Position numbers and translations under genes: made by a program
Assembly: GCF_029338295.1 (NCBI RefSeq)
Contig: NZ_CP119791.1
Span: 620,001-684,000, forward strand
Direction: 5' to 3'
DNA: 64,000 nt
Source of the DNA: Haladaptatus sp. QDMS2
GTDB taxonomy: Archaea > Halobacteriota > Halobacteria > Halobacteriales > Halococcaceae
The notes under the pieces: model-generated
Seen by the model: only the letters and a program-made list of their open reading frames with translations
What the model was told of the DNA's origin: nothing
The model's database searches: none
Part shown: positions 1 through 64,000 of the stretch, in pieces
Layout: every line of letters begins with the position of its first letter
Position numbering within the stretch: the stretch's first letter is position 1

Positions 1-223
1 ACTTTCTCTATATTTCTGTCGTTTCGAGGTCCGAACGTGCGTATCTGGCGAAGACCGCCTTTTTGTGGCCTTCAGACGACACATTGGCGCGTCTGAGCTT
101 ATGAACTTATTTAAACAATTCTGGCTACGTTTAATACCTCGTGAAGAGATTAGACAGTTGGCGCGGGAGTCCGATTGTTATACTTCCCCCCTAACATCCT
201 TCCCCCCCGACTCCCCGCGTCCA
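1..223. other. window edge, no gene recognised
   Basis: This stretch is AT-richer than what follows and contains short pyrimidine runs around 185-210. No reading frame on either strand has haloarchaeal acidic composition, and I recognise no RNA gene. It is the downstream flank of the minus-strand gene that ends at 224. Confidence 0.4.
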
Positions 224-451
224 CTATTGTACGTCGAAGCGTGCCTTCCAGTCGGCGACGAGGTCGTTTGCGGCCGTTTCTGTCGCGACCATCTCGTGTC
301 TGTAGTGTTCGCCCTCCGGTGCCTGAATCAGGCGGTCGAACGAGACGGCCCAGTCGCCCGCTCTCGTTTGTCTGAGACTGATGGTGGCGTAGCCGTCGTC
401 ACGCCGCCACTCGCGTTTGCTCCCGATAGGGTCACGTTCGGTCCAGCTCAT
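224..451 (-). CDS. small conserved haloarchaeal protein of unknown function
   Basis: A 75-residue soluble protein with no membrane segment or signal peptide. It has a charged N-terminus, a central stretch of alternating polar and hydrophobic residues (YATISLRQ, WAVSFDRL) typical of a beta-sheet, and a C-terminal helix ending in WKARFDVQ. It looks like one of the short DUF proteins seen only in Halobacteria, but I cannot assign a function. It is divergent from the gene at 529. The ATG at 451 is the only sensible start. Confidence 0.65.
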   Translation of the reverse strand: MSWTERDPIGSKREWRRDDGYATISLRQTRAGDWAVSFDRLIQAPEGEHYRHEMVATETAANDLVADWKARFDVQ

Positions 452-528
452 ACCTATTCCTATGCAGTCACTAAGGTAAGCCCCGCGAACCGAATACGCT
501 CTTTAGGCTCCGCCGCCTACCTCGACCG

Positions 529-990
529 ATGCCCTCCCACCCGTCGGACTACCGAGTCATTCGGTCTCTCGCGGTCACGGCCAACGATGTCGTGATGGCC
601 TATGAGACCAACCGGTCCCGTCGTGACCAGCAGGCGGTCATCAGAGTCACGCCGCCGTTTAACGGTCGGATGCGTGCGCGACTCCATCTCGTCCGGCACG
701 GAGACACCTACGATTCAGCCAGTGTCGAACCGCTCCACATCGACCCCGCCGCGCTCGTCACCAACCCGCCCGCTTACCCGCATGCGACGGACACAGAAGC
801 CGAACTCAGAGCCGACCCATCGACGCCGTACTCGGTCGACGCCCACTACGAGTACCACCGAAACGCCATTTCAGCGTGGCGCAGTGCCGTTTCCAGTCGG
901 ATTGGGGAAACAGTCACGCATTCTGGTAGGCACGGCCCACACACCGTTCTCGTGAAGGTTCTTGGAAAGGAATCCGGCAATGTAGAATAA
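529..990 (+). CDS. conserved haloarchaeal hypothetical protein
   Basis: A 153-residue soluble protein. The N-terminal half alternates beta-strand-like segments (VMAYETNRS, AVIRVTPPF, RARLHLVR). The middle is rich in Pro, Asp and Thr (about residues 60-100), and a helix follows near 105-130. There is no signal peptide or membrane segment. An AT-rich box near 500 lies about 27 bases before the ATG, which fits a leaderless transcript. It resembles haloarchaeal DUF proteins of unknown role. Base composition matches the neighbours, so it is probably a resident gene. Confidence 0.6.
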   Translation: MPSHPSDYRVIRSLAVTANDVVMAYETNRSRRDQQAVIRVTPPFNGRMRARLHLVRHGDTYDSASVEPLHIDPAALVTNPPAYPHATDTEAELRADPSTPYSVDAHYEYHRNAISAWRSAVSSRIGETVTHSGRHGPHTVLVKVLGKESGNVE

Positions 991-1102
991 TTGGTTCTCC
1001 ACGGGCTTTGAAGGTTTTAGTCCATTTTTAGGGAGTCATGAAACGTTTTCAGACTGTTTTCTTAGCGTGAAATGGGCGAAAACTGTCCAAACGCTCCACC
1101 CA

Positions 1103-1108
1103 TTATAT
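1103..1108 (+). promoter_or_regulatory. TATA box for the small membrane protein gene
   Basis: TTATAT follows GC-rich sequence and lies 22-25 bases before the ATG at 1128. An in-frame ATG at 1107 overlaps the box itself and so cannot be the translated start, which decides the start in favour of a downstream ATG. Confidence 0.45.
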
Positions 1109-1127
1109 GCTACCTCCTATCGTAGAC

Positions 1128-1451
1128 ATGTGTGAGGTAATTGGGGTGTCCTCCATGAACGAATCCGCCATGAATGATAACAGGTCCTCACTCGCCGCCC
1201 GCCCCGACGCGGGCGACTCCGGAGACCCGACTGCATCGCTCGCAACCGTATCCGCGAAGTACAGAGACGAACTCGTCCGCTCGTTCGAGGCTGTGGCCTT
1301 CTGGTCAGCAATCGCACTTCCCTTCCTCCACGTGCCATTGCTCGTTGACGGACTCGACACGCCTCCAAAGCAGGTCGCGTTCGCCGCCCTCCTCGTCCTC
1401 AACGTCGTGATGCTCGTCGTGGGCCATTCCCACCACGACCGCGAACGCTGA
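1128..1451 (+). CDS. small two-helix membrane protein
   Basis: A protein of about 107 residues. After a hydrophilic N-terminus come two hydrophobic segments (around AVAFWSAIALPFLHVPLLV and AFAALLVLNVVMLVVG), then a short charged tail HSHHDRER. It is probably an integral membrane protein with both ends on the same side. The start is uncertain: ATG codons at 1128, 1155 and 1170 are all possible. I chose 1128 because it best fits the TATA box. The next gene begins 34 bases later but has its own promoter-like sequence. No family recognised. Confidence 0.55.
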   Translation: MCEVIGVSSMNESAMNDNRSSLAARPDAGDSGDPTASLATVSAKYRDELVRSFEAVAFWSAIALPFLHVPLLVDGLDTPPKQVAFAALLVLNVVMLVVGHSHHDRER

Positions 1452-1453
1452 GG

Positions 1454-1460
1454 ATTTATT
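1454..1460 (+). promoter_or_regulatory. TATA-like box for the aldo/keto reductase
   Basis: ATTTATT is centred 28 bases upstream of the ATG at 1485. This is the usual haloarchaeal leaderless spacing. It overlaps the stop codon region of the preceding gene. Confidence 0.4.
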
Positions 1461-1484
1461 CCCGTTCGGGAGCAATTTCCGAGC

Positions 1485-2453
1485 ATGGATCTCGACGTCG
1501 TCCCGCTCGGCCGTACCGGTTTACACGTTTCAGAAGTCGCCTTCGGGACGTGGCGCTTCGGTCGTGAGAACGACCGCGGCGACATCGAAGTGGGCGAAGA
1601 CCGCGCCCACGAACTGTTAGACGCCTACGCAGAGCACGGCGGCCGCTTTATCGATACTGCAGACATCTACGGTGATGGCCGGGCAGAGGAGTACATCGGC
1701 GACTGGCTCGCGGGCCGCGACCGCGAAGAGTTCACTATCGCCTCGAAGATTTACTGGCCGACCCGGCAGGACCCGAACGGCCGCGGGCTGAACCGAAAGC
1801 ACATCCGAAAGGAGATAGACCGGATTTTAGAGCGTCTCGGAACGAGTTTCGTGGACATCCTCTACATCCACCGCTGGGACGACGACACTCCGCCCGAGCA
1901 GTTCATGCGAACCCTGAACGGCCTCGTCGAAGACGGGAAGGTAAACCACCTCGGCACCTCCACGTTCGAACCGAACGCCTGGAAGGTCACCCGCGCGAAC
2001 GAAATCGCAGACCGGCGGGGCTACGAACCGTTCACCGTCGCTCAACCGCGATACAACCTCGTCAACCGGGAAATCGAGGGGAATTATCTGGAGATGGCCT
2101 CTCACTACGGGCTCGCTATCGTCCCGTGGAGTCCGCTCGCCGGCGGGTTCCTCTCTGGAAAATACAAACGAACCGAGGAACCGCCCGAGGGAACTCGTGG
2201 CGCGACCGACTCCCAGTTCGCGGACACCTACCTCACGAGCGCGAACTTCGACGTGATGGAGGAAGTCTCTGAGGTCGCCCGCGAAGTCGGCACGTCACCG
2301 GTCGCGGTCAGTCTCGCCTGGTTGCTTCACCACGACGCGGTGACGGCTCCGATTATCGGCGCACGCACCGTAGAGCAGTTAGAAGAGAACCTCGCGGCCA
2401 CCGACATCACCCTCTCGCGGACGCAGTTCGAACGCCTCGCAAACGCGAAATAA
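1485..2453 (+). CDS. aldo/keto reductase
   Basis: A 322-residue cytoplasmic NAD(P)H-dependent oxidoreductase of the aldo/keto reductase superfamily, a (beta/alpha)8 barrel of usual length. The catalytic tetrad is visible: Asp57 (FIDTAD), Tyr62 (IYG), Lys88 (IASKIY) and His129 (ILYIHRW). The cofactor-binding C-terminal part has the expected APIIGART segment near residue 290. It belongs to the bacterial/archaeal group that reduces or oxidises sugar-like carbonyls; the substrate cannot be read from sequence. It stands alone between two small genes. A second, distinct family member lies at 24501-25484. Confidence 0.9.
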   Translation: MDLDVVPLGRTGLHVSEVAFGTWRFGRENDRGDIEVGEDRAHELLDAYAEHGGRFIDTADIYGDGRAEEYIGDWLAGRDREEFTIASKIYWPTRQDPNGRGLNRKHIRKEIDRILERLGTSFVDILYIHRWDDDTPPEQFMRTLNGLVEDGKVNHLGTSTFEPNAWKVTRANEIADRRGYEPFTVAQPRYNLVNREIEGNYLEMASHYGLAIVPWSPLAGGFLSGKYKRTEEPPEGTRGATDSQFADTYLTSANFDVMEEVSEVAREVGTSPVAVSLAWLLHHDAVTAPIIGARTVEQLEENLAATDITLSRTQFERLANAK

Positions 2454-2486
2454 CGGTTATCCTGTTCCCGAACCAACGTATTGGGG

Positions 2487-2861
2487 ATGAACACGTCTTC
2501 GATGGATTCGATCGTCGAAAAGCTCCGCTCGGCTGCAACCGTGTCGTCGGTGTACGGTGAACCGGTCGAACACGGTGAAAAGACCGTGATTCCGGTCGCC
2601 CGCATCGCCTTCGGCTTCGGCGGTGGCTACGGGTCGAGTGAGGAACACGAAGCGGACGACGAGGAGGCGACCGAACACGAGACTGAGGAGGGTGGCGGTG
2701 CTGGCGGCGGTGTCGTCGCGATGCCCCTCGGCGTCGTGGAAATCACGGAGGCGGACACACGATTCATTCGATTCAGCGACCGAAAACGCGCCGCGAGAAA
2801 CCTTATCCTCGGGATATTCATTGGGCTCCTGCTCAGCCGCAGCTTGCGAAGGCGAAGTTAG
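2487..2861 (+). CDS. GerW/YtfJ-family protein
   Basis: About 124 residues. The N-terminal helix (SSMDSIVEKLRSAATVSSVYGEPV), the segment KTVIPVARIAFGFGGGYG and the Gly-rich GGGAGGGVVAMPLGVVEI are the hallmarks of the GerW/YtfJ family, named from a Bacillus sporulation protein but widespread in non-sporulating organisms, including haloarchaea. A very acidic insert (residues about 52-72, many Glu/Asp/His) separates the conserved halves, and the C-terminus has one hydrophobic segment (LILGIFIGLLLS) followed by basic residues. Its role in archaea is unknown. The ATG at 2487 is preferred over a TTG six bases upstream. Confidence 0.7.
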   Translation: MNTSSMDSIVEKLRSAATVSSVYGEPVEHGEKTVIPVARIAFGFGGGYGSSEEHEADDEEATEHETEEGGGAGGGVVAMPLGVVEITEADTRFIRFSDRKRAARNLILGIFIGLLLSRSLRRRS

Positions 2862-3004
2862 TAGCCGTGGCATCACACTTCGACACCGTTGACCGAATCA
2901 GTGTGAGCTCCTGTCTGGATACTATTTTGAGGTGGTGCGCAGCATGACTAGCTGATTCCGATCGATTTTCTAGGTCGATTGTGCGTGGCTGTGTACACGT
3001 TGTA

Positions 3005-4627
3005 CTACAGATATCCAAGATCGGACAGTCGATCCTCTATCTGATCGTCAAGCACATTGTCCACTTCACCCGTCCGATACGTAAGCGACTCGTACTCGTC
3101 ATATTCGATGTCTTTGCGAACTAACTTTGACGGGACACGTCCTGTCATTCTCGTTGGTACGGGCACGTCTGCAGTTGCAAGCGTGATTGGAGCGACATCG
3201 ATTAACTCTAAACTCCCGTTCCAGTCCAGATTGAACGCCGGGCCGCTCCCAATGAACACGCCCACCGTCTTGTGGTCGAACACATTGGTTTTGATGAATC
3301 TCTTCCCGAATAGTTTCGTTTTCACCGGATTGTTCATCTTGTTTGGATAGAACAAGATATCACACGCGCTATTGGTGTACGGTCCCGAGTAAACGTCTTC
3401 TCTCCGCACGACGCGTTCGAACGCCGATTCTCCATCGGGTGTTTCAATTGTAGATAATAACTCGATTATCTCGTCTCGAATCGTTTCGTATTCGTTCAGG
3501 TCTACGATACCACTCGCCTCTCTACCTTTGACATTTAGTCGAATACCTAGTTCGGAGCTGCTTCGGCAATAGGCAACCGATGATTCCACTTCGACGACGA
3601 CCTCTATTGCCTTTTTTACGTTGTAGGGGAGCATCGAAAGCGTGATCTCCCCAAGTCCAACCCGCTGAAGCACTGCATACATCTGTCCCGGAGAGATGCC
3701 CATCCCCCGTAAGAGGCGTACCGTGTGTTGAATCGCAGTAGTGGTACTCTCAGTTCGGTCCGAGCGGTTCACCTGTGTCAACGTCTGCTTTGCCGAACGA
3801 AGCGAATGATCGTGACGGGTCGTTGTGGTTTCAACATATCCTGCGTCTCGAAGAATTTCGTTGATGTAGATTGTATAGCCGTTGGCCGGTCCGATGCCAT
3901 GGTCTGAACAAACGATTATCGTATCATCAGTATCTACGATGCTCACTAACTCACCAACAAACTCGTCGGCTTTTTTGTAAACTTGGAGGAACTCCTCGTC
4001 CGTATCGAAATTATGAAATACCGCGTCCGTCTTTTGCACCTGGATGATTCCGACATCCCACTCGTAGTTCGTCAGCAGGTATTTTGCCGCCTTCGTTCGC
4101 ATTTCTATCAGATTCACATAATCATTGAGTTTTTTCTCGGCATCGTTGCTCAATTCGTACTCGGCATAGATTCGATATGTTTCGCCGATTGCCTGACTAA
4201 TCTCCGACCGAATATTCGCTGGATAACCCGGTGCTTTCTCGGGTGCAAGATAGCCTGGAACGATTACCCCATTAATTTCCTCAACTGGATGCGTAACTGG
4301 AAGATTCAATACAATGGACTGGCGGTTTTTTTCAGTTAAATAATTCCACAGTGCTGGTGCCCGGACATCATTTCGCGTTATCAGTGTTGACTCTGTTGGA
4401 GCCCTTGCATCATGAGAGAAAAAATCGTAGACACTGTGGTAGCTTGGATCTACGCCCGTGTACATCGAAGGCCAGGCGCTTCCCGTCCATGGCGGCATCG
4501 TCGACGCAAGCGGTGTCGCTACGCCTTTCGAACGGAGCGAAGCGAAATTGGGGAGTTCATCAGAAAACCTGTTTAAATACTCAAAGTCAAGTGCGTCGAA
4601 TCCAAGAACGAGGGTTTTTCCAGACAT
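3005..4627 (-). CDS. alkaline phosphatase superfamily phosphodiesterase-like protein
   Basis: A 540-residue protein of the type I phosphodiesterase/nucleotide pyrophosphatase branch of the alkaline phosphatase superfamily. The first strand carries the metal-binding Asp (VLGFDALD). The nucleophile Thr region is MPPWTGSAWPSMYTG near residue 60. Later metal ligands are in QKTDAVFHNFD, IIVCSDHGIGP and, near residue 460, VFDHKTVG. Substrates in this branch are phosphodiesters or nucleotide-sugars; the specific one is unknown. It has no signal peptide, so it is cytoplasmic. The gene is markedly AT-richer than its surroundings and uses codons such as ATA and TTA that are rare elsewhere here, which suggests recent acquisition. 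The ATG at 4627 is chosen because the superfamily's first strand begins immediately after it. Confidence 0.8.
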   Translation of the reverse strand: MSGKTLVLGFDALDFEYLNRFSDELPNFASLRSKGVATPLASTMPPWTGSAWPSMYTGVDPSYHSVYDFFSHDARAPTESTLITRNDVRAPALWNYLTEKNRQSIVLNLPVTHPVEEINGVIVPGYLAPEKAPGYPANIRSEISQAIGETYRIYAEYELSNDAEKKLNDYVNLIEMRTKAAKYLLTNYEWDVGIIQVQKTDAVFHNFDTDEEFLQVYKKADEFVGELVSIVDTDDTIIVCSDHGIGPANGYTIYINEILRDAGYVETTTTRHDHSLRSAKQTLTQVNRSDRTESTTTAIQHTVRLLRGMGISPGQMYAVLQRVGLGEITLSMLPYNVKKAIEVVVEVESSVAYCRSSSELGIRLNVKGREASGIVDLNEYETIRDEIIELLSTIETPDGESAFERVVRREDVYSGPYTNSACDILFYPNKMNNPVKTKLFGKRFIKTNVFDHKTVGVFIGSGPAFNLDWNGSLELIDVAPITLATADVPVPTRMTGRVPSKLVRKDIEYDEYESLTYRTGEVDNVLDDQIEDRLSDLGYL

Positions 4628-4798
4628 GTCAATTATTAATGTTCGACTGCTATCCGTATTAAGCTTTGGTAGAGCCCCCCAAATCTGGTACTCCACGTTC
4701 AGGAAATAATGATATAATTATGTCTATTTGGGGAATTTTCAGCTATTCTATCATTAAACGCTGGTGATAAGCAATACAGAGATCTCTGCGGTGTGTTG

Positions 4799-5725
4799 CT
4801 ACTCGGCTGTTTCGTTGCTCTGGGTAGTCCCCAACAGTTCGGTATGGATGTCCCGCCCCTTGAGCAGCAGGAAGCCGGTGAAGATGACGAGGAATCCGGC
4901 GGCAGTGTAGACGTCGATGACCTCGTCCAAGAACAGGAACCCACTGAGCGCCGCGAAGATGGGTGCGACGTAGGAGACGAGGTTGATTTCGACGGGGCCG
5001 AGGCGGTCTAACAGGTCGAAGTAGATGAGAAAGCCAATCGCACTCGCCACGAGGGAGAGGTACGCAAGTGCGAGCAGCCCCTCGTTCGTCCAGACGACGT
5101 CTCCGAGCGACTCGTTTGGGAGGGCGAGACTCACAGCGTGCATGAGCACGGCCCCACCGAGCATCGACCACGCCTCCATCGTCTCGATGGGGAGGTCTGC
5201 CTCGATGCGGCGGGTAAGCACGCTCCCGAAGGAAAATGAGAGCGCGGCGAGGAAGACGAGGAACTTCGCGACCACGTCCTCGGTGAGGAGGTTAGCAGGG
5301 TCTGGGCGTGCGAGGATGGTGACGCCGACGAGGGCGATGACCATGCCGACTACACCGGCGACGGTGAGGCGCTGACTCGGCAACAGCGCACGAGCGAACG
5401 AGGTGGTCAGGATGGGTGAGAGGCTGATGATGACGGCGGCGGCGGCGCTCGTCGTCTGCGTCTCGCCGATGAACAGGAAGATGTGGTAGCCAGCGATGAG
5501 CAGGACTGCGCCGACGATTACGAGATACCACTCCTCGCGCGTCCGTGGAAGCCAGTGGTCGGTCACGTACACGGCGTAGGCGAGCATGAACACCGCCGCG
5601 ATGTCGTAGCGGAGGGCGGCGAACAGCACGGGTGGGAAGAAGTCGAGGCCCGCCTTGATAGCCATGAACGCAGACCCCCAGATTGCGGCGAGGACGACGA
5701 ACAGCAGGAGATTCCGATAGCGCAC
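4799..5725 (-). CDS. DMT-superfamily (EamA) transporter
   Basis: A 308-residue inner membrane protein with about ten hydrophobic segments arranged as two EamA repeats. The first repeat opens with VVLAAIWGSAFMAIKAG and the second with VVAKFLVFLAALSFSFGSVL. Family members export or import small metabolites such as amino acids and their analogues; the substrate here is unknown. Conserved family features include the late GPVEINLVSYVAPIFAALSG segment. A short hydrophilic tail follows the last helix. It stands alone, downstream of the CBS protein gene on the same strand. Confidence 0.88.
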   Translation of the reverse strand: MRYRNLLLFVVLAAIWGSAFMAIKAGLDFFPPVLFAALRYDIAAVFMLAYAVYVTDHWLPRTREEWYLVIVGAVLLIAGYHIFLFIGETQTTSAAAAVIISLSPILTTSFARALLPSQRLTVAGVVGMVIALVGVTILARPDPANLLTEDVVAKFLVFLAALSFSFGSVLTRRIEADLPIETMEAWSMLGGAVLMHAVSLALPNESLGDVVWTNEGLLALAYLSLVASAIGFLIYFDLLDRLGPVEINLVSYVAPIFAALSGFLFLDEVIDVYTAAGFLVIFTGFLLLKGRDIHTELLGTTQSNETAE

Positions 5726-5761
5726 ACCGGTGATGGAGTGTCAGCGTGCCTCAACCTTTCG

Positions 5762-6259
5762 TTAGGGAACGCGCTCGCCGCGAAGTGCGATGAGGATGTC
5801 CTCGCGCGTGATGATGCCGACGAGGACGTTGTTTTCGACCACCGGGAGGCGATTGATGTCGCGCTCTACGTCGGTCACGAGGTCGATGATGTGGTCTAAG
5901 TCGTCGTCAGGGGAGACGGTCACCACGTCGGTGGTCATCACGTCCCTGATTGGCTTGCCTGCGTTCTTCACGAGGTCGATGTTCACGTCGAGTTCGTTCC
6001 ACGAGAGGTCGAAGCCGTAGGTCTGGCTTTCGAGAAACGGTGGGAAGCCAATGGGAATCCAGAGGGTGCGGTGGGAGGGCTGGAAGATTTCGACGAGGTC
6101 GCCCTGCGTGACGATGCCGACGACGTGGTCCGCCTCGTCCACGACCGGGAAACCGTTGAAATCAGCCTGCGCGAGTCGCGTGAGTACGGAACTCACCTCG
6201 TCGTCTGGGTGGACCGTCTCTACGTCGGTCGTCATGATGTCGCGTGCGAGGAGTGCCAT
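5762..6259 (-). CDS. CBS-pair domain protein
   Basis: A 165-residue cytoplasmic protein made almost entirely of two CBS motifs. The first is residues 6-60 (ARDIMTTDVETVHPDDEV, then the FPVVDEADHVVGIVTQGDL signature). The second is about 100-165 (IRDVMTTDVVTVSPDDDL, then RLPVVENNVLVGIITREDI). Between them is an insert rich in aromatic residues. CBS pairs bind adenine nucleotides or S-adenosylmethionine and act as regulatory modules; the partner is not evident. An in-frame ATG lies four codons upstream, but the start at 6259 gives the usual compact N-terminus. Confidence 0.85.
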   Translation of the reverse strand: MALLARDIMTTDVETVHPDDEVSSVLTRLAQADFNGFPVVDEADHVVGIVTQGDLVEIFQPSHRTLWIPIGFPPFLESQTYGFDLSWNELDVNIDLVKNAGKPIRDVMTTDVVTVSPDDDLDHIIDLVTDVERDINRLPVVENNVLVGIITREDILIALRGERVP

Positions 6260-6333
6260 GTGCAAACACACATCTTCCGAGGCCGTAGTGGTTGCGGTAC
6301 CCTGAAATATCAGTGAGCTATCCTAAAACACAC

Positions 6334-6340
6334 ATTTAAA
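6334..6340 (+). promoter_or_regulatory. TATA box for the RNase H-like gene
   Basis: ATTTAAA is centred 28 bases before the ATG at 6365 in otherwise GC-rich DNA. Together with the divergent CBS gene it makes a short shared promoter region. Confidence 0.5.
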
Positions 6341-6364
6341 TCATCTGGGAACATACCAGCAGGC

Positions 6365-7000
6365 ATGGCCGTGTACGGCCGATGCACCCTTCGTAACCTG
6401 TTCGACGATTCGCCCACGCCGCACATCGCACACCCTCCTCGCACTCACCATCGCCATTTTTACGTCGCGACTGATGGGTCCTACCGGGAGTCGGGTGGCG
6501 GGCTTGGGGTCGTCATCGAAACGCACGACGGCGAGCGCGTGGCTCGGCTTTCGGTGCCCGATTCGCCGCCGGACAACAACGTCGCCGAGTACCGGGCGCT
6601 CCACCTCGGACTCGACGTGCTCGCCGCGCGTGCGCCGCCGACGGCGCGGGTCGGCGTGCTCGTGGACCACGCGAATCTCGCGGCGAACGTGAACACGGCG
6701 ACCATCCTCGCCCAGGACGCAGACTGGCTGCCACACCACCAGTTCACGATTCCGACCCGCGCAGAACACCACTGGCGGGGGATTCGAGCGCGCATCTGTG
6801 GGTTCGCGGAACTGCGCGCCGCCCAGATTTCCTCTGGCGACAACCCGGCGCACTCGCTTGCGAACGCGCCGGACCAGTACGGTCACGTCAATAACGAGCC
6901 ACCGCGTTGCGTGCTGCCACAGCCCTTTGACGTGCCCCACTCCCCGAGCGAGACGGGCGTGCCGCCGCCGTCTCGCGCCGACCGTCACGCCGGAGATTAA
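6365..7000 (+). CDS. ribonuclease HI-like protein
   Basis: A 211-residue RNase H-fold protein expected to cut RNA in RNA-DNA hybrids. The first strand motif is ATDGSY (Asp37), followed by an antiparallel strand GGLGVVIE, the NVAEYRAL helix start (Glu75) and VLVDHAN (Asp101). In classical enzymes the fourth acidic residue lies in an N-x-AD-x-LA motif. Here the matching segment is NPAHSLAN, with His163 in the Asp place, so metal binding may differ. The N-terminal 30 residues and the Pro-rich C-terminal 40 residues are extensions of unknown role. The downstream DUF1684 gene starts three bases after the stop, implying co-transcription. Confidence 0.78.
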   Translation: MAVYGRCTLRNLFDDSPTPHIAHPPRTHHRHFYVATDGSYRESGGGLGVVIETHDGERVARLSVPDSPPDNNVAEYRALHLGLDVLAARAPPTARVGVLVDHANLAANVNTATILAQDADWLPHHQFTIPTRAEHHWRGIRARICGFAELRAAQISSGDNPAHSLANAPDQYGHVNNEPPRCVLPQPFDVPHSPSETGVPPPSRADRHAGD

Positions 7001-7003
7001 CCT

Positions 7004-7537
7004 ATGACCTACGCCGAGGAACTCGACGTCCAGCGCGCCAGCAAAGACGAATTTTTCAAGCGACACCCACACTCGCCCATCCCGCACGACCAGCGCGAGG
7101 GGTTCCGTGGCCTGTCCTACTACGACCCGAACCCGGACCTCCGGTTCGTCGTCCCGCTCCACGAACACGAGGAGAAAGAAGAACTCTTGCTCGACACGAG
7201 CACCGAGGGCGTCCGCCAGTACCTCCGCTGGGGCGAGTTCCGCGTCGAAATCGACGGCGAGGAGGTTGCGATTCAGGCCTACCGAACCGACGAACACGAA
7301 CAGCGCCTGTTCATCCCCTTCCGCGACCGGACGAGCGGCAACGAGACCTACGGCGCGGGTCGCTACCTCGATTTAGAGGGCGACGACCGCGACGGCGAGC
7401 AGTGGGTTCTCGATTTCAACCTCGCGTACAATCCGTACTGTGCGTACTCGGAGGCCTACGAGTGTCCGCTGCCACCGGGTGAAAACTGGCTGCAAGTGCC
7501 GGTGAAAGCCGGCGAGAAGAACTACGAACCGGCGTGA
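7004..7537 (+). CDS. DUF1684 family protein
   Basis: A 177-residue soluble protein matching DUF1684 in its order of motifs: an N-terminal helix (AEELDVQRASKDEFFKRHP), the segment GFRGLSYYDPNPDLRFV, the central IPFRDRTSGNETYGAGRYLDLE, and the C-terminal DFNLAYNPYCAYSEAYECPLPPGENWL. The last carries the family's near-invariant NPYCAYS and CPLPP signature. The biochemical role is not established. It probably forms an operon with the RNase H-like gene upstream and converges with the malic enzyme gene, leaving only four bases between stop codons. Confidence 0.88.
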   Translation: MTYAEELDVQRASKDEFFKRHPHSPIPHDQREGFRGLSYYDPNPDLRFVVPLHEHEEKEELLLDTSTEGVRQYLRWGEFRVEIDGEEVAIQAYRTDEHEQRLFIPFRDRTSGNETYGAGRYLDLEGDDRDGEQWVLDFNLAYNPYCAYSEAYECPLPPGENWLQVPVKAGEKNYEPA

Positions 7538-7541
7538 GCGA

Positions 7542-9797
7542 TTAGTTGTTCTCCTGGGCGTCCACGACGGCCACGGATGCCAGATTCACGATGTCCTTGA
7601 CCTCGTCGCCGCGCTGGAGGACGTGGACAGGTTTGTTCATGCCGACGAGCATCGGCCCGATGGCCTCCGCGCCGCCGAGGCGCTGCAGTAGTTTGTACGC
7701 GATGTTCCCCGCCTCCAGATTTGGGAACACGAGTACGTTGGCCGACTTCTTCAGATCCGAGAACGAGTACGTCCCGTCGAGAATGCTCTTGACGACGGCG
7801 GTGTCGGCCTGCATCTCCCCGTCAACCGGGAAGTCCACGGTTGGGTCGGCGCGGAGCGTGCGGGCCGCGCGGCGGACCTTCGCCGTGCCCTCGTTGTCCA
7901 CCGAACCGAAGTTCGAGTACGAGAGCAGGGCCGCACGCGGTTCGACGTTGAAGCGGCGTGCGAGCGTCGCCGTGTGCTTGGTAATCTCTGCGAGCACTTC
8001 TTCGGTTGGGTCCAGATTGACCGTGGTGTCCACGCAGAAGATGACGCGGTTCTTGAACGTGAGCATGTACACCCCGGCGGCGTAGTTGGCGTCTTCTGCC
8101 GTGCCGATGACCTGCAGCGGCGGGCGCAGCGCGGAGGGGTAGTGGTGGGTGAGGCCGGTGAGCATCGCGTCGGCGTCGCCCATCTCGACCATCACGCTGC
8201 CGAGGTAGTTGCCGTCGGCGATGAGTTCGTCCGCCTCACGCCGGGTGACGCCCTTGCGCCGACGCAGTTCGTAGAGACGCTCTGCGTACGGTTTCAGGTT
8301 GCTCTCGTCTGGGTCCACGATTTCGGGTTCGAATTCGAGACCGAGACGCTGGGCGGTCTGCCAGATTTCCTCCTGACTGCCGATGAGGATTGGCTCCGCG
8401 ATGCCCTGCTCGACGAGCTGGTAGGCCGCACGCACCATCTTCTCGTCGTCGCCTTCTGCGAGGACGACGCGCTTTGGGTCGAGTTTCGCCTTGTTGAGGA
8501 CGACGCGCATCATCTCGCGGGACTTCCCGAGGCGCGCTTCGAGTTTCTCGACGTAGCGGTCGATGTCGAGGTCGATGCGAGCGGCGTCGCTCTTGATGGC
8601 CGCTTTCGCGACGGCCGGAGCCACCTCGAACAGCACGCGCGGGTCGACCGGTTTCGGAATGATGTAATCCGGGCCGAACTGAATCGGCTGGTCGCCGTAG
8701 GCCTTGACCACGGCGTCGGGGACGTCCTGTCGGGCGAGGCGGGCGAGGGCTTCTGCGGCGGCGACCTTCATCTCCTCGTTGATCTCGCTGGCGCGCACAT
8801 CGAGTGCGCCCCGGAAGATGAAGGGGAACCCGAGGACGTTGTTCACCTGATTCGGGTAGTCAGAGCGGCCCGTCGCCATAATCACCGTGTCCTGTCGGGC
8901 GTCTTTGGCGTCCTCGTAGGTGATTTCTGGGTCGGGGTTCGCCATCGCGAAGATGACAGGGTCGTTCGCCATCGACCGAACCATATCTTGGCTCACGATG
9001 CCGGCGACCGAGAGGCCGACGAACACGTCTGCGCCTTCCATCGCGTCGGCGAGGTCGCCCTCGGGGATGTCGCGGGCGAATTGGCGTTTGTACTGGTTCA
9101 CCTCGCCTGCCTCGGCACGTTGTTCGGTGATGATGCCCGAGGAATCGCACATGGTGATGTTCTCTTTTTTTGCGCCGAGTGAGACGTAGAACCGGGCGGT
9201 TGCGATGGCGCTCGCCCCAGCCCCGGAAAACACGATGTCGAGTTTGTCGATGTCCTTGCCCACCACGTCCGTCGCGTTGAGCAGGGCGGCCCCAGAGATG
9301 ATGGCCGTCCCGTGCTGGTCGTCGTGGAACACGGGGATGTTCATCTCCTTTCGCAGGCGCTCCTCGATGGTGAAACACTCGGGGGCCTTGATGTCCTCTA
9401 AGTTGATGCCCCCGAACGTCGGTTCCATCGCCTTCGTCGCGGCGATGATGGCCTCCGGGTCATCGAGGTCGAGTTCGATGTCGAAGACGTCGATGTCGGC
9501 GAACCGCTTGAACAGGACGCCCTTGCCCTCCATCACCGGTTTCGAGGCCTGTGCGCCGATGTCCCCAAGGCCGAGCACCGCAGACCCGTTCGACACCACG
9601 CCCACCATGTTCCCCTTCGCGGTGTAGGTGTAGGCGTCGTCGGGATTTTTCTCGATTTCGAGACACGGTGCGGCCACCCCGGGCGAGTACGCGAGGCTCA
9701 GGTCGCGTTGGGTGTTCGTTGGCTTTGTCGTCGAAATCTCCAGTTTGCCTGGCGGGTCGCGCTTGTGGTATGCGAGAGAATCCTCATCAAGTCCCAT
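7542..9797 (-). CDS. maeB: NADP-dependent malic enzyme (malic enzyme-phosphotransacetylase fusion)
   Basis: A 751-residue cytoplasmic enzyme that converts malate to pyruvate and CO2 with reduction of NAD(P). Residues 1 to about 430 form the malic enzyme domain. It shows the catalytic Tyr in [10 protein letters not shown], a Lys in YTAKGNMVG, the substrate/metal region [10 protein letters not shown] and the Rossmann motif [15 protein letters not shown]. Residues about 430-751 resemble phosphotransacetylase ([36 protein letters not shown]), the usual MaeB fusion. In known MaeB enzymes that domain is regulatory, sensing acetyl-CoA, rather than catalytic. A TATA-like CTTTTTAG lies about 28 bases upstream of the ATG. 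Confidence 0.95.
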
Positions 9798-9882
9798 GGG
9801 TGTACTCCCGCAGGGTTCCCTAAAAAGCTATGCGAAGTCAGAGTTCGACGACTGTCGAAAACAGGGTGTGCCGCGGCAAACC

Positions 9883-10938
9883 TTACGCGAATCGGTCGTC
9901 GGTCGTGTCGCTATCGTCACCGTTCACGTCGCCCAGCGATTCTTCGTCATCCATCGGTCCGACTTCGTCCGTCGATTCATCTTCGGCCCGCACGGCCCGC
10001 CGCTGGGCCGGGATGAGGTCGAACTCGCCGTAAGAGTCGCCGAGCACGAACAGCGCGTAGTACCGGAAGAACACGGCAAATGGCACCTGCACGAACAGGA
10101 TGTAGAGCAACACCAGCAGTCCGAGCGGAATGGCCAGGATGACGAGGAAGGCGAGCACTGCGGTGCTCAGGCCACCTGCCGCCGTGAATATCCCGAAGCC
10201 GAGTAGTGCCGCGATGCCGAGTACGGGCAACAATACGACGGCGAGTGCGATGGCGGCGAGGATGCCCGCAGCAAAACCGAGCAACCACCGGAGAATAACG
10301 AAGAGACCGTACTGCTTCCACTGAGCACGAAGAATTGGCCAGAAACGCCGCCACCCGGCGATTACGCCGAGGTCTTCGCGCATCATCACGGGGACGACGA
10401 AGTCCGTGGTGAGCGTGAGCCCGATACCGAGCAAGAGCGCGATGATGAGCAAGAACGGAATCAGGAGGATGAGAAACAGCGGCGAGAAGGCGAAGATGAA
10501 CACTGCGCCGATTGCGAGAAACGGCGCGAGGATGAGCAAGACGAGGACGAGGGTGAACACGAACAGGCGCACGCCCTTTCCGAACCAGCGGTTGAACGGT
10601 CCGCGGATGCGGACTTCCTCGCTTCGCACGGCGTCCACGAAGACGAACTGGAAGACGGAACTCAACACTCCGAACAGAAGCGCGAGTAACCCGACGACGA
10701 CGCCGATGACGAGCACGATGGCGAGAATGTCACCCTGCCCGTCGATGGGTGGAATCTCGCCGCCCGGTGTGTCTCCGGCTGGAACCGAGAAGTTCGTGCC
10801 ACCCCCACCGCCGCTGACGCCGCCGATGAAGAAGACGATGAGCGCGAGTTTGAGCCACTTGCGGAAGTCGAACGGAAAGAGGAACTCTCGAGTCGCCTGA
10901 ATGGAGTCCTCGATCCCGTCGATAGCGTACCACGACAT
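9883..10938 (-). CDS. haloarchaeal multi-pass membrane protein
   Basis: About 351 residues. A conserved N-terminal cytoplasmic-looking segment (MSWYAIDGIEDSIQATREF) leads into a helix and a Gly-rich loop (GGVSGGGGGTNF). At least five further hydrophobic segments lie between residues 75 and 310, and the acidic C-terminal tail ends in repeated Asp residues. The pattern matches a family found in most haloarchaea with no known function. A GTG seven codons upstream could also start translation; I prefer the ATG at 10938 because the conserved segment begins there. Confidence 0.7.
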   Translation of the reverse strand: MSWYAIDGIEDSIQATREFLFPFDFRKWLKLALIVFFIGGVSGGGGGTNFSVPAGDTPGGEIPPIDGQGDILAIVLVIGVVVGLLALLFGVLSSVFQFVFVDAVRSEEVRIRGPFNRWFGKGVRLFVFTLVLVLLILAPFLAIGAVFIFAFSPLFLILLIPFLLIIALLLGIGLTLTTDFVVPVMMREDLGVIAGWRRFWPILRAQWKQYGLFVILRWLLGFAAGILAAIALAVVLLPVLGIAALLGFGIFTAAGGLSTAVLAFLVILAIPLGLLVLLYILFVQVPFAVFFRYYALFVLGDSYGEFDLIPAQRRAVRAEDESTDEVGPMDDEESLGDVNGDDSDTTDDRFA

Positions 10939-11029
10939 GTCAGGTGAATCAAAAGTCACGCAGGGGTAAGAAGCTACCCCTGACCCGACTCGGACACATC
11001 TAAGTACTACCGGGACTGAGTTCCGACCA

Positions 11030-11524
11030 ATGAACCTCCGTTACCGGCATCTGGCCGCCGTTACGGCGGGGCTGACCTACCTCCTCATCCTACTTGGGGT
11101 GTACACGAGTCTGATGGGCGCAGGAGCATCGTGCAGTTTGCAGTGGCCACTCTGTGACGGCGGCTTCCTGCCCCAGACCGCCGCCGGCTGGATCGAGTGG
11201 ACCCACCGACTGGTCGCGATGATAACCGGCTTCTTCATCCTCGGGACGGCCTACGGCGCGTGGAAGCACAAATCCGACCCACGCCTGAAGAAGGCCACCG
11301 CCGTCGCGACGGTGTTTCTCCCGACGCAGATTCTGCTCGGCGCAGTCACGGTGAAGGGCTACATCTGGTTCGGCAACATCCAGCACCTCGTCGTGCTCGC
11401 CCACCACGGAACGGCGATGATTATCTTCGCCGCAACCGTGGCCACGACGGCCTGGGCCTATTCGGCTGACAGGAGCGAGAAAACCACGGTTCCGTCACGC
11501 AATTCTGCCCCTGCAGACGACTAA
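11030..11524 (+). CDS. ctaA: COX15/CtaA-family heme A synthase-like protein
   Basis: A 164-residue membrane protein with four hydrophobic segments, corresponding to one half of bacterial CtaA, as in other archaea. Family features are the first helix TYLLILLGVYTSLMGAG, the ClassII-like Cys pair in SCSLQWPLCDGG, the heme-ligand His in IEWTHRLVAMITGFF, and a second His in VVLAHHGTAMII. CtaA oxidises heme O to heme A for cytochrome oxidase; half-size archaeal forms probably work as dimers. No cytochrome oxidase genes are nearby. The hydrophilic tail after the last helix is poorly conserved. Confidence 0.85.
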   Translation: MNLRYRHLAAVTAGLTYLLILLGVYTSLMGAGASCSLQWPLCDGGFLPQTAAGWIEWTHRLVAMITGFFILGTAYGAWKHKSDPRLKKATAVATVFLPTQILLGAVTVKGYIWFGNIQHLVVLAHHGTAMIIFAATVATTAWAYSADRSEKTTVPSRNSAPADD

Positions 11525-11566
11525 CATCACGAAACGTTATTATCTGTCAGGTGGCCTTTTTACTGC

Positions 11567-12421
11567 ATGGACCGCAAGGTAGCTGCTGACATGGATCGCC
11601 GCGCATATCTGAAACTCGTCGGAGCCGGCGGAGCCGCCGGAATGATGGGTCTCGCTGGCTGTACCGGTGGCGGTGGGGACGGCACCCCGACCACGACCAC
11701 GACCGAAGACGGTGGCAACGGAACCACGACCACTGGTGACGGAAACGGCGACGTGACGACTATTACGCCCGGCACCGCGCCCGGATTCGCCCCCTTCGAG
11801 TTCAAGCAAGGCGACGAACTGGTCGGCTTCGACATCGACCTGACCGCGGCCGTCGTGGAGAACATGGACGGCTACGAACTCGGTGAGTGGCAGGAGTTCG
11901 AGTTCGCGTCGCTCATCCCCGCGCTCACGAGCGAGAACATCGACCTCATCGCCGCCGCGATGACGATAAACGACGAACGTAAACAGACGATTGCGTTCTC
12001 CGACCCCTACTACGAGGCAGACCAGTCGGTGCTCGTCGCCGCTGGCGGTGACTTCTCGCCGTCCTCGCTCGACGACCTGAACGGCCACCCGGTCGGGGCA
12101 CAGAAGGGGACCACTGGCGAATCCATCGTTCAGGAACAGGTTCCGGACGCAACCTACCGCGGCTACGACAACTACGTCCTCGCGGTGCGTGACCTCGAGA
12201 ACGGCAACGTAGACGCCGTCGTGCTCGACAAGCCGGTCGCCGAAAACTTCGCCTCGAACTCCAACGTCGAAGTCGCGTTCGTCGAGGAAACCGGCGAACA
12301 GTACGGCCTTGGTGTGCGCCAGGATTCAGACTTCCTCGACGCGCTCAATCAGGCGCTCGCCACCGTGCAGGACGACGGCACCTACGACGAACTCGTGAAC
12401 AAGTGGTTCGGACAGGAATAA
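11567..12421 (+). CDS. amino acid ABC transporter substrate-binding lipoprotein
   Basis: A 284-residue exported protein of the type 3 periplasmic-binding family (polar/basic amino acids). The N-terminus has a Tat-like DRRAYLKLVGAGG followed by the lipobox LAGC, so the mature protein should be a lipid-anchored binding protein on the cell surface. A Thr/Gly-rich spacer (about residues 38-65) is typical of haloarchaea. The binding domain begins near GTAPGFAPFEF, with FDIDLTAAVVENM and MTINDERKQTIAFSDPYYEA as family signatures. An alternative ATG at 11591 would start directly before the Tat motif. It is the first gene of a four-gene importer operon. Confidence 0.9.
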   Translation: MDRKVAADMDRRAYLKLVGAGGAAGMMGLAGCTGGGGDGTPTTTTTEDGGNGTTTTGDGNGDVTTITPGTAPGFAPFEFKQGDELVGFDIDLTAAVVENMDGYELGEWQEFEFASLIPALTSENIDLIAAAMTINDERKQTIAFSDPYYEADQSVLVAAGGDFSPSSLDDLNGHPVGAQKGTTGESIVQEQVPDATYRGYDNYVLAVRDLENGNVDAVVLDKPVAENFASNSNVEVAFVEETGEQYGLGVRQDSDFLDALNQALATVQDDGTYDELVNKWFGQE

Positions 12422-12429
12422 GCCAGTAG

Positions 12430-13122
12430 ATGACAGCCACAGCCCCTATCTTGCAGGCGAGTGACTGGGCGTTCATCGCCGAGAACGCCGAGTTTATCAT
12501 CGATGGGCTGGTGGTCACGATTCTGCTTACACTTTCGAGTATCACACTCGGGTTCCTCATCGGTTTTCCAGCTGGAGCCATCGAAGTGTACGGAAGCGGC
12601 CCGCTCAAGTGGGCCGTCGAGACGGCGGGTGTCGTCATTCGCGGCATCCCAATCGTCGTCATCCTCGTGTACATTTTCTTCGTGCTCTCGCTGAGTAACG
12701 ACCCCTTCTGGGCGGCGACAATCGGGCTCGGCCTCCGTGGTGGGGCATATCAGTCGCAGATTTTCCGCGGTGCGTTCCAGAGCGTGTCGACCGGACAGAT
12801 GGAAGCCGCGCGGTCGATTGGCCTCTCGCGTCTGCAGGCGATTCGCCACGTCATCGTCCCGCAGGCGCTCCGTCGGAGCGTCCCCGGATTCCAGAACGAG
12901 TTCACCATCGTGCTGAAAGACACGAGTGTCGCACTCGTGGTGGGGCTCTCCGAGATGCTCACGCGCGGCCGGGACCTCTACCTCCAGCCAGAGGGTGGGT
13001 CTGCCGTGCTCGAAGTGTTCTTGACCATCAGCGCCATCTACTTCGTCCTCACGTTCGTGACCAACCGCAGCCTCGACAAACTCAACGATTACTATGCAAT
13101 TCCCGGAGGGAACTCACGATGA
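12430..13122 (+). CDS. amino acid ABC transporter permease
   Basis: A 230-residue inner membrane permease of the His/Glu/Gln/Arg type with about five transmembrane segments. The ATPase-contact (EAA) loop is near residues 117-140 (MEAARSIGLSRLQAIRHVIVPQA). It forms a channel with the second permease at 13868-14848. It begins eight bases after the binding-protein stop and overlaps the ATPase gene by four bases (ATGA), showing translational coupling. Confidence 0.92.
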   Translation: MTATAPILQASDWAFIAENAEFIIDGLVVTILLTLSSITLGFLIGFPAGAIEVYGSGPLKWAVETAGVVIRGIPIVVILVYIFFVLSLSNDPFWAATIGLGLRGGAYQSQIFRGAFQSVSTGQMEAARSIGLSRLQAIRHVIVPQALRRSVPGFQNEFTIVLKDTSVALVVGLSEMLTRGRDLYLQPEGGSAVLEVFLTISAIYFVLTFVTNRSLDKLNDYYAIPGGNSR

Positions 13123-13871
13123 CTGACCCACTGCTTCGCGTCGAAAACATCTCTAAGTCCTACGGCGACGAGGAGGTGCTTCGCGACATTAGCTTCGAGA
13201 TGGACGCCGGTGACGTCGAAGTGCTCATCGGGCCGTCAGGCAGCGGGAAGTCTACGATGCTTCGGTGTGTGAACCGCCTCACCGAAATCGACTCAGGTGC
13301 TATCTATCTGGACGGCGAGGAAGTCACCGCACCCGGCTACGACGTGAACAAACTCCGCCGCGAAGTGGGCATGGTGTTCCAGGACTTCAACCTCTTTGCC
13401 CACCTCAAAGCCCGCGAGAACATCACGCTTGGCCTGCGGAAAGTCCGCGGCATGAGCAAGGAAGAGGCGAACGAACGGGCGATGCGACACTTAGAGCAAG
13501 TCGGTCTCGCCAATCAGGCGGACTCCTACCCGGCGCAACTCTCCGGCGGGCAGAAACAGCGCGTCGGCATCGCCCGGGCGCTCGCGATGGACCCAAAACT
13601 CATGTTGTTCGACGAACCGACGAGTGCACTCGACCCCGAACTCATCGGCGAGGTGCTCGCCGTCATGCGAAAACTCGCAGAAGAGGGCATGACCATGCTC
13701 GTTGTCACCCACGAGATGAGCTTCGCGCGTGAAGTGGCCTCCGGCATCTCGTTTCTCGCCGGTGGCTCGCTCGTCGAGCGCGGCCCACCCGAACAGCTGT
13801 TCAGGAACCCGGAACACGAACGCACCCGTCAGTTCCTGAGCCGCCTCTCGACGACGGAGTCACACGGATGA
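13119..13871 (+). CDS. amino acid ABC transporter ATP-binding protein
   Basis: A 250-residue ATPase that powers the importer. Visible motifs in order are Walker A GPSGSGKST (near residue 38), Q-loop VFQDFNLF, signature LSGGQKQRVGIAR (near 140), Walker B LMLFDEPTSALD and the switch His in VVTHEM. The closest known group is GlnQ/HisP-like ATPases. It is translationally coupled on both sides: its ATG overlaps the upstream stop and its stop overlaps the downstream ATG, each by four bases. Confidence 0.94.
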   Translation: MTDPLLRVENISKSYGDEEVLRDISFEMDAGDVEVLIGPSGSGKSTMLRCVNRLTEIDSGAIYLDGEEVTAPGYDVNKLRREVGMVFQDFNLFAHLKARENITLGLRKVRGMSKEEANERAMRHLEQVGLANQADSYPAQLSGGQKQRVGIARALAMDPKLMLFDEPTSALDPELIGEVLAVMRKLAEEGMTMLVVTHEMSFAREVASGISFLAGGSLVERGPPEQLFRNPEHERTRQFLSRLSTTESHG

Positions 13872-14848
13872 GCGACGCGGCGACCCGCCGAAACCGCCGC
13901 CAACTTCTCGGGCGAACAGGCCGACTGCTCGCCCTCGCCGTTGGCGTCCTCTTCTGGGGGTGGCTCATTGCCCGCTGGCTGAACGCGTGGCTGTTCTCCG
14001 GCGTGACGGGCATCGGCCCCGACGAGCCGTTCGTCTCACCCGGCATCTTCGCTGGCCTCGCGGAGACGTTCACCTCGACGGCCGCCATGCTCGGCCCGTT
14101 CGGCGGGCCGGTGAACCTCGTCGGCGAGTTGTTCCTCTACGCCGCCCAGACGCCGCAGGGACTTCCGCAACTCGCCGGTGCGGTGTGGCTCACCATCGTC
14201 CTCACCGTCCTCGGCCTCGCGTTCGGTCTCGTCATCGCGATTCCCCTCTCGGTCGCCCGCGTCTACGGCGGCCCATTCGCTCGGGGTATTGCACTTGGCT
14301 ACATCGAGTTGATTCGCGGGACGCCGCTGCTCGCACAGTTGTTCGTCCTCCACTTCGGGACGGGGCTTTCGGGTTTCATCCGCGAGTTCCCCGGCGTCGG
14401 CCAGAGCATCATCCCCGACCAGTTCGTCTGGGTGGCCATCATCGGCTTTACCATCAACAGCGCGGCGTATCAGGCCGAGTATATCCGGTCTGCGCTGCTC
14501 TCGGTCGAAGCCGGCCAGCTGACGGCGGCCAGAGCGGTCGGCCTCTCGCAACTCGAAGCGATTCGCTACGTCGTGCTTCCACAGGGGCTTCGCTTTGCGA
14601 TTCCTGGCTGGTCGAACGAGTTCGTCTACCTCATCAAGTACTCCTCGCTCGCGGCGTTCATCACCGTCCCCGAACTGTTCTTCACCTCCCAGGAACTCGC
14701 AACGGTCGGCTATCAGATTACCGTCGTCTACACGCTGGCGGCGCTCATCTATCTCGCGCTCGTCCTCTCTGCGTCGAAGCTGATGGGACGGGTCGAAGCA
14801 GTCGTCTCGATTCCGGGACTTGGGCACGTCGAAGGACGAACCCACTGA
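13868..14848 (+). CDS. amino acid ABC transporter permease, extended N-terminus
   Basis: A 326-residue membrane permease of the same family as the protein from 12430. It carries the EAA-type loop LTAARAVGLSQLEAIRYVVLPQG near residue 220. It is longer because of an N-terminal extension with an extra hydrophobic segment (LLALAVGVLFWGWLIARW) and an external-looking loop before the permease core starts near residue 90. The two unlike permeases make a heteromeric channel, a common arrangement. The gene converges with rfcL, 11 bases from its stop. Confidence 0.92.
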   Translation: MSDAATRRNRRQLLGRTGRLLALAVGVLFWGWLIARWLNAWLFSGVTGIGPDEPFVSPGIFAGLAETFTSTAAMLGPFGGPVNLVGELFLYAAQTPQGLPQLAGAVWLTIVLTVLGLAFGLVIAIPLSVARVYGGPFARGIALGYIELIRGTPLLAQLFVLHFGTGLSGFIREFPGVGQSIIPDQFVWVAIIGFTINSAAYQAEYIRSALLSVEAGQLTAARAVGLSQLEAIRYVVLPQGLRFAIPGWSNEFVYLIKYSSLAAFITVPELFFTSQELATVGYQITVVYTLAALIYLALVLSASKLMGRVEAVVSIPGLGHVEGRTH

Positions 14849-14859
14849 CCTCTTTCGTT

Positions 14860-16296
14860 TTAGAAGAAATCAGAGAGGCCAGACTGGGAGTCTGAACTCT
14901 CTTTCTCGCTGTCGTCGTCCGCGCTCGCTTCGTCTTCTTCGTCAGCCGTCTCCTCGTCTGCTTCCGGTTCCATCTCGGTGCGGTGTGCGCCCTCGAACGC
15001 CCCTCCCGAGTGCTCGACTGCCTGTGCTTCCTTCAGTTCTTCTGCGTCTTCGATGATGCCCTGGACCTTGTTCGTGTCCTTGCCACTGCCCGTGAGGAAG
15101 GAGAGGTGGTCTGCGTCGAGGTTGTACCGCGCTGCAACTGCCACCGTCAGGTCTCGGTTCTTGCAGTGGTAGGTCATCCCCGCGAGATACGGCAGGATGT
15201 CCCGGCGGGCGGTGCCCATCGAGACGCCGCTCGTCTCGGCGATTTTCTGGGCGATGTAGTCACGCTTGTTCCGGGTGCCCTTCGAGCGACCGAGTTTCGA
15301 CCAGTAACTCGGCGGTCCGTAGCGCGTCCACCCGCCTTTCGTGCCGTTGCGCGAGGCGGCGACGCCCGCCGTCATGTTGTCGCCCGCGTAGCGCCAGTAG
15401 GAGTAGTTCTGGGTCTTGCGAACCCGCCCGAGCCAGATGTCCGCCTTTCCGAGGTGGTCGTAGGCGTCTGCGAGTTCCTCGCCCGCGTAGTCTTTGGGCA
15501 TGTTGTCCTCGATCCAGTTGATGAGGTCGTCGGGCGTCTCGTCTACGTCGTAGGACTGTTTGAGCGCCTCCTCCGCGCCGAGCTTCTTGATAACGTTGTC
15601 GAGGTAGTCGAAGATGCCCGTAGACCGGTCGCGCTCGCCCGTGACGACCTTGTCCGCGGTCAGGCGGTCGGTCGATTCGGCGAGTGCCTGCAGGTCGTTT
15701 ACCGCCCCACGGAGGTCGCCCTTGTTCGCCTCCGCTATCTTTTCGAGCGCCTCGTCCTCGAACTCGACGTCCTCCTTGCGACAGATGTCCCGGAGGACGG
15801 GCACGATAGAGCGCATCCGCACGTCGCGAAACTGGATGTTCTCACAGGCGTTGCGAAGCGAGTTCGACATGTCGTAGTACTCGTTGGCGATGAGCACCAT
15901 GGGCTGGCTCGCTTCCTTTACGAGCCGCGTGAGCGCCCGCGCCCCGCCGCGGTCTGCGTTGCCGTGGATGTTGTCGGCTTCGTCTAAGATGATGAGTCGT
16001 CGCTCCGCCGCGCCCGTCTGGGTGAGCGTTCCGCTCTTTGCGGCCTCGCCCGCGACCCGCTCGATGACGCTCGCCGTCCGCTGGTCAGAGGCGTTGAGTT
16101 CGATGGTGTCCCACCCGAAGTCCGCGGCGAGCGCGTGGACCGCGGACGTCTTGCCGACGCCGGGACTGCCGTGGACGATGGCGGCTTTCCGGTGTGAGTC
16201 CCAGCCCTGTGCCCACTCCTTGAGTTCGGTTCTGGCACTGTCGTTGCCGCGAACTTCAGAAAGCGTCTTCGGGCGGTACTTCTCCGTCCAATCCAT
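14860..16296 (-). CDS. rfcL: replication factor C large subunit
   Basis: A 478-residue clamp-loader subunit that opens the PCNA ring onto primed DNA together with RfcS. It starts with the family's MDWTEKYRPKTLSEVRGND. Walker A is GSPGVGKTSA near residue 45 and the DEAD-type Walker B is LIILDEADN near 105. A collar domain follows, then a long acidic Glu/Asp-rich tail from about residue 430. The last residues QSGLSDFF fit a PCNA-interacting PIP box (Q-x-x-L-x-x-F-F). Upstream in-frame codons back to 16434 lack this composition, so the ATG at 16296 is clear. RfcS is not in the window. Confidence 0.95.
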   Translation of the reverse strand: MDWTEKYRPKTLSEVRGNDSARTELKEWAQGWDSHRKAAIVHGSPGVGKTSAVHALAADFGWDTIELNASDQRTASVIERVAGEAAKSGTLTQTGAAERRLIILDEADNIHGNADRGGARALTRLVKEASQPMVLIANEYYDMSNSLRNACENIQFRDVRMRSIVPVLRDICRKEDVEFEDEALEKIAEANKGDLRGAVNDLQALAESTDRLTADKVVTGERDRSTGIFDYLDNVIKKLGAEEALKQSYDVDETPDDLINWIEDNMPKDYAGEELADAYDHLGKADIWLGRVRKTQNYSYWRYAGDNMTAGVAASRNGTKGGWTRYGPPSYWSKLGRSKGTRNKRDYIAQKIAETSGVSMGTARRDILPYLAGMTYHCKNRDLTVAVAARYNLDADHLSFLTGSGKDTNKVQGIIEDAEELKEAQAVEHSGGAFEGAHRTEMEPEADEETADEEDEASADDDSEKESSDSQSGLSDFF

Positions 16297-16375
16297 TGAC
16301 GCAGGGTACGCGCGAGCGGCGTTTAGTGGTTGCGGAGTCCCGGTTACCCACCCGAAAAAACAGTGTCCGCGCTGT

Positions 16376-17011
16376 TCAGACCGCTGGCGTCGCGTCCGCG
16401 CGGAGTTGTGCGCCGAGGGCGACCCACGCCGCACCGAAGGGCGCGCCGAATGCGAGCCACGCGAGGTCGATTCCGATGACGGTTCCGAGCGCGCTCAGAG
16501 CGACGAGCCCACCGATGAACAGGGGCAGGTTGACGACGAGCAGACCCGCACCGAGGCGCGAGACGCCAGCACGCCAGAGGACGATGCCGTAACCCGTCGC
16601 GAGGATGAGCGTGGCGAACATCGCGAGTCCCCAGATAGTCCCGCCGAGCGTCGCGCCCTCCTGGGTGGGGTCGACGAGCGTCGGGGCCAGGACGTTCATC
16701 GCGCTGCCGACGATCATGGTCGCGAGCGTGAGCGTTATGAGGTAGACGAGCGCCGTCCCGACCCGACCGTACTGCTGGCTAAAGCGGGAGTGGACCGCCC
16801 AGAGGCCGACTGCGATGAGGCCGTAGGCCGTGATGGCGACGAGGCCGAGCAGCCAGTAGAGCGACCCACCCGGCGAAATCGCCGGAATCGTGTTTTCGAG
16901 ATAGGTGAGCGCGTAGAGAACGCCGCCCACGATGGCCGCGAGGGCAGCGATGCGCACCCGGTCTGTCGTCCACGCGGACGACGGAAGGGTGACTGATTCG
17001 GTTTGAACCAT
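16376..17011 (-). CDS. six-helix membrane protein of unknown function
   Basis: A 211-residue integral membrane protein with about six hydrophobic segments and very short loops. The first begins at IAALAAIVGGVLYALTYL and the last ends near LAFGAPFGAAWVALGAQL. A short hydrophilic N-terminus precedes the first helix. I see no catalytic motif or known family signature; the topology resembles small DUF membrane proteins common in haloarchaea. It sits upstream of rfcL on the same strand, 79 bases away. An AT-rich run at 17085-17110 may be its promoter. Confidence 0.7.
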   Translation of the reverse strand: MVQTESVTLPSSAWTTDRVRIAALAAIVGGVLYALTYLENTIPAISPGGSLYWLLGLVAITAYGLIAVGLWAVHSRFSQQYGRVGTALVYLITLTLATMIVGSAMNVLAPTLVDPTQEGATLGGTIWGLAMFATLILATGYGIVLWRAGVSRLGAGLLVVNLPLFIGGLVALSALGTVIGIDLAWLAFGAPFGAAWVALGAQLRADATPAV

Positions 17012-17197
17012 AGTGAAACCTCTGTGCCCGACTCGGGAGTCGCGTTTCAGTACCCGACCACCGTTCGAGTCACCGTGAATATCTACCGCTCAGATAATAA
17101 ACACTATTCTCGATTTTTGACCCGATACGGGAGAATTCGGCGTTTTCGGGGGCTAGCGCCTGTCCTGAGCGCGTCGCGTCCACTCCACCCGAGCGAG

Positions 17198-18244
17198 TTA
17201 CGCGTTCTCCCGGTCGACGTGAATTTCGTGGGCCTCCACGTCTTCTAACGCGGCGACCTGTCCGCCCACTTCGACGGGGCCGTCTGCGGTTTCGACCACG
17301 AGGTGTGCCGTCTTTCGGCTGTCTCCGAACGACGCTTCGACGACGGTTCCCTCGACGAGGCGGCTCTTCCCGGATTCGACGTCCCGGCCGCGAATCGTTG
17401 CGTAGAACGTCTCGTCGCGACCCAGCAGGTCGCTCACGCAGCGACGAATCGTGGCGTACCGGCGGGGGAAGGGCCGGTCTTCTGCCTGTTCAGCGACGGG
17501 TTCTGCCGTCGTCCACAGGAGCGTGTTGAAAAAGCCAGAGACGAGGAAGCCGAGTGCAGAGCGGTTGAAGATGACGCCGTAGCGGTCTGCGTCCTGCCCA
17601 TCGGTGAGCGCTTCGCGCGGGGCGTACACTGAATAGTTGCCGTCGGCGACGGCGATGATTGGCGTCGTGATGCCGCTTCGGGCCTGCACCGTCGTCGCCA
17701 CCGAATTGTAGTCGTAGGACTCCGCGCTCGGTAACTCGCGACTCGGTGAGAGTAGGAGGTCGATGGTGACGCCGTCGTCGATTTTCGCGGCGAGCGCGTC
17801 CTCGAACGTCGCGAGGAGGTCGGGCGAGAGCGAGAGGATGAGTTCGTATTCGGCCGTCTGAATGACGTCTTCGAGGTAGCGGTTTATCGTCGCGCTGGAT
17901 TTCACCAGTGACGCGGCCTCGGTCTGGCGTTTCGGCGCGGTATAGAGGTCTTCGAGGCCCGTCACGACGGATTCGAGCGAGGTGCGGTAGTCGGCAAACG
18001 CCTCTTCGGGGTCTATGGCGAGGACGCGAAGCGGTCTGGTCTCCTGGAGTTCGACCAGTCCGTGGTCGCTCAGCGTGCGGACGGTGTCGTAGACGCGTGG
18101 CTGGGGGATGTCCGTGTACTCAGAAATCTCCGACGCCGTCACCTCGCCGTGTTCGAGGATGGTGAGATACGCTCTCGTCTCGTACTCTCCGAAGGAGAAT
18201 CGCGAGGAAAGCGCCTCTAGCGAGCGATAGAGGTCCGTGGTCAT
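17198..18244 (-). CDS. TrmB-family transcriptional regulator
   Basis: A 348-residue DNA-binding regulator of the TrmB family, which controls sugar transport and metabolism in archaea. Residues about 8-75 are the winged helix-turn-helix (SRFSFGEYETRAYLTIL, then VTASEISEYTDIPQPRVYDTVRTL). The rest is the sugar-binding C-terminal domain, including the phospholipase D-like strand pattern LILSLSPDLLATF. TrmB proteins bind maltose, trehalose, glucose or phosphorylated sugars as effectors. The gene follows gfcR on the same strand, 62 bases downstream, next to the sugar cluster. A TTTAG box about 24 bases upstream of the ATG suggests it also has its own leaderless promoter. Confidence 0.9.
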   Translation of the reverse strand: MTTDLYRSLEALSSRFSFGEYETRAYLTILEHGEVTASEISEYTDIPQPRVYDTVRTLSDHGLVELQETRPLRVLAIDPEEAFADYRTSLESVVTGLEDLYTAPKRQTEAASLVKSSATINRYLEDVIQTAEYELILSLSPDLLATFEDALAAKIDDGVTIDLLLSPSRELPSAESYDYNSVATTVQARSGITTPIIAVADGNYSVYAPREALTDGQDADRYGVIFNRSALGFLVSGFFNTLLWTTAEPVAEQAEDRPFPRRYATIRRCVSDLLGRDETFYATIRGRDVESGKSRLVEGTVVEASFGDSRKTAHLVVETADGPVEVGGQVAALEDVEAHEIHVDRENA

Positions 18245-18306
18245 GCTATTGCGATGTTTTCGCGGCTAAATCAGTGTGTTCATTCGTGCCACGAGAGGGG
18301 TGCCGG

Positions 18307-18930
18307 CTATCGGTCTGCGACCGGAATGACCTCTACCAGCGAGTGGATTGGCACGTCAGCGATTTCCCCGACGCCTTCCTTGTCCACGAGGACGACGCCA
18401 GCGACGGGGGTGCCACCCGCCTCACGGACGGCCTCGATGGTCTCGCGCATCGTCGTCCCGCTCGTGATTGTGTCGTCGACGACGAAACAGCGTTCGCCTT
18501 CGACGGCGGTGAAGTTCCGTGAGAACGACCCGCTCGTCTCCGCCTCGTCGTCGTCCCACTGGTGTTTCGCCGGGGCGTAGGCGGCGAGCGACGTCTCCAG
18601 TTGTTGGGCGACGGCCGTTCCGAGGGGAACGCCGGCCTTTTCGATGCCCACCGTGACTGTGGCGTCCGCGGCCTCCGTGGCGAGGACGTTTGCCATCGCG
18701 GCGCTCACCTGCGATAGGCGGGTGTTGTGCTGGCCGATGGTGCTCCAGTCGACGTGCACGTCGTCCGCGCCGGTCGATTCTGGGGTTGGCTGCTCGTCGG
18801 TCGCACTTCGGGAGACGAGCCAACTGGCCGTCCGCCGCGAGACGTTCAGTTCGTCTGCGATTTCGCCCTTCGAGAGGCCGTTTTCGGTCAACTGCGCTGC
18901 GTTTTCGATGAGGTCGTCGATGTTCTTCAT
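18307..18930 (-). CDS. gfcR: GfcR-type transcriptional regulator with phosphoribosyltransferase-like domain
   Basis: About 207 residues. Residues 1-45 form a helix-turn-helix (LSKGEIADELNVSRRTASWLVS). The remainder is an orotate phosphoribosyltransferase-like domain whose PRPP-loop is CFVVDDTITSGTT (residues 148-160). This architecture is the haloarchaeal GfcR family. In Haloferax it activates glycolysis and Entner-Doudoroff genes in response to sugar, with the phosphoribosyltransferase fold probably acting as sensor. Its ATG overlaps the stop of gdh by four bases, so the two are translationally coupled; the gdh-gfcR adjacency also occurs in Haloferax. The ATG at 18930 starts exactly at the conserved N-terminus. 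Confidence 0.92.
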   Translation of the reverse strand: MKNIDDLIENAAQLTENGLSKGEIADELNVSRRTASWLVSRSATDEQPTPESTGADDVHVDWSTIGQHNTRLSQVSAAMANVLATEAADATVTVGIEKAGVPLGTAVAQQLETSLAAYAPAKHQWDDDEAETSGSFSRNFTAVEGERCFVVDDTITSGTTMRETIEAVREAGGTPVAGVVLVDKEGVGEIADVPIHSLVEVIPVADR

Positions 18931-19997
18931 AGCTGGTCGAATTCGATTGCGGTCTTGATGGTTCGTTCGTCGGTTCGGAAGGCCTTCTCGTACGAGTCGA
19001 GGTCGTACACGCCGGTGACGAGGTCTGAGCAGAACCACTCGGGGAGCGAATCGAGCGTCTCGGTTGCGGCTTCGAAGTGCTGACGGCCCGAGTTCACGCT
19101 TCCGACGAGCGCCTTGTTCTGGAGGACGAACTCGCGGTGAAGGTCGCTCCCGGCGACTTCGAAGTCCCAGCCGCCGGCGGGGACGCCGAGGAGCGCGCCG
19201 ACGCCGTTGGGCGCGAGCGCCTCGATGGTCTCGAAGGCGTGTTTGGCGTAGCCGGTCGCCTCGTAGACGAGGTCCATCGCCTCGTACGCGCGCGGAATCT
19301 CGGAAACTGGTGTCTCTCGCGAGTCGATGTAGGTCGCCCCCAGTTTCTCGATGATGTCGATAGTCGGGTCCGGCCGGTCGCGCTTGCCGAGGCAGTAGGT
19401 CGAATCGTAGTCAGAGAGCATCGCGAGCGTGAGCAGGCCGAGCGACCCATTCCCGAGGACGAGAGCGCTCTCCGGAGTCCATTCGAACGACGCGCGAGAC
19501 GCGGCGGCGAGTTCCAGCGCCTTCTCGGTGATGCTAATCGGTTCGACGAGGAAGCCAAATTCGGCGAGATGGTCGGGGATGGGAACGAGGTATTCGACGT
19601 GACTCGTGAAGTATTCGGCCATGAAGCCGTCGCCGCCGTCGATGCCGCGTTCTACGTACTCCCCGGGTGGGGCCATGTCGGCCTCGCCGCGGTCGAAGTA
19701 GGCGTTCGACTCGCCGACTGCGGGCGGGCGGCGCACGGTCGGGACCACCACGTCACCGGCCGAGAGGGCGGCGTCTTCGGGGGCCGTTTCGACCACGCCG
19801 ACGGCCTCGTGGCCGAGGACGAGCGAATCGGCTCCGGCCGGGAAGCCGCCGTGGCCACCGCTCAGCACCTCATGGTCGGTGCCGTCTACGCCCACGCGGA
19901 GGGTCCGGACGAGTGCCTCGCCGGGCCCAGCCTCCGGTTTTGGCCGCTCTACCAGCCTCGGTCGTTGTTCCCCTTTGCGAACGGCGATGGCGTGCAT
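18927..19997 (-). CDS. gdh: glucose 1-dehydrogenase (Zn-dependent, MDR family)
   Basis: A 356-residue cytoplasmic enzyme oxidising glucose to gluconolactone with NAD(P)+, the first step of the archaeal Entner-Doudoroff route. It closely follows the known Haloferax enzyme: TLRVGVDGTDHEV (catalytic region), GGHGGFP, LVLGHEAVGVVE (zinc-ligand His), VPTVRRPP and the Rossmann segment VLGNGSLGLLTLAM. The conserved C-terminal KALVGSVNSGRQHFEAA is also present. ATG at 19997 gives the family N-terminus MHAIAVRKGE. A TATA-like AAAATATT lies about 28 bases upstream. It is the first gene of a gdh-gfcR-trmB set divergent from the gluconate branch. Confidence 0.95.
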   Translation of the reverse strand: MHAIAVRKGEQRPRLVERPKPEAGPGEALVRTLRVGVDGTDHEVLSGGHGGFPAGADSLVLGHEAVGVVETAPEDAALSAGDVVVPTVRRPPAVGESNAYFDRGEADMAPPGEYVERGIDGGDGFMAEYFTSHVEYLVPIPDHLAEFGFLVEPISITEKALELAAASRASFEWTPESALVLGNGSLGLLTLAMLSDYDSTYCLGKRDRPDPTIDIIEKLGATYIDSRETPVSEIPRAYEAMDLVYEATGYAKHAFETIEALAPNGVGALLGVPAGGWDFEVAGSDLHREFVLQNKALVGSVNSGRQHFEAATETLDSLPEWFCSDLVTGVYDLDSYEKAFRTDERTIKTAIEFDQL

Positions 19998-20022
19998 GGG
20001 AACGTGTAGGACCCCCAGGGAT

Positions 20023-20054
20023 AAAATATTTATTCTATTCCGAGTAAGTATTTT
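20023..20054. promoter_or_regulatory. AT-rich inverted repeat between divergent Entner-Doudoroff operons
   Basis: AAAATATTTA (20023-20032) and TAAGTATTTT (20045-20054) are inverted copies with one mismatch in ten, separated by 12 bases. The left arm overlaps the TATA-like box of gdh. The right arm lies about 40 bases upstream of the TATA box of the opposite operon. The symmetry and position suggest a regulator site, with GfcR or the TrmB protein as obvious candidates; that link is inference. Confidence 0.45.
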
Positions 20055-20092
20055 CCACGCCGAAAGCTGGATGATGGCGACAACCGTGCGCC

Positions 20093-20098
20093 TATATA
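20093..20098 (+). promoter_or_regulatory. TATA box of the aldolase-dehydratase-kinase operon
   Basis: TATATA lies in GC-rich context. The predicted transcript start (about 26 bases downstream, near 20122) falls after the ATG at 20115, so translation more likely begins at 20151. That ATG has GGAG about nine bases before it. Confidence 0.55.
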
Positions 20099-20150
20099 GC
20101 ACGACACAGAACTCATGACAGACCATCGACCGCACGCCGGAGATTTACAA

Positions 20151-21371
20151 ATGGAACGCTACGACAGACTGTACGACCTCTACGACCGCGTCGATACCGC
20201 GACCCTGCGGGCCTATCAGGAGTTCGTCGACCTGTTCCCGATGGTCGATTCGATGGTCGCCCTCGAATACTGGGAGGAGGCCCAGGAGGAACTCACTGAC
20301 CGGAAATCGAAGATTAGCGAGACGTATCCCGAGGGTGAAACCTTCGCGGAAATCGCCGCCTACGCAGAGCGCGAACAGGCGTTTACCGCCCTCGACCTCT
20401 TCAACAAGTACGAACGCGGCGTGAACGTACTCGTCCTCGACGTAGACGAGACGCTCCGCAGCGCGGGCGAGACGGACAACGAGATTCCCCGCGAAACGCT
20501 CCACGTGCTCACCGAGTTCTACGAACGCGGCGTCCCCATCGTCATCTGCACGGGCCAGACCTTAGAGAACGTGAAAGGATTCATGATCCAGGGTCTGGGC
20601 AACGAACTCGTCCACTCGGGCGATTTCAGCATCGTCTACGAGGGCGGCACGGGCGTCTTCACGCCGGGCCACGGGGCGGACACGAAGCAGTTGCTGTACG
20701 AGGATTTAGACGCAGCCATCACCAGCGTGTTCGACGAGGTTCTCACCCGAGTGCTGCCCGAGGCCCCAGAGCGGCTCCGGCGTGGTTGTCACCTGCAGGG
20801 CAACGAGTTCAACGTCACCCTCAAACCGAACTACGACATCGGGAGCGACCAGGCCGTCGAAATCATCGACGAGGCACTCGTCTACCTGCTCGACCTGCTC
20901 GGAGAGGCGACGGCTGGCGAGGCGGGCAGCGAGTGGGCACGTGCCTACTACGCCGACGCCGACCCGGAGATTCACGAGGTGCTCGCCGCCCACGACGCAC
21001 TCGTCGAGAGAGACCCGGCGGATGCCCCCGCCGAGGTGCGCGAAACGCTCGACCGAATCGACGTCGGTTACTACGAGGGCGACGCCGTCGAAATCGTGAG
21101 CCGCGAGCTGAACAAGGTAACCGGTGTCCGCGCCGCCTTCGACGTGCTCTCGGTGGACGACCCGTTCGCCCTCGTGATGGGCGACAGCAAGAGCGACCTC
21201 CGGGTGATGGAGTGGGTGGCAGACAACGACTGTGGCATCGCCGCCGCACCCGAACACGCCTCAGAGCGCGTTCTCGACCACGTTAGGCAAACGGACGAAC
21301 TCGTCTTCCCCGAAGGCGTCGCCGGCGACATCCTCTGGACCGTCCACGCACTGAACCGACTCGCAGCGTAA
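20151..21371 (+). CDS. HAD-superfamily hydrolase in the Entner-Doudoroff cluster
   Basis: About 406 residues, a likely phosphatase. An N-terminal extension of about 85 residues (helical, no known domain) precedes HAD motif I (VLVLDVDETLR, with both Asp). Motif II is VICTGQT, motif III the Lys in ELNKVTGV, and motif IV the Asp-rich VMGDSKSDLRVMEW. A large cap insert between them (about residues 150-310) places it nearest the sugar-phosphatase (Cof/IIB-like) HADs. Its position, 12 bases before the aldolase gene in an operon for glucose oxidation, suggests a sugar- or sugar-acid phosphate substrate; this is inference. ATG at 20115 is an alternative, but the TATA box at 20093 argues for 20151. 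Confidence 0.78.
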   Translation: MERYDRLYDLYDRVDTATLRAYQEFVDLFPMVDSMVALEYWEEAQEELTDRKSKISETYPEGETFAEIAAYAEREQAFTALDLFNKYERGVNVLVLDVDETLRSAGETDNEIPRETLHVLTEFYERGVPIVICTGQTLENVKGFMIQGLGNELVHSGDFSIVYEGGTGVFTPGHGADTKQLLYEDLDAAITSVFDEVLTRVLPEAPERLRRGCHLQGNEFNVTLKPNYDIGSDQAVEIIDEALVYLLDLLGEATAGEAGSEWARAYYADADPEIHEVLAAHDALVERDPADAPAEVRETLDRIDVGYYEGDAVEIVSRELNKVTGVRAAFDVLSVDDPFALVMGDSKSDLRVMEWVADNDCGIAAAPEHASERVLDHVRQTDELVFPEGVAGDILWTVHALNRLAA

Positions 21372-21383
21372 CCGACCGATACC

Positions 21384-22298
21384 ATGCACGAACACGAACG
21401 ACGAACCGAATCAGGAGACCCACTGGGCCTCCACGGGGTCGTACCACCGACGGTCACGGCCTTCCACGACGACGAATCGCTCGACGAACAGACAACTGCC
21501 GCCCACGCCCGCTACGTCGTCGACCGCGGCGCACACGGCGTGTTCCCTCTCGGGACGAACGGCGAGTTCCCGCTGCTCACTCCCGACGAACGGGAACGGG
21601 CGCTCGACGCCGTCGTCACGGAAGTCGGCGGCGACGTGCCGGTCATCGCAGGCGTCGGCGCACCGAGCACCCGCGAAACCGTCCAGAACGCCCGGGCGGC
21701 CGCGGATGTGGGCACAGACGCCCTCGTCGTCGTCACGCCCTTCTACTTCCCGCTCGACCACGACGCGGCGGTGACCCACTACCGACGAGTCGCAGAAGCC
21801 ACCGACCTCCCGGTGTACATCTACCACATCCCCGGGCGGACCGGAAACGCGCTGTCGCTCGACACCCTCGCCGACCTCGCGTCCATCGAGAACGTCGCCG
21901 GCCTCAAGGATTCGAGCAAGGACGTGCCGTGGCTCACGCAGGCCATCGACGCGAACCCGAACCTCACGTTCTTCGTCGGGTCTGACTCCCTGCTGTTCTC
22001 GGGGCTCTCACTGGGCTGCCACGGGATGGTGAGCGCCGTGGCGAACGTCTTCCCGGAACTCGTCTGCGACCTCTACGACGCCCACGAAGCGGGCGACCTG
22101 TCCCGGTCGCGCGACCTCCAGCGCACCGTCTTCGGCGTCCGGCGGGCGCTCAAGTCCGGCCCGTACATGGCGGGCGTAAAGACGGCCCTCCGCCTTCGCG
22201 GCTTCGACGCCGGGCCGCTTCGCTCGCCGCTTCGCACCATGGACGACGCCCAGCAGGCGTCGCTCGAATCGAAACTTTCCGAACTCGAACTGCTGTAA
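21384..22298 (+). CDS. DapA-family aldolase, likely KDG/KDPG aldolase
   Basis: A 304-residue TIM-barrel class I aldolase of the dihydrodipicolinate synthase/N-acetylneuraminate lyase family. The Schiff-base Lys is Lys175 in AGLKDSSKD, and the proton-relay Tyr is Tyr147 in VYIYHIPGRTG. The N-terminal GTNGEFPLLT is the carboxylate-binding loop. Its place between a HAD hydrolase and gluconate dehydratase plus KDG kinase points to cleavage of 2-keto-3-deoxy-(6-phospho)gluconate into pyruvate and (phospho)glyceraldehyde. Haloarchaeal KDPG aldolases belong to this family. No lysine-synthesis genes are nearby, so a DapA role is unlikely. Confidence 0.85.
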   Translation: MHEHERRTESGDPLGLHGVVPPTVTAFHDDESLDEQTTAAHARYVVDRGAHGVFPLGTNGEFPLLTPDERERALDAVVTEVGGDVPVIAGVGAPSTRETVQNARAAADVGTDALVVVTPFYFPLDHDAAVTHYRRVAEATDLPVYIYHIPGRTGNALSLDTLADLASIENVAGLKDSSKDVPWLTQAIDANPNLTFFVGSDSLLFSGLSLGCHGMVSAVANVFPELVCDLYDAHEAGDLSRSRDLQRTVFGVRRALKSGPYMAGVKTALRLRGFDAGPLRSPLRTMDDAQQASLESKLSELELL

Positions 22299-22307
22299 CC
22301 GAGACAA

Positions 22308-23543
22308 ATGACACGAGACTACGCAACACTGCACGACCCGAACTCAGAATACACGATGCGCGAACTCTCATCGGCGACGATGGGGCTCGCGAACGACCGC
22401 GGCCCGCGCGACGTCGAAATCACGGACGTTCAGACCACGATGGTCGACGGCAACTTCCCGTGGACGCTCGTCCGCATCTACACCGACGCGGGCGTCGTCG
22501 GCACGGGCGAAGCTTACTGGGGCGCGGGCGTCCCCGAACTCGTCGAACGCATGACGCCGTTCGTCGTTGGCGAGAACCCACTCGACATCGACCGCCTCTT
22601 CGAGCATCTCGTCCAGAAGATGTCTGGCGAAGGGTCGCTCAGCGGCGTGACCGTCACTGCCATCTCCGGCATCGAAATCGCCCTGCACGACCTCGCGGGC
22701 AAACTGCTCGACGTGCCAGCCTACCAGTTGCTCGGCGGCAAGTACCGCGACGAAGTGCGCGTCTACTGTGATTGCCACGCGGGCGACGAGAGCGAACCCG
22801 AGAGCAACGCCGCGGAGGCAGAACGCGTCGTCGACGAACTCGGATACGACGCGCTGAAGTTCGACCTCGACGTGCCCTCCGGCCACGAGAAAGACCGCGC
22901 GAACCGCCACCTTCGCGGGCCGGAAGTCGAGCACAAGGCCGAAATCGTCCGTGCCGTGACCGAGCGAATCGGCGACCGCGCCGATGTGGCCTTCGACTGC
23001 CACTGGACGTTCTCGGGCGGGAGCGCAAAGCGCCTCGCTCGCGCCGTCGAGGACTGCGACATCTGGTGGCTCGAAGACCCCGTCCCACCGGAGAACCACG
23101 ACGTCCAGCGCGAAGTCACCCAGTCCACGACGACGCCAATCGCCGCCGGCGAGAACGTCTACCGCAAGCACGGCCACCGCCGACTCTTAGAGGAGCAGGC
23201 GGTGGACATCATCGCCCCCGACCTGCCGAAGGTTGGCGGGATGCGCGAAACGCGGAAGATTGCGGACATGGCCGACACCTACTACGTGCCCGTCGCCATG
23301 CACAACGTCTCCTCGCCCGTCGCGACGATGGCGAGCGCGCAGGTCGGGGCGGCCATCCCGAACTCGCTGGCCGTCGAGTTCCACTCCTACCAGCTCGGCT
23401 GGTGGTCGGACCTCGTCGAGGAGACGGTCATCAGCGACGGCCGCATCGAGATTCCAGAACGACCCGGCCTCGGCCTCACCCTCGACCTCGATACCGTCGA
23501 GGAACACATGGTCGAGGGTGAGACCCTCTTCGACGAAGCATGA
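22308..23543 (+). CDS. gad: D-gluconate dehydratase
   Basis: A 411-residue enolase-superfamily enzyme that dehydrates gluconate to 2-keto-3-deoxygluconate, the second step of the pathway. An N-terminal capping domain ([22 protein letters not shown]) precedes the barrel. Catalytic and metal residues are visible: Lys in [10 protein letters not shown], Asp in VAFDCHW, Glu in WWLEDPVPP, Glu in PIAAGENV and His in VAMHNVSSP. The sequence closely resembles characterised haloarchaeal gluconate dehydratase. It starts nine bases after the aldolase and overlaps the KDG kinase by four bases. A start at 22356 ([10 protein letters not shown]) would also keep the whole conserved region. Confidence 0.92.
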
Positions 23544-24499
23544 GCGACCTCGTGACGTTCGGCGAGACGATGCTCCGTCTCTCACCGACGCCCGGCGACC
23601 GCCTCGAAACCGCAGACTCGCTCGACATGCGAATCGGCGGCGCAGAGAGCAACGTCGCCGTGACGGCCCAGCGCCTCGGCCTGGATTCGACGTGGCAGTC
23701 CGGACTCCCGGACTCCCCGCTCGGCCGGCGAGTCGTCAACGAGTTGCGCCAGCACGGCCTCGCCGTGGACATCTCGTGGCAGACCAGCGAGGCTGCGAGA
23801 CAGGGTCTTTACTTCATCGAACCCGGCGGCGCACCTCGCGGCACGGACGTCATCTACGACCGCAAAAACGCCGCCGTGACCACGGTGACGACGGACGACA
23901 TCGACGTAGACAGTATCCGTGGGGCGAAGGCGTTCTACACGAGCGGTATCACGCCAGCGCTCTCGGACACCCTGCGTGAGACCACCGCCGAACTGCTCGA
24001 CGCCGCACAGGCGGCGAACACGACGACGGCGTTCGACCTGAACTACCGGTCGAAACTCTGGACGCCCGCAGAAGCGAAGGAGGCGTTCGACGACCTCCTC
24101 CCGAAAGTGGACGTGCTCGTCGCGGCAAAACGCGATGCGGCGACCGTCCTCGGGTTCGAGGGTGATGCAGAAACCGTCGCCCGCGACCTTACAGCGGCGT
24201 ACGATTTCGAGACGGTCGTGGTCACCCGCGGCGAGGAGGGCGCACTCGCCATCGCAGACGGCGAGGTTTTCGAACAACCCGTCTACGAGGCGGACACGCT
24301 CGACCCAATCGGGACGGGCGACGCCTTCGTCGGCGGCCTGCTCACGAAACTCGTCGAAGGCGAGTCGGTAGCAGGCGGCCTCGCGTTCGGGGCGGCCGCC
24401 GCGGCGCTCAAACGAACCATCAGCGGAGACGTGGCCGCCATCACCCGCGCCGAGGTCGAACGCGTCATCGACGCGGGTGCGGCGGACATCTCTCGATAA
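23540..24499 (+). CDS. kdgK: 2-keto-3-deoxygluconate kinase (PfkB family)
   Basis: A 319-residue ribokinase-fold kinase. The N-terminal substrate motif is [18 protein letters not shown], and the C-terminal catalytic motif [12 protein letters not shown] holds the base Asp and anion hole. [10 protein letters not shown] near residue 150 is typical of KDG kinases. It phosphorylates 2-keto-3-deoxygluconate to KDPG, the step that defines the semi-phosphorylative branch. Its ATG lies inside the gad stop (ATGA), so the two are translationally coupled. The stop is one base from the stop of the convergent aldo/keto reductase. Confidence 0.92.
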
Positions 24500-24500
24500 G

Positions 24501-25484
24501 TCAGACGTCGCCGATTTCGGGGTTCCAGACGGGAGTTTTTGGGGCTTCGAGCCGTTCGATTTTCTCGTCGCTCAGGGACACTTCGAGTGCGTTCACACTC
24601 TCTTCTAGGTGCTGGACGGTTCGCGGTCCGATAATGGGCGCATCGACCACTTCCTTGTGCAACAACCACGCGAGGCTGACCTGCGATTCCGTCACGCCCT
24701 TCTCTTCGGCCACGGTCCGTACTTCGTCCAGTACGGTCCAGTTCTCCTCGGTGAATCGCTTTTGCATGAACTCGTCGCCAGCGGCCCGTCCCTCGGTGAC
24801 ATCTGCACCTCGTTCGTACTTCCCAGTGAGGAATCCTCCGGCCAGCGGTGACCACGGGACGACGCCAATACCTTCACTCCGACAGGTCGGGAGCACGTTC
24901 GCTTCTTCGTGGCGGTCGACGAGGTTGTACTCTGCCTGCATCGAGACGAACCGCTCGAAGTTGTTCAGGTCACTCTCGTAGAGTGCTTTCGTGAATTTCC
25001 AGGCGGGCATCGTACTCGCACCCACGTACCGGACTTTGCCCTGGCTGACGAGGGTATCGAGTGCCGAGAGCGTCTCCGTGATGGGCGTCTCGTCGTCCCA
25101 GCGGTGAATCTGGTAGAGGTCGATGTAGTCGGTTCCGAGACGGTCGAGACTGGCTTCGACCTGTTCTAAAATGTGGCGGCGCGAGAGGCCCTGCCCGTTC
25201 GGTCTGTCGGCCACCTTGCTAAACACTTTCGTCGCGAGGACCACCTCGTCACGACGACCAGACAGTGCCTCGCCGACGATTTCCTCGCTCTCGCCGTGTG
25301 AGTAGACGTTCGCCGTATCGAGGAAGTTGATGCCGAGTTCGAGGGCACGGTCGATTACGTCGTGGCTCTGTTCGTGGTTGTTTATCATCCACGGTTGACC
25401 AGACCCGAAGTTCATGCACCCGAGGCACAGTCTCGAAACTTCGAGTCCGGTTTCACCGAGCGTCGTGTATTCCATCGCACTCAT
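24501..25484 (-). CDS. aldo/keto reductase
   Basis: A 327-residue (beta/alpha)8 oxidoreductase. The tetrad residues are Asp56 (NFLDTANVY), Tyr61, Lys86 (VLATKVF) and His127 (YQIHRWD). It shares the overall pattern of the gene at 1485 but is clearly a separate member. It is the last minus-strand gene of the sugar cluster, 50 bases beyond the PfkB kinase gene, so it could act on a sugar carbonyl made there, but this is inference. ATA/ATT-rich sequence just upstream of 25484 could be a separate promoter. A second ATG at 25475 is possible. Confidence 0.88.
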   Translation of the reverse strand: MSAMEYTTLGETGLEVSRLCLGCMNFGSGQPWMINNHEQSHDVIDRALELGINFLDTANVYSHGESEEIVGEALSGRRDEVVLATKVFSKVADRPNGQGLSRRHILEQVEASLDRLGTDYIDLYQIHRWDDETPITETLSALDTLVSQGKVRYVGASTMPAWKFTKALYESDLNNFERFVSMQAEYNLVDRHEEANVLPTCRSEGIGVVPWSPLAGGFLTGKYERGADVTEGRAAGDEFMQKRFTEENWTVLDEVRTVAEEKGVTESQVSLAWLLHKEVVDAPIIGPRTVQHLEESVNALEVSLSDEKIERLEAPKTPVWNPEIGDV

Positions 25485-25534
25485 ACAAATTACACTACTC
25501 TTGGACGAGTAAAAATTATAGGTTACTTCTGCTG

Positions 25535-26500
25535 TCAGCGACGACGGTTCTGGAACACTCGAACTGCCTCGCGGGTCGGCAACGCGGTAATCGCGCCGGG
25601 TTCCGTCGTCGTGAGGGCGGCAACGGCGTTCGCGAATTCGAGTACCGACTCCGGCGCGGTTTCGCCACGCGCTAACTGCGACAGCACGCCCGCGACGAAG
25701 GCGTCGCCAGCGCCGGTCGTATCGACCGCATTCACCGGGTAGCCAGGGTGGGTCGTGACCGTCTCGCCCCACGGCGCGTCGGCCGTCGAGACGACGCGAG
25801 AGCCACCTTCGCCAATCGTCAGAAATGCGGTGTGTGGCCCCGCTCGCGTGAGGTTCTTTGCTACCACCATCGGACTCTCGTCGTGAAACGCCGTCACAGT
25901 GAGGTCCTCGACGGAAGTCTTGACCACGTCTACGAGTCCGACCATGCGCTCGATGACCTGCTCGAACTCTTCGTCACTCTCCCAGAGTTCGGGGCGGTAG
26001 TTCGGGTCGAAGACGACCGAACAGTCCTGTTCACGGGCGCGTTCGACCAACCTGAAGGCGGCCGACCGTGCCGGTTCCGCAGCGAGAATGACGCCGCCGA
26101 CGTACAGCCACGCGCAGTCTGCGAGCGTGTTATCGCCGACTCGCTCTTGCGGGAGAACCGTGTCTGCCGTGTGATCGCGGTAGAACGTGAAGTCGCTGCC
26201 AGCGGATTCGTCGTGGCTCACGAACGCGAGGGTCGTCTTTCGCTCCTCGTCGCGCGTCACGAACTCCGTGGGGACGCCGTTTTCTGCGAGCGTCTCCGCG
26301 AGAAACTCGCCGAACGGGTCGGTCGAGAGATTGCTGAGGAAGTACGGCGCGGTTTCCAGTTGGGAGAGGGCGATGGCGACGTTCGCGGGTGCGCCCCCGG
26401 CGCGGCGGCTAAACGATTCGACTTCACCGAGGGGGCCTGCGGATTCGGGGAGGAAATCGACGAGCGTCTCGCCCGCGACGAGGATGGTCGGCGTGGTCAT
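25535..26500 (-). CDS. PfkB-family carbohydrate kinase (fructokinase-like)
   Basis: A 321-residue ribokinase-type sugar kinase. It begins ILVAGETLVDFLPESAG with substrate region RRAGGAPANVAIALSQL and ends with the catalytic VDTTGAGDAFVAGVLSQL. The FDPNYRPELW segment is typical of fructokinases and 2-keto-3-deoxygluconate kinases. It is distinct from kdgK at 23540. The start at 26500 is four bases after the upstream stop, which fits tight operon packing. A longer form beginning at 26536 would overlap the dehydrogenase gene. It probably phosphorylates the sugar released by the neighbouring dehydrogenases and isomerase. Confidence 0.88.
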   Translation of the reverse strand: MTTPTILVAGETLVDFLPESAGPLGEVESFSRRAGGAPANVAIALSQLETAPYFLSNLSTDPFGEFLAETLAENGVPTEFVTRDEERKTTLAFVSHDESAGSDFTFYRDHTADTVLPQERVGDNTLADCAWLYVGGVILAAEPARSAAFRLVERAREQDCSVVFDPNYRPELWESDEEFEQVIERMVGLVDVVKTSVEDLTVTAFHDESPMVVAKNLTRAGPHTAFLTIGEGGSRVVSTADAPWGETVTTHPGYPVNAVDTTGAGDAFVAGVLSQLARGETAPESVLEFANAVAALTTTEPGAITALPTREAVRVFQNRRR

Positions 26501-26504
26501 GTGC

Positions 26505-27602
26505 TCAGACAGACACTCGTTCCCCGCGCTCGTCACTCTTCTCGATGGCGTCGAGGACGCGCTGGACGGCCAGGCCGTCGGCGAAACTCGGCGCGAACGT
26601 GCCGCCTTCCGCGACGGTCGAGAGGAACTCGTAGTTCTCGTGGATGAAGGTGTGTTCCCACCCGATGACGTGGCCGGGCGGCCACCAGGCGTCGATGTAG
26701 GGGTCGTCTTCGTCCGTGACGAGAACCGTCTCGTAGCCCCGGTTTCCCTCGCAGAGCACCTCTAACTCGTTCAATCGTTCGAGCGAGAAGCGGAGGCTTC
26801 CCGCAGAACCGTGAATCTCGATGTGGTGGTCGTTCTTGTGACCGGTAGCGAACCGAGAGGCTTCGAACGTCCCGACAGCGCCGTTCTCGAATTCGGCCTG
26901 CGCGGTGTACGCGTCGTCCACGGTGACGGGGCGCGTTTCGTCGCTGCCCTCTACAGGTCGCTCCTCGACGAACGTTTTCAGGTTTCCACTCACGCTGGCG
27001 AGGTCGCCAACGAGGAAGTGCGCGAGGTCCACGGTGTGTGCACCGAGGTCGCCGAGCGCGCCGCTGCCGGCCAGTTCCGCGTCGTTGCGCCACGACCACG
27101 GAGCCTCGGGGTCCGCGAGCCAATCTTGCAGGTAGGTCCCCCGAAAGTGACGAATCTCACCGAGTTCGCCCGCGTCGATGAGTCGCTTTGCGTACTGGAT
27201 GGCCGGGACGAACCGGTAGTTGAACGCACACCCGGCGAGCGCGTCGCTGTCCGAGGCCGACGTGGCCATCGCCGTCGCGTCCGCGGTGGTCGTCGCGAGC
27301 GGTTTTTCACAGAACACGTGCGTCCCCGCGTCGAGGGCGGCGATGGAGGGTTCTGCGTGCAGGTGGTTCGGGCCGAGGTTGTAGAACACGTCCACTTCCT
27401 CGACCACGTCCCGCCAGTCGGTGGCGGTGCGAGCGAAGCCGAAGCGGTCTGCCGCCTCGGAGAGCGCCTGCTCGTCGCGCCCGACCAGCACGTCGCGTTC
27501 GATTTCGGGGGCGTCCGGGAAGAACATGGGCAGGCGAGCCAGCGCGTTCGCGTGGGCCTTGCCCATGAATCGATAGCCGAGGATGCCGATTTGGAGGCTC
27601 AT
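26505..27602 (-). CDS. Gfo/Idh/MocA-family sugar dehydrogenase
   Basis: A 365-residue NAD(P)-dependent oxidoreductase. The N-terminal Rossmann domain opens with IGILGYRFMGKAHANAL and has HVFCEKPLATT, the family's EKP motif. The C-terminal domain carries LGDLGAHTVDLAHFLVG, the GDIGxHxxDL-like motif with its catalytic His. Members oxidise hydroxyls of cyclic sugars, inositols or glycosides. Its ATG overlaps the stop of the upstream isomerase gene by four bases. A paralogue lies at 28602 in the same operon. Confidence 0.9.
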   Translation of the reverse strand: MSLQIGILGYRFMGKAHANALARLPMFFPDAPEIERDVLVGRDEQALSEAADRFGFARTATDWRDVVEEVDVFYNLGPNHLHAEPSIAALDAGTHVFCEKPLATTTADATAMATSASDSDALAGCAFNYRFVPAIQYAKRLIDAGELGEIRHFRGTYLQDWLADPEAPWSWRNDAELAGSGALGDLGAHTVDLAHFLVGDLASVSGNLKTFVEERPVEGSDETRPVTVDDAYTAQAEFENGAVGTFEASRFATGHKNDHHIEIHGSAGSLRFSLERLNELEVLCEGNRGYETVLVTDEDDPYIDAWWPPGHVIGWEHTFIHENYEFLSTVAEGGTFAPSFADGLAVQRVLDAIEKSDERGERVSV

Positions 27603-28567
27603 TCCGCCCAGTACGCCTCGCCGGGTTGGGTCTCGAAGACGGCACGCTGGAGCACGTCGACGGCCTTTTCGAGGCCTTCGCGGGAACTCGTGAGCGCGTC
27701 TTCGTGTTCGATGCTGAGTGCGCCGTCGTAACCGACCATCCGGAGGGTGCTGACCACGTCTTTCCAGTGGGCCTCACCGTGGCCGTAACCCACGGACCGA
27801 AACAGCCACGCGCGCTCTGTCTGCTGGTCGTAGGGAGTCATGTCGAAGACGCCTTTCGTCCGGGCGTTTGCCTCGTACACCTTCGTGTCCTTGGCGTGGA
27901 CGTGGTGGATGGCGTCGTCTTCGCCGAGGAATCGGATGGCCTCGGTCACGTCGATGCCCTGCCAGTAGAGGTGCGAGGGGTCGAAGTTCGCGCCGATGCG
28001 CTCGTTCGTGGCGTCACGGAGCCGTTGCATCCCGTGAGGTTCGTAGACGAGCATGTTCGGGTGCATCTCGATGGCCACGTCCACGCCCTGTTCGTCCGCG
28101 TAGTCGGCGAGGTCGGTCCAGTAAGCGATGGCGACCTCCCACTGGTAGTCGTGGGCGTCCGAGTGCTCGGTCGGCCACGGCGCGGTCACCCAGTTCGGGA
28201 CCTCGTCGTTCGGGCCGCCGGCTGGCAGTCCCGAGAAGCAGGTGACGGTCCCGACGTCGAGTTGTACGGCGAGGTCGATGGCTTCGCGCAGTTCTTCGTC
28301 TGCGCGGGCCGCGTGGTCGTCGTCCGGGTGGATGGGATTGTTGTGCGTCGCGAGTGCGCTCATCCGGAGGTCGTGGTCTGCGAGGAGGCCGTGTAACTCG
28401 GCCTGTGCGTCCTCGTCGTCGAGGTACTGGTCTCGGGAGAGGTGGTCGTCGCCGGGGTTGCCACCACAGCCGAGTTCGACGGCCCCGACGCCGATGTCGG
28501 CTAAGTACGCGAGGGTGTCTGCGAGCGATTCGTCGCCGAATGGAACGGTGAGTACGCCAATATCCAT
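27599..28567 (-). CDS. TIM-barrel sugar isomerase/epimerase
   Basis: A 322-residue xylose isomerase-like TIM-barrel protein. It begins IGVLTVPFGDESLADTLAYL and contains VGAVELGCGG and LRMSALATHNNP. Metal-binding candidates are Glu in VAIEMHPNM, Asp and His in GANFDPSHLYW, His in IHHVHAKDTK and Glu in ALSIEHEDAL. Family members isomerise or epimerise sugars, and some hydrolyse 3-keto-glycosides or dehydrate keto-inositols. It sits between two Gfo/Idh/MocA dehydrogenases, the arrangement seen for such keto-sugar routes. Start at 28567 follows from the conserved N-terminus; upstream in-frame codons overlap the neighbouring gene. Confidence 0.88.
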   Translation of the reverse strand: MDIGVLTVPFGDESLADTLAYLADIGVGAVELGCGGNPGDDHLSRDQYLDDEDAQAELHGLLADHDLRMSALATHNNPIHPDDDHAARADEELREAIDLAVQLDVGTVTCFSGLPAGGPNDEVPNWVTAPWPTEHSDAHDYQWEVAIAYWTDLADYADEQGVDVAIEMHPNMLVYEPHGMQRLRDATNERIGANFDPSHLYWQGIDVTEAIRFLGEDDAIHHVHAKDTKVYEANARTKGVFDMTPYDQQTERAWLFRSVGYGHGEAHWKDVVSTLRMVGYDGALSIEHEDALTSSREGLEKAVDVLQRAVFETQPGEAYWAE

Positions 28568-28601
28568 GAGTGTGTACTGTGAGTAGTCGTCTGTCGATTC
28601 T

Positions 28602-29675
28602 TCAGTCGAGTCGGACGGCCCGCTGTTCTGCGTCAGAGCGGTAGATGCCGTCGATGATTCGCTGGACTGCGAGCGCCTGGTCGACCGTGTTTCGCTGCGG
28701 TGGGTCGCCGGTCCCCACCGCCTCCAGGAACGTACGGTCTTCTGCCTTGTGAAGGTCGATGTCGGTCGTCTCGATGGTCGAATCCGAGAAGTGGTCGATG
28801 CCGGCCCGCCCGGTCTCGAAGATTTCGAGGGCGCCGGTCTCGCGGTCGAAGTGCGCCCCGGCGTTCGAACCGTCGATGTGGAAGCCGTGATTCTTCCGCC
28901 GGTTGGTCGCCCACGCGACTTCGAGCGAGATGGTCTTGCCGTCGGCACACCGGATGAGTGCGGTAGCCGCGTCTTCGACGTCGAACCCACTCGCGCCGGC
29001 GTCTTCGCCCCACATCTCCAAGTAGGCGTAGTCGTCGCGCGACCCGAACTCGGCGTGGGTCGTGCCCGAAACTTCAACCACCTCGGGGAAGTCCAGAAAG
29101 TACATCGCGAGGTCGATGGCGTGGACGCCGATGTCGATGAGCGACCCGCCACCGGCGATTTCCTTGGTCGTGAACCACGACCCGCGTCCTGGCACGCCAC
29201 GTCGGCGGACGTAGTTCGCCTCGACGTGGTTCACCTCGCCAAAGCGCCCTGCTCGCTGGTAGGATTTGAACACCTCCACGGCGGGCGCAAAGCGGTTGTT
29301 GAAGCCGACCATGCAGAAGCCGTCTGCGTCGTGGGCCGCTTGCGCGATTCGCTCTGCGCTTTCGAGCGTGTGGGCGAGTGGCTTCTCGAGGAGCACATCG
29401 TAACCGGCTTCGAGCGCCGCGACGGCGTACTTCTCGTGGTACTTGTTCGGGGTGGTGATGACGATTGCCTCTACGTCCGTGTCGATGAGTTCGACGAAAC
29501 TCGCGTACGTATCGACGTCGTACTTTCGAGCGAACGACTCACGGGCGGGTTCGCTCACGTCGACGCCGGCGACGATGTTGTGGCCGAGTTCCGTGATACG
29601 CTCTGAGTGATGATTGCCGATGCCGCCGAGACCGACGATACCGACGTTTACGGGTGCTTCGATAGAGTCTGTCAT
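28602..29675 (-). CDS. Gfo/Idh/MocA-family sugar dehydrogenase
   Basis: A 357-residue paralogue of the protein from 26505. The Rossmann motif is VGIVGLGGIGNHHSERI, the cofactor/catalytic motif is DVLLEKPLAHTLESA, and the second domain has GGSLIDIGVHAIDLAMYFL with the catalytic His. It has a different glycine motif and substrate loop from the other paralogue, so the two probably act on different intermediates or positions. It lies directly downstream of the ABC importer genes and upstream of the isomerase (34-base gap). Confidence 0.9.
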   Translation of the reverse strand: MTDSIEAPVNVGIVGLGGIGNHHSERITELGHNIVAGVDVSEPARESFARKYDVDTYASFVELIDTDVEAIVITTPNKYHEKYAVAALEAGYDVLLEKPLAHTLESAERIAQAAHDADGFCMVGFNNRFAPAVEVFKSYQRAGRFGEVNHVEANYVRRRGVPGRGSWFTTKEIAGGGSLIDIGVHAIDLAMYFLDFPEVVEVSGTTHAEFGSRDDYAYLEMWGEDAGASGFDVEDAATALIRCADGKTISLEVAWATNRRKNHGFHIDGSNAGAHFDRETGALEIFETGRAGIDHFSDSTIETTDIDLHKAEDRTFLEAVGTGDPPQRNTVDQALAVQRIIDGIYRSDAEQRAVRLD

Positions 29676-29697
29676 GTGGGGGTGAAACGAAATTTGT

Positions 29698-29898
29698 TCA
29701 GTATAACTGCTGTCGTTGGTCGTCGTGCTGTGCAGGTTGGTCGTCCGCGTCGCTTTCCTCGCGCTGCCCTCGAAGGGCCAACAGCGCCGGAATGAAGCGG
29801 TTCTTCAGGTCGCGGGCGAACGAGACGATGCCGTAGGCCCAGAAGAAAAACAGGAGTGTTCCACCGGCGAGGTAGAACCACCCGGCCGTGGTCACCAC
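29698..29898 (-). CDS. small single-helix membrane protein in the sugar importer operon
   Basis: A 66-residue protein with one strong hydrophobic segment (residues about 5-27, rich in Phe, Leu and Tyr), then a basic patch (FARDLKNRF) and a hydrophilic tail with many Asp and Gln. Its start codon follows the ATPase stop by two bases, so it should be translated with the importer. Its position and simple design suggest an accessory subunit or a membrane anchor for the importer or the downstream dehydrogenases. I know of no characterised homologue. Confidence 0.65.
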   Translation of the reverse strand: MVTTAGWFYLAGGTLLFFFWAYGIVSFARDLKNRFIPALLALRGQREESDADDQPAQHDDQRQQLY

Positions 29899-29900
29899 GG

Positions 29901-31070
29901 TCAGCGTCCCTCCATCTGGTCGCCCGAAATCCAGCCGTCGCCGCCGGGCAGTCCGTGTAGGAGCGCGTCTCCGGTCTTTCCGGAGAAGAGGTGCGCTCGC
30001 GTTCGGTCGATGACGACTTCGACGCGCTCGTCGGCCTCGATGTCGGCGTCCGGGTCGACGCTCATCAGGAGTTGCGAATCTGCATCCGGGTCCATGCCCT
30101 CGACCGAGCGACCCTCCGGCGTGAGGTAGACGAAAATCTCGTCGCCCATCGGCTCGAGCACGTCCGTCTCCATCGCTATCGGCTCCGTTTTGGCGGGCAC
30201 GTCACCGGCGGCTTCGGCGAGGTGCACGTCCTCCGGACGCACGCCGAAAGTAAACTGGTCGCCTTCGTCGGCGTCGAGCGGTGCATCGTCGAGTGAGACG
30301 TCGAACACCTCGGTTTCGAGCGTGTCGCCGTGAACCGTCCCGTCGAGGAAGTTCATGCTCGGCGACCCGATGAACCCGGCGACGAACCGGTTTGCCGGTT
30401 CGTTGTAACAGTCGAGCGGGGGCGCACATTGCTGGAGTTCGCCGTCGTTCAACACGGCGATGCGGTCCGACATCGTCATCGCTTCAGCCTGGTCGTGGGT
30501 GACGTAGATGATAGTCGTGTCGAGTTCCTTGTGCAATCGCTGGAGTTCCGTCCGCATGTGGACGCGGAGTTTGGCGTCCAGATTCGCGAGCGGTTCGTCC
30601 ATCAGGAACACGGCGGGTTCGCGCACGATGGCGCGGGCGATGGCGACGCGCTGGCGCTGGCCGCCGGACATCTCGTCGGGCATCCGGTCTAACATCCCTT
30701 CCAGCTGGACGATTTCCGCGGCACGTTCGACGCGGCGGTCGATTTCCGCCTTGTCGTACTTGCGAAGGCGGAGGCCAAACGAGATGTTGTCGTAGACGTC
30801 CATGTGGGGGAACAGCGCGATGTTCTGGAACACCATCGCGATGCCCCGGTCCTTTGGCGGGAGGTTCGTGACCTCGTGACCGGCGATGGCAATCTCGCCG
30901 TCTGACGGCATCGTCAGCCCGGCGATCGTTTCGAGCGTGGTCGATTTGCCACAGCCAGACGGTCCGACGAGCGTGACGAACTCGCCGTCTTCGATTTCTA
31001 GGTTCACATCGTCGACGGCGACGACGTCGCTGTACTGCTTTGCTACGCTATCGAGTGTGACTTTTCCCAT
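29901..31070 (-). CDS. carbohydrate ABC transporter ATP-binding protein (MalK/UgpC type)
   Basis: A 389-residue ATPase of the sugar importer. Motifs in order are Walker A GPSGCGKST (near residue 37), Q-loop VFQNIALFPH, signature MSGGQRQRVAIAR, Walker B VFLMDEPLANLD and the switch His in YVTHDQAEAM. The C-terminal third (from about 235) is the regulatory TOBE-like domain with FGVRPEDVHLAE, which in MalK proteins contacts regulators. It would be shared by the two permeases upstream. The acidic composition of the tail is typically haloarchaeal. Confidence 0.94.
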   Translation of the reverse strand: MGKVTLDSVAKQYSDVVAVDDVNLEIEDGEFVTLVGPSGCGKSTTLETIAGLTMPSDGEIAIAGHEVTNLPPKDRGIAMVFQNIALFPHMDVYDNISFGLRLRKYDKAEIDRRVERAAEIVQLEGMLDRMPDEMSGGQRQRVAIARAIVREPAVFLMDEPLANLDAKLRVHMRTELQRLHKELDTTIIYVTHDQAEAMTMSDRIAVLNDGELQQCAPPLDCYNEPANRFVAGFIGSPSMNFLDGTVHGDTLETEVFDVSLDDAPLDADEGDQFTFGVRPEDVHLAEAAGDVPAKTEPIAMETDVLEPMGDEIFVYLTPEGRSVEGMDPDADSQLLMSVDPDADIEADERVEVVIDRTRAHLFSGKTGDALLHGLPGGDGWISGDQMEGR

Positions 31071-31076
31071 AGTGAA

Positions 31077-32045
31077 TCACTCCTTGAGTGCCCCCGAGGT
31101 GAGGCCGCTCACGATTTTTTCCTGTGCGACGACGACGAGAATGGCGACGGGGAGCACGCCGACGATGCTCGCGGCGGCCATGAGATTGTACGGCGTCTCG
31201 TGGTGGCCGCGGTAGCCGAGAATCCCCTCGACGATGGGTGCCCAGTTCTGCCAGGCGCCGTTGGTCATCAGCGAGGAGAAGAAATACTCGTTGTAGACAG
31301 TGATGAACGTGAGCACGCCAGCAGTTGCAATGCCGGGTGCAGAGAGGGGCACGATGACGCGGGCGAGTGCGCCGAGTCGGGTCGTCCCTTCGATTCTCGC
31401 GGCGTCCTCTAGGCCGTCCGGAATCTGGCCGTAGAACGTGGTGAGGATGAAGATAGACAGCGGCAAGAACAGCGCGCTGAACGGCATCACCATCGGCCAC
31501 GGGGAGTTGTAGAGGTCCGGACTCTGGAGGCCGATGGTAATGGCGGACGTCTGGAAGTAGAGCGCCTTCCCGCCGGTGAACAGCGAGAACAGCGGCAACA
31601 GGAACGCCGCGGGCGGGAAATAGGAGATGGCCAGGATGACGAGCATGAGTGGCTTCTTCCCCGGGAAGTCGAGGCGGCCGAACACGTAGCCCGCGAGGCT
31701 CGCGAGCACGAGGACGATGATGGTCGTCGCCGTGGCGATGAGCAGGCTGTTGATGACGAACCGGTGGAACGGTATTGCCTGGAACACCTCGACGAACGCG
31801 CCGACGTTGGTTCCCTTCGGTAGGAGGCCCATGTCCACGATTTGCTCGTTCGGCGTGAGCGCGAGGACGACGAGCCAGTAGAACGGGAACAGCGTCGTGA
31901 CGAGGAAAAAGCCGGTCACGAGGTAGAACATCGCCTGATAGACGTTTTCTGGATTCGATATCGAGCGGTTGACCCACGACTCGAACGGGCCGCGTTTTAG
32001 ATCTGCGGTGTCGGTTGTGGGTGTGGTGTCTGTATCCTGTGACAT
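31077..32045 (-). CDS. carbohydrate ABC transporter permease (MalG type)
   Basis: A 322-residue membrane permease with about six transmembrane segments after a 40-residue cytoplasmic N-terminus. The EAA loop lies near residues 210-235 (LEDAARIEGTTRLGALARVIVPLSAPG). It pairs with the MalF-type permease upstream. A long loop between helices (about 120-165) contains the sequence ALYFQTSAITIG. It begins only three bases after the stop of the upstream permease gene. Confidence 0.92.
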   Translation of the reverse strand: MSQDTDTTPTTDTADLKRGPFESWVNRSISNPENVYQAMFYLVTGFFLVTTLFPFYWLVVLALTPNEQIVDMGLLPKGTNVGAFVEVFQAIPFHRFVINSLLIATATTIIVLVLASLAGYVFGRLDFPGKKPLMLVILAISYFPPAAFLLPLFSLFTGGKALYFQTSAITIGLQSPDLYNSPWPMVMPFSALFLPLSIFILTTFYGQIPDGLEDAARIEGTTRLGALARVIVPLSAPGIATAGVLTFITVYNEYFFSSLMTNGAWQNWAPIVEGILGYRGHHETPYNLMAAASIVGVLPVAILVVVAQEKIVSGLTSGALKE

Positions 32046-32048
32046 GAG

Positions 32049-33080
32049 TTAGTCACCTCCGACCGAACTGCGAGCGAACTTCGCGATGTACACGGAGACA
32101 GCGACGCCGATGATGGCGGCGGTCACGAACGCGACGGTCGCGGCCGTGCCAATCTGTCGCTGGCTGAACCCCGCGACGACCATACAGGAAAGTGACGGCA
32201 CGGTCTGGCAACTCGACACGGAATCGATGATGCCGTACACCCGCATCGCCGCGATGGTGCGAAACAGCATCGCGATGAGGACCGTCGGCAACACGAGCGG
32301 GAGCGTAATCAGCTTGAACTGTTGCCACTTCGACGCGCCGGCCACGCGAGCGACTTCGTACAGGTTGCGGTCGATGCTCTGGAGGCCCGCGAGGATGAGC
32401 AGGGCCATGAACGCCGAGGTCTTCCACACGTCGGCGACGATGATGATGAGCATCGTCTCGCCCGCGTTAGCGAGCGGCGTCTTGCCGAAGATGCCGAGTT
32501 GCTGGAGAATCGTCTGCTGAGCGTCGCCGATGAGGAAGCCGATGTTCGGCTGGAACAGCAGGTAGAAAATCATCCCCTGGATGACGACGGGCACGGCCCA
32601 CGGGATGATGATGGCGACGCGAACCCACCGACGGCCCGTAAAGTCCTGGTCCAGAACGAGCGCCTGACCGAAGCCGATGATGGTCTCGAAGAAGACGCTC
32701 ACCACGGTGAACACGAGCGTCGCGCCGAGTGCCGTCGTGAACCAGCCCGTGACGTACGGGAACGTCCCCGTCAGCTTCGGCAGGAACGGCGCGGGCAGTG
32801 CGTAGGATTTCTGTCCGGTGAACAGTTCGACGTAGTTCTGGAGGCCGACGAACGAGCCGAGTTGGGCCGACCCGGTGAGGTTGTCCGCGAACAGCGACAT
32901 GCGGAACGTGCTGAGCAGCGGCCAGAGCGCGATGACGGCGAGCAACAGCAACGCCGGCGTGAGCAGGAGGTAGGCGAACTGCGTCTCGCTTAACCCCTCC
33001 ATCCAGCGCACTGCTGCGACGTAGGGGCCACTCCGGTCGCTGTCCCGGGGGCCGTCGTATGAATCGGTTTGTGTAGCCAT
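32049..33080 (-). CDS. carbohydrate ABC transporter permease (MalF type)
   Basis: A 343-residue membrane permease with about six to seven transmembrane segments. The N-terminal helix is FAYLLLTPALLLLAVIALWPLL, and the ATPase-contact loop is near residues 240-265 (LYEVARVAGASKWQQFKLITLPL). An external loop follows the first helix and mentions a hydrophobic Pro-rich stretch (LPAPFLPKLTG). Sixteen bases separate it from the binding-protein gene. The substrate is probably a mono- or disaccharide. Confidence 0.92.
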   Translation of the reverse strand: MATQTDSYDGPRDSDRSGPYVAAVRWMEGLSETQFAYLLLTPALLLLAVIALWPLLSTFRMSLFADNLTGSAQLGSFVGLQNYVELFTGQKSYALPAPFLPKLTGTFPYVTGWFTTALGATLVFTVVSVFFETIIGFGQALVLDQDFTGRRWVRVAIIIPWAVPVVIQGMIFYLLFQPNIGFLIGDAQQTILQQLGIFGKTPLANAGETMLIIIVADVWKTSAFMALLILAGLQSIDRNLYEVARVAGASKWQQFKLITLPLVLPTVLIAMLFRTIAAMRVYGIIDSVSSCQTVPSLSCMVVAGFSQRQIGTAATVAFVTAAIIGVAVSVYIAKFARSSVGGD

Positions 33081-33096
33081 GGGCGGGTTCTGGAGA

Positions 33097-34623
33097 TTAC
33101 TCGCCCTGACCCGCTTTCTGCTCGATCGTTTCGAGCGACGATTTGATTTCCTCGGTTGCGTCCTCGGGTGCGACTTCGCCGGCGATACAGGCGTTTATCC
33201 GGTCTGCAATCTTCCCCTTCTGCTGGGGCCAGACGACCGTCGTCGGACGCGGGATGGAGTTCTCCGCGGCGATTTTGAGGGTGTCCATGTACCGGCCCAT
33301 GACGGGGACCTCCTTTGCCTTCTCCGAGTTGAACAGCGACGGAATCGGTGGCAACAACCCCATGATTTCCAGTAAATCGAGGCGGAACTGCTCGTTCATG
33401 AGCGCCTTAATGACTTGCAACGAAGCGGCCTTCTTTTTCGAATTCGGATTCATCGAGACGTGCCACCCGCCAAGCGAGGAGGTGTGCCCGCCGATGTTCT
33501 CGTAGTTCGACTCGGATTCGCTCACGGCGTGGGGAATCGGCATGATGCCGAGGTCCTCGCCGAACGCTTCCTCCTTGCCGTTTATCTTGATGGCGTAGGC
33601 CCAGTTGCGGTGGGCGACCGCCTGGCCGTTCGTGAAGGGCTTTCGCGATGGTTCCTCCGACCACTGGAGGACGGCGTTCGGGGCGAACCCGCCCGCGTAG
33701 CCTTCCATCGCGTGTTCGTCGTCCGCGCCGTGAACGAACGTCCGAATCATGCGCAGTGCGTCGTTGACCGGTTTCTCGTCCACCGTGATGGGGCGTTCGC
33801 CGACCGGGCCAAACAGGTTCTGCGTCCCGCCGAAGTACGCGCCACCCCAGCTGTGCATGAACTCGGGGAAGGTACAGCACGCGAGCCCTTCGTACACCTT
33901 CGCCTGGAAGGAAAAGCCGTACTTGGTCCCTGTCTGTTCTTTCGTTTTGGAGATAACTTCCGAGAACTGCTTCCATGACATACCCTCTTTTGCCCAGTTT
34001 TCACCCTCCGGATCGTACCCCGCTTCCTTCACGAGGTCTTTTCGGTACAGAATGGTCGCCACGGAGGGAAACAGCGGAATCCCGTAGAGGTCGCCGTCCA
34101 TCTTCGCGGACTCGACCATCCGCGGGAGGTACTCGTTTTCGACCGGATCTATCATCTCCGCGGGGAGCGTCGCAGAGAGGTTCTGTAACTGCCCCCGGGC
34201 GATGAACGGAATCGTCCATCCGCTGTCCATCATCAGGAGGTCCGGCTCGCTCTGTCCCGCACGCAACCACTGCTGGTACTGAGACTGGCGCTTGTCCGTA
34301 ACCTGCGATCCGGCGAGGATGTCGACGGTGATGTTGTCGGGAAGGCCCGCTTCGTGGAGCGCCGCCTTCACCTTTGGTGCGTTGTCCTTCATCCGGGAGT
34401 CTGCGGCCCACTGGACGGTCACCTCCTCCGTCGGCGCGGTCGTGTCGATGGGGGTTTCGGTATCGCCCCCGTTTCCTTTCGGTTTATTCTGATTTGCACC
34501 CTCTTTCGGGTCGGTAGTGATGCACCCGGCGACGCCCGCGACTGTCCCGGCAGCGCCCGTGTACTTCACGAACTCTCGGCGCGAGAGCCTGCGACGACGT
34601 TGATTCTGGCTACCATCTACCAT
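33097..34623 (-). CDS. carbohydrate ABC transporter substrate-binding Tat lipoprotein
   Basis: A 508-residue extracellular sugar-binding protein (family 1, maltose-binding type). The N-terminus has a Tat motif (SRREFVKYTG) and a lipobox VAGC, so it is exported folded and lipid-anchored. A short Thr/Pro spacer precedes the binding domain, which starts near VTVQWAADSR. Family features include DLLMMDSGWTIPFIARGQL, YGIPLFPSVATILYRKDL and the Trp-rich C-terminal half. Its promoter is the TATATA at 34652. It is the first gene of the minus-strand sugar operon and divergent from the M24-like gene. Confidence 0.92.
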   Translation of the reverse strand: MVDGSQNQRRRRLSRREFVKYTGAAGTVAGVAGCITTDPKEGANQNKPKGNGGDTETPIDTTAPTEEVTVQWAADSRMKDNAPKVKAALHEAGLPDNITVDILAGSQVTDKRQSQYQQWLRAGQSEPDLLMMDSGWTIPFIARGQLQNLSATLPAEMIDPVENEYLPRMVESAKMDGDLYGIPLFPSVATILYRKDLVKEAGYDPEGENWAKEGMSWKQFSEVISKTKEQTGTKYGFSFQAKVYEGLACCTFPEFMHSWGGAYFGGTQNLFGPVGERPITVDEKPVNDALRMIRTFVHGADDEHAMEGYAGGFAPNAVLQWSEEPSRKPFTNGQAVAHRNWAYAIKINGKEEAFGEDLGIMPIPHAVSESESNYENIGGHTSSLGGWHVSMNPNSKKKAASLQVIKALMNEQFRLDLLEIMGLLPPIPSLFNSEKAKEVPVMGRYMDTLKIAAENSIPRPTTVVWPQQKGKIADRINACIAGEVAPEDATEEIKSSLETIEQKAGQGE

Positions 34624-34651
34624 GGTCGTTCATCAAAATGTGACAATCCAT

Positions 34652-34657
34652 TATATA
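34652..34657 (-). promoter_or_regulatory. TATA box of the sugar importer operon
   Basis: TATATA, centred about 32 bases from the ATG at 34623, predicts a transcript start near 34628 with a leader of only a few bases. The 140 bases between the divergent genes are unusually AT-rich and would hold any operator sites. Confidence 0.6.
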
Positions 34658-34842
34658 GCTTATGTCTTTTACTACTGTAGTTGTAAATAAATATTATTTA
34701 CATGCATAGCTCCGCAGTCTGCTAATTACGACAATACTGTGTCAATAGTTGTATTCTTACAATGGCTAAATCAAACGTCTTTTGGCTACCGAATCAAGCT
34801 AAATCCCTACCATTGAAGGGCGTCACCCCAGAGGCAGTCACT

Positions 34843-35925
34843 ATGGAACACCGCGACCGCCTCGACGCGTACCTCGCCACACGCGACCTCGAGGAACTCT
34901 GGTTCGCCCACCCGGCCTCGTTCGCGTGGCTGACCGGCGGAGACAACGTCGTGGACGCCCACGCTCCCGTCGGCGTCGCCGCCGCCGGCTACGACGGCGA
35001 CCACGTCGAAGTGGTCACGAACACCATCGAGGCAGAGCGCCTCGCGACCGAAGAACTCCCCTCCGAGACGCTCGTCACGGCCTACGACTGGCACGAGTGG
35101 TCGCTCGCCGAGATGGTCCAGGCCCAGTCGAACGCCCCAGCAGCCGCCGACTTCGACGTTCCCGGGTTCGATTCACTGGACGCGAGTGCCCTGCGCCAAC
35201 CACTCACCGAGGCAGACGTGGCCCGCTACCGGTCGCTCGGACGGGACACCGCCGCCGCCGTCGAGTCGGTCTGTCGCGACACCGACTCAGAGATGACCGA
35301 ACAGGCCGTGGTGGCGGACCTCCGCCACACACTCGCCCAGCGGGGAATCGACGCTCCCGTCGCGCTCGTCGGTAGCGGGTCGCGTGCACCGCGCTACCGC
35401 CACTACACGCCAACCGAGACAGCACTTGGCTCGTACGCGCTCGTCTCCGTGACCGCAACGCGCGACGGACTCTACGCGAGCACCACCCGGACCGTCGCAT
35501 TCGACCCGCCTGAATGGCTGCAACGTCGCCACGAACAGGCGGCCCGTGTCCAGACCACCGCCCTCGCCGCGACCCGCGAGACCGGCCGAGATGGGGGGAC
35601 GGCTGGTGCGGTGTTTTCGGACATTCAAGCCGCCTACGCCCGTCTTGGACACGACGGCGAGTGGGAACACCACCATCAGGGCGGCGCGGCGGGCTACGCG
35701 GGCCGCGAGTGGATTGCGACGCCGGACTTCGACGAACCGGTGTCTCTGCCCATGGCCTACGCCTGGAATCCGACGATTCAGGGCGCAAAAAGCGAGGACA
35801 CGTGGCTCGTGACCGAAGACGGCTTCGAGTGCCTCACCCGTACCGGCGAGTGGGAGACGACGCGACGCGACGCCGTCGGGTACGACTGCCGACTCGACCA
35901 CCCGGACATCCTCACCCGCGCGTGA
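34843..35925 (+). CDS. M24 (pita-bread) fold protein lacking most metal ligands
   Basis: About 360 residues with an N-terminal creatinase-like domain (FAHPASFAWLTGG is typical) and a C-terminal pita-bread domain. Of the five metal ligands of M24 aminopeptidases, the two Asp are absent (SVTATRDGLYASTTRT, 202-217). The first Glu is replaced in AYAWNPT (near 309). Only the His cluster (276-278) and Glu318 (SEDT) remain. It is therefore probably a metal-independent enzyme such as creatinase-like hydrolases, or non-catalytic. It is divergent from a sugar importer operon. An upstream in-frame ATG at 34762 is possible, but the added codons are AT-rich and unlike the rest. Confidence 0.75.
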   Translation: MEHRDRLDAYLATRDLEELWFAHPASFAWLTGGDNVVDAHAPVGVAAAGYDGDHVEVVTNTIEAERLATEELPSETLVTAYDWHEWSLAEMVQAQSNAPAAADFDVPGFDSLDASALRQPLTEADVARYRSLGRDTAAAVESVCRDTDSEMTEQAVVADLRHTLAQRGIDAPVALVGSGSRAPRYRHYTPTETALGSYALVSVTATRDGLYASTTRTVAFDPPEWLQRRHEQAARVQTTALAATRETGRDGGTAGAVFSDIQAAYARLGHDGEWEHHHQGGAAGYAGREWIATPDFDEPVSLPMAYAWNPTIQGAKSEDTWLVTEDGFECLTRTGEWETTRRDAVGYDCRLDHPDILTRA

Positions 35926-35973
35926 ACCTGCAGCAACGACATCTTTTTCGCACTACTCCGCGCCTTTCAAGCT

Positions 35974-36561
35974 ATGTTCCCCGAGGAATTCGAGACCGAG
36001 CGCCTGCGATTCGTTCAGGTCTCTCTCGACACGGTTGACCCCCTCGAACTCTACCCCTATCACTCGACGGAGGAAGGTATCGAGGAGGCGACCCAGTACA
36101 TGTCGTGGAACCCCCACCAGACGCTCAAGGACACGTGGGATTTCGTGAAGCAGGTCGGTGACGCCGTCGAGGCCGGAAACGGCGCCGTATACGCCCTCTA
36201 CCCGAAAGAATCAGAGAATGGGGCGGGTGAGTTCGCGGGCACGACTGGCCTCCACTGCGACTGGGACAAGCACACCGCCCGGTTCGGTATCTGGCTCAGA
36301 AAGACGTTCTGGGGCCGGGGCTACTCCGGCGAGCGGGCAACGAAACTCATGGAGATTGCCTTCGAGGACTTGGACCTGGACCTCGTCGCCGTCGAACACG
36401 CCGTCGAGAACGAAAAATCGAGGCGCGCCATCGAAAAGTACGTCGCCGCCCACGGTGGTCGCCTCGACGGAATGATTCGAAACCACCTCGTCCTCGACGG
36501 CGAACCCCACGACGGGCTGCGCTACAGCATCTCGCGCGAGGAGTGGGAGGCGAGCAGATGA
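35974..36561 (+). CDS. GNAT acetyltransferase, first of three tandem copies
   Basis: A 195-residue GNAT-fold protein of the RimJ/RimL-like type. It begins FPEEFETERLRFVQV, and the acetyl-CoA-binding motif is TFWGRGYSGERA near residue 110. The following AVEHAVENEKSRRAIEKYVA is the usual late helix. It would transfer acetyl from acetyl-CoA to an amine, such as a protein N-terminus or small molecule. The two genes that follow are paralogues, each overlapping its predecessor by four bases. Confidence 0.88.
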   Translation: MFPEEFETERLRFVQVSLDTVDPLELYPYHSTEEGIEEATQYMSWNPHQTLKDTWDFVKQVGDAVEAGNGAVYALYPKESENGAGEFAGTTGLHCDWDKHTARFGIWLRKTFWGRGYSGERATKLMEIAFEDLDLDLVAVEHAVENEKSRRAIEKYVAAHGGRLDGMIRNHLVLDGEPHDGLRYSISREEWEASR

Positions 36562-37166
36562 GCCACCTGTTCCCGGACGAACTGAAGTCAGAACGCCTCA
36601 CCTTCCACAGACTCAGCCGTGACAACCTCTCGGTTCGGGAATTCTACGACGCCTGCAAGCAATCCCCGGAGATGGAGACAGTGACCGAGTACATGCCGTG
36701 GGAACCCCACCAGACGATGAAGCCGAGTCGCGAGTTCCTCGAACGCCGCGAGAAGTTATGGGACGAGGGCGACGAGGCGACGTACTTCATCGTCCCGAAG
36801 GCTGGCGAAGACGGCGCGGGCGAGTTCGCGGGCGTGGCGACGCTCCACTGCCACTGGGACCGCCGCGTCGGCGGCCTCGGAACGTGGTTGAAAAAGGCCT
36901 ACTGGGGGCGGGGCTACTCCGGTGAACGCGCCGGCGTGCTCATGGAACTCGCCTTCGAACGCCTCGACTTGGACTACGTGGAGGTCACCCACCACGCGGA
37001 GAACACGAAATCACAACGGGCCATCGAGAAGTACATGGCCGCCCACGGCGGTCAGCAGGACGCCATCCTGCGAAACTGGTTGCCCTACTCCGACCACGTC
37101 GCAGACGAGGTGTACTACTCGGTGAGTCAGGACCAGTGGCGCGAGGCGGTCTCGGCGGAATCATGA
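36558..37166 (+). CDS. GNAT acetyltransferase, second of three tandem copies
   Basis: A 202-residue paralogue of the preceding gene, sharing FPDELKSERLTF, EYMPWEPHQTMK, the acetyl-CoA motif AYWGRGYSGERAGVLMELAF and the late NTKSQRAIEKYMAAHGGQQDA. Its ATG overlaps the preceding stop (ATGA), which sets the start at 36558 rather than an ATG 15 bases earlier. Differences between copies concentrate in the N-terminal half, where acceptor substrates bind, so the three may acetylate different targets. Confidence 0.88.
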   Translation: MSHLFPDELKSERLTFHRLSRDNLSVREFYDACKQSPEMETVTEYMPWEPHQTMKPSREFLERREKLWDEGDEATYFIVPKAGEDGAGEFAGVATLHCHWDRRVGGLGTWLKKAYWGRGYSGERAGVLMELAFERLDLDYVEVTHHAENTKSQRAIEKYMAAHGGQQDAILRNWLPYSDHVADEVYYSVSQDQWREAVSAES

Positions 37167-37783
37167 GGTCCCTGTTCCCGACCCGTGCCGAAAGCGACAG
37201 GCTTCGCTACGAACCGCTCCACGAGTCGCGTTCGCCGATGGAGTTGTACGAACTGCATCGCTCCGGCGAACTGGACGCGGTGATGCGTCCGCTCGGAGAC
37301 CGCGTTCACGAAACGCCAAAACAGAGCCTCGACGAACTGACCGCCGTCCGCGAGAAGTGGGAGTCGGGCGACCGCGCGACCTACGCCATCGTGCAGCGGG
37401 CTGACGACGAGTTCGTCGGCGTCGCGGAACTCTGGCTGGAGTGGGACAAACGCACGGCGTCGTTCGGCACGTGGATTCGGAAACCGTTCTGGGGGCAGGG
37501 CTACTCCGGCGAACGCGCTGGCGTTCTGCTCGCCATCGCGTTCGACTGGCTCGATTTAGCCTTCGTGTCCGTCGGCCACGAACCCGACAACGACCAGTCG
37601 AGACGGGCCATCGAGAAGTACGTCGCCGCCTACGGGGGACAACAGGACGCCGTCTTGCGAAACTGGCTCCCACCAGGCGACACCGGCGGCCCCCGCGACC
37701 TGCGCACCTACAGCATCTCGCAGTTGCAGTGGCGCGAGGCTGTTACGGAGGCGGAACTGGCGAAGCTTCAGCTCGAACGCTAG
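37163..37783 (+). CDS. GNAT acetyltransferase, third of three tandem copies
   Basis: A 206-residue third paralogue. It starts MRSLFPTRAESDRLRYEPL and holds the acetyl-CoA motif PFWGQGYSGERAGVLLAIAF and SRRAIEKYVAAYGGQQDA. It lacks the EYMPWEPHQ segment conserved in the first two and has a different N-terminal substrate region (LDAVMRPLGDRVHETPKQ). Its ATG overlaps the second copy's stop by four bases. It converges with an unrelated GNAT gene, 19 bases away. Confidence 0.87.
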   Translation: MRSLFPTRAESDRLRYEPLHESRSPMELYELHRSGELDAVMRPLGDRVHETPKQSLDELTAVREKWESGDRATYAIVQRADDEFVGVAELWLEWDKRTASFGTWIRKPFWGQGYSGERAGVLLAIAFDWLDLAFVSVGHEPDNDQSRRAIEKYVAAYGGQQDAVLRNWLPPGDTGGPRDLRTYSISQLQWREAVTEAELAKLQLER

Positions 37784-37802
37784 CGCGGCAGGTAGTCGCG
37801 CG

Positions 37803-38288
37803 CTACAACTCCCGACAGACCAGTTCGCCCCAGTGGGCGAACTCGTGGCGGTCGTAGAACGCTTGCGCCCGGTCGTTTTGACGGTCCACGTCGAGGACGA
37901 TTCGGTCGAGTGGGAGGTCCTGATCGCGGGCAAGCGCCAGTGCTCCCGCCATCAGGTCGTCGGCGACGCCCGTGCCCCGGTGTGCTTCGGCGACGAACAG
38001 TTCGTTGAGCACCGCGGCGTCCCAGATCATCGCCATCGTCTCGGGGAGGACGAACACGTAGCCGACGAGTTCGCCGTCCACCTCGGCGACGGTGATGCAG
38101 CGTTCGTCAGACTCGCAGCACCGCGCCGCCCACGACAGATACCGCTCTCGGTACTCGTCGGTGAGTTTTCCCTCGTACAGCTCCAGTTTGTCGTCGCCAC
38201 CGGTCTCGCTGCCGAGGCCGAGTTCGAACTGTCGTTTCAGTGCCCAGAACCCATCGCGGTCGGTTGCGGGGTCGTACGGTCGAATCAT
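37803..38288 (-). CDS. GNAT acetyltransferase
   Basis: A 161-residue single-domain GNAT protein of a different subgroup from the three tandem copies. The core is ITVAEVDGELVGYVFVLPE, then ELFVAEAHRGTGVADDLMAGAL, with the acetyl-CoA loop RGTGVA, and RIVLDVDRQNDRAQAFYDRHEF. Its N-terminus (MIRPYDPATDRDGFWALKRQFE) is the usual first helix. The acceptor is unknown. Confidence 0.88.
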   Translation of the reverse strand: MIRPYDPATDRDGFWALKRQFELGLGSETGGDDKLELYEGKLTDEYRERYLSWAARCCESDERCITVAEVDGELVGYVFVLPETMAMIWDAAVLNELFVAEAHRGTGVADDLMAGALALARDQDLPLDRIVLDVDRQNDRAQAFYDRHEFAHWGELVCREL

Positions 38289-38312
38289 ACCAGTTCTCTC
38301 TCGGCAGGGGAG

Positions 38313-38948
38313 TCAAACCTTTGGCTCCTCGCGGAGTCGTCCCCACAGCACGATGCAACTGGTTACGATGAGCAGGAGTTGCCAGCCCGATTGGGCGACC
38401 GGGAAAATGCGGTCCACCCCCTCCGGTTCCGCCCCGCGATTCGGGTCGATACCGCTGTTGACGTGGACTTCGCTCGACGACCCAATCGCGCCGGGGTCGG
38501 GACTGCCAGTCGAGAAATCGACGAACGTCTGGACGAGGCCCCGGTTGGTCGAGTAGATGAGTTCCCCGGAGACGCGGTAAAACTGGTCGTGAACCGGATA
38601 GAACACGTTCGCTCCGGCGGTAAAGAGGTCGAGGCCGATACCCGCAACGGCGAAGGCGACGATGCTCACCCACGCCACCCGGACGCCGCGACGCCCCCAC
38701 CGCTCCGCGAGCCACGAGGACTCCCGGCGGGTGTCGAGGTAGACGACGCCTGCTGCCGCGAGCGGGATAAGGAAGGTGTGCAAGACCGACCGGTGACCGC
38801 CGTCTACGAAGAATCCGGCGAACACGTCGAGGTCAGGAATGATTGTCACGCCGAGAACGACAGCGAGTGCCCGCCGGTCGAAGGCATCCCCGAGCAAGCC
38901 GGCGGCCAGCAGTCCAGCGAGCGCGAGGTGGACGACGGTCGAAGGCAT
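38313..38948 (-). CDS. DUF457/YdjM-like membrane-bound hydrolase family protein
   Basis: A 211-residue protein with about four transmembrane segments. The family signature is the N-terminal MPSTVVHLALAGLLAAGLLGD followed by TIIPDLDVFAGFF and GGHRSVLHTFLIPL. These carry the conserved His, Asp and HR-x-x-x-H residues expected to bind metal. The domain is annotated as a metal-dependent membrane hydrolase, but substrate data are lacking. A long external loop follows the third helix. It begins 85 bases from a divergent regulator gene. Confidence 0.82.
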   Translation of the reverse strand: MPSTVVHLALAGLLAAGLLGDAFDRRALAVVLGVTIIPDLDVFAGFFVDGGHRSVLHTFLIPLAAAGVVYLDTRRESSWLAERWGRRGVRVAWVSIVAFAVAGIGLDLFTAGANVFYPVHDQFYRVSGELIYSTNRGLVQTFVDFSTGSPDPGAIGSSSEVHVNSGIDPNRGAEPEGVDRIFPVAQSGWQLLLIVTSCIVLWGRLREEPKV

Positions 38949-39033
38949 GTCAACTCGTACCACTCGCGTCGCCCTGAGCATTTCGAACGAAACGTCGAAA
39001 TCATTATCCGTCGAACGACGAAGGCCTACTTCA

Positions 39034-39744
39034 ATGACCGAACGCGGCCCGCGGCGGGACCTCGCCGAGAAGATTGCCGGCGAAATCACGCTCAGCGACG
39101 ACCCCGGCGCGACGCTTCGAAAGTGGCGCACCGATTTCGACGTTTCCCAGACCGACCTCGCCACCCAACTCGACGTCTCCTCCTCCGTCATCTCTGACTA
39201 CGAGAGTGGCCGGCGAAAGAGCCCCGGCATCGGCGTCATTCGGCGCATCGTCGAGGCGCTCATCGCCATCGACGAACACCGCGGCGGTGGCCGCGTTCGT
39301 CAGTATGCCCGCGTCATCTCCGCCGGGTTCGAAAGCGACATCGTCCAGGACTTACGTGAGTATCCGACGACCATCCCGCTCACAAAATTCTACGACGCCA
39401 TCGACGCGACGGAGGTGGCCACGGGGAAGCAGGATACCATCGCCGGACACACCGTGGTCAACAGCATCGAGGCCATCACCCGCCTGTCGAGCGAGGAGTT
39501 CTACCGGCTCTACGGACAGAGTACGAACCGAGCACTCGTCTTTACGCACGTCACCCGTGGAGAGTCGCCACTCGTCGCCATGCGCGTCGTCACGCCGACG
39601 CCGAACGCGGTGGTCCTCCACGGACTCACGGAGGACGACCTCTGGGAACACGCACCCGCCCTCGCTCGCATCGACGGCTTCTCGCTCGCGGTGACGACCA
39701 AGGACTTAGGCGATATGCTAGACGCGCTTCGCCAACTCCCCTAG
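39034..39744 (+). CDS. COG1709-type transcriptional regulator
   Basis: A 236-residue regulator. Residues about 25-75 form an XRE-like helix-turn-helix (LRKWRTDFDVSQTDLATQLDVSSSVISDYESGRRKSP). The C-terminal 140 residues are a conserved archaeal domain (VRQYARVISAGFESDIVQDL onward), assigned here by resemblance to COG1709 proteins. The target genes are unknown. Its stop overlaps the stop of the convergent CBS gene by four bases, so the two transcripts overlap at their 3' ends. Confidence 0.82.
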   Translation: MTERGPRRDLAEKIAGEITLSDDPGATLRKWRTDFDVSQTDLATQLDVSSSVISDYESGRRKSPGIGVIRRIVEALIAIDEHRGGGRVRQYARVISAGFESDIVQDLREYPTTIPLTKFYDAIDATEVATGKQDTIAGHTVVNSIEAITRLSSEEFYRLYGQSTNRALVFTHVTRGESPLVAMRVVTPTPNAVVLHGLTEDDLWEHAPALARIDGFSLAVTTKDLGDMLDALRQLP

Positions 39745-40049
39745 AACTGGCGCTCTGCGTCTCGCAACCCCTTCGCGATCGCCTCGCGCATCTCCTCGTT
39801 CAACTCCTCGACTTCCATCATCACGTCTTCCGTGAGGACCTCCTCCGGTTCCATGTTCTCGCGCTCTGCACGCTGGCGCGCGCGGTCGACGGCGTCGTAG
39901 GTGACTGTCCCGACGAGGTCGTCACCCTCGAGGACGAGCGCCTGGTCGACGCTATAATTGTCCATCAGTTCCCCCGCCCGGACCACGGATGTCCGGGGCG
40001 AAACGGTCACGAAATCTCGGCTTCCGATACGGACGTGTTTGCCAGTCAT
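39741..40049 (-). CDS. small CBS-domain protein
   Basis: About 102 residues, consisting mainly of one recognisable CBS motif (SRDFVTVSPRTSVVRAGELMDNYSVDQALVLEGDDLVGTVTYDAV). A charged helical tail with RAERENMEPEEVLTEDVMMEVEEL follows. With only one clear motif, it must dimerise to make a nucleotide-binding pair, or the tail is a degenerate second motif. Start at 40049 matches the conserved N-terminus; longer in-frame extensions look non-coding. Confidence 0.75.
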   Translation of the reverse strand: MTGKHVRIGSRDFVTVSPRTSVVRAGELMDNYSVDQALVLEGDDLVGTVTYDAVDRARQRAERENMEPEEVLTEDVMMEVEELNEEMREAIAKGLRDAERQF

Positions 40050-40173
40050 GGGTAGGTTTCTGGGATGAGTGTCCCAGCGTAGGTGACACTTGGGCGGCTT
40101 GGGGTAAGAAGTAATGGTGGGATGGGGCATTTGCAGACTGCACCGCTTGCTCGCTGCGCTCGAAAAATCTGAC

Positions 40174-40247
40174 CTGTGAAGCGTCGCTTCACAGGGTCAG
40201 CGAGACGCGGTGCGTCTCGCCCGACCCCAAAAAAGGGGAAAAGTCGG
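40174..40247. terminator. cluster of three hairpins downstream of HMG-CoA synthase
   Basis: Three hairpins lie in 74 bases. The first has perfect 10-base arms CTGTGAAGCG/CGCTTCACAG (40174-40194) with a one-base centre. The second has 9-base arms GCGAGACGC/GCGTCTCGC (40200-40220). The third is GTCGG/CCGAC closing a CCCC-A6-GGGG element (40221-40247). Read from the minus strand, the A-run is a T6 tract just after the HMG-CoA synthase stop. They are probably transcript ends; the second role, if any, is unknown. Confidence 0.5.
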
Positions 40248-40255
40248 ATTGAAGC

Positions 40256-41593
40256 TTACTCGACGAACCGGTACTTGCGCTCGTTCATGCGACCCCAGCC
40301 GTCGAACACGAATTCGTTTTGCGGGGCCGTGAACTCCTCTACGTCGACGTCCTTCTCGTGGTTGTGGACGTCGTGGATGTGCTCGTAGTCGTCGAAGCTA
40401 ATCTCGTAGCGCGATTCGAGCTGGTCCATGATGTCCATCGCCTCCATCTCCTCCTTCCAGCCTTCCTGGACGATTTCGGAGTGGACCTCAGCCTGTGCGC
40501 CACTGCCGTAGGACCCGACGAGGAGTTGTTCGCCGGTCATGTCCGTGCCGGCTTCGAGGGCCTTGAGCAGGCCGCTGACGCGGGCGACGTGGACCGACCC
40601 GGTGTACCAGTTGCCGACGTGGCGTGCGAGGTAGAGCGTTGGGTCGACAGTCTCTGCGTACCAGGTCTGGTAGGCGTCGGTGCCCTTCAGGTCGTCCATG
40701 TACGCGCGGATGGCCTCGGTGTAATCTTCCTCCGAGTCGAACTCTTCTTCGCGTGGCTGGCGGCCGATTTCCGGCGCAAGTTCGTCCTCGACCTCGGTGT
40801 CGCGAATGATGTGGCGGAAGCCGAGCAGTGCGGCCTTGCGGACCATTCCGGGGAACGGCGTGTGGAATGGCGCGAGGGCAACGTCGTCGAGTTCGACCTT
40901 CCCGGCGACCGATTCGTAGTCTTCGAGCGCCTCGCGCATTCGGGCGAGGTAGACCTGCACCGAGCGCTTGCCGTCCACGCTCGGGAACTGCTGGTTCGGC
41001 TTCAGGAAGTCCGTCTCGTCTGCGCTGCCGAAGCCCTGCTCTGCGCTGAGCGAAACCAGTGACGGGTCCTCGCTGATGAGCATGGCCACCGCGCCAGCGC
41101 CCTGGGTCGCCTCACCGGGGTCGCCACGGGCGTAGAGGGCCGTGTCCGTGGCGATGACGATGGCCGAGCGGCCGCGGTTGCGGCCAGCGCGAATCCAGTT
41201 GTACGCGTCGTCGATGGACTGGGTCCCCGCGACGCAGGCGAACTTGCGCTCGCCCTTGTTCGCGTGGTGGAAGTCGCCGTCGAACACCTGTTCGAGACAC
41301 CCGGCGATGTACGTCGAAACGGGCTTCGAGTTGTCGAACGCACTCTCCGTCGCGACGTCAATGCGACCGATGTCCTCGGGCGTGAGGCCCTTTCGCTCCA
41401 TCAGCTTGTAGGCAGCGTTCGCCCCCATCGTCACGATGTCCTCGTACACGTCCGGGAAGGAACTCGCGTGGAGGCCAAGCCCCTTCGTGTACTTTTCGGG
41501 GTCGTCGCCCATCTCAGGGGCGAAGACCTCCGCGAGGTCCATTTTCAGCTTACCCGTGTAAATTTCAACCGCGTCAATCCCGACTTTTGTCAT
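40256..41593 (-). CDS. hmgB: hydroxymethylglutaryl-CoA synthase
   Basis: A 445-residue thiolase-fold enzyme condensing acetyl-CoA and acetoacetyl-CoA to HMG-CoA, the entry to the mevalonate pathway that makes archaeal isoprenoid lipids. The active-site Cys is in KFACVAGTQSIDD near residue 118. Other features are VGIDAVEIYTGKL at the start, the Glu in RIDVATESAFDNSKP and the His in APFHTPFPGMV. It is of the archaeal/eukaryotic kind. No other mevalonate genes are nearby. Start at 41593 gives the family N-terminus. Confidence 0.94.
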   Translation of the reverse strand: MTKVGIDAVEIYTGKLKMDLAEVFAPEMGDDPEKYTKGLGLHASSFPDVYEDIVTMGANAAYKLMERKGLTPEDIGRIDVATESAFDNSKPVSTYIAGCLEQVFDGDFHHANKGERKFACVAGTQSIDDAYNWIRAGRNRGRSAIVIATDTALYARGDPGEATQGAGAVAMLISEDPSLVSLSAEQGFGSADETDFLKPNQQFPSVDGKRSVQVYLARMREALEDYESVAGKVELDDVALAPFHTPFPGMVRKAALLGFRHIIRDTEVEDELAPEIGRQPREEEFDSEEDYTEAIRAYMDDLKGTDAYQTWYAETVDPTLYLARHVGNWYTGSVHVARVSGLLKALEAGTDMTGEQLLVGSYGSGAQAEVHSEIVQEGWKEEMEAMDIMDQLESRYEISFDDYEHIHDVHNHEKDVDVEEFTAPQNEFVFDGWGRMNERKYRFVE

Positions 41594-41744
41594 GGCTGTA
41601 TCCTGTGTAGACCAGGTATATGTGTTTGTCGACTGGACTATCGACAGGTGTCGAAAAATACGCTATGTCACGGCATGGGCATCGTGCCTGACTGGTTGGG
41701 TTACGCCTCTAATCTCAGTTGTAGGAATTGATCAGAATCGTCGT

Positions 41745-43361
41745 TCAGGCTTTATCAGGTGCAAGGAAGTACGTTGCACTTTCACCGTTGGAGAAGGTGA
41801 CCGAAACGACGATGAAATCGCCCTCTTTCACGTCGTGCTGCTTAGATTGCTTCGTATCTCCCCAAAATTCTAGTTGAACTCTGGTTGTGGCATCGTTTCC
41901 AGGCAACCCGATTTCTGGAGATAAATCGACGAATTCTCCTCTCACTTTCAAGGTAGTTCCACCGGAACCATCTGCTTGCCGAATTTTCGCATTATCGACC
42001 TCACCACTACCAGTCCCCGCGTCGTAGTAGAAACTGATTCGTGCCGAGGTGATTTGTGTTGTACTTGACCCCGTATTTTGGAGGACAAATTCTAGAATAC
42101 TCTTGTCGCCGCCAATACCGTACTCAGAATCGAGCAGTCGAATATCCCCTGATTCACTCGGGTTAATCGCGTCCGTACCATCGTCATCATCGCCACCAGC
42201 CCCCGCACCGTCGCTCACGGTCACGTCGAACGTCACGTGCTCGTAGGCCTCATCGTCGTCGAGAATCGAGACGGTCGCCGAATCGGACCCCTCCGAACTC
42301 GGTGCGGTGTACTCGAACACCATCTCGCCGTTCTCGTCGGTCGCTTCCGTCACCGGTTCAAGATTCGATTCGCTCTCGTTCACGACGAGCCCGCTCACCG
42401 GGTTGTTGTACTGGTCTTTGACCGTCACGGTGAACCGCTCGGTCGCGCCGGGTGCGACCGTCGGATTGGGCGTGTCCGTGGTGACGTACGTCGCGCCCTC
42501 TTCTTCGACCTGCGTCCCGACGCCGACCTTTGCGAGGCGGAGGTTGTACGTCTCGTCGCCCGTGAGCACGAGGGAAATCGTGCTCGGACTACCGGCGGTG
42601 TAAGTTGTCTCGTCTAAGTCAACGTACCCACCGTTTGCCACCGACTGGTCTTCGAGCGTCTCCATCCACTGCTCTTCGCTCATGCGCGTCGGAATCGTGA
42701 TGGTCACCGGTTCGTCGGGCGCGGTGTTCGTCACCGCCACCGTCTCGGAGGAGACGCTCACCGGTCGGGCGTTGAGCGTGACGCTCCCAGAGGTCGATTC
42801 CTGGTAGGAGCCATCAAGGGTGATGAGCGTAATCTGTCGCCCGTTGACGATGCTCTGGTCTGCGAGGATGGTGTTGCGCGAGTCCTCGAACTGGTTGTAG
42901 AGCAGCGAGTGTTCGTACACCGTGTTCGGGGCGTTCTGGTACTCGTTGTAGGTGGGCCGGTACTGGAGGCCATTCGTCTCGTACTCGTGAGTGGTCCCAG
43001 AGCTCCAGTATGCGTTCTCGCCCACCGAGACGGCGTTCTCGATGGTCACGGTTCCGAGCGAGACGGTTTCGAGTGTCCCCCCCGGTGGCCCCGGATTCAC
43101 TGCGAAGACGCGCTCGTCGTATTGGGTGCCGAGGGTGATGGAGACGGGTTGTTCGGTCCCCGTCGCCGCCGTCCGAACGATGGCGTTTCGCATGTCCTCC
43201 AGTTGGTCTAACACCCGGAGGTTGTGGTTGAACTCGACGTCCTTGTTGTTTTGCGGGACGACGTTCGCCTGATACAGCGAGAGTGCGATGATAAGTGTCG
43301 CAAAGAGGAGTATTGCACCTATCTGAATTGCCTGCCCCCGGCTGTCGCCCCACAGTCGCAT
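41745..43361 (-). CDS. pilin-like surface protein with Ig-like domain
   Basis: A 538-residue exported protein. Its N-terminus MRLWGDSRGQAIQIGAILLFATLIIALSLY is like a type III (pilin/archaellin) signal and hydrophobic anchor. The middle is Thr/Ser/Val-rich beta-structure. Around residues 300-390 is an Ig-like (Big-1-type) repeat with TVTVKDQYNNPVSGLVVNE and EYTAPSSEGSDSATVS. An Asp/Gly-rich linker (near 400) precedes a beta-rich C-terminal domain. The coding DNA for that last domain (41745-42140) is clearly AT-richer than the rest, as if added separately. It is likely a cell-surface or minor pilin component. Confidence 0.75.
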   Translation of the reverse strand: MRLWGDSRGQAIQIGAILLFATLIIALSLYQANVVPQNNKDVEFNHNLRVLDQLEDMRNAIVRTAATGTEQPVSITLGTQYDERVFAVNPGPPGGTLETVSLGTVTIENAVSVGENAYWSSGTTHEYETNGLQYRPTYNEYQNAPNTVYEHSLLYNQFEDSRNTILADQSIVNGRQITLITLDGSYQESTSGSVTLNARPVSVSSETVAVTNTAPDEPVTITIPTRMSEEQWMETLEDQSVANGGYVDLDETTYTAGSPSTISLVLTGDETYNLRLAKVGVGTQVEEEGATYVTTDTPNPTVAPGATERFTVTVKDQYNNPVSGLVVNESESNLEPVTEATDENGEMVFEYTAPSSEGSDSATVSILDDDEAYEHVTFDVTVSDGAGAGGDDDDGTDAINPSESGDIRLLDSEYGIGGDKSILEFVLQNTGSSTTQITSARISFYYDAGTGSGEVDNAKIRQADGSGGTTLKVRGEFVDLSPEIGLPGNDATTRVQLEFWGDTKQSKQHDVKEGDFIVVSVTFSNGESATYFLAPDKA

Positions 43362-43422
43362 GGGCTATGTCCGCGCGGGATAGATAAAAAGTCTCTGTCG
43401 AATGACTGTCCAGAAAAGCGAG

Positions 43423-44004
43423 TTATTCGTCGTCTTCTTCGACGACTTCGGGGTCGCTCATCGCGTTGTGGAGGCTGTCGAGGCCGTTTACCCACTCGGC
43501 GACGAGGCCGTATTCGATTTCCTCCGCGACAGAGAGGTCCAAGTCGTTGCCGTCGATGATGCGCGTCCCGGCCTGCACGCAGTATCCGAGCGCGGCATCA
43601 AGGTCGTCCTCTGCCTCCGCGTCGCCCGCGGCGAGGATGTACTCCTCCACGCTCGCGTCCTCGGCCGCCCCGTCGAGGATGTACTGCTCTGCGGCGTAGA
43701 ACACGCAGAGCAGGGACGTCTGGACCCCATCGACGAGCATGACCTTTTCCTCGTCTTCGAACTCGACGTCCGCGAGGACGATGTCGCGAATCTTCCCGAG
43801 TTCTTCCTGCGCGGTGTCCGCGTCGATGTCACCGTCGTCGTAACTGGTCACGACCTTCACGATTGCGATGGCCGTGTCGTCCTGCAGGTTGAGCAGCAGG
43901 CGTGCTGAGTCTTCGTCTTCTGGGTCGATGTCCTCTTCTTTGATCCGGTCCAGCCAGTTCTGCCACCGGTCTTCGGTGTAGAACTCTCCAGGGGGCGTGC
44001 TCAT
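43423..44004 (-). CDS. DUF2150 family protein
   Basis: A 193-residue very acidic cytoplasmic protein. The archaeal DUF2150 pattern is clear: FYTEDRWQNWLDRIKEEDIDPEDEDSARLLLNLQDDTAIAIVKV at the start, and KVMLVDGVQTSLLCVFYAAEQYIL in the middle, with mainly helical structure. The function is unknown. It lies between the pilin-like gene and the TatD-like gene with short gaps. Confidence 0.9.
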   Translation of the reverse strand: MSTPPGEFYTEDRWQNWLDRIKEEDIDPEDEDSARLLLNLQDDTAIAIVKVVTSYDDGDIDADTAQEELGKIRDIVLADVEFEDEEKVMLVDGVQTSLLCVFYAAEQYILDGAAEDASVEEYILAAGDAEAEDDLDAALGYCVQAGTRIIDGNDLDLSVAEEIEYGLVAEWVNGLDSLHNAMSDPEVVEEDDE

Positions 44005-44042
44005 ACCGAGAGGAAACGGGTGATACGTGATAAGCCCTGTGT

Positions 44043-44879
44043 TCAGAAATCTGCCGTGTCAATGTCGTACACGGCCTTCGGCGTCTCGACGTGTGCGACC
44101 CTGACGGCGTCCTCGTGGCCCGATTCGAGCAGCCAGTTCACCCGTCGTGGCACCGTCTTCGGGCCGAGAACCGCGCCGGGACGGTCGGGGTCGTCGATGA
44201 AGTCGGTCTCCATCAGGAACGGTTCGTCCTGTTCCAGTGCAACCTCCAGTCGGTCGCGGTCAGCGAGCACGCTCGGCGTCGGCCCCGCCAGTTTCCCGAC
44301 CGAGTAGTGTTTCACTACTTTGTGGCGCGGGAGGCCGCGTTCCTCGGCCCACTCGGCCACTTCGGTGAGGTCTTCGCTCGTCTCGGTGTGGAGTTGCACG
44401 GCGCAGTCGTGGTCAGCGCCGAGCGAGAAGGCGTGTTTCATCACGTCGTTCGACGCCTCCCACACGTCGTCTGAAACATCGTAGTGCGGGCGACCCGATT
44501 TGAGCGCGAGTGCCTCGTCGTCCGCGACGAACTCTGCGGCTACGTCGAGGCCCGTCTGCATCAGGTCGCACGCCTCGCCGGGAGTGAATCCGCGCTCGCC
44601 AACCAGCCGCGAGATGAGTGCGGGGTGGACGCCGAGGACGGCCCACGCCCGCCCCGCCAAAATCTCGGTCGCCTGTTCGACTGCGCCGATGGTCAGTTCG
44701 AACACTTCCCTGAAATCGCCGGGGCCTTCGACCTCGCGGTCCAGCAGGTGCCACGACGGTTTGTTGACGACGAGCATGTGGGTTCCGCCCGCGCGGGCGA
44801 AGTCCTTGACTGCTTCCTCGTTTCGCCCGTAGACGGGGTCGAGATGCAGGTGATTGTCGAGAATCGGCGTGTCGGGCAT
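44043..44879 (-). CDS. TatD-family metal-dependent hydrolase
   Basis: A 278-residue TIM-barrel amidohydrolase. The N-terminal metal site is ILDNHLHLDPVYG. Later metal residues lie in VLGVHPAL, AVQLHTETSED, KVVKHYSVGK and FLMETDFIDDPDRP. TatD enzymes are nucleases or hydrolases acting on DNA ends or small amides; haloarchaeal members carry this same set. The ATG at 44879 is preferred over one seven codons upstream because the barrel begins right after it. Confidence 0.88.
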   Translation of the reverse strand: MPDTPILDNHLHLDPVYGRNEEAVKDFARAGGTHMLVVNKPSWHLLDREVEGPGDFREVFELTIGAVEQATEILAGRAWAVLGVHPALISRLVGERGFTPGEACDLMQTGLDVAAEFVADDEALALKSGRPHYDVSDDVWEASNDVMKHAFSLGADHDCAVQLHTETSEDLTEVAEWAEERGLPRHKVVKHYSVGKLAGPTPSVLADRDRLEVALEQDEPFLMETDFIDDPDRPGAVLGPKTVPRRVNWLLESGHEDAVRVAHVETPKAVYDIDTADF

Positions 44880-44911
44880 ACCTGAGTGCGGGAGGCGCAC
44901 GAAAAAAGGTC

Positions 44912-45361
44912 TTACTCGATGGTGATGGAGTCGTGGGCGGCGTTTCGTAGTGCGTCGGAGCGCCCGTGTTCGCCGGGGGCGATGGCGAGTGTCCGAACCC
45001 CGTAGCGGGCGGCCATTTCGAGCAACGGCTTGAAGTCGGTGTCTCGGGAGGCGATGGCGAGGACGTCGATCGACTCGGTCACGATGAATTCAGCCGCATC
45101 GACGGCGAGTTTCACGTCCACGTCGCCGCTCGTGATGACCACCTCGAAGCCGCGGGCCTCTGCGGCCTGGATGAGCGCGGGCGTCGCGTGTTCGTCGAGG
45201 TAGAGCCGCCGCGTCGCTAGCCAGCCTGCGGCCGTCCCCGCCTCTCGCACGTCGTCTAAGTCGACGTTGAATTCGTCACGCAACACGTTCGGCCCATCGA
45301 CGAACAACCCAACTTTGGGTTCGTCGTGGTCCCCAACCAATTCATCGTTCCCACCGGGCAT
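44912..45361 (-). CDS. NYN-domain (PIN-like) protein
   Basis: A 149-residue protein with a PIN-like NYN nuclease fold. The first strand is VGLFVDGPNVL with the catalytic Asp. The second site is VKLAVDAAEF with Asp, and the third is IDVLAIASRDTDFKPLLEMA with the conserved SRDTDF motif. This matches the archaeal TIGR00288-like family. It probably processes or degrades RNA; targets are unknown. It is followed by the TatD-like gene, 32 bases away. Confidence 0.87.
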   Translation of the reverse strand: MPGGNDELVGDHDEPKVGLFVDGPNVLRDEFNVDLDDVREAGTAAGWLATRRLYLDEHATPALIQAAEARGFEVVITSGDVDVKLAVDAAEFIVTESIDVLAIASRDTDFKPLLEMAARYGVRTLAIAPGEHGRSDALRNAAHDSITIE

Positions 45362-45506
45362 GGCCGGGCTAGGATGGGTACGCTAAAAGCGGTGGCGATT
45401 GGCGAACCTGTCAACTGAATTTCACCAGACTGTGAGCGAGTCTCTTCGGCGCCCAGGCTGCAGAATAATCGGGTCATCCACAGGGAAATCGCCCGTAGGA
45501 ATGAAG

Positions 45507-45629
45507 CCCACCCGGCTTGCAGCCGGTGGGCGAAGTGGATGTGGTCGGTGCGGGAGATGACCCGCACGAACCGGATGACAGACACGTGTAGGTTGGATGA
45601 CAGACACGCGTGTGGCCTGCGAACAGGCC
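45507..45629. repeat. structured intergenic region with hairpins and a direct repeat
   Basis: This 290-base gap between two minus-strand genes holds several elements. One is a hairpin with arms CCCACCCGGCT/AGCCGGTGGG (45507-45530). Another is a perfect hairpin GTGCGGG/CCCGCAC (45548-45567). GGATGACAGACACG occurs as a 14-base direct repeat at 45573 and 45595, and a GGCCTG/CAGGCC hairpin with CGAA loop spans 45614-45629. It may be the decayed right end of an IS605/TnpB-type element, where similar hairpins occur, or a small structured RNA. I cannot decide. Confidence 0.4.
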
Positions 45630-45650
45630 GGGTGTTCCGTGATAGCCGAA

Positions 45651-46628
45651 TCAGGCGGAGGTAGCGTTCACGGAGCCGTTTCCGCTCCCTTCGAGGACGG
45701 TTCCGTCTTCGGAGACGGACCCGTTCGTGAGGGCACCGAGGGTTGCGTTCAGTTCGTAGGCTGGGGTCTGAATCGTCACCTCAGTGTCAGCAGAGACGTT
45801 GACGAACCGGATGTTGAGTTCGTAGCTGCCGTCTTCTGCGATTTCGGTGGCCTCCTTCTGGTCCTGGTAGTAGGCCCAGGCGGCCTCGCCCGCGTGTTCC
45901 GGGTCGACTTGTCCGGTCACGGTCCAGGTCTTCGGGGCGTCCTTCGGGCTGGAGCCCTCCATCGGGTAGCCCTTCGAGCGCCACGCGCCGTAGCCCTCGT
46001 AGATGACGTACACGTTGCTGTAGCCTTCAGCCTTGAGAGCCGCGGCACGAATCGACGAGAGGTGGTGTGGGCAGTCGCAGTAGGCGACGATTTTGTCGTC
46101 CTTCGGCCAACTGGCCACCGGGTCGTCCTCCATGTCGCTTTTCGCGGGGCTGACGACCGCGCCGTAGATGTGGGAGACGTCGTACTCAGACTGGCTGCGG
46201 GCGTCGAGGAACCGCGCCTCGCCGCGGACGTACCAGTAGTAGGCGACGTCGAAGGGAACCAGCGTAATGTCGGTTTCCTCGATCGTGTTGGTTTCCCAGC
46301 GGGACTCGTCGACTTCGTAGTCTTCGAGCTTGATGTTGAACTCCGGCGGGTAGCCGTCGTTCGGGTCGGGGTCTTCTGGGAGGTCCATCTCGTTGGTTGG
46401 ACCGTCGAACGCGAGACGCCCCTCTGCGGACATCTCGACTGCGACCTCCTGCTGGGCGGTGGTCGTCTCCGCCGCCGTGGTCGTCGCGTTCTCGGTCAGC
46501 TCCTGGGTACTCGTCGAGTTGTCCGAGCTACCGCCGTTCGAACAGCCTGCGAGCCCGGCAATAGCGGCCGCGCCGGACACCTGTAAGAAACGCCGGCGGG
46601 TCGTATTTCGATTCGTCATCGTCGTCAT
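45651..46628 (-). CDS. exported rhodanese-domain lipoprotein
   Basis: A 325-residue protein. The N-terminus TRRRFLQVSGAAA is a Tat motif followed by lipobox LAGC, so it is a surface lipoprotein, with a Thr/Ala-rich spacer. The rhodanese domain (about residues 140-215) has ARFLDARSQSEYDVSHIYGA and an active-site-like loop YCDCPHHLSS with Cys. A C-terminal beta-rich domain follows. Rhodaneses move sulfur; exported forms are poorly understood. Start at 46628 fits the TATA box centred 24-25 bases upstream; in-frame ATGs at 46643 and 46619 are alternatives. Confidence 0.82.
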   Translation of the reverse strand: MTTMTNRNTTRRRFLQVSGAAAIAGLAGCSNGGSSDNSTSTQELTENATTTAAETTTAQQEVAVEMSAEGRLAFDGPTNEMDLPEDPDPNDGYPPEFNIKLEDYEVDESRWETNTIEETDITLVPFDVAYYWYVRGEARFLDARSQSEYDVSHIYGAVVSPAKSDMEDDPVASWPKDDKIVAYCDCPHHLSSIRAAALKAEGYSNVYVIYEGYGAWRSKGYPMEGSSPKDAPKTWTVTGQVDPEHAGEAAWAYYQDQKEATEIAEDGSYELNIRFVNVSADTEVTIQTPAYELNATLGALTNGSVSEDGTVLEGSGNGSVNATSA

Positions 46629-46644
46629 GGCGTTACCGACCATC

Positions 46645-46660
46645 CCCTATAATTATAGGG
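46645..46660. promoter_or_regulatory. perfect palindrome containing the rhodanese TATA box
   Basis: CCCTATAATTATAGGG is a 16-base perfect palindrome whose centre lies 24-25 bases from the ATG at 46628. It provides a TATA box in either direction, although the next plus-strand gene begins 210 bases away. Confidence 0.5.
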
Positions 46661-46698
46661 CTGGTAAGGTCACCCCACACGAAGCTTATCACCTCCAT

Positions 46699-46730
46699 AA
46701 GCGCGTGTGAGTGTCTCGCACGCGCTTTTT
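46699..46730 (+). terminator. hairpin with T-run in the gcvT upstream region
   Basis: Arms of 13 bases (AAGCGCGTGTGAG and CTCGCACGCGCTT, one G-T pair) enclose a three-base loop and are followed on the plus strand by a T-run (46726-46730). It resembles an intrinsic terminator, but no upstream plus-strand gene exists to terminate, so it may end a short leader RNA ahead of gcvT. Confidence 0.5.
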
Positions 46731-46869
46731 CACTGTTTTCCCAATTCCCGTAGCTAACTGTTCAAAACATCGAAATTCAAAACTTTACGTAGAAACTGTC
46801 ATGTGTGGCCGAACGATGGGACGCGCGCAACACCAAAACGTTACTTGGCGGGGGTGCGACCGGATGTGT

Positions 46870-47979
46870 ATGGGTCTTCTCAAACCACCACTGCACGGCG
46901 TCCACGACGCCCGCGGTGCGAAGTTCACCGAGTTCGGCGGCTGGGATATGCCAGTCGAGTTCGACTCTATCCGAACCGAACACGAGAGTGTTCGGGAGGC
47001 CGCTGGCATCTTCGACGTGAGCCACATGGGCGAAATCATCGTCTCCGGCCCCGACGCCGAGGCGCTCATGCAGCGACTCACCTCGAACGACGTCACCGTC
47101 CTCTCGCCGGGCGACGCACAGTACTCGATGATTACGAACGAAGACGGCGTCATCATCGACGACACCGTCGTGTATCGGCTCCCCGACGCTATCGAGGGCG
47201 ACTACCTGTTCATCCCGAACGCCGGGCACGACGGCGAGATGCAACGGCGATGGGAAACCCACCGCGACGAGTGGGGCCTCGACGCCAGCGTCGAGAACGT
47301 CACGTCAGACTGGGCGATGTTCGCGCTCCAGGGCCCCGACGCGGAAAAGTTGCTCATGGCAGCGGTCGACGAGCACACGCCCGCCGAACCGACCGCCGTC
47401 CAGAACCTGAAGTCGTTCACGGCGACGGTGCTCTCGTTCGACGGCGCGGAGTGCATCGTCGCCCGGACGGGCTACACCGGCGAGGACGGGTTCGAAATCC
47501 TCGCACCGTGGGACGACGCAGAAGCCGTGTGGGAGCTGTTCGACGTGCAGCCGTGTGGACTCGGCGCACGCGACACCCTGCGCATGGAGATGGGCTTTCT
47601 CCTCTCCGGGCAGGACTTCCACCCGGAGGACAACCCGCGAACGCCCTACGAGGCGGGGCTCAGTTTCACCGTCAAACTCGACACCGAGTTCGTGGGCCGC
47701 GACGCGCTCGAACGCCAGCACGCAGAGGGCGTAGCGGAGAAGTTCGTCGGCTTCCAGCTCCTGGAGCGCGGCGTCCCGCGACACGGGTACGATATTACTA
47801 ACACAGATGAGGAGCATATCGGCACAGTGACGAGCGGGACGATGAGTCCGACACTGGGCGAACCAATCGGACTCGGGTACGTTCCCGTCGACTATGCGGA
47901 CCCGGACACGACGATTCACGTCCTCGTCCGTGGTAATCCGAAGAAAGCAGTCATCAAATCACTCCCCTTCAACCAATGA
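46870..47979 (+). CDS. gcvT: glycine cleavage system T protein (aminomethyltransferase)
   Basis: A 369-residue tetrahydrofolate-dependent enzyme that releases ammonia from the aminomethyl group carried on GcvH, making methylene-tetrahydrofolate. It begins [27 protein letters not shown]. Folate-site residues are in FDVSHMGEI and [14 protein letters not shown], and the C-terminal LGLG-like segment PIGLGYV is typical. The ATG at 46870 fits the family; in-frame ATGs upstream would add codons of non-coding character. The gcvH ATG overlaps its stop by four bases. Confidence 0.94.
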
Positions 47980-48359
47980 CATTCGAAGTACCAGACGACC
48001 TCAAGTATCAGGAATCACACGAGTGGGCACGCGCAGCAGACGGAACGGCCAAAATCGGCATCACCGACTTCGCCCAGGACGAACTCGGCGACATCGTGTT
48101 CGTCGAACTGCCCGACGTCGGGGACGACGTGAGCAAGGGTGCGGAGTTCGGCGTCGTCGAATCCATCAAAGCCGTCTCCGACCTCTACGCACCGGTCTCC
48201 GGGACGGTCACCGCGGTCAACGACCAGGTGTTCGACGCCCCGGAACTCGTAAACGACGACCCGTACGGCGACGGCTGGATGCTGGAAGTCGAACTCACGG
48301 ACGAATCTGAACTCGACTCCCTGCTCACACCGGACGACTACGAAGACCAGATCGCCTGA
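47976..48359 (+). CDS. gcvH: glycine cleavage system H protein
   Basis: A 127-residue lipoyl carrier shuttling the aminomethyl group between P and T proteins. The lipoylated Lys is in [20 protein letters not shown]. The start [39 protein letters not shown] is the family pattern. Translation is coupled to gcvT (ATGA overlap). A T6 tract at 48373-48378 just after the stop may end the transcript. Confidence 0.96.
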
Positions 48360-48372
48360 CCCGGCGAGCGAC

Positions 48373-48378
48373 TTTTTT
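48373..48378 (+). terminator. T-tract after gcvH
   Basis: TTTTTT about 13 bases after the gcvH stop, preceded by GCGAGCGAC. Short T-runs commonly end archaeal transcripts. It suggests gcvTH and gcvPAPB may be separately transcribed despite adjacency. Confidence 0.4.
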
Positions 48379-48549
48379 GCGCCTCACCGAAGCGTGTCAG
48401 TCAAACACAATGCACGGGTGTGTATCGTCTGTCCCGGCAACCGCGTCGGATGGACACTGTCGTGATAATCGACGCAATCATATGCGATAGTCTGTAACCA
48501 ACTACCATCGTGCGGCCACAAACCGGACAACAGCGGTTCTTCGCAAACT

Positions 48550-49884
48550 ATGAGTGATTCAGCAACCCCCGGCAGTCCTTTCGCCCCGCACACGCCAGAC
48601 GAGACGCAGGCGATGCTCGACGTTCTCGGCGTGGCGAGCGAAGAGGACCTGTTCGACATCCCAGACGACGTCGCGTTCGACGGCACGTTCGGCATCCCAC
48701 AGCGCAGTGAGCAATCCGTTCGCGCACGCGCAGACAAGATGCTCAACCGAAACGCAAATCTGACCGAGTTCCTCGGGCGAGGCCACTACAGCCACTACAT
48801 CCCCTCGCTCGTGGACAACCTCTCTATCCGGTCTGAGTTTCTGACCTCCTACACCCAATACCAGCCGGAAGTCGCCCAGGGCTTCCTGCAGGTGCTGTTC
48901 GAGTACCAGTCGATGCTCGCGGAACTCACGGGCCTCGAAATCGCCAATTGCTCGATGTACGACGCGGCGACCGCCCTCGGCGAGGCGGCCACGCTCGCAA
49001 ATCGCCTGCGCAAGACGTCAGGCCACCGCGTGCTCGTCCCGAAAGCCATCTCCGTGGGTCGCCGCGACGTGCTCGAAAACTACGTCGATGGCTCCGAGAT
49101 GGTCGTCGAATCCTACGCCATGGACGACGGAAACGCGGACCTCGACGTGCTCACCGACCTCGTAGACGACGACGTGGTCATGATTTACGCCGAGAATCCG
49201 ACCGTCCGGGGGACGATAGAGGAGGGGCTCGCCAAACTCGGCAAACTCGCCCACGACAACGACGCCATCTTCACCCTCGGCAGCGACCCCGTCGCGCTCT
49301 CGCTGCTCGAAAAACCGTCCGACGTCGGCGCAGACGTGGTCGTCGGCGACGCCTCGACGCTCGGCATCCCGACGAGTTTCGGCATGGGCCTCGGCATCTT
49401 CGCCTGCCGCGAGGACTTCCTGCGGCAGGTTCCCGGTCGCCTCGTCGGCATCTCCGAGGATTCTGCGGGCATGCGCGCCTACACGCTCACGCTTCAGACG
49501 CGCGAACAGCACATCCGCCGCGAGCGGGCCACCTCGAACATCTGTTCGAACCAGGCGTGGGTCGCCCTCCGGGCGGCGATGCATATTGCCATGCTCGGCC
49601 CGGACGGCCTCGTGGACCTCGCGAGGGACTGCGTCACCCGTCCCGAGGAACTCGCAGAACGTCTCGACGATATCAGCGGGATTCAGGCCCCGGTTCACGA
49701 CCGGTATCACTTCCGGGAGTTCGTCGCCCACACGGACCAACCTGCGAAGGCCATCGTTTCAGACCTCGCGGGCAAGGGCTTCGCCGTCCACCGGGTCGGC
49801 GAACACGAGGTGCAGGTGTGTGTGACCGAGACCAACGCCATCGCCGTAGACGAGTTCGTCGCGGCATTCGAGGAGGTAGCCTAG
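48550..49884 (+). CDS. gcvPA: glycine dehydrogenase subunit 1 (P protein, N-terminal part)
   Basis: A 444-residue half of the two-subunit P protein, as in many archaea and Gram-positives. It decarboxylates glycine and loads the aminomethyl group onto GcvH. It shows [51 protein letters not shown] regions and [19 protein letters not shown]. The PLP Lys is on subunit 2. The 190-base gap from gcvH may carry its own promoter. The stop codon is immediately followed by the gcvPB ATG. Confidence 0.94.
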
Positions 49885-51312
49885 ATGTTCTACGACCAGG
49901 CTCGCTGGACCCACGACTCAGAAGACGTGTACGAACCGCTGCTCTCTGAAAAGAGCACGAAGACGGTGAAAATCGACGAGTCACCGCTCCCGCCGTCGCT
50001 CACGCGCGACGACCTCGAACTGCCGAATCTCTCGGAGCCGGAACTCGCCCGCCACTACACCCGGCTGAGCCAGATGAACTACGGCATCGAGTCGGGGCCG
50101 TTCCCGCTCGGCAGTTGTACGATGAAGTACAACCCGAAATTCACCGACGACATCTCGACGATTCCGGCGGGAGCCGTCCACCCGGAGCGTCCAGACGAGA
50201 CGATTCAGGGGACGCTCGAACTACTCTACAAGCTCCAGGACTACCTCGGGCGCATCGGTGGCATGGACGCGGTTACGCTCCAGCCACCTGCGGGCGCGGC
50301 CGGTGAGTTCACGGGCATCCTCATCGCCAAAGCCTTCCACGAGGCAAACGGCGACGACGAGCGGACGGAAATCATCATCCCCGACTCCGCTCACGGGACG
50401 AACTTCGCGACCGCTGCGCTCGCCGGCTACGACGTGGTTTCGCTGCCGAGCGACGAGGACGGGCGCGTGGACTTAGAAGCCCTCGAAGTCGCCGTCTCCA
50501 ACCAGACGGCCGCGCTCATGCTCACGAATCCGAACACACTCGGACTGTTCGAGCGAAACATCGAGGAAATCGCCACCATCGTCCACGACGCGGGCGGCCT
50601 GCTCTACTACGACGGGGCGAATCTGAACGCCCTCCTCGGGCGGGCCCGTCCGGGTGACATGGGCTTCGACATCATGCACTACAACGTTCACAAGACGTTC
50701 GCGACGCCCCACGGCGGTGGCGGACCCGGGGCTGGACCGGTCGGGGTCACCGAACGCCTCGCCGAGTTCCTGCCACGTCCGCACATCAAACAGCACAAGG
50801 GCGGGTACCGACTGTACGACCCAGAACAGTCGGTCGGCAAGGTTCACGGCTTCCACGGCAACTGGCTCGTCCTCGTTCGTGCGTTCGCCTACATCGACCG
50901 TCTGGGTGACGCCGGTCTCGCCGACGCGAGCGCGAAAGCAGTGCTTAATGCGAACTATCTCGCGAGCCAGATAGACTACGACGTGCCGTACGGGCCGTTC
51001 CACCACGAGTTCGTCGCGAGCGCGGGCGACCAGGACGCAGCCGACGTGGCAAAGCGGATGCTCGACTTCGGCGTCCACCCGCCGACGACGAAGTGGCCGG
51101 ACATCGTCTCACAGGCGCTGATGACCGAACCGACGGAAATCGAGAACCGCGAGACGCTCGACCAACTCGCAACTGCCTTCAACGCCGTCGTCGGCGAGGA
51201 CGACGACGTACTCGAATCGGCCCCGTCTCGGACGGCGGCTCGCCGTATCGACCAGGTGCAGGCCGCGCGCAACCCGCGCCTGTCGTGGCACGCACTCGAG
51301 ACGGAGGACTGA
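49885..51312 (+). CDS. gcvPB: glycine dehydrogenase subunit 2 (P protein, C-terminal part)
   Basis: A 475-residue subunit carrying the PLP Lys in MHYNVHKTFATPHGGGGPGAGPVG near residue 272. Other signatures are SGPFPLGSCTMKYNPK and LQPPAGAAGEFTGI, plus the Asp-containing GLLYYDGANLNALLG cofactor region. It forms the active P enzyme with gcvPA. ATG at 49885 abuts the preceding stop with no gap, so translation is coupled. Dihydrolipoamide dehydrogenase (L protein) is not in the window. Confidence 0.95.
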   Translation: MFYDQARWTHDSEDVYEPLLSEKSTKTVKIDESPLPPSLTRDDLELPNLSEPELARHYTRLSQMNYGIESGPFPLGSCTMKYNPKFTDDISTIPAGAVHPERPDETIQGTLELLYKLQDYLGRIGGMDAVTLQPPAGAAGEFTGILIAKAFHEANGDDERTEIIIPDSAHGTNFATAALAGYDVVSLPSDEDGRVDLEALEVAVSNQTAALMLTNPNTLGLFERNIEEIATIVHDAGGLLYYDGANLNALLGRARPGDMGFDIMHYNVHKTFATPHGGGGPGAGPVGVTERLAEFLPRPHIKQHKGGYRLYDPEQSVGKVHGFHGNWLVLVRAFAYIDRLGDAGLADASAKAVLNANYLASQIDYDVPYGPFHHEFVASAGDQDAADVAKRMLDFGVHPPTTKWPDIVSQALMTEPTEIENRETLDQLATAFNAVVGEDDDVLESAPSRTAARRIDQVQAARNPRLSWHALETED

Positions 51313-51345
51313 AGAAAGCCAGCCTTTTCTGAACATTTCGGGCAC

Positions 51346-51353
51346 AATAAATA
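51346..51353 (+). promoter_or_regulatory. TATA-like box for the membrane protein downstream of gcv
   Basis: AATAAATA lies about 34 bases before the ATG at 51384, giving a leader of roughly ten bases. An in-frame ATG at 51363 lies only 10 bases past the box, so it is unlikely to be used. Confidence 0.4.
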
Positions 51354-51383
51354 AAGTAACGCATGCCTCTAGTTCCGGTATGG

Positions 51384-52718
51384 ATGATTGAGAAACTGGA
51401 CCGGCGACGACTGGTGATTCTGTTCACGCTCGTCGTCGTCTTACTCTCGACACTGGTCCTCGCCCAGCCAACCACGGTCCAGGATGCTGCCCCTCCCGCA
51501 GAACTCAGGCAGACACCGGAGGGAGTTCACCTCGTCGAAGGCGCTCCGAACAGTTCGGCGATGCTCTGGCCCTACACGAGTCGCTCTCACTCGTTCTCCC
51601 AGCGGACGCTCCCGATAAATATGATCGTCCACGGGAACGCCTCGCGGGTTCGGTATATCCTGATGGAACAGACTGACGCCAAGTGGAACGTCACCAGAGA
51701 CGAGTGGGTTCCGGCCCAACCCGAAGAGCAATTGGAAGGACAGCGCGGTCCGCGCATCGACTGGGGGTCTACCCGCGGTGCTGACCGCTTCGTCTACATC
51801 CACAACCCGGTCAGTCGGACCGGCCAGGTGGGTGTTGACCCCGAAACCGAAGGCGGCGGCCTCTGGGTTCCGGAGACGTATCAGGTCCACGACGGCACCT
51901 ACCTCGGGACGCGCACGCACATCCGTCTCTACGCGGGCGGCTCTGGCGATTCGGCGTGGACCGCGATGCAGATTCACCACGAACACTGGGACTGGTTCCG
52001 CCTGCGACACACGGTCGGGAGTCTGGAGAAGGGGCGCACTGAGGTCGAACGCGACCTCATCGGTGCGCCCTTCGTGACGGACGTGACCCGTGAGTACCAC
52101 GGCACGCGCCGCACCATCGACGCCGACGGCTGGACGACCATCATCGACCTCGATAGTCGCAACGGCACCGCGACCGGATTGTCGGTCGCACCGCTGCTCG
52201 GCCTCCTGTTCGTCCCGGCGCTTACCCGTCGGCTCGACGACGTCGCCATGCAGGTGAGAAAACGCACCCGCCACTGGCCGCTTCCGCCACGAAGCGTGCT
52301 CCTGTTCGGGTCGATGGTCGGACTGATGCTGTTCGTCCGCATCGGCGCGGTCACCGTGGAATCGTGGAACGTGACCGAATCGCCGAAACTCATCGCGGGG
52401 TTCTTCTACCCGTTCCTCGCTGCTGGGATTCCACTCGCGGCGTACAAGCTCGCCCAGGGACTGGAGCGCGACGACGCGTTCTTGCTCGCCATGTTCGGTC
52501 TCGGCTTTGGCATCCTCGCGGACTACGCCTACCTCGACATCGAGGTGATTCCCGTGAACGTGATGCTCCACCGCATCGTGCTCGCGGTGGCAATCGGCGT
52601 CCTCGCCGCTGGCGGTGCGCGCTACGGCGCTGGCGAGTCTCGGCTCAACAGACACCTCGTGGGCGGTCTCGTCCTCTGGATTTGCTCGCTCGTCTGGCCG
52701 CTGCTCGGCTGGGTGTGA
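51384..52718 (+). CDS. membrane protein with exported middle domain, unknown family
   Basis: About 444 residues. An N-terminal anchor (LVILFTLVVVLLSTLVLA) is followed by about 200 residues that look extracellular. These are rich in Trp, Tyr, His and Asp, with WVPAQPEEQ and QIHHEHWDWFRLRH. From about residue 245 five to six hydrophobic segments finish the protein. The middle part has features of a beta-rich sensor or ligand-binding domain. I recognise no family. It follows gcvPB but has its own TATA-like box. An alternative start at 51363 adds seven residues. Confidence 0.65.
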   Translation: MIEKLDRRRLVILFTLVVVLLSTLVLAQPTTVQDAAPPAELRQTPEGVHLVEGAPNSSAMLWPYTSRSHSFSQRTLPINMIVHGNASRVRYILMEQTDAKWNVTRDEWVPAQPEEQLEGQRGPRIDWGSTRGADRFVYIHNPVSRTGQVGVDPETEGGGLWVPETYQVHDGTYLGTRTHIRLYAGGSGDSAWTAMQIHHEHWDWFRLRHTVGSLEKGRTEVERDLIGAPFVTDVTREYHGTRRTIDADGWTTIIDLDSRNGTATGLSVAPLLGLLFVPALTRRLDDVAMQVRKRTRHWPLPPRSVLLFGSMVGLMLFVRIGAVTVESWNVTESPKLIAGFFYPFLAAGIPLAAYKLAQGLERDDAFLLAMFGLGFGILADYAYLDIEVIPVNVMLHRIVLAVAIGVLAAGGARYGAGESRLNRHLVGGLVLWICSLVWPLLGWV

Positions 52719-52961
52719 GAAATCTACAATCTTTTTAGTGTTCGTTCAGTACAACGAAACACGTCAACCACGCTGTATTAGGCCCCCCGTAGTAACTGTG
52801 TAGAACGTATTGGAATGAAACGTACAACTATATCCCGGCACATACATCTACTCCCGAAAATGATTCACGGCATTCGAAAAACAGCGTAGAAAACGCTTTC
52901 ATCTAACGAGCGACTCACGTTCACTGAACGAGACGCACGCCGATTTCGCCACCCCCATACC

Positions 52962-54827
52962 ATGCCCCCTGACCCCTCATCTGCCCCTGCCCCTCCGCGC
53001 GCGCTCTCCCGTCGGACACTGCTGGCCGGTCTCGCGACGGGTAGTCTCGCCGCGACCAGCGGTTGCATTCGCCAACTGCGCACACTCGCGAACCGCGACG
53101 CCCCAGACCAGGTCTCACTCGAAATCAAAACCGCCCCGGCCGATGCCGACCCGCGGTCCATCTACATCGCCCGCTTTCTCTCCTCGAACCTGAACGCCGT
53201 CGGCATCGAGACGTCCATCGTCCCGATGAGCCTCGAGGAACTCCTGCGCGACGTGCTGTTGAACCAGTCGTTCGACATCTACGTGATGCGCCATCCGCGG
53301 ACCGCCAGTCCGAACTTCGTCTACTCGCTGTTGCACTCGCGATTCGACGCGGAACCCGGCTGGCAGAACCCCTTCGGCTACGCCAACCTCGGCGTCGACG
53401 ACATGCTTGACGAACAGCGCACCCAATCGGGCGACGCCCGCGAGGCGACGCTCCACGAGATACAGTCGGCCGTCGCACGCGACCAACCGTTCGCCCCAAT
53501 CGCCATCCCCGACGAGATACGGGCGACGCGTGGCGACCGCTTTTCTGGCTGGTCGGCTGCCGACATGCACACGCTGCTCGGCTACCTCAGACTCCGTCCA
53601 ACGACGACCGAGACCCCCGAACAACCGCAGAACGGACCCACCAACGAGACGACGACAGAGACGTCACAGCAGACGACGGCCCCGCCGCTCCGGATGACGC
53701 TCAAGGACCCTCGTGCGACGCGCAACCTCAACCCCATCGCGGTCGAGTTCCGCGGCGACGGTGACATCACCGAGATGCTGTACGACCCGCTTGCCCGCCC
53801 CATCGGTGGGGACCTCGTCCCGTGGCTCGCCCACGAGTGGTCGTGGGTCGATTCAGACACCGCCGGGCCCGCAGTCGAGGTCACGCTTCGCGAAGATTTG
53901 CTCTGGCACGACGCCACGCCACTCACGGCGGCCGACGTTGCCTTCACGTTCGACTTCCTCAGAGACACGTCAGGCGGGGCACTCGACAGTCCGGTGCCGG
54001 CCCCCCGCTATCGGGACCGTTCGACGTTGGTTACGCAGGCCGTCGAAACCGGTAGACGAACCGTCCGCATCGAGTTCGAACCGGTGAGTCGGGAAGTTGC
54101 CCAGACGGCGTTTTCACTCCCGCTGTTGCCAAAGCACATCTGGGAGACGAAGACGGGGCAGGCGACCATCGCGGGCCTCGATACCATCGGCGGCGTGACC
54201 GAGGCGCTCATCTGGAGTAACTCCAACCCGGTCGGGTCGGGGCCGCTTCGGTTCGTGAGCGCAACCGATGGCGAATCACTCACCCTCGCGCCGTTTGACG
54301 ACCACTTCCTCACCCGGGACGTCTCGGATGGGCCGCTCGCCCCGTTCCAGGGTGGATTCGAACCGTCGGAACTCGAATTCGTCGTCGTCCCCTCCGACGG
54401 AGCCGCCCTCGCGCTGATGGAACAGGACGATGCGGACGCGACTGCCTCGCCGCTCGGCGCGGAGTCCATCTCACAGATTGGGCAGTCGGACGTCTTGCGC
54501 CTGCACGTCTCGAAGCCCACCTCGTTTTACCACGTCGGGTTCAACGTGCGCCAGTCGCCGCTCAGCAACCCGCGATTTCGTCGGGCGGTCGCGCAGCTGC
54601 TCGACAAACAGCACATCGTAAACGAGGTGTTCGGCGGCTACGCATCCGCCATCGCCACGCCACTCGCGCCCTATCCCGTGGCTGCGCCCGCCCTGCGCTG
54701 GGAGGGCGAAGACCCTGAGCTGCCGTTCCCCGGGGAAGATGGAGAACTCGACATCGAATTGGCGAAAGAGTCATTCCGGTCTGCTGGTTATCGATACAAC
54801 GAAGCAGGCGAGCTGCTGAGGCGATAA
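52962..54827 (+). CDS. oligopeptide-type ABC substrate-binding lipoprotein, apparently circularly permuted
   Basis: A 621-residue exported protein with Tat motif LSRRTLLAG and a lipobox ending at Cys35. Residues about 50-210 match the normal C-terminal lobe segment of family 5 (OppA/DppA) binding proteins (ADPRSIYIARFLSSNLNAVGI, FDIYVMRHPRT, LGVDDMLDEQR, RFSGW). A Thr/Gln/Pro linker (212-242) leads to residues 243-621, which match the normal start and middle (LNPIAVEF, LREDLLWHDATPLTAADVAFTFDF, NVRQSPLSNPRFRRAVAQLLDKQHI). The protein then ends at AKESFRSAGYRYNEAG, just where the N-terminal segment would normally follow. No permease genes are adjacent; the PAP2 gene starts four bases later. 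Confidence 0.85.
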   Translation: MPPDPSSAPAPPRALSRRTLLAGLATGSLAATSGCIRQLRTLANRDAPDQVSLEIKTAPADADPRSIYIARFLSSNLNAVGIETSIVPMSLEELLRDVLLNQSFDIYVMRHPRTASPNFVYSLLHSRFDAEPGWQNPFGYANLGVDDMLDEQRTQSGDAREATLHEIQSAVARDQPFAPIAIPDEIRATRGDRFSGWSAADMHTLLGYLRLRPTTTETPEQPQNGPTNETTTETSQQTTAPPLRMTLKDPRATRNLNPIAVEFRGDGDITEMLYDPLARPIGGDLVPWLAHEWSWVDSDTAGPAVEVTLREDLLWHDATPLTAADVAFTFDFLRDTSGGALDSPVPAPRYRDRSTLVTQAVETGRRTVRIEFEPVSREVAQTAFSLPLLPKHIWETKTGQATIAGLDTIGGVTEALIWSNSNPVGSGPLRFVSATDGESLTLAPFDDHFLTRDVSDGPLAPFQGGFEPSELEFVVVPSDGAALALMEQDDADATASPLGAESISQIGQSDVLRLHVSKPTSFYHVGFNVRQSPLSNPRFRRAVAQLLDKQHIVNEVFGGYASAIATPLAPYPVAAPALRWEGEDPELPFPGEDGELDIELAKESFRSAGYRYNEAGELLRR

Positions 54828-54831
54828 CTCG

Positions 54832-55674
54832 ATGGCCCTGTTCGAAATCCTCGCGTATCTCGCGATCGGCGTCGGCGTCATGATTGCCATCGGGTCGGTG
54901 ACGTTCATCGGCCCCAGTCAGCTCTCGGTGTTGCGCGAAAACTGGCGCTTCCGGTTGCGCGAGGTTTCCCCCTACCTTGGCTTACTTGCCGGTATCCTCG
55001 CGATAAACAAGGTCGCTCGCCAAGTCGGCCCCGAGATATCGTGGGTCGTCGGCCTCAACATCACGAGCTACATCTATCGCATCGAGGGTGACTTCGTCGC
55101 GTTCGTCCAATCAATCGCCACAGACCAGCTCACGGTGTATTTCTCGTTCATCTACCTCTACGGCTACGTGTTCTTGCTCGTGTTCCCGTTCATCCTCACG
55201 TTCGCGCTTCGGGAGACGAAGTACCTGAAACAGACGGCGGTCGCCTTCGCGCTCAACTACTCGCTCGGCCTCATCTTCTATATCCTGTTCGTCTCCTATG
55301 GGCCGCGAAATCTGATTCCGGACCTCGTGGACCCTCTCATGTACTCGATGTATCCACAATCACAACTCCTGACCGGGGAGGTGAACTCGAACACGAACGT
55401 CTTCCCGTCGCTGCACACCTCGCTTTCGGTGACGGTGGCGTACCTCGCGTGGTTCACCCGCGACCGGTTCCCCTACTGGTTCGTCACGAGTTGCTTCCTC
55501 GCCGCGAGCGTGGTTATGGCGACGATGTACCTCGGCATCCACTGGGGGACGGACGTCGTCGCCGGGACGATACTCGGCCTCGGCAGCGTCCACATCGCGA
55601 GAAAGCACTACGAAATCTTCGAGTTCCTCCGGGTTGACCTCTGGTCCCTCCCGGTCTTCAATCGACTGCGCTGA
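54832..55674 (+). CDS. PAP2-family membrane phosphatase/transferase
   Basis: A 280-residue membrane protein with about six to seven hydrophobic segments. The catalytic His residues of the PAP2 (lipid phosphatase/inositolphosphotransferase-like) fold appear in NVFPSLHTSLSVTVAYL and MYLGIHWGTDVVAG. The N-terminal Lys-rich phosphate motif of soluble family members is not evident. Members dephosphorylate lipid phosphates or transfer head groups. The start is four bases after the binding-protein stop, so they may be co-transcribed; a functional link is not obvious. Confidence 0.85.
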   Translation: MALFEILAYLAIGVGVMIAIGSVTFIGPSQLSVLRENWRFRLREVSPYLGLLAGILAINKVARQVGPEISWVVGLNITSYIYRIEGDFVAFVQSIATDQLTVYFSFIYLYGYVFLLVFPFILTFALRETKYLKQTAVAFALNYSLGLIFYILFVSYGPRNLIPDLVDPLMYSMYPQSQLLTGEVNSNTNVFPSLHTSLSVTVAYLAWFTRDRFPYWFVTSCFLAASVVMATMYLGIHWGTDVVAGTILGLGSVHIARKHYEIFEFLRVDLWSLPVFNRLR

Positions 55675-56219
55675 ATTCTCCCTCCCGCTCGAAAGCGAGC
55701 GCGGAGTAGTACAGTGGCAGGTCGATTTCTTCGGTGCGGTCGAACCCACCCAGTGTCGCCACCGCAGCGGTTTCGTCGGTGCCATGTGTAAGGATTCTGC
55801 GGAGCCGCACTGCTCGCCGGCGACCACTGTTTCACTTCGCGGTCGGTCGTTTGACGACGACGAACCGACCGTCCGGTGAGCGCACGCCGAACCTCGCCGG
55901 CGAATGCCTGCTGATCTTCGACCCGTGATGGTGTTCGCCACGAGGACGATGTCGACCGCTGGCACGAGTGCACTGCGTTCGCGTGCGTCACCGGGTTGGC
56001 GTTCGACGTTCTCGACGTCGCGGGCCGAGAGTGCCGCGTCGAGTTCTGCGCGGAGTGATTCGTCGAGTTCGACGGCGGAGCCCGTTTCGTTACCGACGAG
56101 TGTCGCCCCGGGAATCGTGAAGTAGCCGTTGCCACAGCCAACGTCTGCGAGCGTGACCCCGGGGGTTTTGCCCACGGTTTCGAGAATCCTGCAGGTCGGA
56201 CCAGAGTCTGCCTCACCAC
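55658..56219 (-). pseudogene. decayed class I SAM-dependent methyltransferase
   Basis: Remains of a methyltransferase spread over all three minus-strand frames. The start reads VTLADVGCGNGYFTIPGATLVG, the SAM-binding motif, then AVELDESL and IVLVANTITG. After a frame change come VEDQQAFAGEVRRALTG, then FVVV, then in the first frame again RPRSETVVAGEQC, and finally GGFDRTEEIDLPLYYSALAFEREGEF in another frame with a stop at 55658. At least three frame changes and an internal TGA are needed. No intact start is visible. It overlaps the end of the PAP2 gene by 17 bases on the opposite strand. Confidence 0.75.
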
Positions 56220-56543
56220 GCCCAGTCTGGCTGGTTCGTGCTCTGAAACCGGTCTACAGCGGTGCTACGCGACGGGCGCAGTAAATAGCACTGCCTCGAA
56301 CACCGAATTCTCAATTTCATATCCCAGTATTTGGTTTATTCGTTCGCTCTCGACGGAGTAGCTTCGGGCACCTGACGCTCAGAACGCGGGAATTTCTCAA
56401 GATTTGGGTAACGTTCGCGATGTGCAACGGTGCCCGTGGGAAAGAGACACGCGCTGGCTGCACCACGCTCTTGCCCCCGCCAACCCCTGAGGTGGCGCAC
56501 TCAGCGTTTCCACTCGCTGGTCGAGACGAAGAGAAGGGTGTGC
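56220..56543. other. gap with no recognised gene
   Basis: Mixed composition, AT-rich around 56290-56345. The open frames present have no haloarchaeal character or familiar domain. It may be the decayed remains of accessory DNA next to the methyltransferase pseudogene. Confidence 0.35.
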
Positions 56544-56711
56544 TCAGGCGGAGACGCTGGAGTCGATGCCGTTGATCTTGATGAACGCGTAGTTGCACTC
56601 TGGACAGCGCCACTTGGTCTTCGTGCCGAGGTGGACCGTCATGCTCGCGGCCTTGTAGAACGTCCGCGTCTCCCCACACTGCGGGCAGTCGTGCTCGAGT
56701 TCGAGGCTCAT
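56544..56711 (-). CDS. small zinc-finger protein with two CPxC pairs
   Basis: A 55-residue protein with CPQCG near the start and CPECN near residue 36, a zinc-ribbon arrangement of two knuckles. It opens MSLELEHDCP and has a helical-looking middle (TRTFYKAASMTVHLGTKTKW). It belongs to the many short haloarchaeal CPxCG zinc proteins, some affecting motility or biofilm, most uncharacterised. The ATG at 56711 is preferred; extended in-frame reading to 56870 contains many unlikely residues. Confidence 0.8.
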   Translation of the reverse strand: MSLELEHDCPQCGETRTFYKAASMTVHLGTKTKWRCPECNYAFIKINGIDSSVSA

Positions 56712-57053
56712 ATTCGTCCATCTATCCCCATCGCAATTTAACGTACTGGTTCGGTTACGGTGCAGGCTATGTACGCAACGATAGCACCCGAACAGTCCGC
56801 CCCGCGGTGGCCGCACGTGCGGCCACCAGGCAACTGAATTTGCTCGCATAAATGGTATGCGACGATACAAATTATTTCCTCAGGGATGTGCCCATCTATC
56901 TCCTAAAACCTGGCCACTTGAGTGCAATACGACCGCAGGAACTTCACCGAGTGTTGAATATAGAGAGTATGCAGCAGAAGATTCTGTTCAGCTATTAGCT
57001 GCGCTGCTAAATAGAGGGGCAGTTCTTAGTCGCTGTTCAGTGTGAGCACGCCT
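56712..57053. other. gap with a 22-base palindrome, no clear gene
   Basis: Contains GC-rich dyads near 56806-56827 and then AT-rich sequence to 57020. A short plus-strand frame at 56857-57045 is AT-rich, not acidic overall, and lacks a promoter-start arrangement. Its end (AEDSVQLLAALLNRGAVLS) faintly recalls a haloarchaeal regulator, so it could be a regulator fragment, but the evidence is weak. Confidence 0.3.
56806..56827. repeat. 22-base perfect palindrome
   Basis: GGTGGCCGCAC is followed directly by its inverted copy GTGCGGCCACC with no spacer. It lies about 95 bases upstream of the zinc-finger ATG (minus strand) and could act as a cruciform, an operator or a 3' end signal. Confidence 0.55.
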
Positions 57054-57665
57054 ATGCGGAATTATCGAGTGTATTCGGGCGTCGGAATCGCAATCTGTCT
57101 CGCGGTGTCTGCACTCACGCTCGCTGCAGCCCCACAATTCATGCCAGAAGGCTACTCCTGGGTTAGCCACACGACCAGTGAGGCGGCGGCACAGGGGGTC
57201 TCGGCAGCGTGGGTTGCCCGACTCGGATTTCTCCTGTTCGGTCTCGGGGTTCTCTGGTTGACAGCAGAGCGACGCGTAGCCTGGAACCGGTTGCCAACAG
57301 TATTCCACTCCGGATTCGGCGCCTTCATGGTCGCAACAGCGGTGTTCTCGACGAGGTCGTGGGACGCTGCGGTAGCATACAATCCAGTGGAGGATGCCTT
57401 TCACTCAGCTACCGCCACCCTCCTGGGGTTCTGTTTCGCATTTGGCGTGTTGACGCTCGTACGACGACGCCAGAAGGACAAACTTGACGTTCGATGGTTC
57501 GATTTGTTCGCTCTTAGTTCGACTGTCGTGTTACCGGCAATGATGACGCTGTTAGCCCAATTCGCTGGCGTGTTTCAACGAATCATGTTCCTCGTGGCTT
57601 ACGTTTGGTACCTGCGAGAGGACTATCTGTTTTCGAGTCGCTCTGACCCCGACACGAGGCAATAG
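57054..57665 (+). CDS. DUF998-like membrane protein
   Basis: A 203-residue membrane protein with five to six hydrophobic segments. The DUF998 pattern is visible: SHTTSEAAAQGVSAAWVARLGFLLFGLGVLWL, and EDAFHSATATLLGFCFAFG with a conserved His. The function is unknown. A GTG at 57042 could also start. Codon usage is less GC-rich than neighbours, fitting the accessory character of the region. Confidence 0.78.
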   Translation: MRNYRVYSGVGIAICLAVSALTLAAAPQFMPEGYSWVSHTTSEAAAQGVSAAWVARLGFLLFGLGVLWLTAERRVAWNRLPTVFHSGFGAFMVATAVFSTRSWDAAVAYNPVEDAFHSATATLLGFCFAFGVLTLVRRRQKDKLDVRWFDLFALSSTVVLPAMMTLLAQFAGVFQRIMFLVAYVWYLREDYLFSSRSDPDTRQ

Positions 57666-57710
57666 TTGTGACCGACTCGCACACTGAGTTCAGCACGGCC
57701 ACAGAAACGG

Positions 57711-57754
57711 TCAGAATCAGCGTGCAGCACTCAGAGGGCATGTTCATCGAAAAA
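57711..57754 (+). repeat. repeat copy 1
   Basis: TCAGAATCAGCGTGCAGCAC followed by TCAGAGGGCATGTTCATCGAAAAA. A diverged copy in the same orientation lies at 58140-58183, about 76% identical over the aligned core. It could be part of a dispersed genomic repeat. Confidence 0.4.
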
Positions 57755-57816
57755 GAACTCGGCATCTATTCTTTGCGCCAGTGAATCGTTATTTCCAATC
57801 AAGTCATTTATCCATT

Positions 57817-58014
57817 ATGGGGCTCAGTAGTCTGCCGGACGTAGTGAAAGTAAACCTCATTATCTGGGGGTCACTGATTGCGGCCCTCAGTATCATTCTG
57901 TGGGATAAGATGTTCCTCGCTCAAGCAGTGCCATTGGCCTTCCTCGCTGCGATTGCCAGCAATCTCTTCCTCCTACGAGGGGCACGGAAAATGCGTGAAA
58001 AAGCGGCGGCTTGA
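57817..58014 (+). CDS. small two-helix membrane protein
   Basis: A 65-residue protein with two hydrophobic stretches (LIIWGSLIAALSIILW and AVPLAFLAAIASNLFLL) separated by DKMFLAQ, ending in a basic/Ala tail. No family recognised. It is enclosed by two diverged repeat copies. A GTG at 57781 is an alternative start. Confidence 0.5.
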   Translation: MGLSSLPDVVKVNLIIWGSLIAALSIILWDKMFLAQAVPLAFLAAIASNLFLLRGARKMREKAAA

Positions 58015-58139
58015 GACCCAAATATCGATTTTTTGTCGTGTTAGACTGGGTTCAATCCCGTTCGAGAACTGGTCGGTGAATCGATTAATGATGGATAGTA
58101 TTTCTATTCAGTTCGACCGCTGAGACTATCCAGCCGTTG

Positions 58140-58183
58140 TTAGAATCGGCGTGCAACAAATAGAGGGTGTGTTCAGCAAACGC
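58140..58183 (+). repeat. repeat copy 2
   Basis: TTAGAATCGGCGTGCAACAA followed by ATAGAGGGTGTGTTCAGCAAACGC. Same orientation as the copy at 57711. The enclosed 385 bases hold one short membrane-protein gene. Confidence 0.4.
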
Positions 58184-58254
58184 GCCACCCTCTGTTCCAT
58201 GTATTCAGTATGTCGACTGAGAAACATTCGTACGAACTAAATGATTCAGTGGTC

Positions 58255-58449
58255 TCATTCGTCGAATGTTGCACCGGAGGCTACAACCAACGACGCCCCC
58301 AATCCCATTCTCACCGCGCTTCCCAATGCGATTCCGAGCGCGATATTATCTAGTACGACACCGAGGCCCGATTCGAGACCGGTTCCGAGAGCCATTCCCA
58401 ATACAATCCACATCGACCAGCGATTCGTCGCTGAATCCCGCAGAGTCAT
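58255..58449 (-). CDS. small glycine-rich membrane protein
   Basis: A 64-residue protein with WMWIVLGMALGTGLESGLGVV and NIALGIALGSAVRMGLGASLVV, where Gly occurs every three to four residues as in glycine-zipper helices. The design resembles short proteins common in Bacillus (VxxDNIAxGxxxG pattern). The function is unknown. Start at 58449; a GTG two codons upstream is possible. Confidence 0.55.
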   Translation of the reverse strand: MTLRDSATNRWSMWIVLGMALGTGLESGLGVVLDNIALGIALGSAVRMGLGASLVVASGATFDE

Positions 58450-58817
58450 CGCCACACATACCTGTTAGGTCGTCCCTGTGCCCAAAGTTTGTTTCCTCTG
58501 TAGTACGTAGAAATGGAAGGCAGTCGTGTGATCAACACGCGTACTTCAGCATGGCCGAAGAAACCTACGTGGGTTCTATCAGCAGATACGCGCTGCAGCA
58601 AACGGAGCCCACCTATTCCAACCGATTATTTGAGACGTGCCTGAAAGCAGTGTCCCCTGTGAGGAAGTGCCACACGTTTCAGGCACGAGTACTTACGATT
58701 TTTTGTCCAATAGCGACAAGCAAAGATGTATGAACGATTCGAGGGGGCGTCGCGGCGAATGACCACGGTGGGTGACTGGAACCCGCGTAGTCAACAATTC
58801 GTCTCGGCTCCGCCGCT
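58450..58817. other. gap with a long-armed inverted repeat, no clear gene
   Basis: AT-rich in part. It contains the inverted repeat at 58636-58687. Reading frames through it lack acidic composition and conserved motifs. The last 100 bases should hold the trkH promoter. Confidence 0.35.
58636..58687. repeat. 11-base inverted repeat with 30-base loop
   Basis: CGTGCCTGAAA at 58636-58646 is the exact inverse of TTTCAGGCACG at 58677-58687. Possible roles are a stem of a small RNA, ends of a tiny mobile element or a transcript terminator. Confidence 0.5.
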
Positions 58818-60314
58818 ATGAGGCTGCGCGTCGATTGGCGCGTCAGCGTCGCCTTCGTCGGCACGATAATCAAGTGGCTGTCGGTCCCGCTTCTGGTGCC
58901 GCTCATCGTCGCGATGTTCGACGGCACCTCGGTGTTCCCGTTCGTGTTGCCGATGGTCGGAACCGTGATACTGGGCGTCGCGCTCGAACAGCTCTCCGTC
59001 CGCCGGGACCTCGGCGCGAGAGAGGGGTTCCTGATGGTGTCTCTGACCTGGTTGAGTATCGCCGTCGTCGGGGCAGTTCCCTTCATCATCGCTGGCGAGG
59101 GGGTACTCGCTGAACCGGTGAACGCCCTGTTCGAGGCGATGAGTGGCATCACGACCACGGGTGCGACGGTGATACTCGACTTCGGCCTTCATTCCCGAGC
59201 GATTCTTATGTGGCGGGCAATCATCCAGTGGCTCGGCGGCCTTGGCGTTCTCGTCCTCGCGACGGCGGTGCTCTCGCAGTTGGCAGTCGGTGGGGCACAG
59301 CTCATGGAGACCGAAACGCAGACCCGCGACGTGAACAAACTCACGCCGCGAATATCGGAGACAGCGAGTCTGCTCTGGCAACTCTACCTCGGGTTGACCG
59401 GGCTTAATATCGCTGCGCTCTACGGGCTTCACCTCGTCGGCCTCGCGCCGGAGATGACTTTCTACGACGCCGTTGCCCACGCCTTCACGACGATTTCGAC
59501 CAGCGGGTTCTCCCCGCGCCCGGAGAGTCTCGCCGCGTTCTCCCCGGTCGTCCAGTGGGTGACGATTCCGTTCATGGCCATCGGGGCGACGAGTTTCATC
59601 CTCATGTATTTCGTCTTGCAGGGGAACGTAGCCCGCCTTCGCAAAAGCGACGAGTTTCGCTTCTACGTGAGCATCCTCGCCCTGTTCACCCTCGGCGTGG
59701 CCGGCATCCTCATCGCGGACGGCGGTCCGCACACGGAACTCGAAGAAATCGTCCGCCACTCGCTGTTTCAGGTCGTCTCCATCGTGACCACTACGGGGTA
59801 CGCGAGTACCGACTTCAACCTCTGGTCGTCGGGCGCGAAACACCTGCTGTTCGTCTGTATGTTCATCGGCGGGATGGCGGGCAGCACGACGTGTTCGATA
59901 AAGGCCCTCCGGTGGCTGGTCGTGTTGAAAGCCTTCCGTCGGGACCTGTTCACCGCCGCCCAGCCGAGTGTCATCCGACCAGTTCGACTGAGCGGGAGCG
60001 TCATCACCGAGGAGACAATCCGTGACATCTACGCCTACACACTGGTGAGCCTCGTCATCTTCATCTTCGCGACGATTCTGGTCGTCGTCAATTCGTCGCG
60101 TGTCGGCTCGCCCGTCACGGAGTTCGAGGCGATGAGCGCCGCCGCCTCGACGTTCTTCAACGTCGGTCCCGCCTTCGGCATCGCCGGCCCGTTCGCGAGC
60201 TACGAGCCGTTCCCCGAGACGACGAAACTCCTGATGACGTTCCTCATGTGGGTCGGGCGCATCGAAATCATTCCCGTGCTCGTGTTGCTCACGCCATCGT
60301 TCTGGCGTGGCTGA
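58818..60314 (+). CDS. trkH: TrkH-family potassium uptake protein
   Basis: A 498-residue membrane protein importing K+, a major osmolyte in haloarchaea. The four pore loops with selectivity Gly residues are visible: SGITTTGATV, TISTSGFSP, VTTTGYASTD and FNVGPAFG. About ten to twelve transmembrane segments, some two-helix repeats. A cytoplasmic gating loop before the last pore (VLKAFRRDLFTAAQPSVIRPVRLSG) is normal. The regulatory TrkA partner is not adjacent. The start at 58818 is the first ATG after the gap. Confidence 0.93.
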   Translation: MRLRVDWRVSVAFVGTIIKWLSVPLLVPLIVAMFDGTSVFPFVLPMVGTVILGVALEQLSVRRDLGAREGFLMVSLTWLSIAVVGAVPFIIAGEGVLAEPVNALFEAMSGITTTGATVILDFGLHSRAILMWRAIIQWLGGLGVLVLATAVLSQLAVGGAQLMETETQTRDVNKLTPRISETASLLWQLYLGLTGLNIAALYGLHLVGLAPEMTFYDAVAHAFTTISTSGFSPRPESLAAFSPVVQWVTIPFMAIGATSFILMYFVLQGNVARLRKSDEFRFYVSILALFTLGVAGILIADGGPHTELEEIVRHSLFQVVSIVTTTGYASTDFNLWSSGAKHLLFVCMFIGGMAGSTTCSIKALRWLVVLKAFRRDLFTAAQPSVIRPVRLSGSVITEETIRDIYAYTLVSLVIFIFATILVVVNSSRVGSPVTEFEAMSAAASTFFNVGPAFGIAGPFASYEPFPETTKLLMTFLMWVGRIEIIPVLVLLTPSFWRG

Positions 60315-60320
60315 CGAGTT

Positions 60321-60569
60321 TTAGCCCGAGTCTGACCCGAGAGAAAGTGCCTCCCCAGCGATGAAAAACGCGCCGACGATGATGATGGTCACCCACCCGA
60401 ACACGAGCAGTGCGAGGACGAGCACGTCCAGTTCAGACTCGACGGGGAGCATGAGCAAGACGACGGTGCTCGCGACCAGTACGTAGACGAACCCCACCGC
60501 CAGAACCGCACGCAAACGAATGCGTGGCTCCCAGACGGAGACGGCAGAACCCCATCTCGAAACGCGCAT
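60321..60569 (-). CDS. small membrane protein, two helices
   Basis: An 82-residue protein with a basic N-terminus and two hydrophobic segments (VLAVGFVYVLVASTVVLLMLP and VLVLALLVFGWVTIIIVGAFFI). No family recognised. It converges with trkH, six bases from its stop, and follows rpl12 on its own strand. Confidence 0.65.
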   Translation of the reverse strand: MRVSRWGSAVSVWEPRIRLRAVLAVGFVYVLVASTVVLLMLPVESELDVLVLALLVFGWVTIIIVGAFFIAGEALSLGSDSG

Positions 60570-60653
60570 ATCTGACTAGACGCTCGCTGACCGGAAAGCC
60601 TTACAGCCGCGTTGCTCTGGCTGTGTACTACTCGAAAAACGGTGGTCCCGTAC

Positions 60654-60983
60654 TTAGCCGAACAGCGAGCCGAGACCCTCGCCGGAGACGTCCTCTTCGT
60701 CCTCCTCTTCGTCTTCGTCACCGCCGGCTTCGGCTTCTTCGTCGGCTGCTTCGCTCTCGTCTGCGTCGCCCGAAGCGCCACCCGTCGAGGCGGCTGCGGC
60801 GGGCATGGCCGCTGCGTTGGCCATCGCGTCTTCGATGTCGACGTCTTCGAGCGCGGCGACGAGCGCCTTCACTCGGGATTCTTCGACGTCGAGTCCGGCG
60901 GCTTCGAGGACTGCCGTGACGTTTTCTTCGTTGATTTCACTCTCTGCTTCGTGCAGAATCATGGCTGCGTAGATGTATTCCAT
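60654..60983 (-). CDS. rpl12: large ribosomal subunit protein L12 (P1)
   Basis: A 109-residue archaeal stalk protein. The N-terminal dimerisation helix domain is [22 protein letters not shown], then [30 protein letters not shown]. The Ala-rich hinge and the very acidic Glu/Asp segment end in GLGSLFG, the conserved factor-binding C-terminus. It recruits elongation factors to the ribosome. In most haloarchaea the gene sits after rpl1-rpl10; here neither is present, and the upstream neighbours are unrelated. Confidence 0.95.
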
Positions 60984-61139
60984 CAGTGTTCTCCCTCGGG
61001 TACATTGGTCTGCGACAGCGTAGGTGCTCACTTTCGTCGTGACGGACCCCGTTACTGGCGTAACTCCCCCTCCCCGATTACTCCTATATTCACGCTCAGT
61101 GATATTAGCTACTTCGCTGCCGCAGAAAAAGAAACCCTC

Positions 61140-61529
61140 TTACAACCGGTCGCGACCGGACCCAGCGTCGTCGAGACGGGACCGGAGCCAGTCGTGGATT
61201 CGAAGCCGAAGCGACGACTGCTCGCGGCGACTCGTGCGGTTGCGGCGAGGTGCTTCGTTTCGTGCGCGAATTCGTGCGACTCCCCAGCGTGACAGCGTCG
61301 GGAGCGTCGGAAGCGTCAGTCCAAATATACCTGTGACCCACCACGCCGGCGCGAAGAGTGCGACGAAGATGCCGACCGAGAGAAACCAGACGCCAACGAC
61401 GGCCATCAGGTGATTGACCGTGACGAGTTTCGCCGCTGCCTGTTCTCGTTCGCGTCGCGCAGATGTGGCGAGCGGCGAGTGCCCAGATTGGTCGCTATGG
61501 CGATACGATCCGCCAAGTTGCCCTGCCAT
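61140..61529 (-). CDS. small haloarchaeal membrane protein
   Basis: About 129 residues. A hydrophilic N-terminal half (MAGQLGGSYRHSDQSGHS) is followed by REREQAAAKLVTVNHLMAVVGVWFLSVGIFVALF and a second hydrophobic stretch WWVTGIFGLTL, then a long Arg-rich tail. The Arg content of the tail is unusual for haloarchaeal proteins and may bind acidic partners or nucleic acid. No family recognised. Confidence 0.55.
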   Translation of the reverse strand: MAGQLGGSYRHSDQSGHSPLATSARREREQAAAKLVTVNHLMAVVGVWFLSVGIFVALFAPAWWVTGIFGLTLPTLPTLSRWGVARIRARNEAPRRNRTSRREQSSLRLRIHDWLRSRLDDAGSGRDRL

Positions 61530-61635
61530 ACGTGAATATTCCGTGGCACCCACAAAAACCCCCGTCAGACCGAAGTCTGACGTGTTTCGAGCCGCGTACA
61601 GGTAATCGAAGACAACGTACCAGCTGTGTGGTGTG

Positions 61636-62682
61636 TTACCAGTCCATCCCACGCGGCGACTCAGGGGGCGAAAGCGGACTTTTCGGGAGGTCGGGCGTTG
61701 GCTCCGGGCGGTTGTACTCTTTAGGTGCCACGTCGTTCGCCGCGTCGGGGTAGAACAACGAGGCGAGCGCGTGGATGTGCTCGCGTCCGACGTCCAGTTC
61801 GAACTGGCCGCCGCCGTACAGTTGTATTCCGGCTTCCTGGCAGTATTCGATGCTCTCTAGCACCGATTCGACGCTGCCAAAGCGCGAGGGCTTGATGTTG
61901 AGCCAGTCGGGTTCCCACGGCAGGTTCGTGATGTCGTCGAGTCCGTGGATGGCCGCGTCCCACGAGACGCGCCCCTCGTGGCCCTCGAACAGCGGGCGCG
62001 TCTCCGGGGTGAGCGCAGGGTCCTCGATGACCGCCTCGGGGAGCCCTTCGATGACGCGCCGATAGAGTTCGGGGTCGGGTTCCTGGTCTACGTCCGTCCC
62101 CTCGTACTGGCCTTTCAGGTCGCAGACGCGCACCGCGCCGGTCGCCGCGAGTTCGGCGACGAGGGCGTCGTCCCACTCGCTGGTCGGGTCGAGTTTGAAC
62201 TCGTAGTCTCCATCGAACGAGAGCCACGTCTCGATGCGGTCTATCGAGGCGTCGGGGAGGCGCGTCGAGACGACGAACCGGACCGGGTCGTAGGTCAGGT
62301 CAAGCGCCTCGGCGAGGTTGGTGTCGGCCTGCCTGAGCGCGAGGTCGAGGGCGGCGCTCTCGAATCCCCACCGCCGGTATTCACGAAAGTCGGGGCGGCC
62401 CGGCTCGCGGCCGTGAAAGAGGTCCGTCTCGCCGAGGTGAGCGGAGAACTCAGCAAACGTCCACTCACCTTCGAGGTCGAACGTGGGGGCGGCGTCCACG
62501 AGGGCGCGGTGGTCTTCGGCCTCGTAAGTCACGTCTTCGCCACGACCGGTTTCACCGTCCCCGGACAGGGAGACTGTGGTCGAAAGTCGGGTGAAGTCAC
62601 TCGATGTTTCTGCTTCGTGGAGGTCGTACGAGACCGCGGAGATGGTGAGCGGCAGGTCTGAAAGCGCATCGAACAGTGCCAT
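61636..62682 (-). CDS. enolase-superfamily protein (o-succinylbenzoate synthase/muconate-lactonising-like)
   Basis: A 348-residue protein with an enolase-like barrel. Candidate metal/catalytic residues are Lys in EFKLDPTSE, Asp in VRVCDLKGQYEG, Glu in AVIEDPALT, Asp in VSWDAAIHG and Lys in LNIKPSRFGS. The N-terminal domain (LPLTISAVSYDLHEAET) is the capping part. This spacing suits dehydratases or racemases, but the substrate is unclear; no menaquinone genes are adjacent. The downstream end is Pro-rich. The start at 62682 is the first ATG with acidic coding character. Confidence 0.75.
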   Translation of the reverse strand: MALFDALSDLPLTISAVSYDLHEAETSSDFTRLSTTVSLSGDGETGRGEDVTYEAEDHRALVDAAPTFDLEGEWTFAEFSAHLGETDLFHGREPGRPDFREYRRWGFESAALDLALRQADTNLAEALDLTYDPVRFVVSTRLPDASIDRIETWLSFDGDYEFKLDPTSEWDDALVAELAATGAVRVCDLKGQYEGTDVDQEPDPELYRRVIEGLPEAVIEDPALTPETRPLFEGHEGRVSWDAAIHGLDDITNLPWEPDWLNIKPSRFGSVESVLESIEYCQEAGIQLYGGGQFELDVGREHIHALASLFYPDAANDVAPKEYNRPEPTPDLPKSPLSPPESPRGMDW

Positions 62683-62711
62683 GTACCCGCTTCGGGTGGA
62701 ATGCAGAAAAG

Positions 62712-62828
62712 TTAGGTCCCGCGCCAGTCCGTGACGACGGCGTAGATTTCGTAGGCGAAGATGGCGATGACGAGTGCCACCGACCCCCAGGCGAGGGCGG
62801 TAAACAGCGTCTGTCCAATTGCGCTCAT
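62712..62828 (-). CDS. 38-residue single-helix membrane protein coupled to a sodium:solute symporter
   Basis: A short gene whose ATG overlaps the symporter stop by four bases (ATGA). The protein reads MSAIGQTLFTALAWGSVALV then a continued hydrophobic helix and a short tail ending TDWRGT. Translational coupling and one strong helix suggest a small accessory subunit of the symporter. It would be missed by length cut-offs. Confidence 0.7.
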   Translation of the reverse strand: MSAIGQTLFTALAWGSVALVIAIFAYEIYAVVTDWRGT

Positions 62829-64000
62829 CGTTCTTCACCGCCGTCCGTTCGCAGGTCGTCGATTTGCCGCACTTCTCGCGAGAGTTGTCCGAGGTCGAAG
62901 CGCCCGGGAGTCACCTGTGAGAGCACGAGAATTGCGACGCCGGACACGACTGCCGCGCCGACGAACGAGTTGAAGAACGACGCCGTCGGGAGTTGGTCGC
63001 CAACCACTGGCAGGAGTGCGAGTGGGGCGCGCAGCGTCGGGAAGTACGCGAGGCCGACGACGAGGCCGAGTAGACTCGATACGAGTGCGCCCACGCCAGT
63101 CGCCTTCGCCGAGTAAAGTCCGTAGAGCAGCGGGATGAACGTCGCGGCGGCGAGCAGGTCGGCGACGAGGAAGATAGTCAGGACGCTGTAGCCCTGCGCG
63201 CCGACGAAGATTGCGGCGAGCGCGACGACGACGGTGAGCGCACGCGCCGCTTTGGTGAGCGTAGACCGGTCGGGGTCGTCCATGATGAGCGGCAGGTCGG
63301 CAGTGACGATGCTCGCGATGGCGTTGAACAGCGTGTCTGCGGTGCTCATCACGAGCAGGATGGCGAGGATGACGACGACGAGCGTCACCCACTCGGGGAA
63401 CGCGGCGTCCAGCACGAGGAAAAAGGAGATGTCCGCGTTGTAGCCCGCGCCGAACTCCGTGGTGACGAGGCCGAGGCCTGAAGCGGCGAGACCGAACAAC
63501 CCGGCGAGGAACACCATCGGAATCACGGTAATCGCGGCGATGGTGAACGACCGGGCGAGCGTGCGCTCGTCTTTCGCGGCGTAGATGCGCTGCCACCACG
63601 CCTGATTCAGCATTTCCGCTGCGAGTACGGCGACAGCGATGTACGCGCCGAATTCGAGGCCCGGCAGGAAGCCGGGGTCGAGCAGACTCGGGTTCGTGTC
63701 CGCGACGGTCTGGTAGATTTCGCCCGTCCCGCCGAGGGCGAGCAGTGCCCCGGCGAAGCCGATGGCGAGGATGGGCAGGATGACGAGCGTCTGGACGGTG
63801 TCCGTGAAGATGCTCGCCTTCAGGCCGCCGTAGCCGGTGTACGCGAGGACGAACAGGCCAACGAGCGCCGCCGTCTGCCACGTCGGTACTCCGGCGACGA
63901 GCGAGAGCGCGCCGGCGATGCCGGTCATCTCCGCGGCGAGGAAGATGAACATGTACGTGATGCTCACGATGAGGACGTAGGCGTACATCGCGCCACCGTA
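62825..64000 (-). CDS. sodium:solute symporter, 5' part beyond the window
   Basis: At least 391 residues of an SSS-family membrane carrier, reading open through the window edge, so the N-terminus is missing. It has about nine visible hydrophobic segments; AYTGYGGLKASIFTDTVQTL is the family signature near the start of the visible part. LNQAWWQRIYAAKDERTLARSF is a conserved cytoplasmic loop, and MSTADTLFNAIASIVTADLPL matches the sodium-site region. The solute is unknown (SSS members carry sugars, amino acids or organic acids). The small gene after it overlaps by four bases. Confidence 0.9.
   Translation of the reverse strand, partial: YGGAMYAYVLIVSITYMFIFLAAEMTGIAGALSLVAGVPTWQTAALVGLFVLAYTGYGGLKASIFTDTVQTLVILPILAIGFAGALLALGGTGEIYQTVADTNPSLLDPGFLPGLEFGAYIAVAVLAAEMLNQAWWQRIYAAKDERTLARSFTIAAITVIPMVFLAGLFGLAASGLGLVTTEFGAGYNADISFFLVLDAAFPEWVTLVVVILAILLVMSTADTLFNAIASIVTADLPLIMDDPDRSTLTKAARALTVVVALAAIFVGAQGYSVLTIFLVADLLAAATFIPLLYGLYSAKATGVGALVSSLLGLVVGLAYFPTLRAPLALLPVVGDQLPTASFFNSFVGAAVVSGVAILVLSQVTPGRFDLGQLSREVRQIDDLRTDGGEER

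Follow-up and report, generated by a model that had tools for sequence, protein, structure and literature searches.

A haloarchaeal HAD-IIB phosphatase-like gene family linked to hexose catabolism and the regulator gene gfcR

The HAD gene and its locus

The window analyzed here, a 64-kb stretch of the Haladaptatus sp. QDMS2 genome, carries a plus-strand gene at 20151–21371 for a HAD-IIB phosphatase-like protein of 406 amino acids, which scores 44.5 bits with the Pfam family Hydrolase_3 (PF08282; cut-off 20.9). The open frame runs from 20115 to 21371, where the stop codon ends. The ATG at 20151 is likely the true start because the methionine at this position is invariant in all 49 rows of an alignment of homologues (A1); a few divergent homologues outside A1 begin some residues earlier (e.g., at loci L115, L118, and L128). 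Nearly all of the matches listed (about 150 and 80) are full length, with about 65–75% identity, and some of the 295 genomes with a match hold it in partial or split form (e.g., G044 and G008). Judged from sequence conservation, the gene is beyond doubt real and highly conserved in salt-loving archaea.

The HAD gene is the first in a tight run of four genes, separated from the next by a gap of 12 nt, as the sequence-only reading had described for a HAD gene heading an operon; the remaining junctions are a 9-nt gap and a 4-nt overlap. The second gene (21384–22298, plus strand, with its ATG at 21384) encodes a DHDPS-family aldolase, a candidate KD(P)G aldolase that scores 237.7 bits with PF00701 and falls under the cut-offs of all seven NCBIfam models matched. 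It is followed by a gluconate/galactonate dehydratase-like gene of the MR_MLE type (gad; 22308–23543, plus strand), with 216 bits for PF13378 and its best NCBIfam models, NF010624 and NF040790, both under cut-off, and by a KDG/KDGal kinase gene (kdgK; 23540–24499, plus strand) that reaches 509.5 bits with NF041332 against a cut-off of 440. Three minus-strand genes lie divergent to this run. The nearest is a glucose dehydrogenase gene (gdh; 18927–19997), for which the start is taken as the ATG at 19997 and the frame at 18927–20018 scores 307 bits with PF16912. Beyond it are gfcR (18307–18930), for a regulator of sugar catabolism with a PRTase domain (NF045507, 310.2 bits against 300), and trmB (17198–18244), for a sugar-sensing regulator (NF047392, 548.8 bits against 500); both regulators are above curated cut-offs. 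The window is therefore home to most of the upper semi-phosphorylative Entner–Doudoroff pathway together with two sugar regulators. A palindromic TrmB-like site was also seen at 25496, upstream of an aldo-keto reductase gene that stands ahead of a PfkB kinase gene.

The intergenic region between gdh and the HAD gene contains a TrmB-like operator, TATTN7GAGTA, at 20031–20046 (unstranded), the sole match in 64 kb where 0.04 are expected, as well as a putative TATA-like box (CTATATAG, 20092–20099, plus strand) read from the sequence upstream of the HAD gene. The operator resembles the TrmB site known for Halobacterium. Among the best 80 of 189 HAD loci, the form TA[CT]TN7GAGTA occurs in 24 of the 32 loci with a divergent gdh and in none of the 48 without one. 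When up to one mismatch is allowed, with a spacer of 7 or 8 on either strand, 40 of 110 loci (some genomes being counted twice) have a site, compared with 4.3 in mononucleotide shuffles. The operator, some 105 bp ahead of the HAD gene, was dropped as an element of that gene alone; since it follows gdh across loci, it is assigned to gdh or to both gdh and the HAD gene. Binding of the gdh promoter by TrmB is described for Haloarcula hispanica in PMC10817205.

Both further genomes sampled from the window's genus (G070 and G125) have gfcR and, at the limits used, lack the HAD gene, the KDG kinase gene, and gad. In a quick tree, the HAD protein of the window sits on a long branch with Halobacteriaceae (SH-aLRT 94), away from the relatives of Halococcus type that belong to the window's own family. 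These absences and the tree placement point to a possible horizontal gain of the cluster (17198–24499).

Protein architecture and family assignment

All of the HAD motifs noticed in the sequence-only reading hold up across homologues, and so do the N-terminal extension, put there at 85 residues, and the large cap. With the motifs as generally defined for HAD proteins, motif I spans residues 97–101 (DVDET; 20439–20453) with the aspartates D97 and D99, motif II supplies T134 (20550–20552), and motif III supplies K322 (21114–21116), all on the plus strand and all invariant in 49 homologues. In motif IV, residues 344–349 (GDSKSD; 21180–21197, plus strand), five of six positions are invariant and S348 is nearly so. 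The catalytic set of D97, D99, T134, K322, D345, and D349 is unchanged in every row of A1.

The N-terminal extension is predicted to form a helical domain of about 88 residues (1–88; 20151–20414, plus strand). Five helices appear in the model of the whole protein and again when the domain is folded alone, with a pLDDT of 85 for the best and 54 for the worst of five models. The domain is conserved. Searched alone against the PDB, it gave no Foldseek match at E ≤ 0.001 (best E 2.2), and a second structure comparison ranked by Z gave a best Z of 5.0. As modeled, the domain is a helical bundle without a confident PDB match, which does not by itself prove a new fold.

The remainder of the protein is predicted to comprise a HAD core and a C2B-type cap (residues 93–406; 20427–21368, plus strand). 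In the AlphaFold model (mean pLDDT 88.5, pTM 0.80), residues from about 88 to 406 align to HAD-IIB enzymes with Z up to 19.2; ranked by Z, its top neighbors all belong to HAD-IIB and include several sugar phosphatases, and YidA is ranked first by Foldseek. The cap region is large, with 188 residues from T134 to K322 and an insertion of variable length after residue 256. Its residues H214–N221, K225–N227, Y307/Y308, and D311 are very strongly conserved in A1. On this model the fold is that of HAD-IIB with a C2B cap, and the closest structures are those of sugar phosphatases, among them TM0651 (1nf2, Z 19.2) and YidA (1rkq, Z 18.9). With these two, the BT4131-type enzyme (1ymq), and PfHAD1 (4zev), the protein has in common the fold and cap class (Z about 17–19) and the four HAD motifs at only 17–20% identity. 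It differs from them in its 88-residue helical domain, the variable cap insertion, a score under the cut-off of the Cof subfamily model TIGR00099 (51 against 137 bits), a range confined to haloarchaea in the phylum sample, and its tie to sugar-catabolism genes. The archaeal phosphoglycolate phosphatase–type HADs TA0175 (1kyt, Z 16.8) and PH1421 (1wr8, Z 18.2) also have the HAD-IIB fold, but their chains of 225–231 amino acids leave no room for the N-terminal domain.

For the first A1 member, to which the comparisons of NCBIfam scores with cut-offs refer, the HAD-IIB model TIGR01484 gives 41.4 bits, just under its cut-off of 41.8, the NCBIfam sugar-phosphatase models stay far under their cut-offs, and so do the phosphoglycolate phosphatase models NF002245 (34.5 bits; cut-off 198) and TIGR01487 (22.4 bits; cut-off 122.75). 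At E ≤ 0.001, the HAD-IIB, Cof, and NF002245 models are matched by all 49 A1 members. Among Pfam families, S6PP was also matched, under its cut-off, and among phage families there was a single weak match (phrog_4901, 33.4 bits).

The fold and class are known, and the family is apparently undescribed. A search of the open-access literature turned up neither the family nor its N-terminal domain nor the link to the regulator, and nothing for the tags HVO_1489 to HVO_1493, picked by presumed gene order. The HAD gene is not described in the available portions of PMC10817205, PMC8305020, PMC11519228, PMC6801745, PMC12607858, PMC3102087, and PMC9700705, and the available text of PMC3102087, on the haloarchaeal pathway, names no HAD step.

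Distribution and gene neighborhood

Matches to the HAD protein were found in 295 of 391 Halobacteria genomes (E ≤ 1e-10). In a sample of 294 genomes covering this phylum, 36 match the family profile, and all are in the window's order (36/53 there, 0/241 outside, as read from a kinship-sorted listing). The family has so far been found only in haloarchaea within this phylum sample. The five matching plasmid records in PLSDB are all haloarchaeal, one of them covering only 20% of the query.

A tie between the HAD gene and the pathway, drawn from one locus in the sequence-only reading, is supported by these genomes. A KDG kinase (NF041332) is found in 274/295 HAD-positive and 53/96 HAD-negative genomes, counts that leave out 16 genomes with a best E between 1e-110 and 1e-90, and gfcR is found in 290/295 and 59/96, respectively. 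Seventeen of the 21 kinase-less HAD-positive genomes have gad, as do 5 of the 43 genomes lacking both the HAD gene and the kinase and 13 of the 14 HAD-negative, kinase-positive genomes searched for it. Homologues scattered without the pathway were looked for, and the pattern is otherwise: KDG kinase or gad occurs in 291 of the 295 HAD-positive and in 58 of the 96 HAD-negative genomes, with G253, G256, G304, and G069 the only HAD-positive genomes having neither a strong kinase match nor gad. The Fisher tests of co-occurrence treat genomes as independent even though they are related. In family f1, eight genomes (G044, G073, G157, G209, G236, G250, G324, and G340) have the HAD gene and gad, the gad match in G340 being partial, with no NF041332 kinase at E ≤ 1e-90; the pathway in these genomes probably relies on another sugar kinase.

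The same counts show that the HAD gene is dispensable, in that many genomes keep the pathway without it. Because 58 of the 96 HAD-negative genomes retain KDG kinase or gad, its function appears to be optional and accessory and not a missing step. The sequence-only reading thus stands as to the pathway link and needs qualifying as to necessity, since the HAD gene is often dispensable (53 of the HAD-negative genomes have KDG kinase and five more have gad). Halorubrum offers a close view. Seven of the eight HAD-less genomes checked in genus g8, which we take to be Halorubrum, have gad. At two HAD-less loci (L143 and L149), purD, a DUF255 gene, and a FAD-binding oxidoreductase gene are followed by gad; at L141 and L142 the same trio precedes a located gad over which the gene caller had placed an opposite-strand ORF. 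In Halorubrum rubrum (L094 and L152, one genome), the HAD gene occupies the slot between purD and the oxidoreductase gene. These loci read as loss, or gain, of the HAD gene without harm to the pathway gene.

The most constant physical neighbor is gfcR. Among the best 80 of 189 loci, the basis of every count out of 80 here, gfcR is near the HAD gene in 65, gdh in 36, the aldolase gene in 30, gad in 26, and kdgK in 1. Under stricter limits of ~6 kb, 72/80 have at least one of these five genes, and in 62/80 gfcR is found upstream of the HAD gene, on the opposite strand. An aldolase gene or gad is found downstream on the same strand in 40/80, only eight of these being within 200 nt. The eight loci without a pathway neighbor are L048, L059, L060 (a 5.1-kb contig), L072, L096, L106, L108, and L109, the last two having a gfcR match at 48% under looser limits. 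A further 20 loci, mostly one per genus, divide into 14 with a pathway neighbor and 6 without; kdgK is near the HAD gene in one (L126, 53% identity), and a 36% match in L125 is taken as a paralogue. A survey of co-occurrence with gad and kdgK, the check proposed in the sequence-only reading, thus comes out positive at the level of genomes and not for physical proximity of kdgK, which was ruled out as a conserved neighbor.

Arrangements vary. Some loci have gfcR and gdh divergent from the HAD gene, some gfcR alone, and in L107 the HAD gene faces gfcR; in Halococcus (L097) the order is aldolase, HAD, gad, and in Halorubrum (L094) the HAD gene is near gad. Genus g24, presumably Haloferax by its gene order, has the HAD gene between gad and genes for class II FBA and a fructose PTS (L112 and L113). 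Neighborhoods of the fructose PTS/class II FBA kind are seen beside the HAD gene in L112, L113, L119, and L121, with FBA confirmed in L112 and PTS enzyme I in a relative, L119. Because the HAD gene also stands beside fructose genes, its substrate need not be gluconate-specific. A second HAD copy in Natronococcus sp. A-GB7 (L048:5049–8948) is flanked by an HpcH/HpaI aldolase gene and a convergent pair encoding FBPase and a DeoC/LacD aldolase.

Other genes recur at these loci. In 28/80 loci, mostly of Natrialbaceae, members of a BAT/HTH_10 regulator family are encoded downstream of the HAD gene (e.g., L063:7375–8148). A small protein family is found in 11/80 (e.g., L040:7993–8289, 98 amino acids) and in L032 and L040 is encoded on the opposite strand between the HAD and aldolase genes. 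A DUF5799 gene adjoins the HAD gene in L119.

Proposed function and alternatives

These findings speak for a phosphatase of small molecules that is catalytically competent and has a tie to hexose catabolism and the activator of that catabolism. Tentatively, and short of calling it probable, we favor a HAD-IIB phosphatase of a phosphorylated intermediate of hexose catabolism, with KDPG as first candidate, that would drain this intermediate and perhaps lower the inducer of GfcR. Confidence differs among the parts of this reading, being strong for phosphatase activity, moderate for a hexose-derived substrate, weak to moderate for KDPG as that substrate, and weak for an effect on GfcR. KDPG is placed first because it is the sole hexose-derived phosphate before cleavage in the glucose branch. 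Fructose-1-phosphate (F1P), which enters through the fructose gene contexts, or a hexose-6-phosphate come next.

In the proposed mechanism, the C2B cap would close over the sugar, a metal would be held by the acidic residues of motifs I and IV, and the phosphate ester would be attacked with D97 as nucleophile and D99 as acid/base, together with T134 and K322. When the lower pathway is slow, the enzyme may drain the intermediate and so limit the build-up of sugar phosphates. Pathway intermediates are said to have been recognized as inducers of GfcR by Johnsen and colleagues in 2023. Since GfcR responds to such intermediates, draining them would damp the pathway's own induction. GfcR activates genes for glucose and fructose degradation according to PMC11519228, and the title of PMC5489143 gives a bacterial precedent for KDPG as a regulatory ligand. 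Against the KDPG reading, a KDPG phosphatase working beside a KDG kinase would, unless controlled, set up a futile cycle.

A different entry point for the enzyme is unlikely but deserves weighing. The haloarchaeal pathway begins from free glucose at glucose dehydrogenase, and a hexose-6-phosphate (G6P/F6P) phosphatase could free glucose from trehalose, glycogen, or gluconeogenic hexose phosphate for entry there. Among the best 80 of 189 loci, 32 have the HAD gene divergent to gdh within 400 bp, and the TrmB-like operator stands between the two genes in 24 of them; one HAD copy adjoins the genes for FBPase and DeoC/LacD aldolase; and YidA and PfHAD1, listed as (sugar) phosphatases, are among the structural neighbors. 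However, adjacency to the aldolase gene and gad as well as to gdh fits an intermediate further down equally well, the need for a phosphatase at this point is undocumented, and the operator goes with gdh and not with the HAD gene.

Rather unlikely is a role as off-switch partner of GfcR, in which the enzyme would chiefly destroy the sugar-phosphate inducer (KDPG, F1P) that GfcR senses. In most loci examined, gfcR stands close to the HAD gene, usually upstream on the opposite strand. If this role were true, the protein would end a signal in archaeal central metabolism by erasing the metabolite that carries it.

Promiscuity is frequent among HAD-IIB enzymes, and the lack of the gene in many genomes with the pathway suits a repair role, so a broad house-cleaning phosphatase could be imagined. 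It would act not on a true intermediate but on sugar phosphates that are damaged or that KDG kinase, aldolase, or 1-PFK release as side products through their own promiscuity. The very strong conservation of cap residues suggests one definite ligand instead, which leaves this explanation improbable. A haloarchaeal HAD predicted from context was then shown to be a strictly specific RuBP phosphatase in PMC9700705 (Halxa_2271/VNG_1202C), which further argues against promiscuity. That protein is likewise a haloarchaeal HAD whose role was first deduced from neighborhood and co-occurrence. As the same paper describes it, its gene is paired with fucA and present in 17 of 63 halophiles, a context and distribution that differ from those of the present gene, found with gfcR, gdh, and gad and present in 295 of 391 genomes.

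The rank of gfcR as commonest neighbor (65 of the best 80 of 189 loci) and a conserved N-terminal domain lacking a confident PDB relative would also suit a protein phosphatase or a noncatalytic regulator that acts on GfcR or pathway enzymes through the helical domain. C2B-capped HADs as a rule act on small molecules and the catalytic residues are kept, so such a role is very unlikely.

Two identities unconnected with the locus were rejected. A trehalose-6-phosphate or phosphoglycolate phosphatase placed here by chance is highly improbable: T6PP structures align at Z of about 15–16.5 and NF002245 is weakly matched, yet the protein is far under the phosphoglycolate cut-offs and gives no TIGR00685 (trehalose-6-phosphate phosphatase) match up to E 0.1, and the genome encodes elsewhere a dedicated T6PP (166.5 bits, above cut-off) and a separate phosphoglycolate phosphatase–like protein in a 230-amino-acid frame (178 bits, just below the cut-off of 198). 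A nucleotidase resembling the Plasmodium IMP-nucleotidase (6rmd and others), unrelated to sugar, can be set aside as extremely unlikely, since these HAD chains of similar length fill 18 of the 50 Foldseek rows shown, at ranks 3 and lower (best E 1.3e-8), but have TM of only 0.35–0.43, and are missing from the 50 rows ranked by Z and from the Foldseek list for the N-terminal domain alone. No nucleotidase family is among the Pfam or NCBIfam matches, and the gene context is one of sugar catabolism.

Although the enzymes of haloarchaeal glucose breakdown have been mapped one by one, no assigned role was found for this widespread HAD. The family is sharply defined, and it is absent from enough pathway-positive genomes to provide a natural comparison. 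Should the enzyme hydrolyze KDPG or F1P, the haloarchaeal pathway would gain a reaction, and the switching-off of GfcR would become directly accessible. The HAD protein may serve as a safety valve or an off-signal for glucose breakdown.

Follow-up and report, generated by a model that had tools for sequence, protein, structure and literature searches.

Which role is played by a peptide-type binding protein whose segments appear in swapped order, and which has no permease gene nearby, is the question raised by a locus of Haladaptatus sp. QDMS2. The whole stretch of DNA analyzed, called the window throughout, measures 64,000 nt. The open reading frame at 52962–54827 of the window, on the forward strand, is intact and encodes 621 residues. 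Its parts are the following.

52962..54827, + strand: predicted substrate-binding lipoprotein of family 5 (SBP_bac_5), near-certainly circularly permuted, 621 aa plus stop (open reading frame, Pfam, class PERM by native HMMs, AlphaFold)
52962..53066, + strand: predicted Tat-type signal with lipobox (RRTLLAGLATGSLAATSGC, Cys35) (sequence reading, TAT/lipobox pattern, homologue alignments)
53100..53600, + strand: residues 47–213, the native C-terminal part placed first (hhalign, PDB profile matches, Foldseek of the segment model)
53601..53687, + strand: residues 214–242, Thr/Gln/Pro-rich linker between the native C-end and the native N-end (homologue alignment, low pLDDT)
53688..54824, + strand: residues 243–621, N-terminal and middle family 5 parts, ending at the AKESFRSAGYRY helix/loop (Pfam, hhalign, Foldseek)

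The protein matches SBP_bac_5 (PF00496) at 145.3 bits, the Pfam cut-off being 32.4, in two blocks found in swapped order: residues 285–616 correspond to profile positions 2–284, residues ~57–122 to positions 292–359. The shorter match is weak on its own (E 0.044), and the N-segment modeled alone by AlphaFold is mediocre (pLDDT 72, pTM 0.52). Both data would suit an artefact, either a family 5 protein that was truncated and carries an unrelated N-terminal domain, or a native gene frameshifted or misassembled. Profile comparisons speak against it. In HMM-HMM alignments to native haloarchaeal proteins, the profile of residues 47–213, made from 47 homologues, matches only residues 391–540 of 562 (E 2.8e-9), and the full alignment places query residues 254–611 on native residues 63–385 (E 3.4e-35). 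In the PDB the same N-segment profile matches family 5 chains in their C-terminal regions (5u4o 371–500, E 7e-8; AppA 370–495; DppA 357–487), as well as LpqW (2grv, 1e-6). The listed family 5 relatives of known structure match both parts of the protein separately, and the top 50 Foldseek matches of the N-segment model are all family 5 binding-protein chains (E 0.003 and weaker). The fusion of an unrelated N-terminal domain to a family 5 protein is ruled out, because the N-segment matches fall in the native C-terminal part.

The native N-to-C order of the domain is absent from the protein, which is rotated at one break. It terminates at ...AKESFRSAGYRYNEAGELLRR, a helix directly followed by the C-terminal part in native proteins. 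Reading the letters only, the initial annotation had recognized the usual C-terminal segment in residues ~50–210, the N-terminal and middle segments in residues 243–621, a stop exactly where the native C-terminal segment starts, and a Thr/Gln/Pro linker joining the swapped parts. All these assignments hold: Pfam, HMM-HMM and PDB profile searches set the C-terminal match before the N-terminal one, residues 50–210 are not an unrelated domain, and residues 243–621 contain no complete native-order domain. The linker is made by the T/Q/P-rich stretch PTTTETPEQPQNGPTNETTTETSQQTTAPP, and differs in length among homologues. That the chain is circularly permuted is near certain.

Structure prediction, which had been suggested as a check, gave one confident AlphaFold fold for the full-length protein (pLDDT 87, pTM 0.83), the main part of which matches family 5 structures. 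Blocks of both swapped parts mostly exceed 85, the start is disordered, and the linker is low (pLDDT 53–60 around residues 221–240). Best PDB relatives found by Foldseek are 4pfu (TM1226; E 4e-16), 4oeu (NikZ) and AccA. Only ~400 columns could be aligned to family 5 structures, as expected, because a sequential aligner meets a rotated chain. The break maps to mature residue ~354 of E. coli OppA and to residue 341 of DppA, and hence lies inside domain III of OppA (residues ~271–486). The new termini had been placed between the lobes in the initial annotation; they reside instead within one lobe, by these approximate domain limits. Therefore the lipid anchor would hang from another lobe than the anchors of native proteins.

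Arg17-Arg18 and Gly34-Cys35 are invariant in 14 homologues, and Cys35 is invariant in 47. From these sequence features, the protein is predicted to be a secreted lipoprotein exported by the Tat route.

Homologues of the permuted protein were identified in 188 of 292 sampled Halobacteria genomes, distributed in 56 of 77 genera. Most are full-length, and identities range from ~36 to 77% among the matches listed. Eighty loci were fetched and sorted with HMMs built from the N and C parts of native proteins. The 78 homologues that could be classified are all permuted, with no native one among them, and native controls, including DppA and OppA, were correctly read as native. A sample of 120 genomes of the phylum gave matches in permuted order only, at E 1e-40. 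The swapped order is thus conserved in haloarchaea. A recent event in this genome is not borne out, the proteins forming a subclass that is old, inherited widely and accompanied by PAP2. Duplication and trimming, as proposed in the initial annotation, may have produced the rotated chain. Conservation across 188 genomes, full-length in most cases, the uniform class of the 78 sorted homologues and the confidence of the full-length model in both parts make an artefact extremely improbable.

The permuted gene is preceded and followed, on the same strand, by genes encoding membrane proteins.

51363..52718, + strand: 451-aa membrane protein without known family (by hydropathy, a single TM at the N-terminus, then a conserved extracytoplasmic-looking domain and ~6 TM)
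54832..55674, + strand: PAP2_3 membrane phosphatase/phosphotransferase-type protein (PF14378 5.8e-18, PF01569 4.2e-11), starting 4 nt after the stop codon of the binding protein

Flank comparison placed the PAP2 gene directly downstream of the binding protein gene, in the same orientation, at 78 of the 80 loci. The gap measures 4 nt in the window; across the 80 loci, possible PAP2 starts commonly overlap the preceding stop by 1 or 4 nt. In the three PAP2 motifs, the catalytic residues (Arg159, Pro-Ser-Leu-His195 or PSLH195, and His237-x3-Asp241) are invariant in 79 proteins. The PAP2 protein was found in 190 of the 292 genomes, the binding protein in 188; the two sets, compared by eye, differ by G129 and G249, where a profile search recovers the binding protein too, in G249 as a fragment at the edge of a contig. 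The two genes hence co-occur in 190 of the 190 genomes having either one. Tandem duplications of the pair (SBP-PAP2-SBP-PAP2) mark Natronorubrum, Natrialba and relatives. Haloferax species are among the carriers of the pair. At one locus of Halorussus amylolyticus (L052) a permuted gene lacks an adjoining PAP2. As a genomic fact, the conserved pairing is near certain. Linkage and co-occurrence can also result from a shared pathway, with no contact between the two proteins.

Relatives of the upstream membrane protein are found in 36 of the 80 loci, and in 26 of the 80 they are encoded on the same strand and end less than 500 nt upstream of the binding protein gene. The family features the conserved motifs G-x-Y-x-G-x-R-x-H-x-R-x-Y and DWFRxRH. 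The window member has no match in Pfam or NCBIfam, and five other members have none in Pfam; an LssY_C domain, also considered, gave no match in 18 genomes of the organism's family, this one included. Arylsulfotransferase-like and membrane glycosyltransferase-like genes lie near the pair in 16–20 of the 80 loci (L040–L068 and others), the second label being given by eye on a Pfam match below cut-off; these neighbours hint at a glycolipid or sulfation pathway. In the window, the cluster is preceded by glycine cleavage-like genes (GcvH, then two glycine dehydrogenase subunits, 47976–51312, by eye), and a small zinc-ribbon-like protein of the DUF7838 type (PF25208) is encoded at 56547–56870.

Permeases of the DppB/DppC oligopeptide type are missing from the 64 kb window and from all 80 related loci, analyzed with flanks of as much as 8 kb, which extends the remark of the initial annotation that none is adjacent. 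ATPase matches in the window are weak and lie 22–40 kb from the gene. Membership in family 5 might still denote an orphan importer component, delivering a solute to an Opp/Dpp-type permease encoded elsewhere, with PAP2 acting beforehand, outside the cell, to remove phosphate from a substrate such as a phosphorylated nutrient. Several Opp permeases do reside in haloarchaeal genomes (e.g. around L131–L134), and related permuted proteins are encoded in Opp operons, as described below, so that the permuted fold is apparently able to serve permeases. Not only the missing permeases, but also the strict pairing with PAP2 and the loss of the native GW motif (see below) are at odds with such a component. 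PAP2_3 proteins, moreover, are integral membrane enzymes, the usual substrates of which are lipids. An orphan importer is rated as rather unlikely.

A second permuted family 5 protein is encoded in the same genome, within a complete Opp operon (L130, 8806–10497; G000:C2, ~156806–158496). A divergent gene for an M28-type peptidase flanks this operon, and M28 peptidase genes adjoin also the permuted-protein operons of Ketogulonicigenium, Neorhizobium and Microvirga plasmids, the match being weaker in Microvirga. Further permuted family 5 proteins were identified in haloarchaea and in Alphaproteobacteria (Nitratireductor, Neorhizobium, Microvirga and Ketogulonicigenium; the annotated Neorhizobium gene, L157, is split in two, and its permuted frame was read in part). 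A swap specific to haloarchaea is ruled out by the alphaproteobacterial members. Three loci suspected from split Pfam matches, L162, L164 and L166, were unconfirmed as permuted by the two-part HMM test. Permeases and ATPases lie near the ABC-linked permuted proteins, among those the surroundings of which were fetched. Judged by this gene context, a rotated fold does not preclude ABC transport, since permuted proteins sit in Opp operons, and the PAP2-linked lineage represents a departure.

Relationships were analyzed in a tree drawn from native-order columns. PAP2-linked permuted proteins make a single clade (support 100), with which the permuted proteins of Opp operons group (support 92). Three changes of state are required to explain permutation on this tree. 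The AU test rejects one common origin for the permuted proteins as a whole (p=0.0007), because one of them, L165, sits inside a native clade; when L165 is left out, one origin of the remaining proteins is not rejected (AU p 0.55). Because the tested group was chosen with the tree already in view, these p-values lean low. Taken together, the two AU results support at least two independent permutations, and only two origins are safe. The permutation of L165 (7209–9101, G014:C1), nested in native proteins, is apparently independent; its start, GYPYGVNETQVEQARQVMEEAGY, and its end, QESYDQHYQG, correspond to adjacent stretches of the native protein L134. At the L134 locus, a frame at 8491–13572 resembles by eye the large subunit of archaeal DNA polymerase II, with an intein-like insertion. 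The ends of permuted proteins fall near the same helix, at model positions ~378–391 in the main group, 357–374 in the L158 group and 355 in L165, out of 548. The chances are about even that a single tolerant helix was the site of repeated permutation in family 5, giving rise to a 'cluster Cc', and that one lineage was captured by PAP2 in a haloarchaeal lipid-phosphate pathway, as a module undescribed before.

What the protein does can be proposed by combining structure and neighbourhood. It is fairly probable that the permuted Tat-lipoprotein left ABC transport and is part of a PAP2-coupled unit, most likely as partner of PAP2 at the outer face of the membrane. The chain carries the native C-terminal segment first, the native termini being joined by the linker and the new ends being set at the helix ending in AGYRY. 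Part of the wider permuted subclass is still encoded in Opp-type ABC importer operons, the PAP2-linked lineage having probably left this type of transport. The lipoprotein would act on the outer membrane face together with the PAP2-type enzyme; binding of a small ligand from the cell exterior, or of a head group that PAP2 releases or is offered, may close its two lobes, and the closed form may feed or regulate the phosphatase or phosphotransferase action of PAP2, the lipid substrate being a polyprenyl- or archaeol-phosphate. The analysis shows that the protein is permuted and conserved, that its gene is coupled to and co-occurs with a PAP2 gene having intact motifs, and that permeases are absent; a function as PAP2 partner is likely, and we infer the physical contact, the side of action, the lipid substrate and the ligand.

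Two peptide-binding determinants of native proteins were compared. In 19 PAP2-linked members, the Trp in the GW motif of native proteins is replaced. The residue corresponding to DppA Asp436, which PDB entry 8z1z lists as mutated, is variable in the same 19 members, in a gapped part of the alignment, and is Asp in only 12 of 26 natives. With neither position conserved across the PAP2 clade, the ligand has likely changed, judging from the alignment.

A sensory or signalling lipoprotein would also bind a surface ligand, and report it through PAP2 or the upstream membrane protein, with no handling of substrate. The conserved extracytoplasmic-looking domain of the upstream protein, found in 36 of the 80 loci, could fit such a function, as could the study of the permuted TpMglB-2 as a putative chemoreceptor (PMC4990184). 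The upstream gene is missing from most loci, and the active-site motifs of PAP2, intact in 79 proteins, argue for enzyme work. Signalling is thus distinctly improbable, and partnership with the PAP2 enzyme is retained as the favoured function.

Annotation pipelines count family 5 binding proteins as parts of transporters, and many haloarchaeal labels reading 'ABC transporter substrate-binding protein' would be wrong. The strictly conserved pair would provide a defined entry to lipid-phosphate or lipid-carrier metabolism of haloarchaea. Repeated permutation, with ABC-linked and ABC-free descendants, makes the role of termini and anchor position in permease docking testable.

The closest known proteins are OppA, DppA and NikA (family 5, or cluster C; PF00496), which have in common with the permuted protein homologous segments, fold and lipoprotein export. 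In contrast to them, the permuted protein is rotated, lacks an adjacent permease, does not keep the GW motif, and has PAP2 as partner gene. The permuted proteins of Opp operons (L130, L179 of Ketogulonicigenium, L156 of Nitratireductor) feature the same rotated order, broken at nearly the same helix. They differ in being adjoined by permeases and ATPases, and no relative of the window PAP2 was matched in their loci; L130, the Opp-operon case read closely, also lacks the long linker of the PAP2-linked protein. Searches of the open-access literature found no report of permuted family 5 proteins. The PAP2 partner has the domain and the catalytic residues of PAP2_3 (PF14378) phosphatases and phosphotransferases, and differs from them by its pairing with a binding protein, of which no report was found in the same literature.

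A natural circularly permuted, tethered binding lipoprotein of known crystal structure is TpMglB-2 (Tp0684) of Treponema pallidum, assigned to cluster Bc (PMC4990184). It has a cluster B sugar-binding fold, belongs to another family and is broken elsewhere than the family 5 proteins, and its permuted part is poorly conserved in sequence relative to the native one. For function, the nearest parallel is offered by mycobacterial lipoproteins resembling binding proteins, which lack transporters and bind membrane glycosyltransferases, as in the LpqZ-AftA and FecB-AftB pairs (PMC12802301). These pairs and LpqW associate binding-protein-type lipoproteins with membrane enzymes of the envelope in place of ABC transporters; LpqZ and FecB resemble other families of binding proteins, their partners are glycosyltransferases rather than PAP2 proteins, and they are not known to be permuted. 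Bacterial PAP2 proteins recycle lipid carriers (PMC9876793), and this activity, along with the mycobacterial parallel, favours the role of the permuted lipoprotein as a PAP2 partner.
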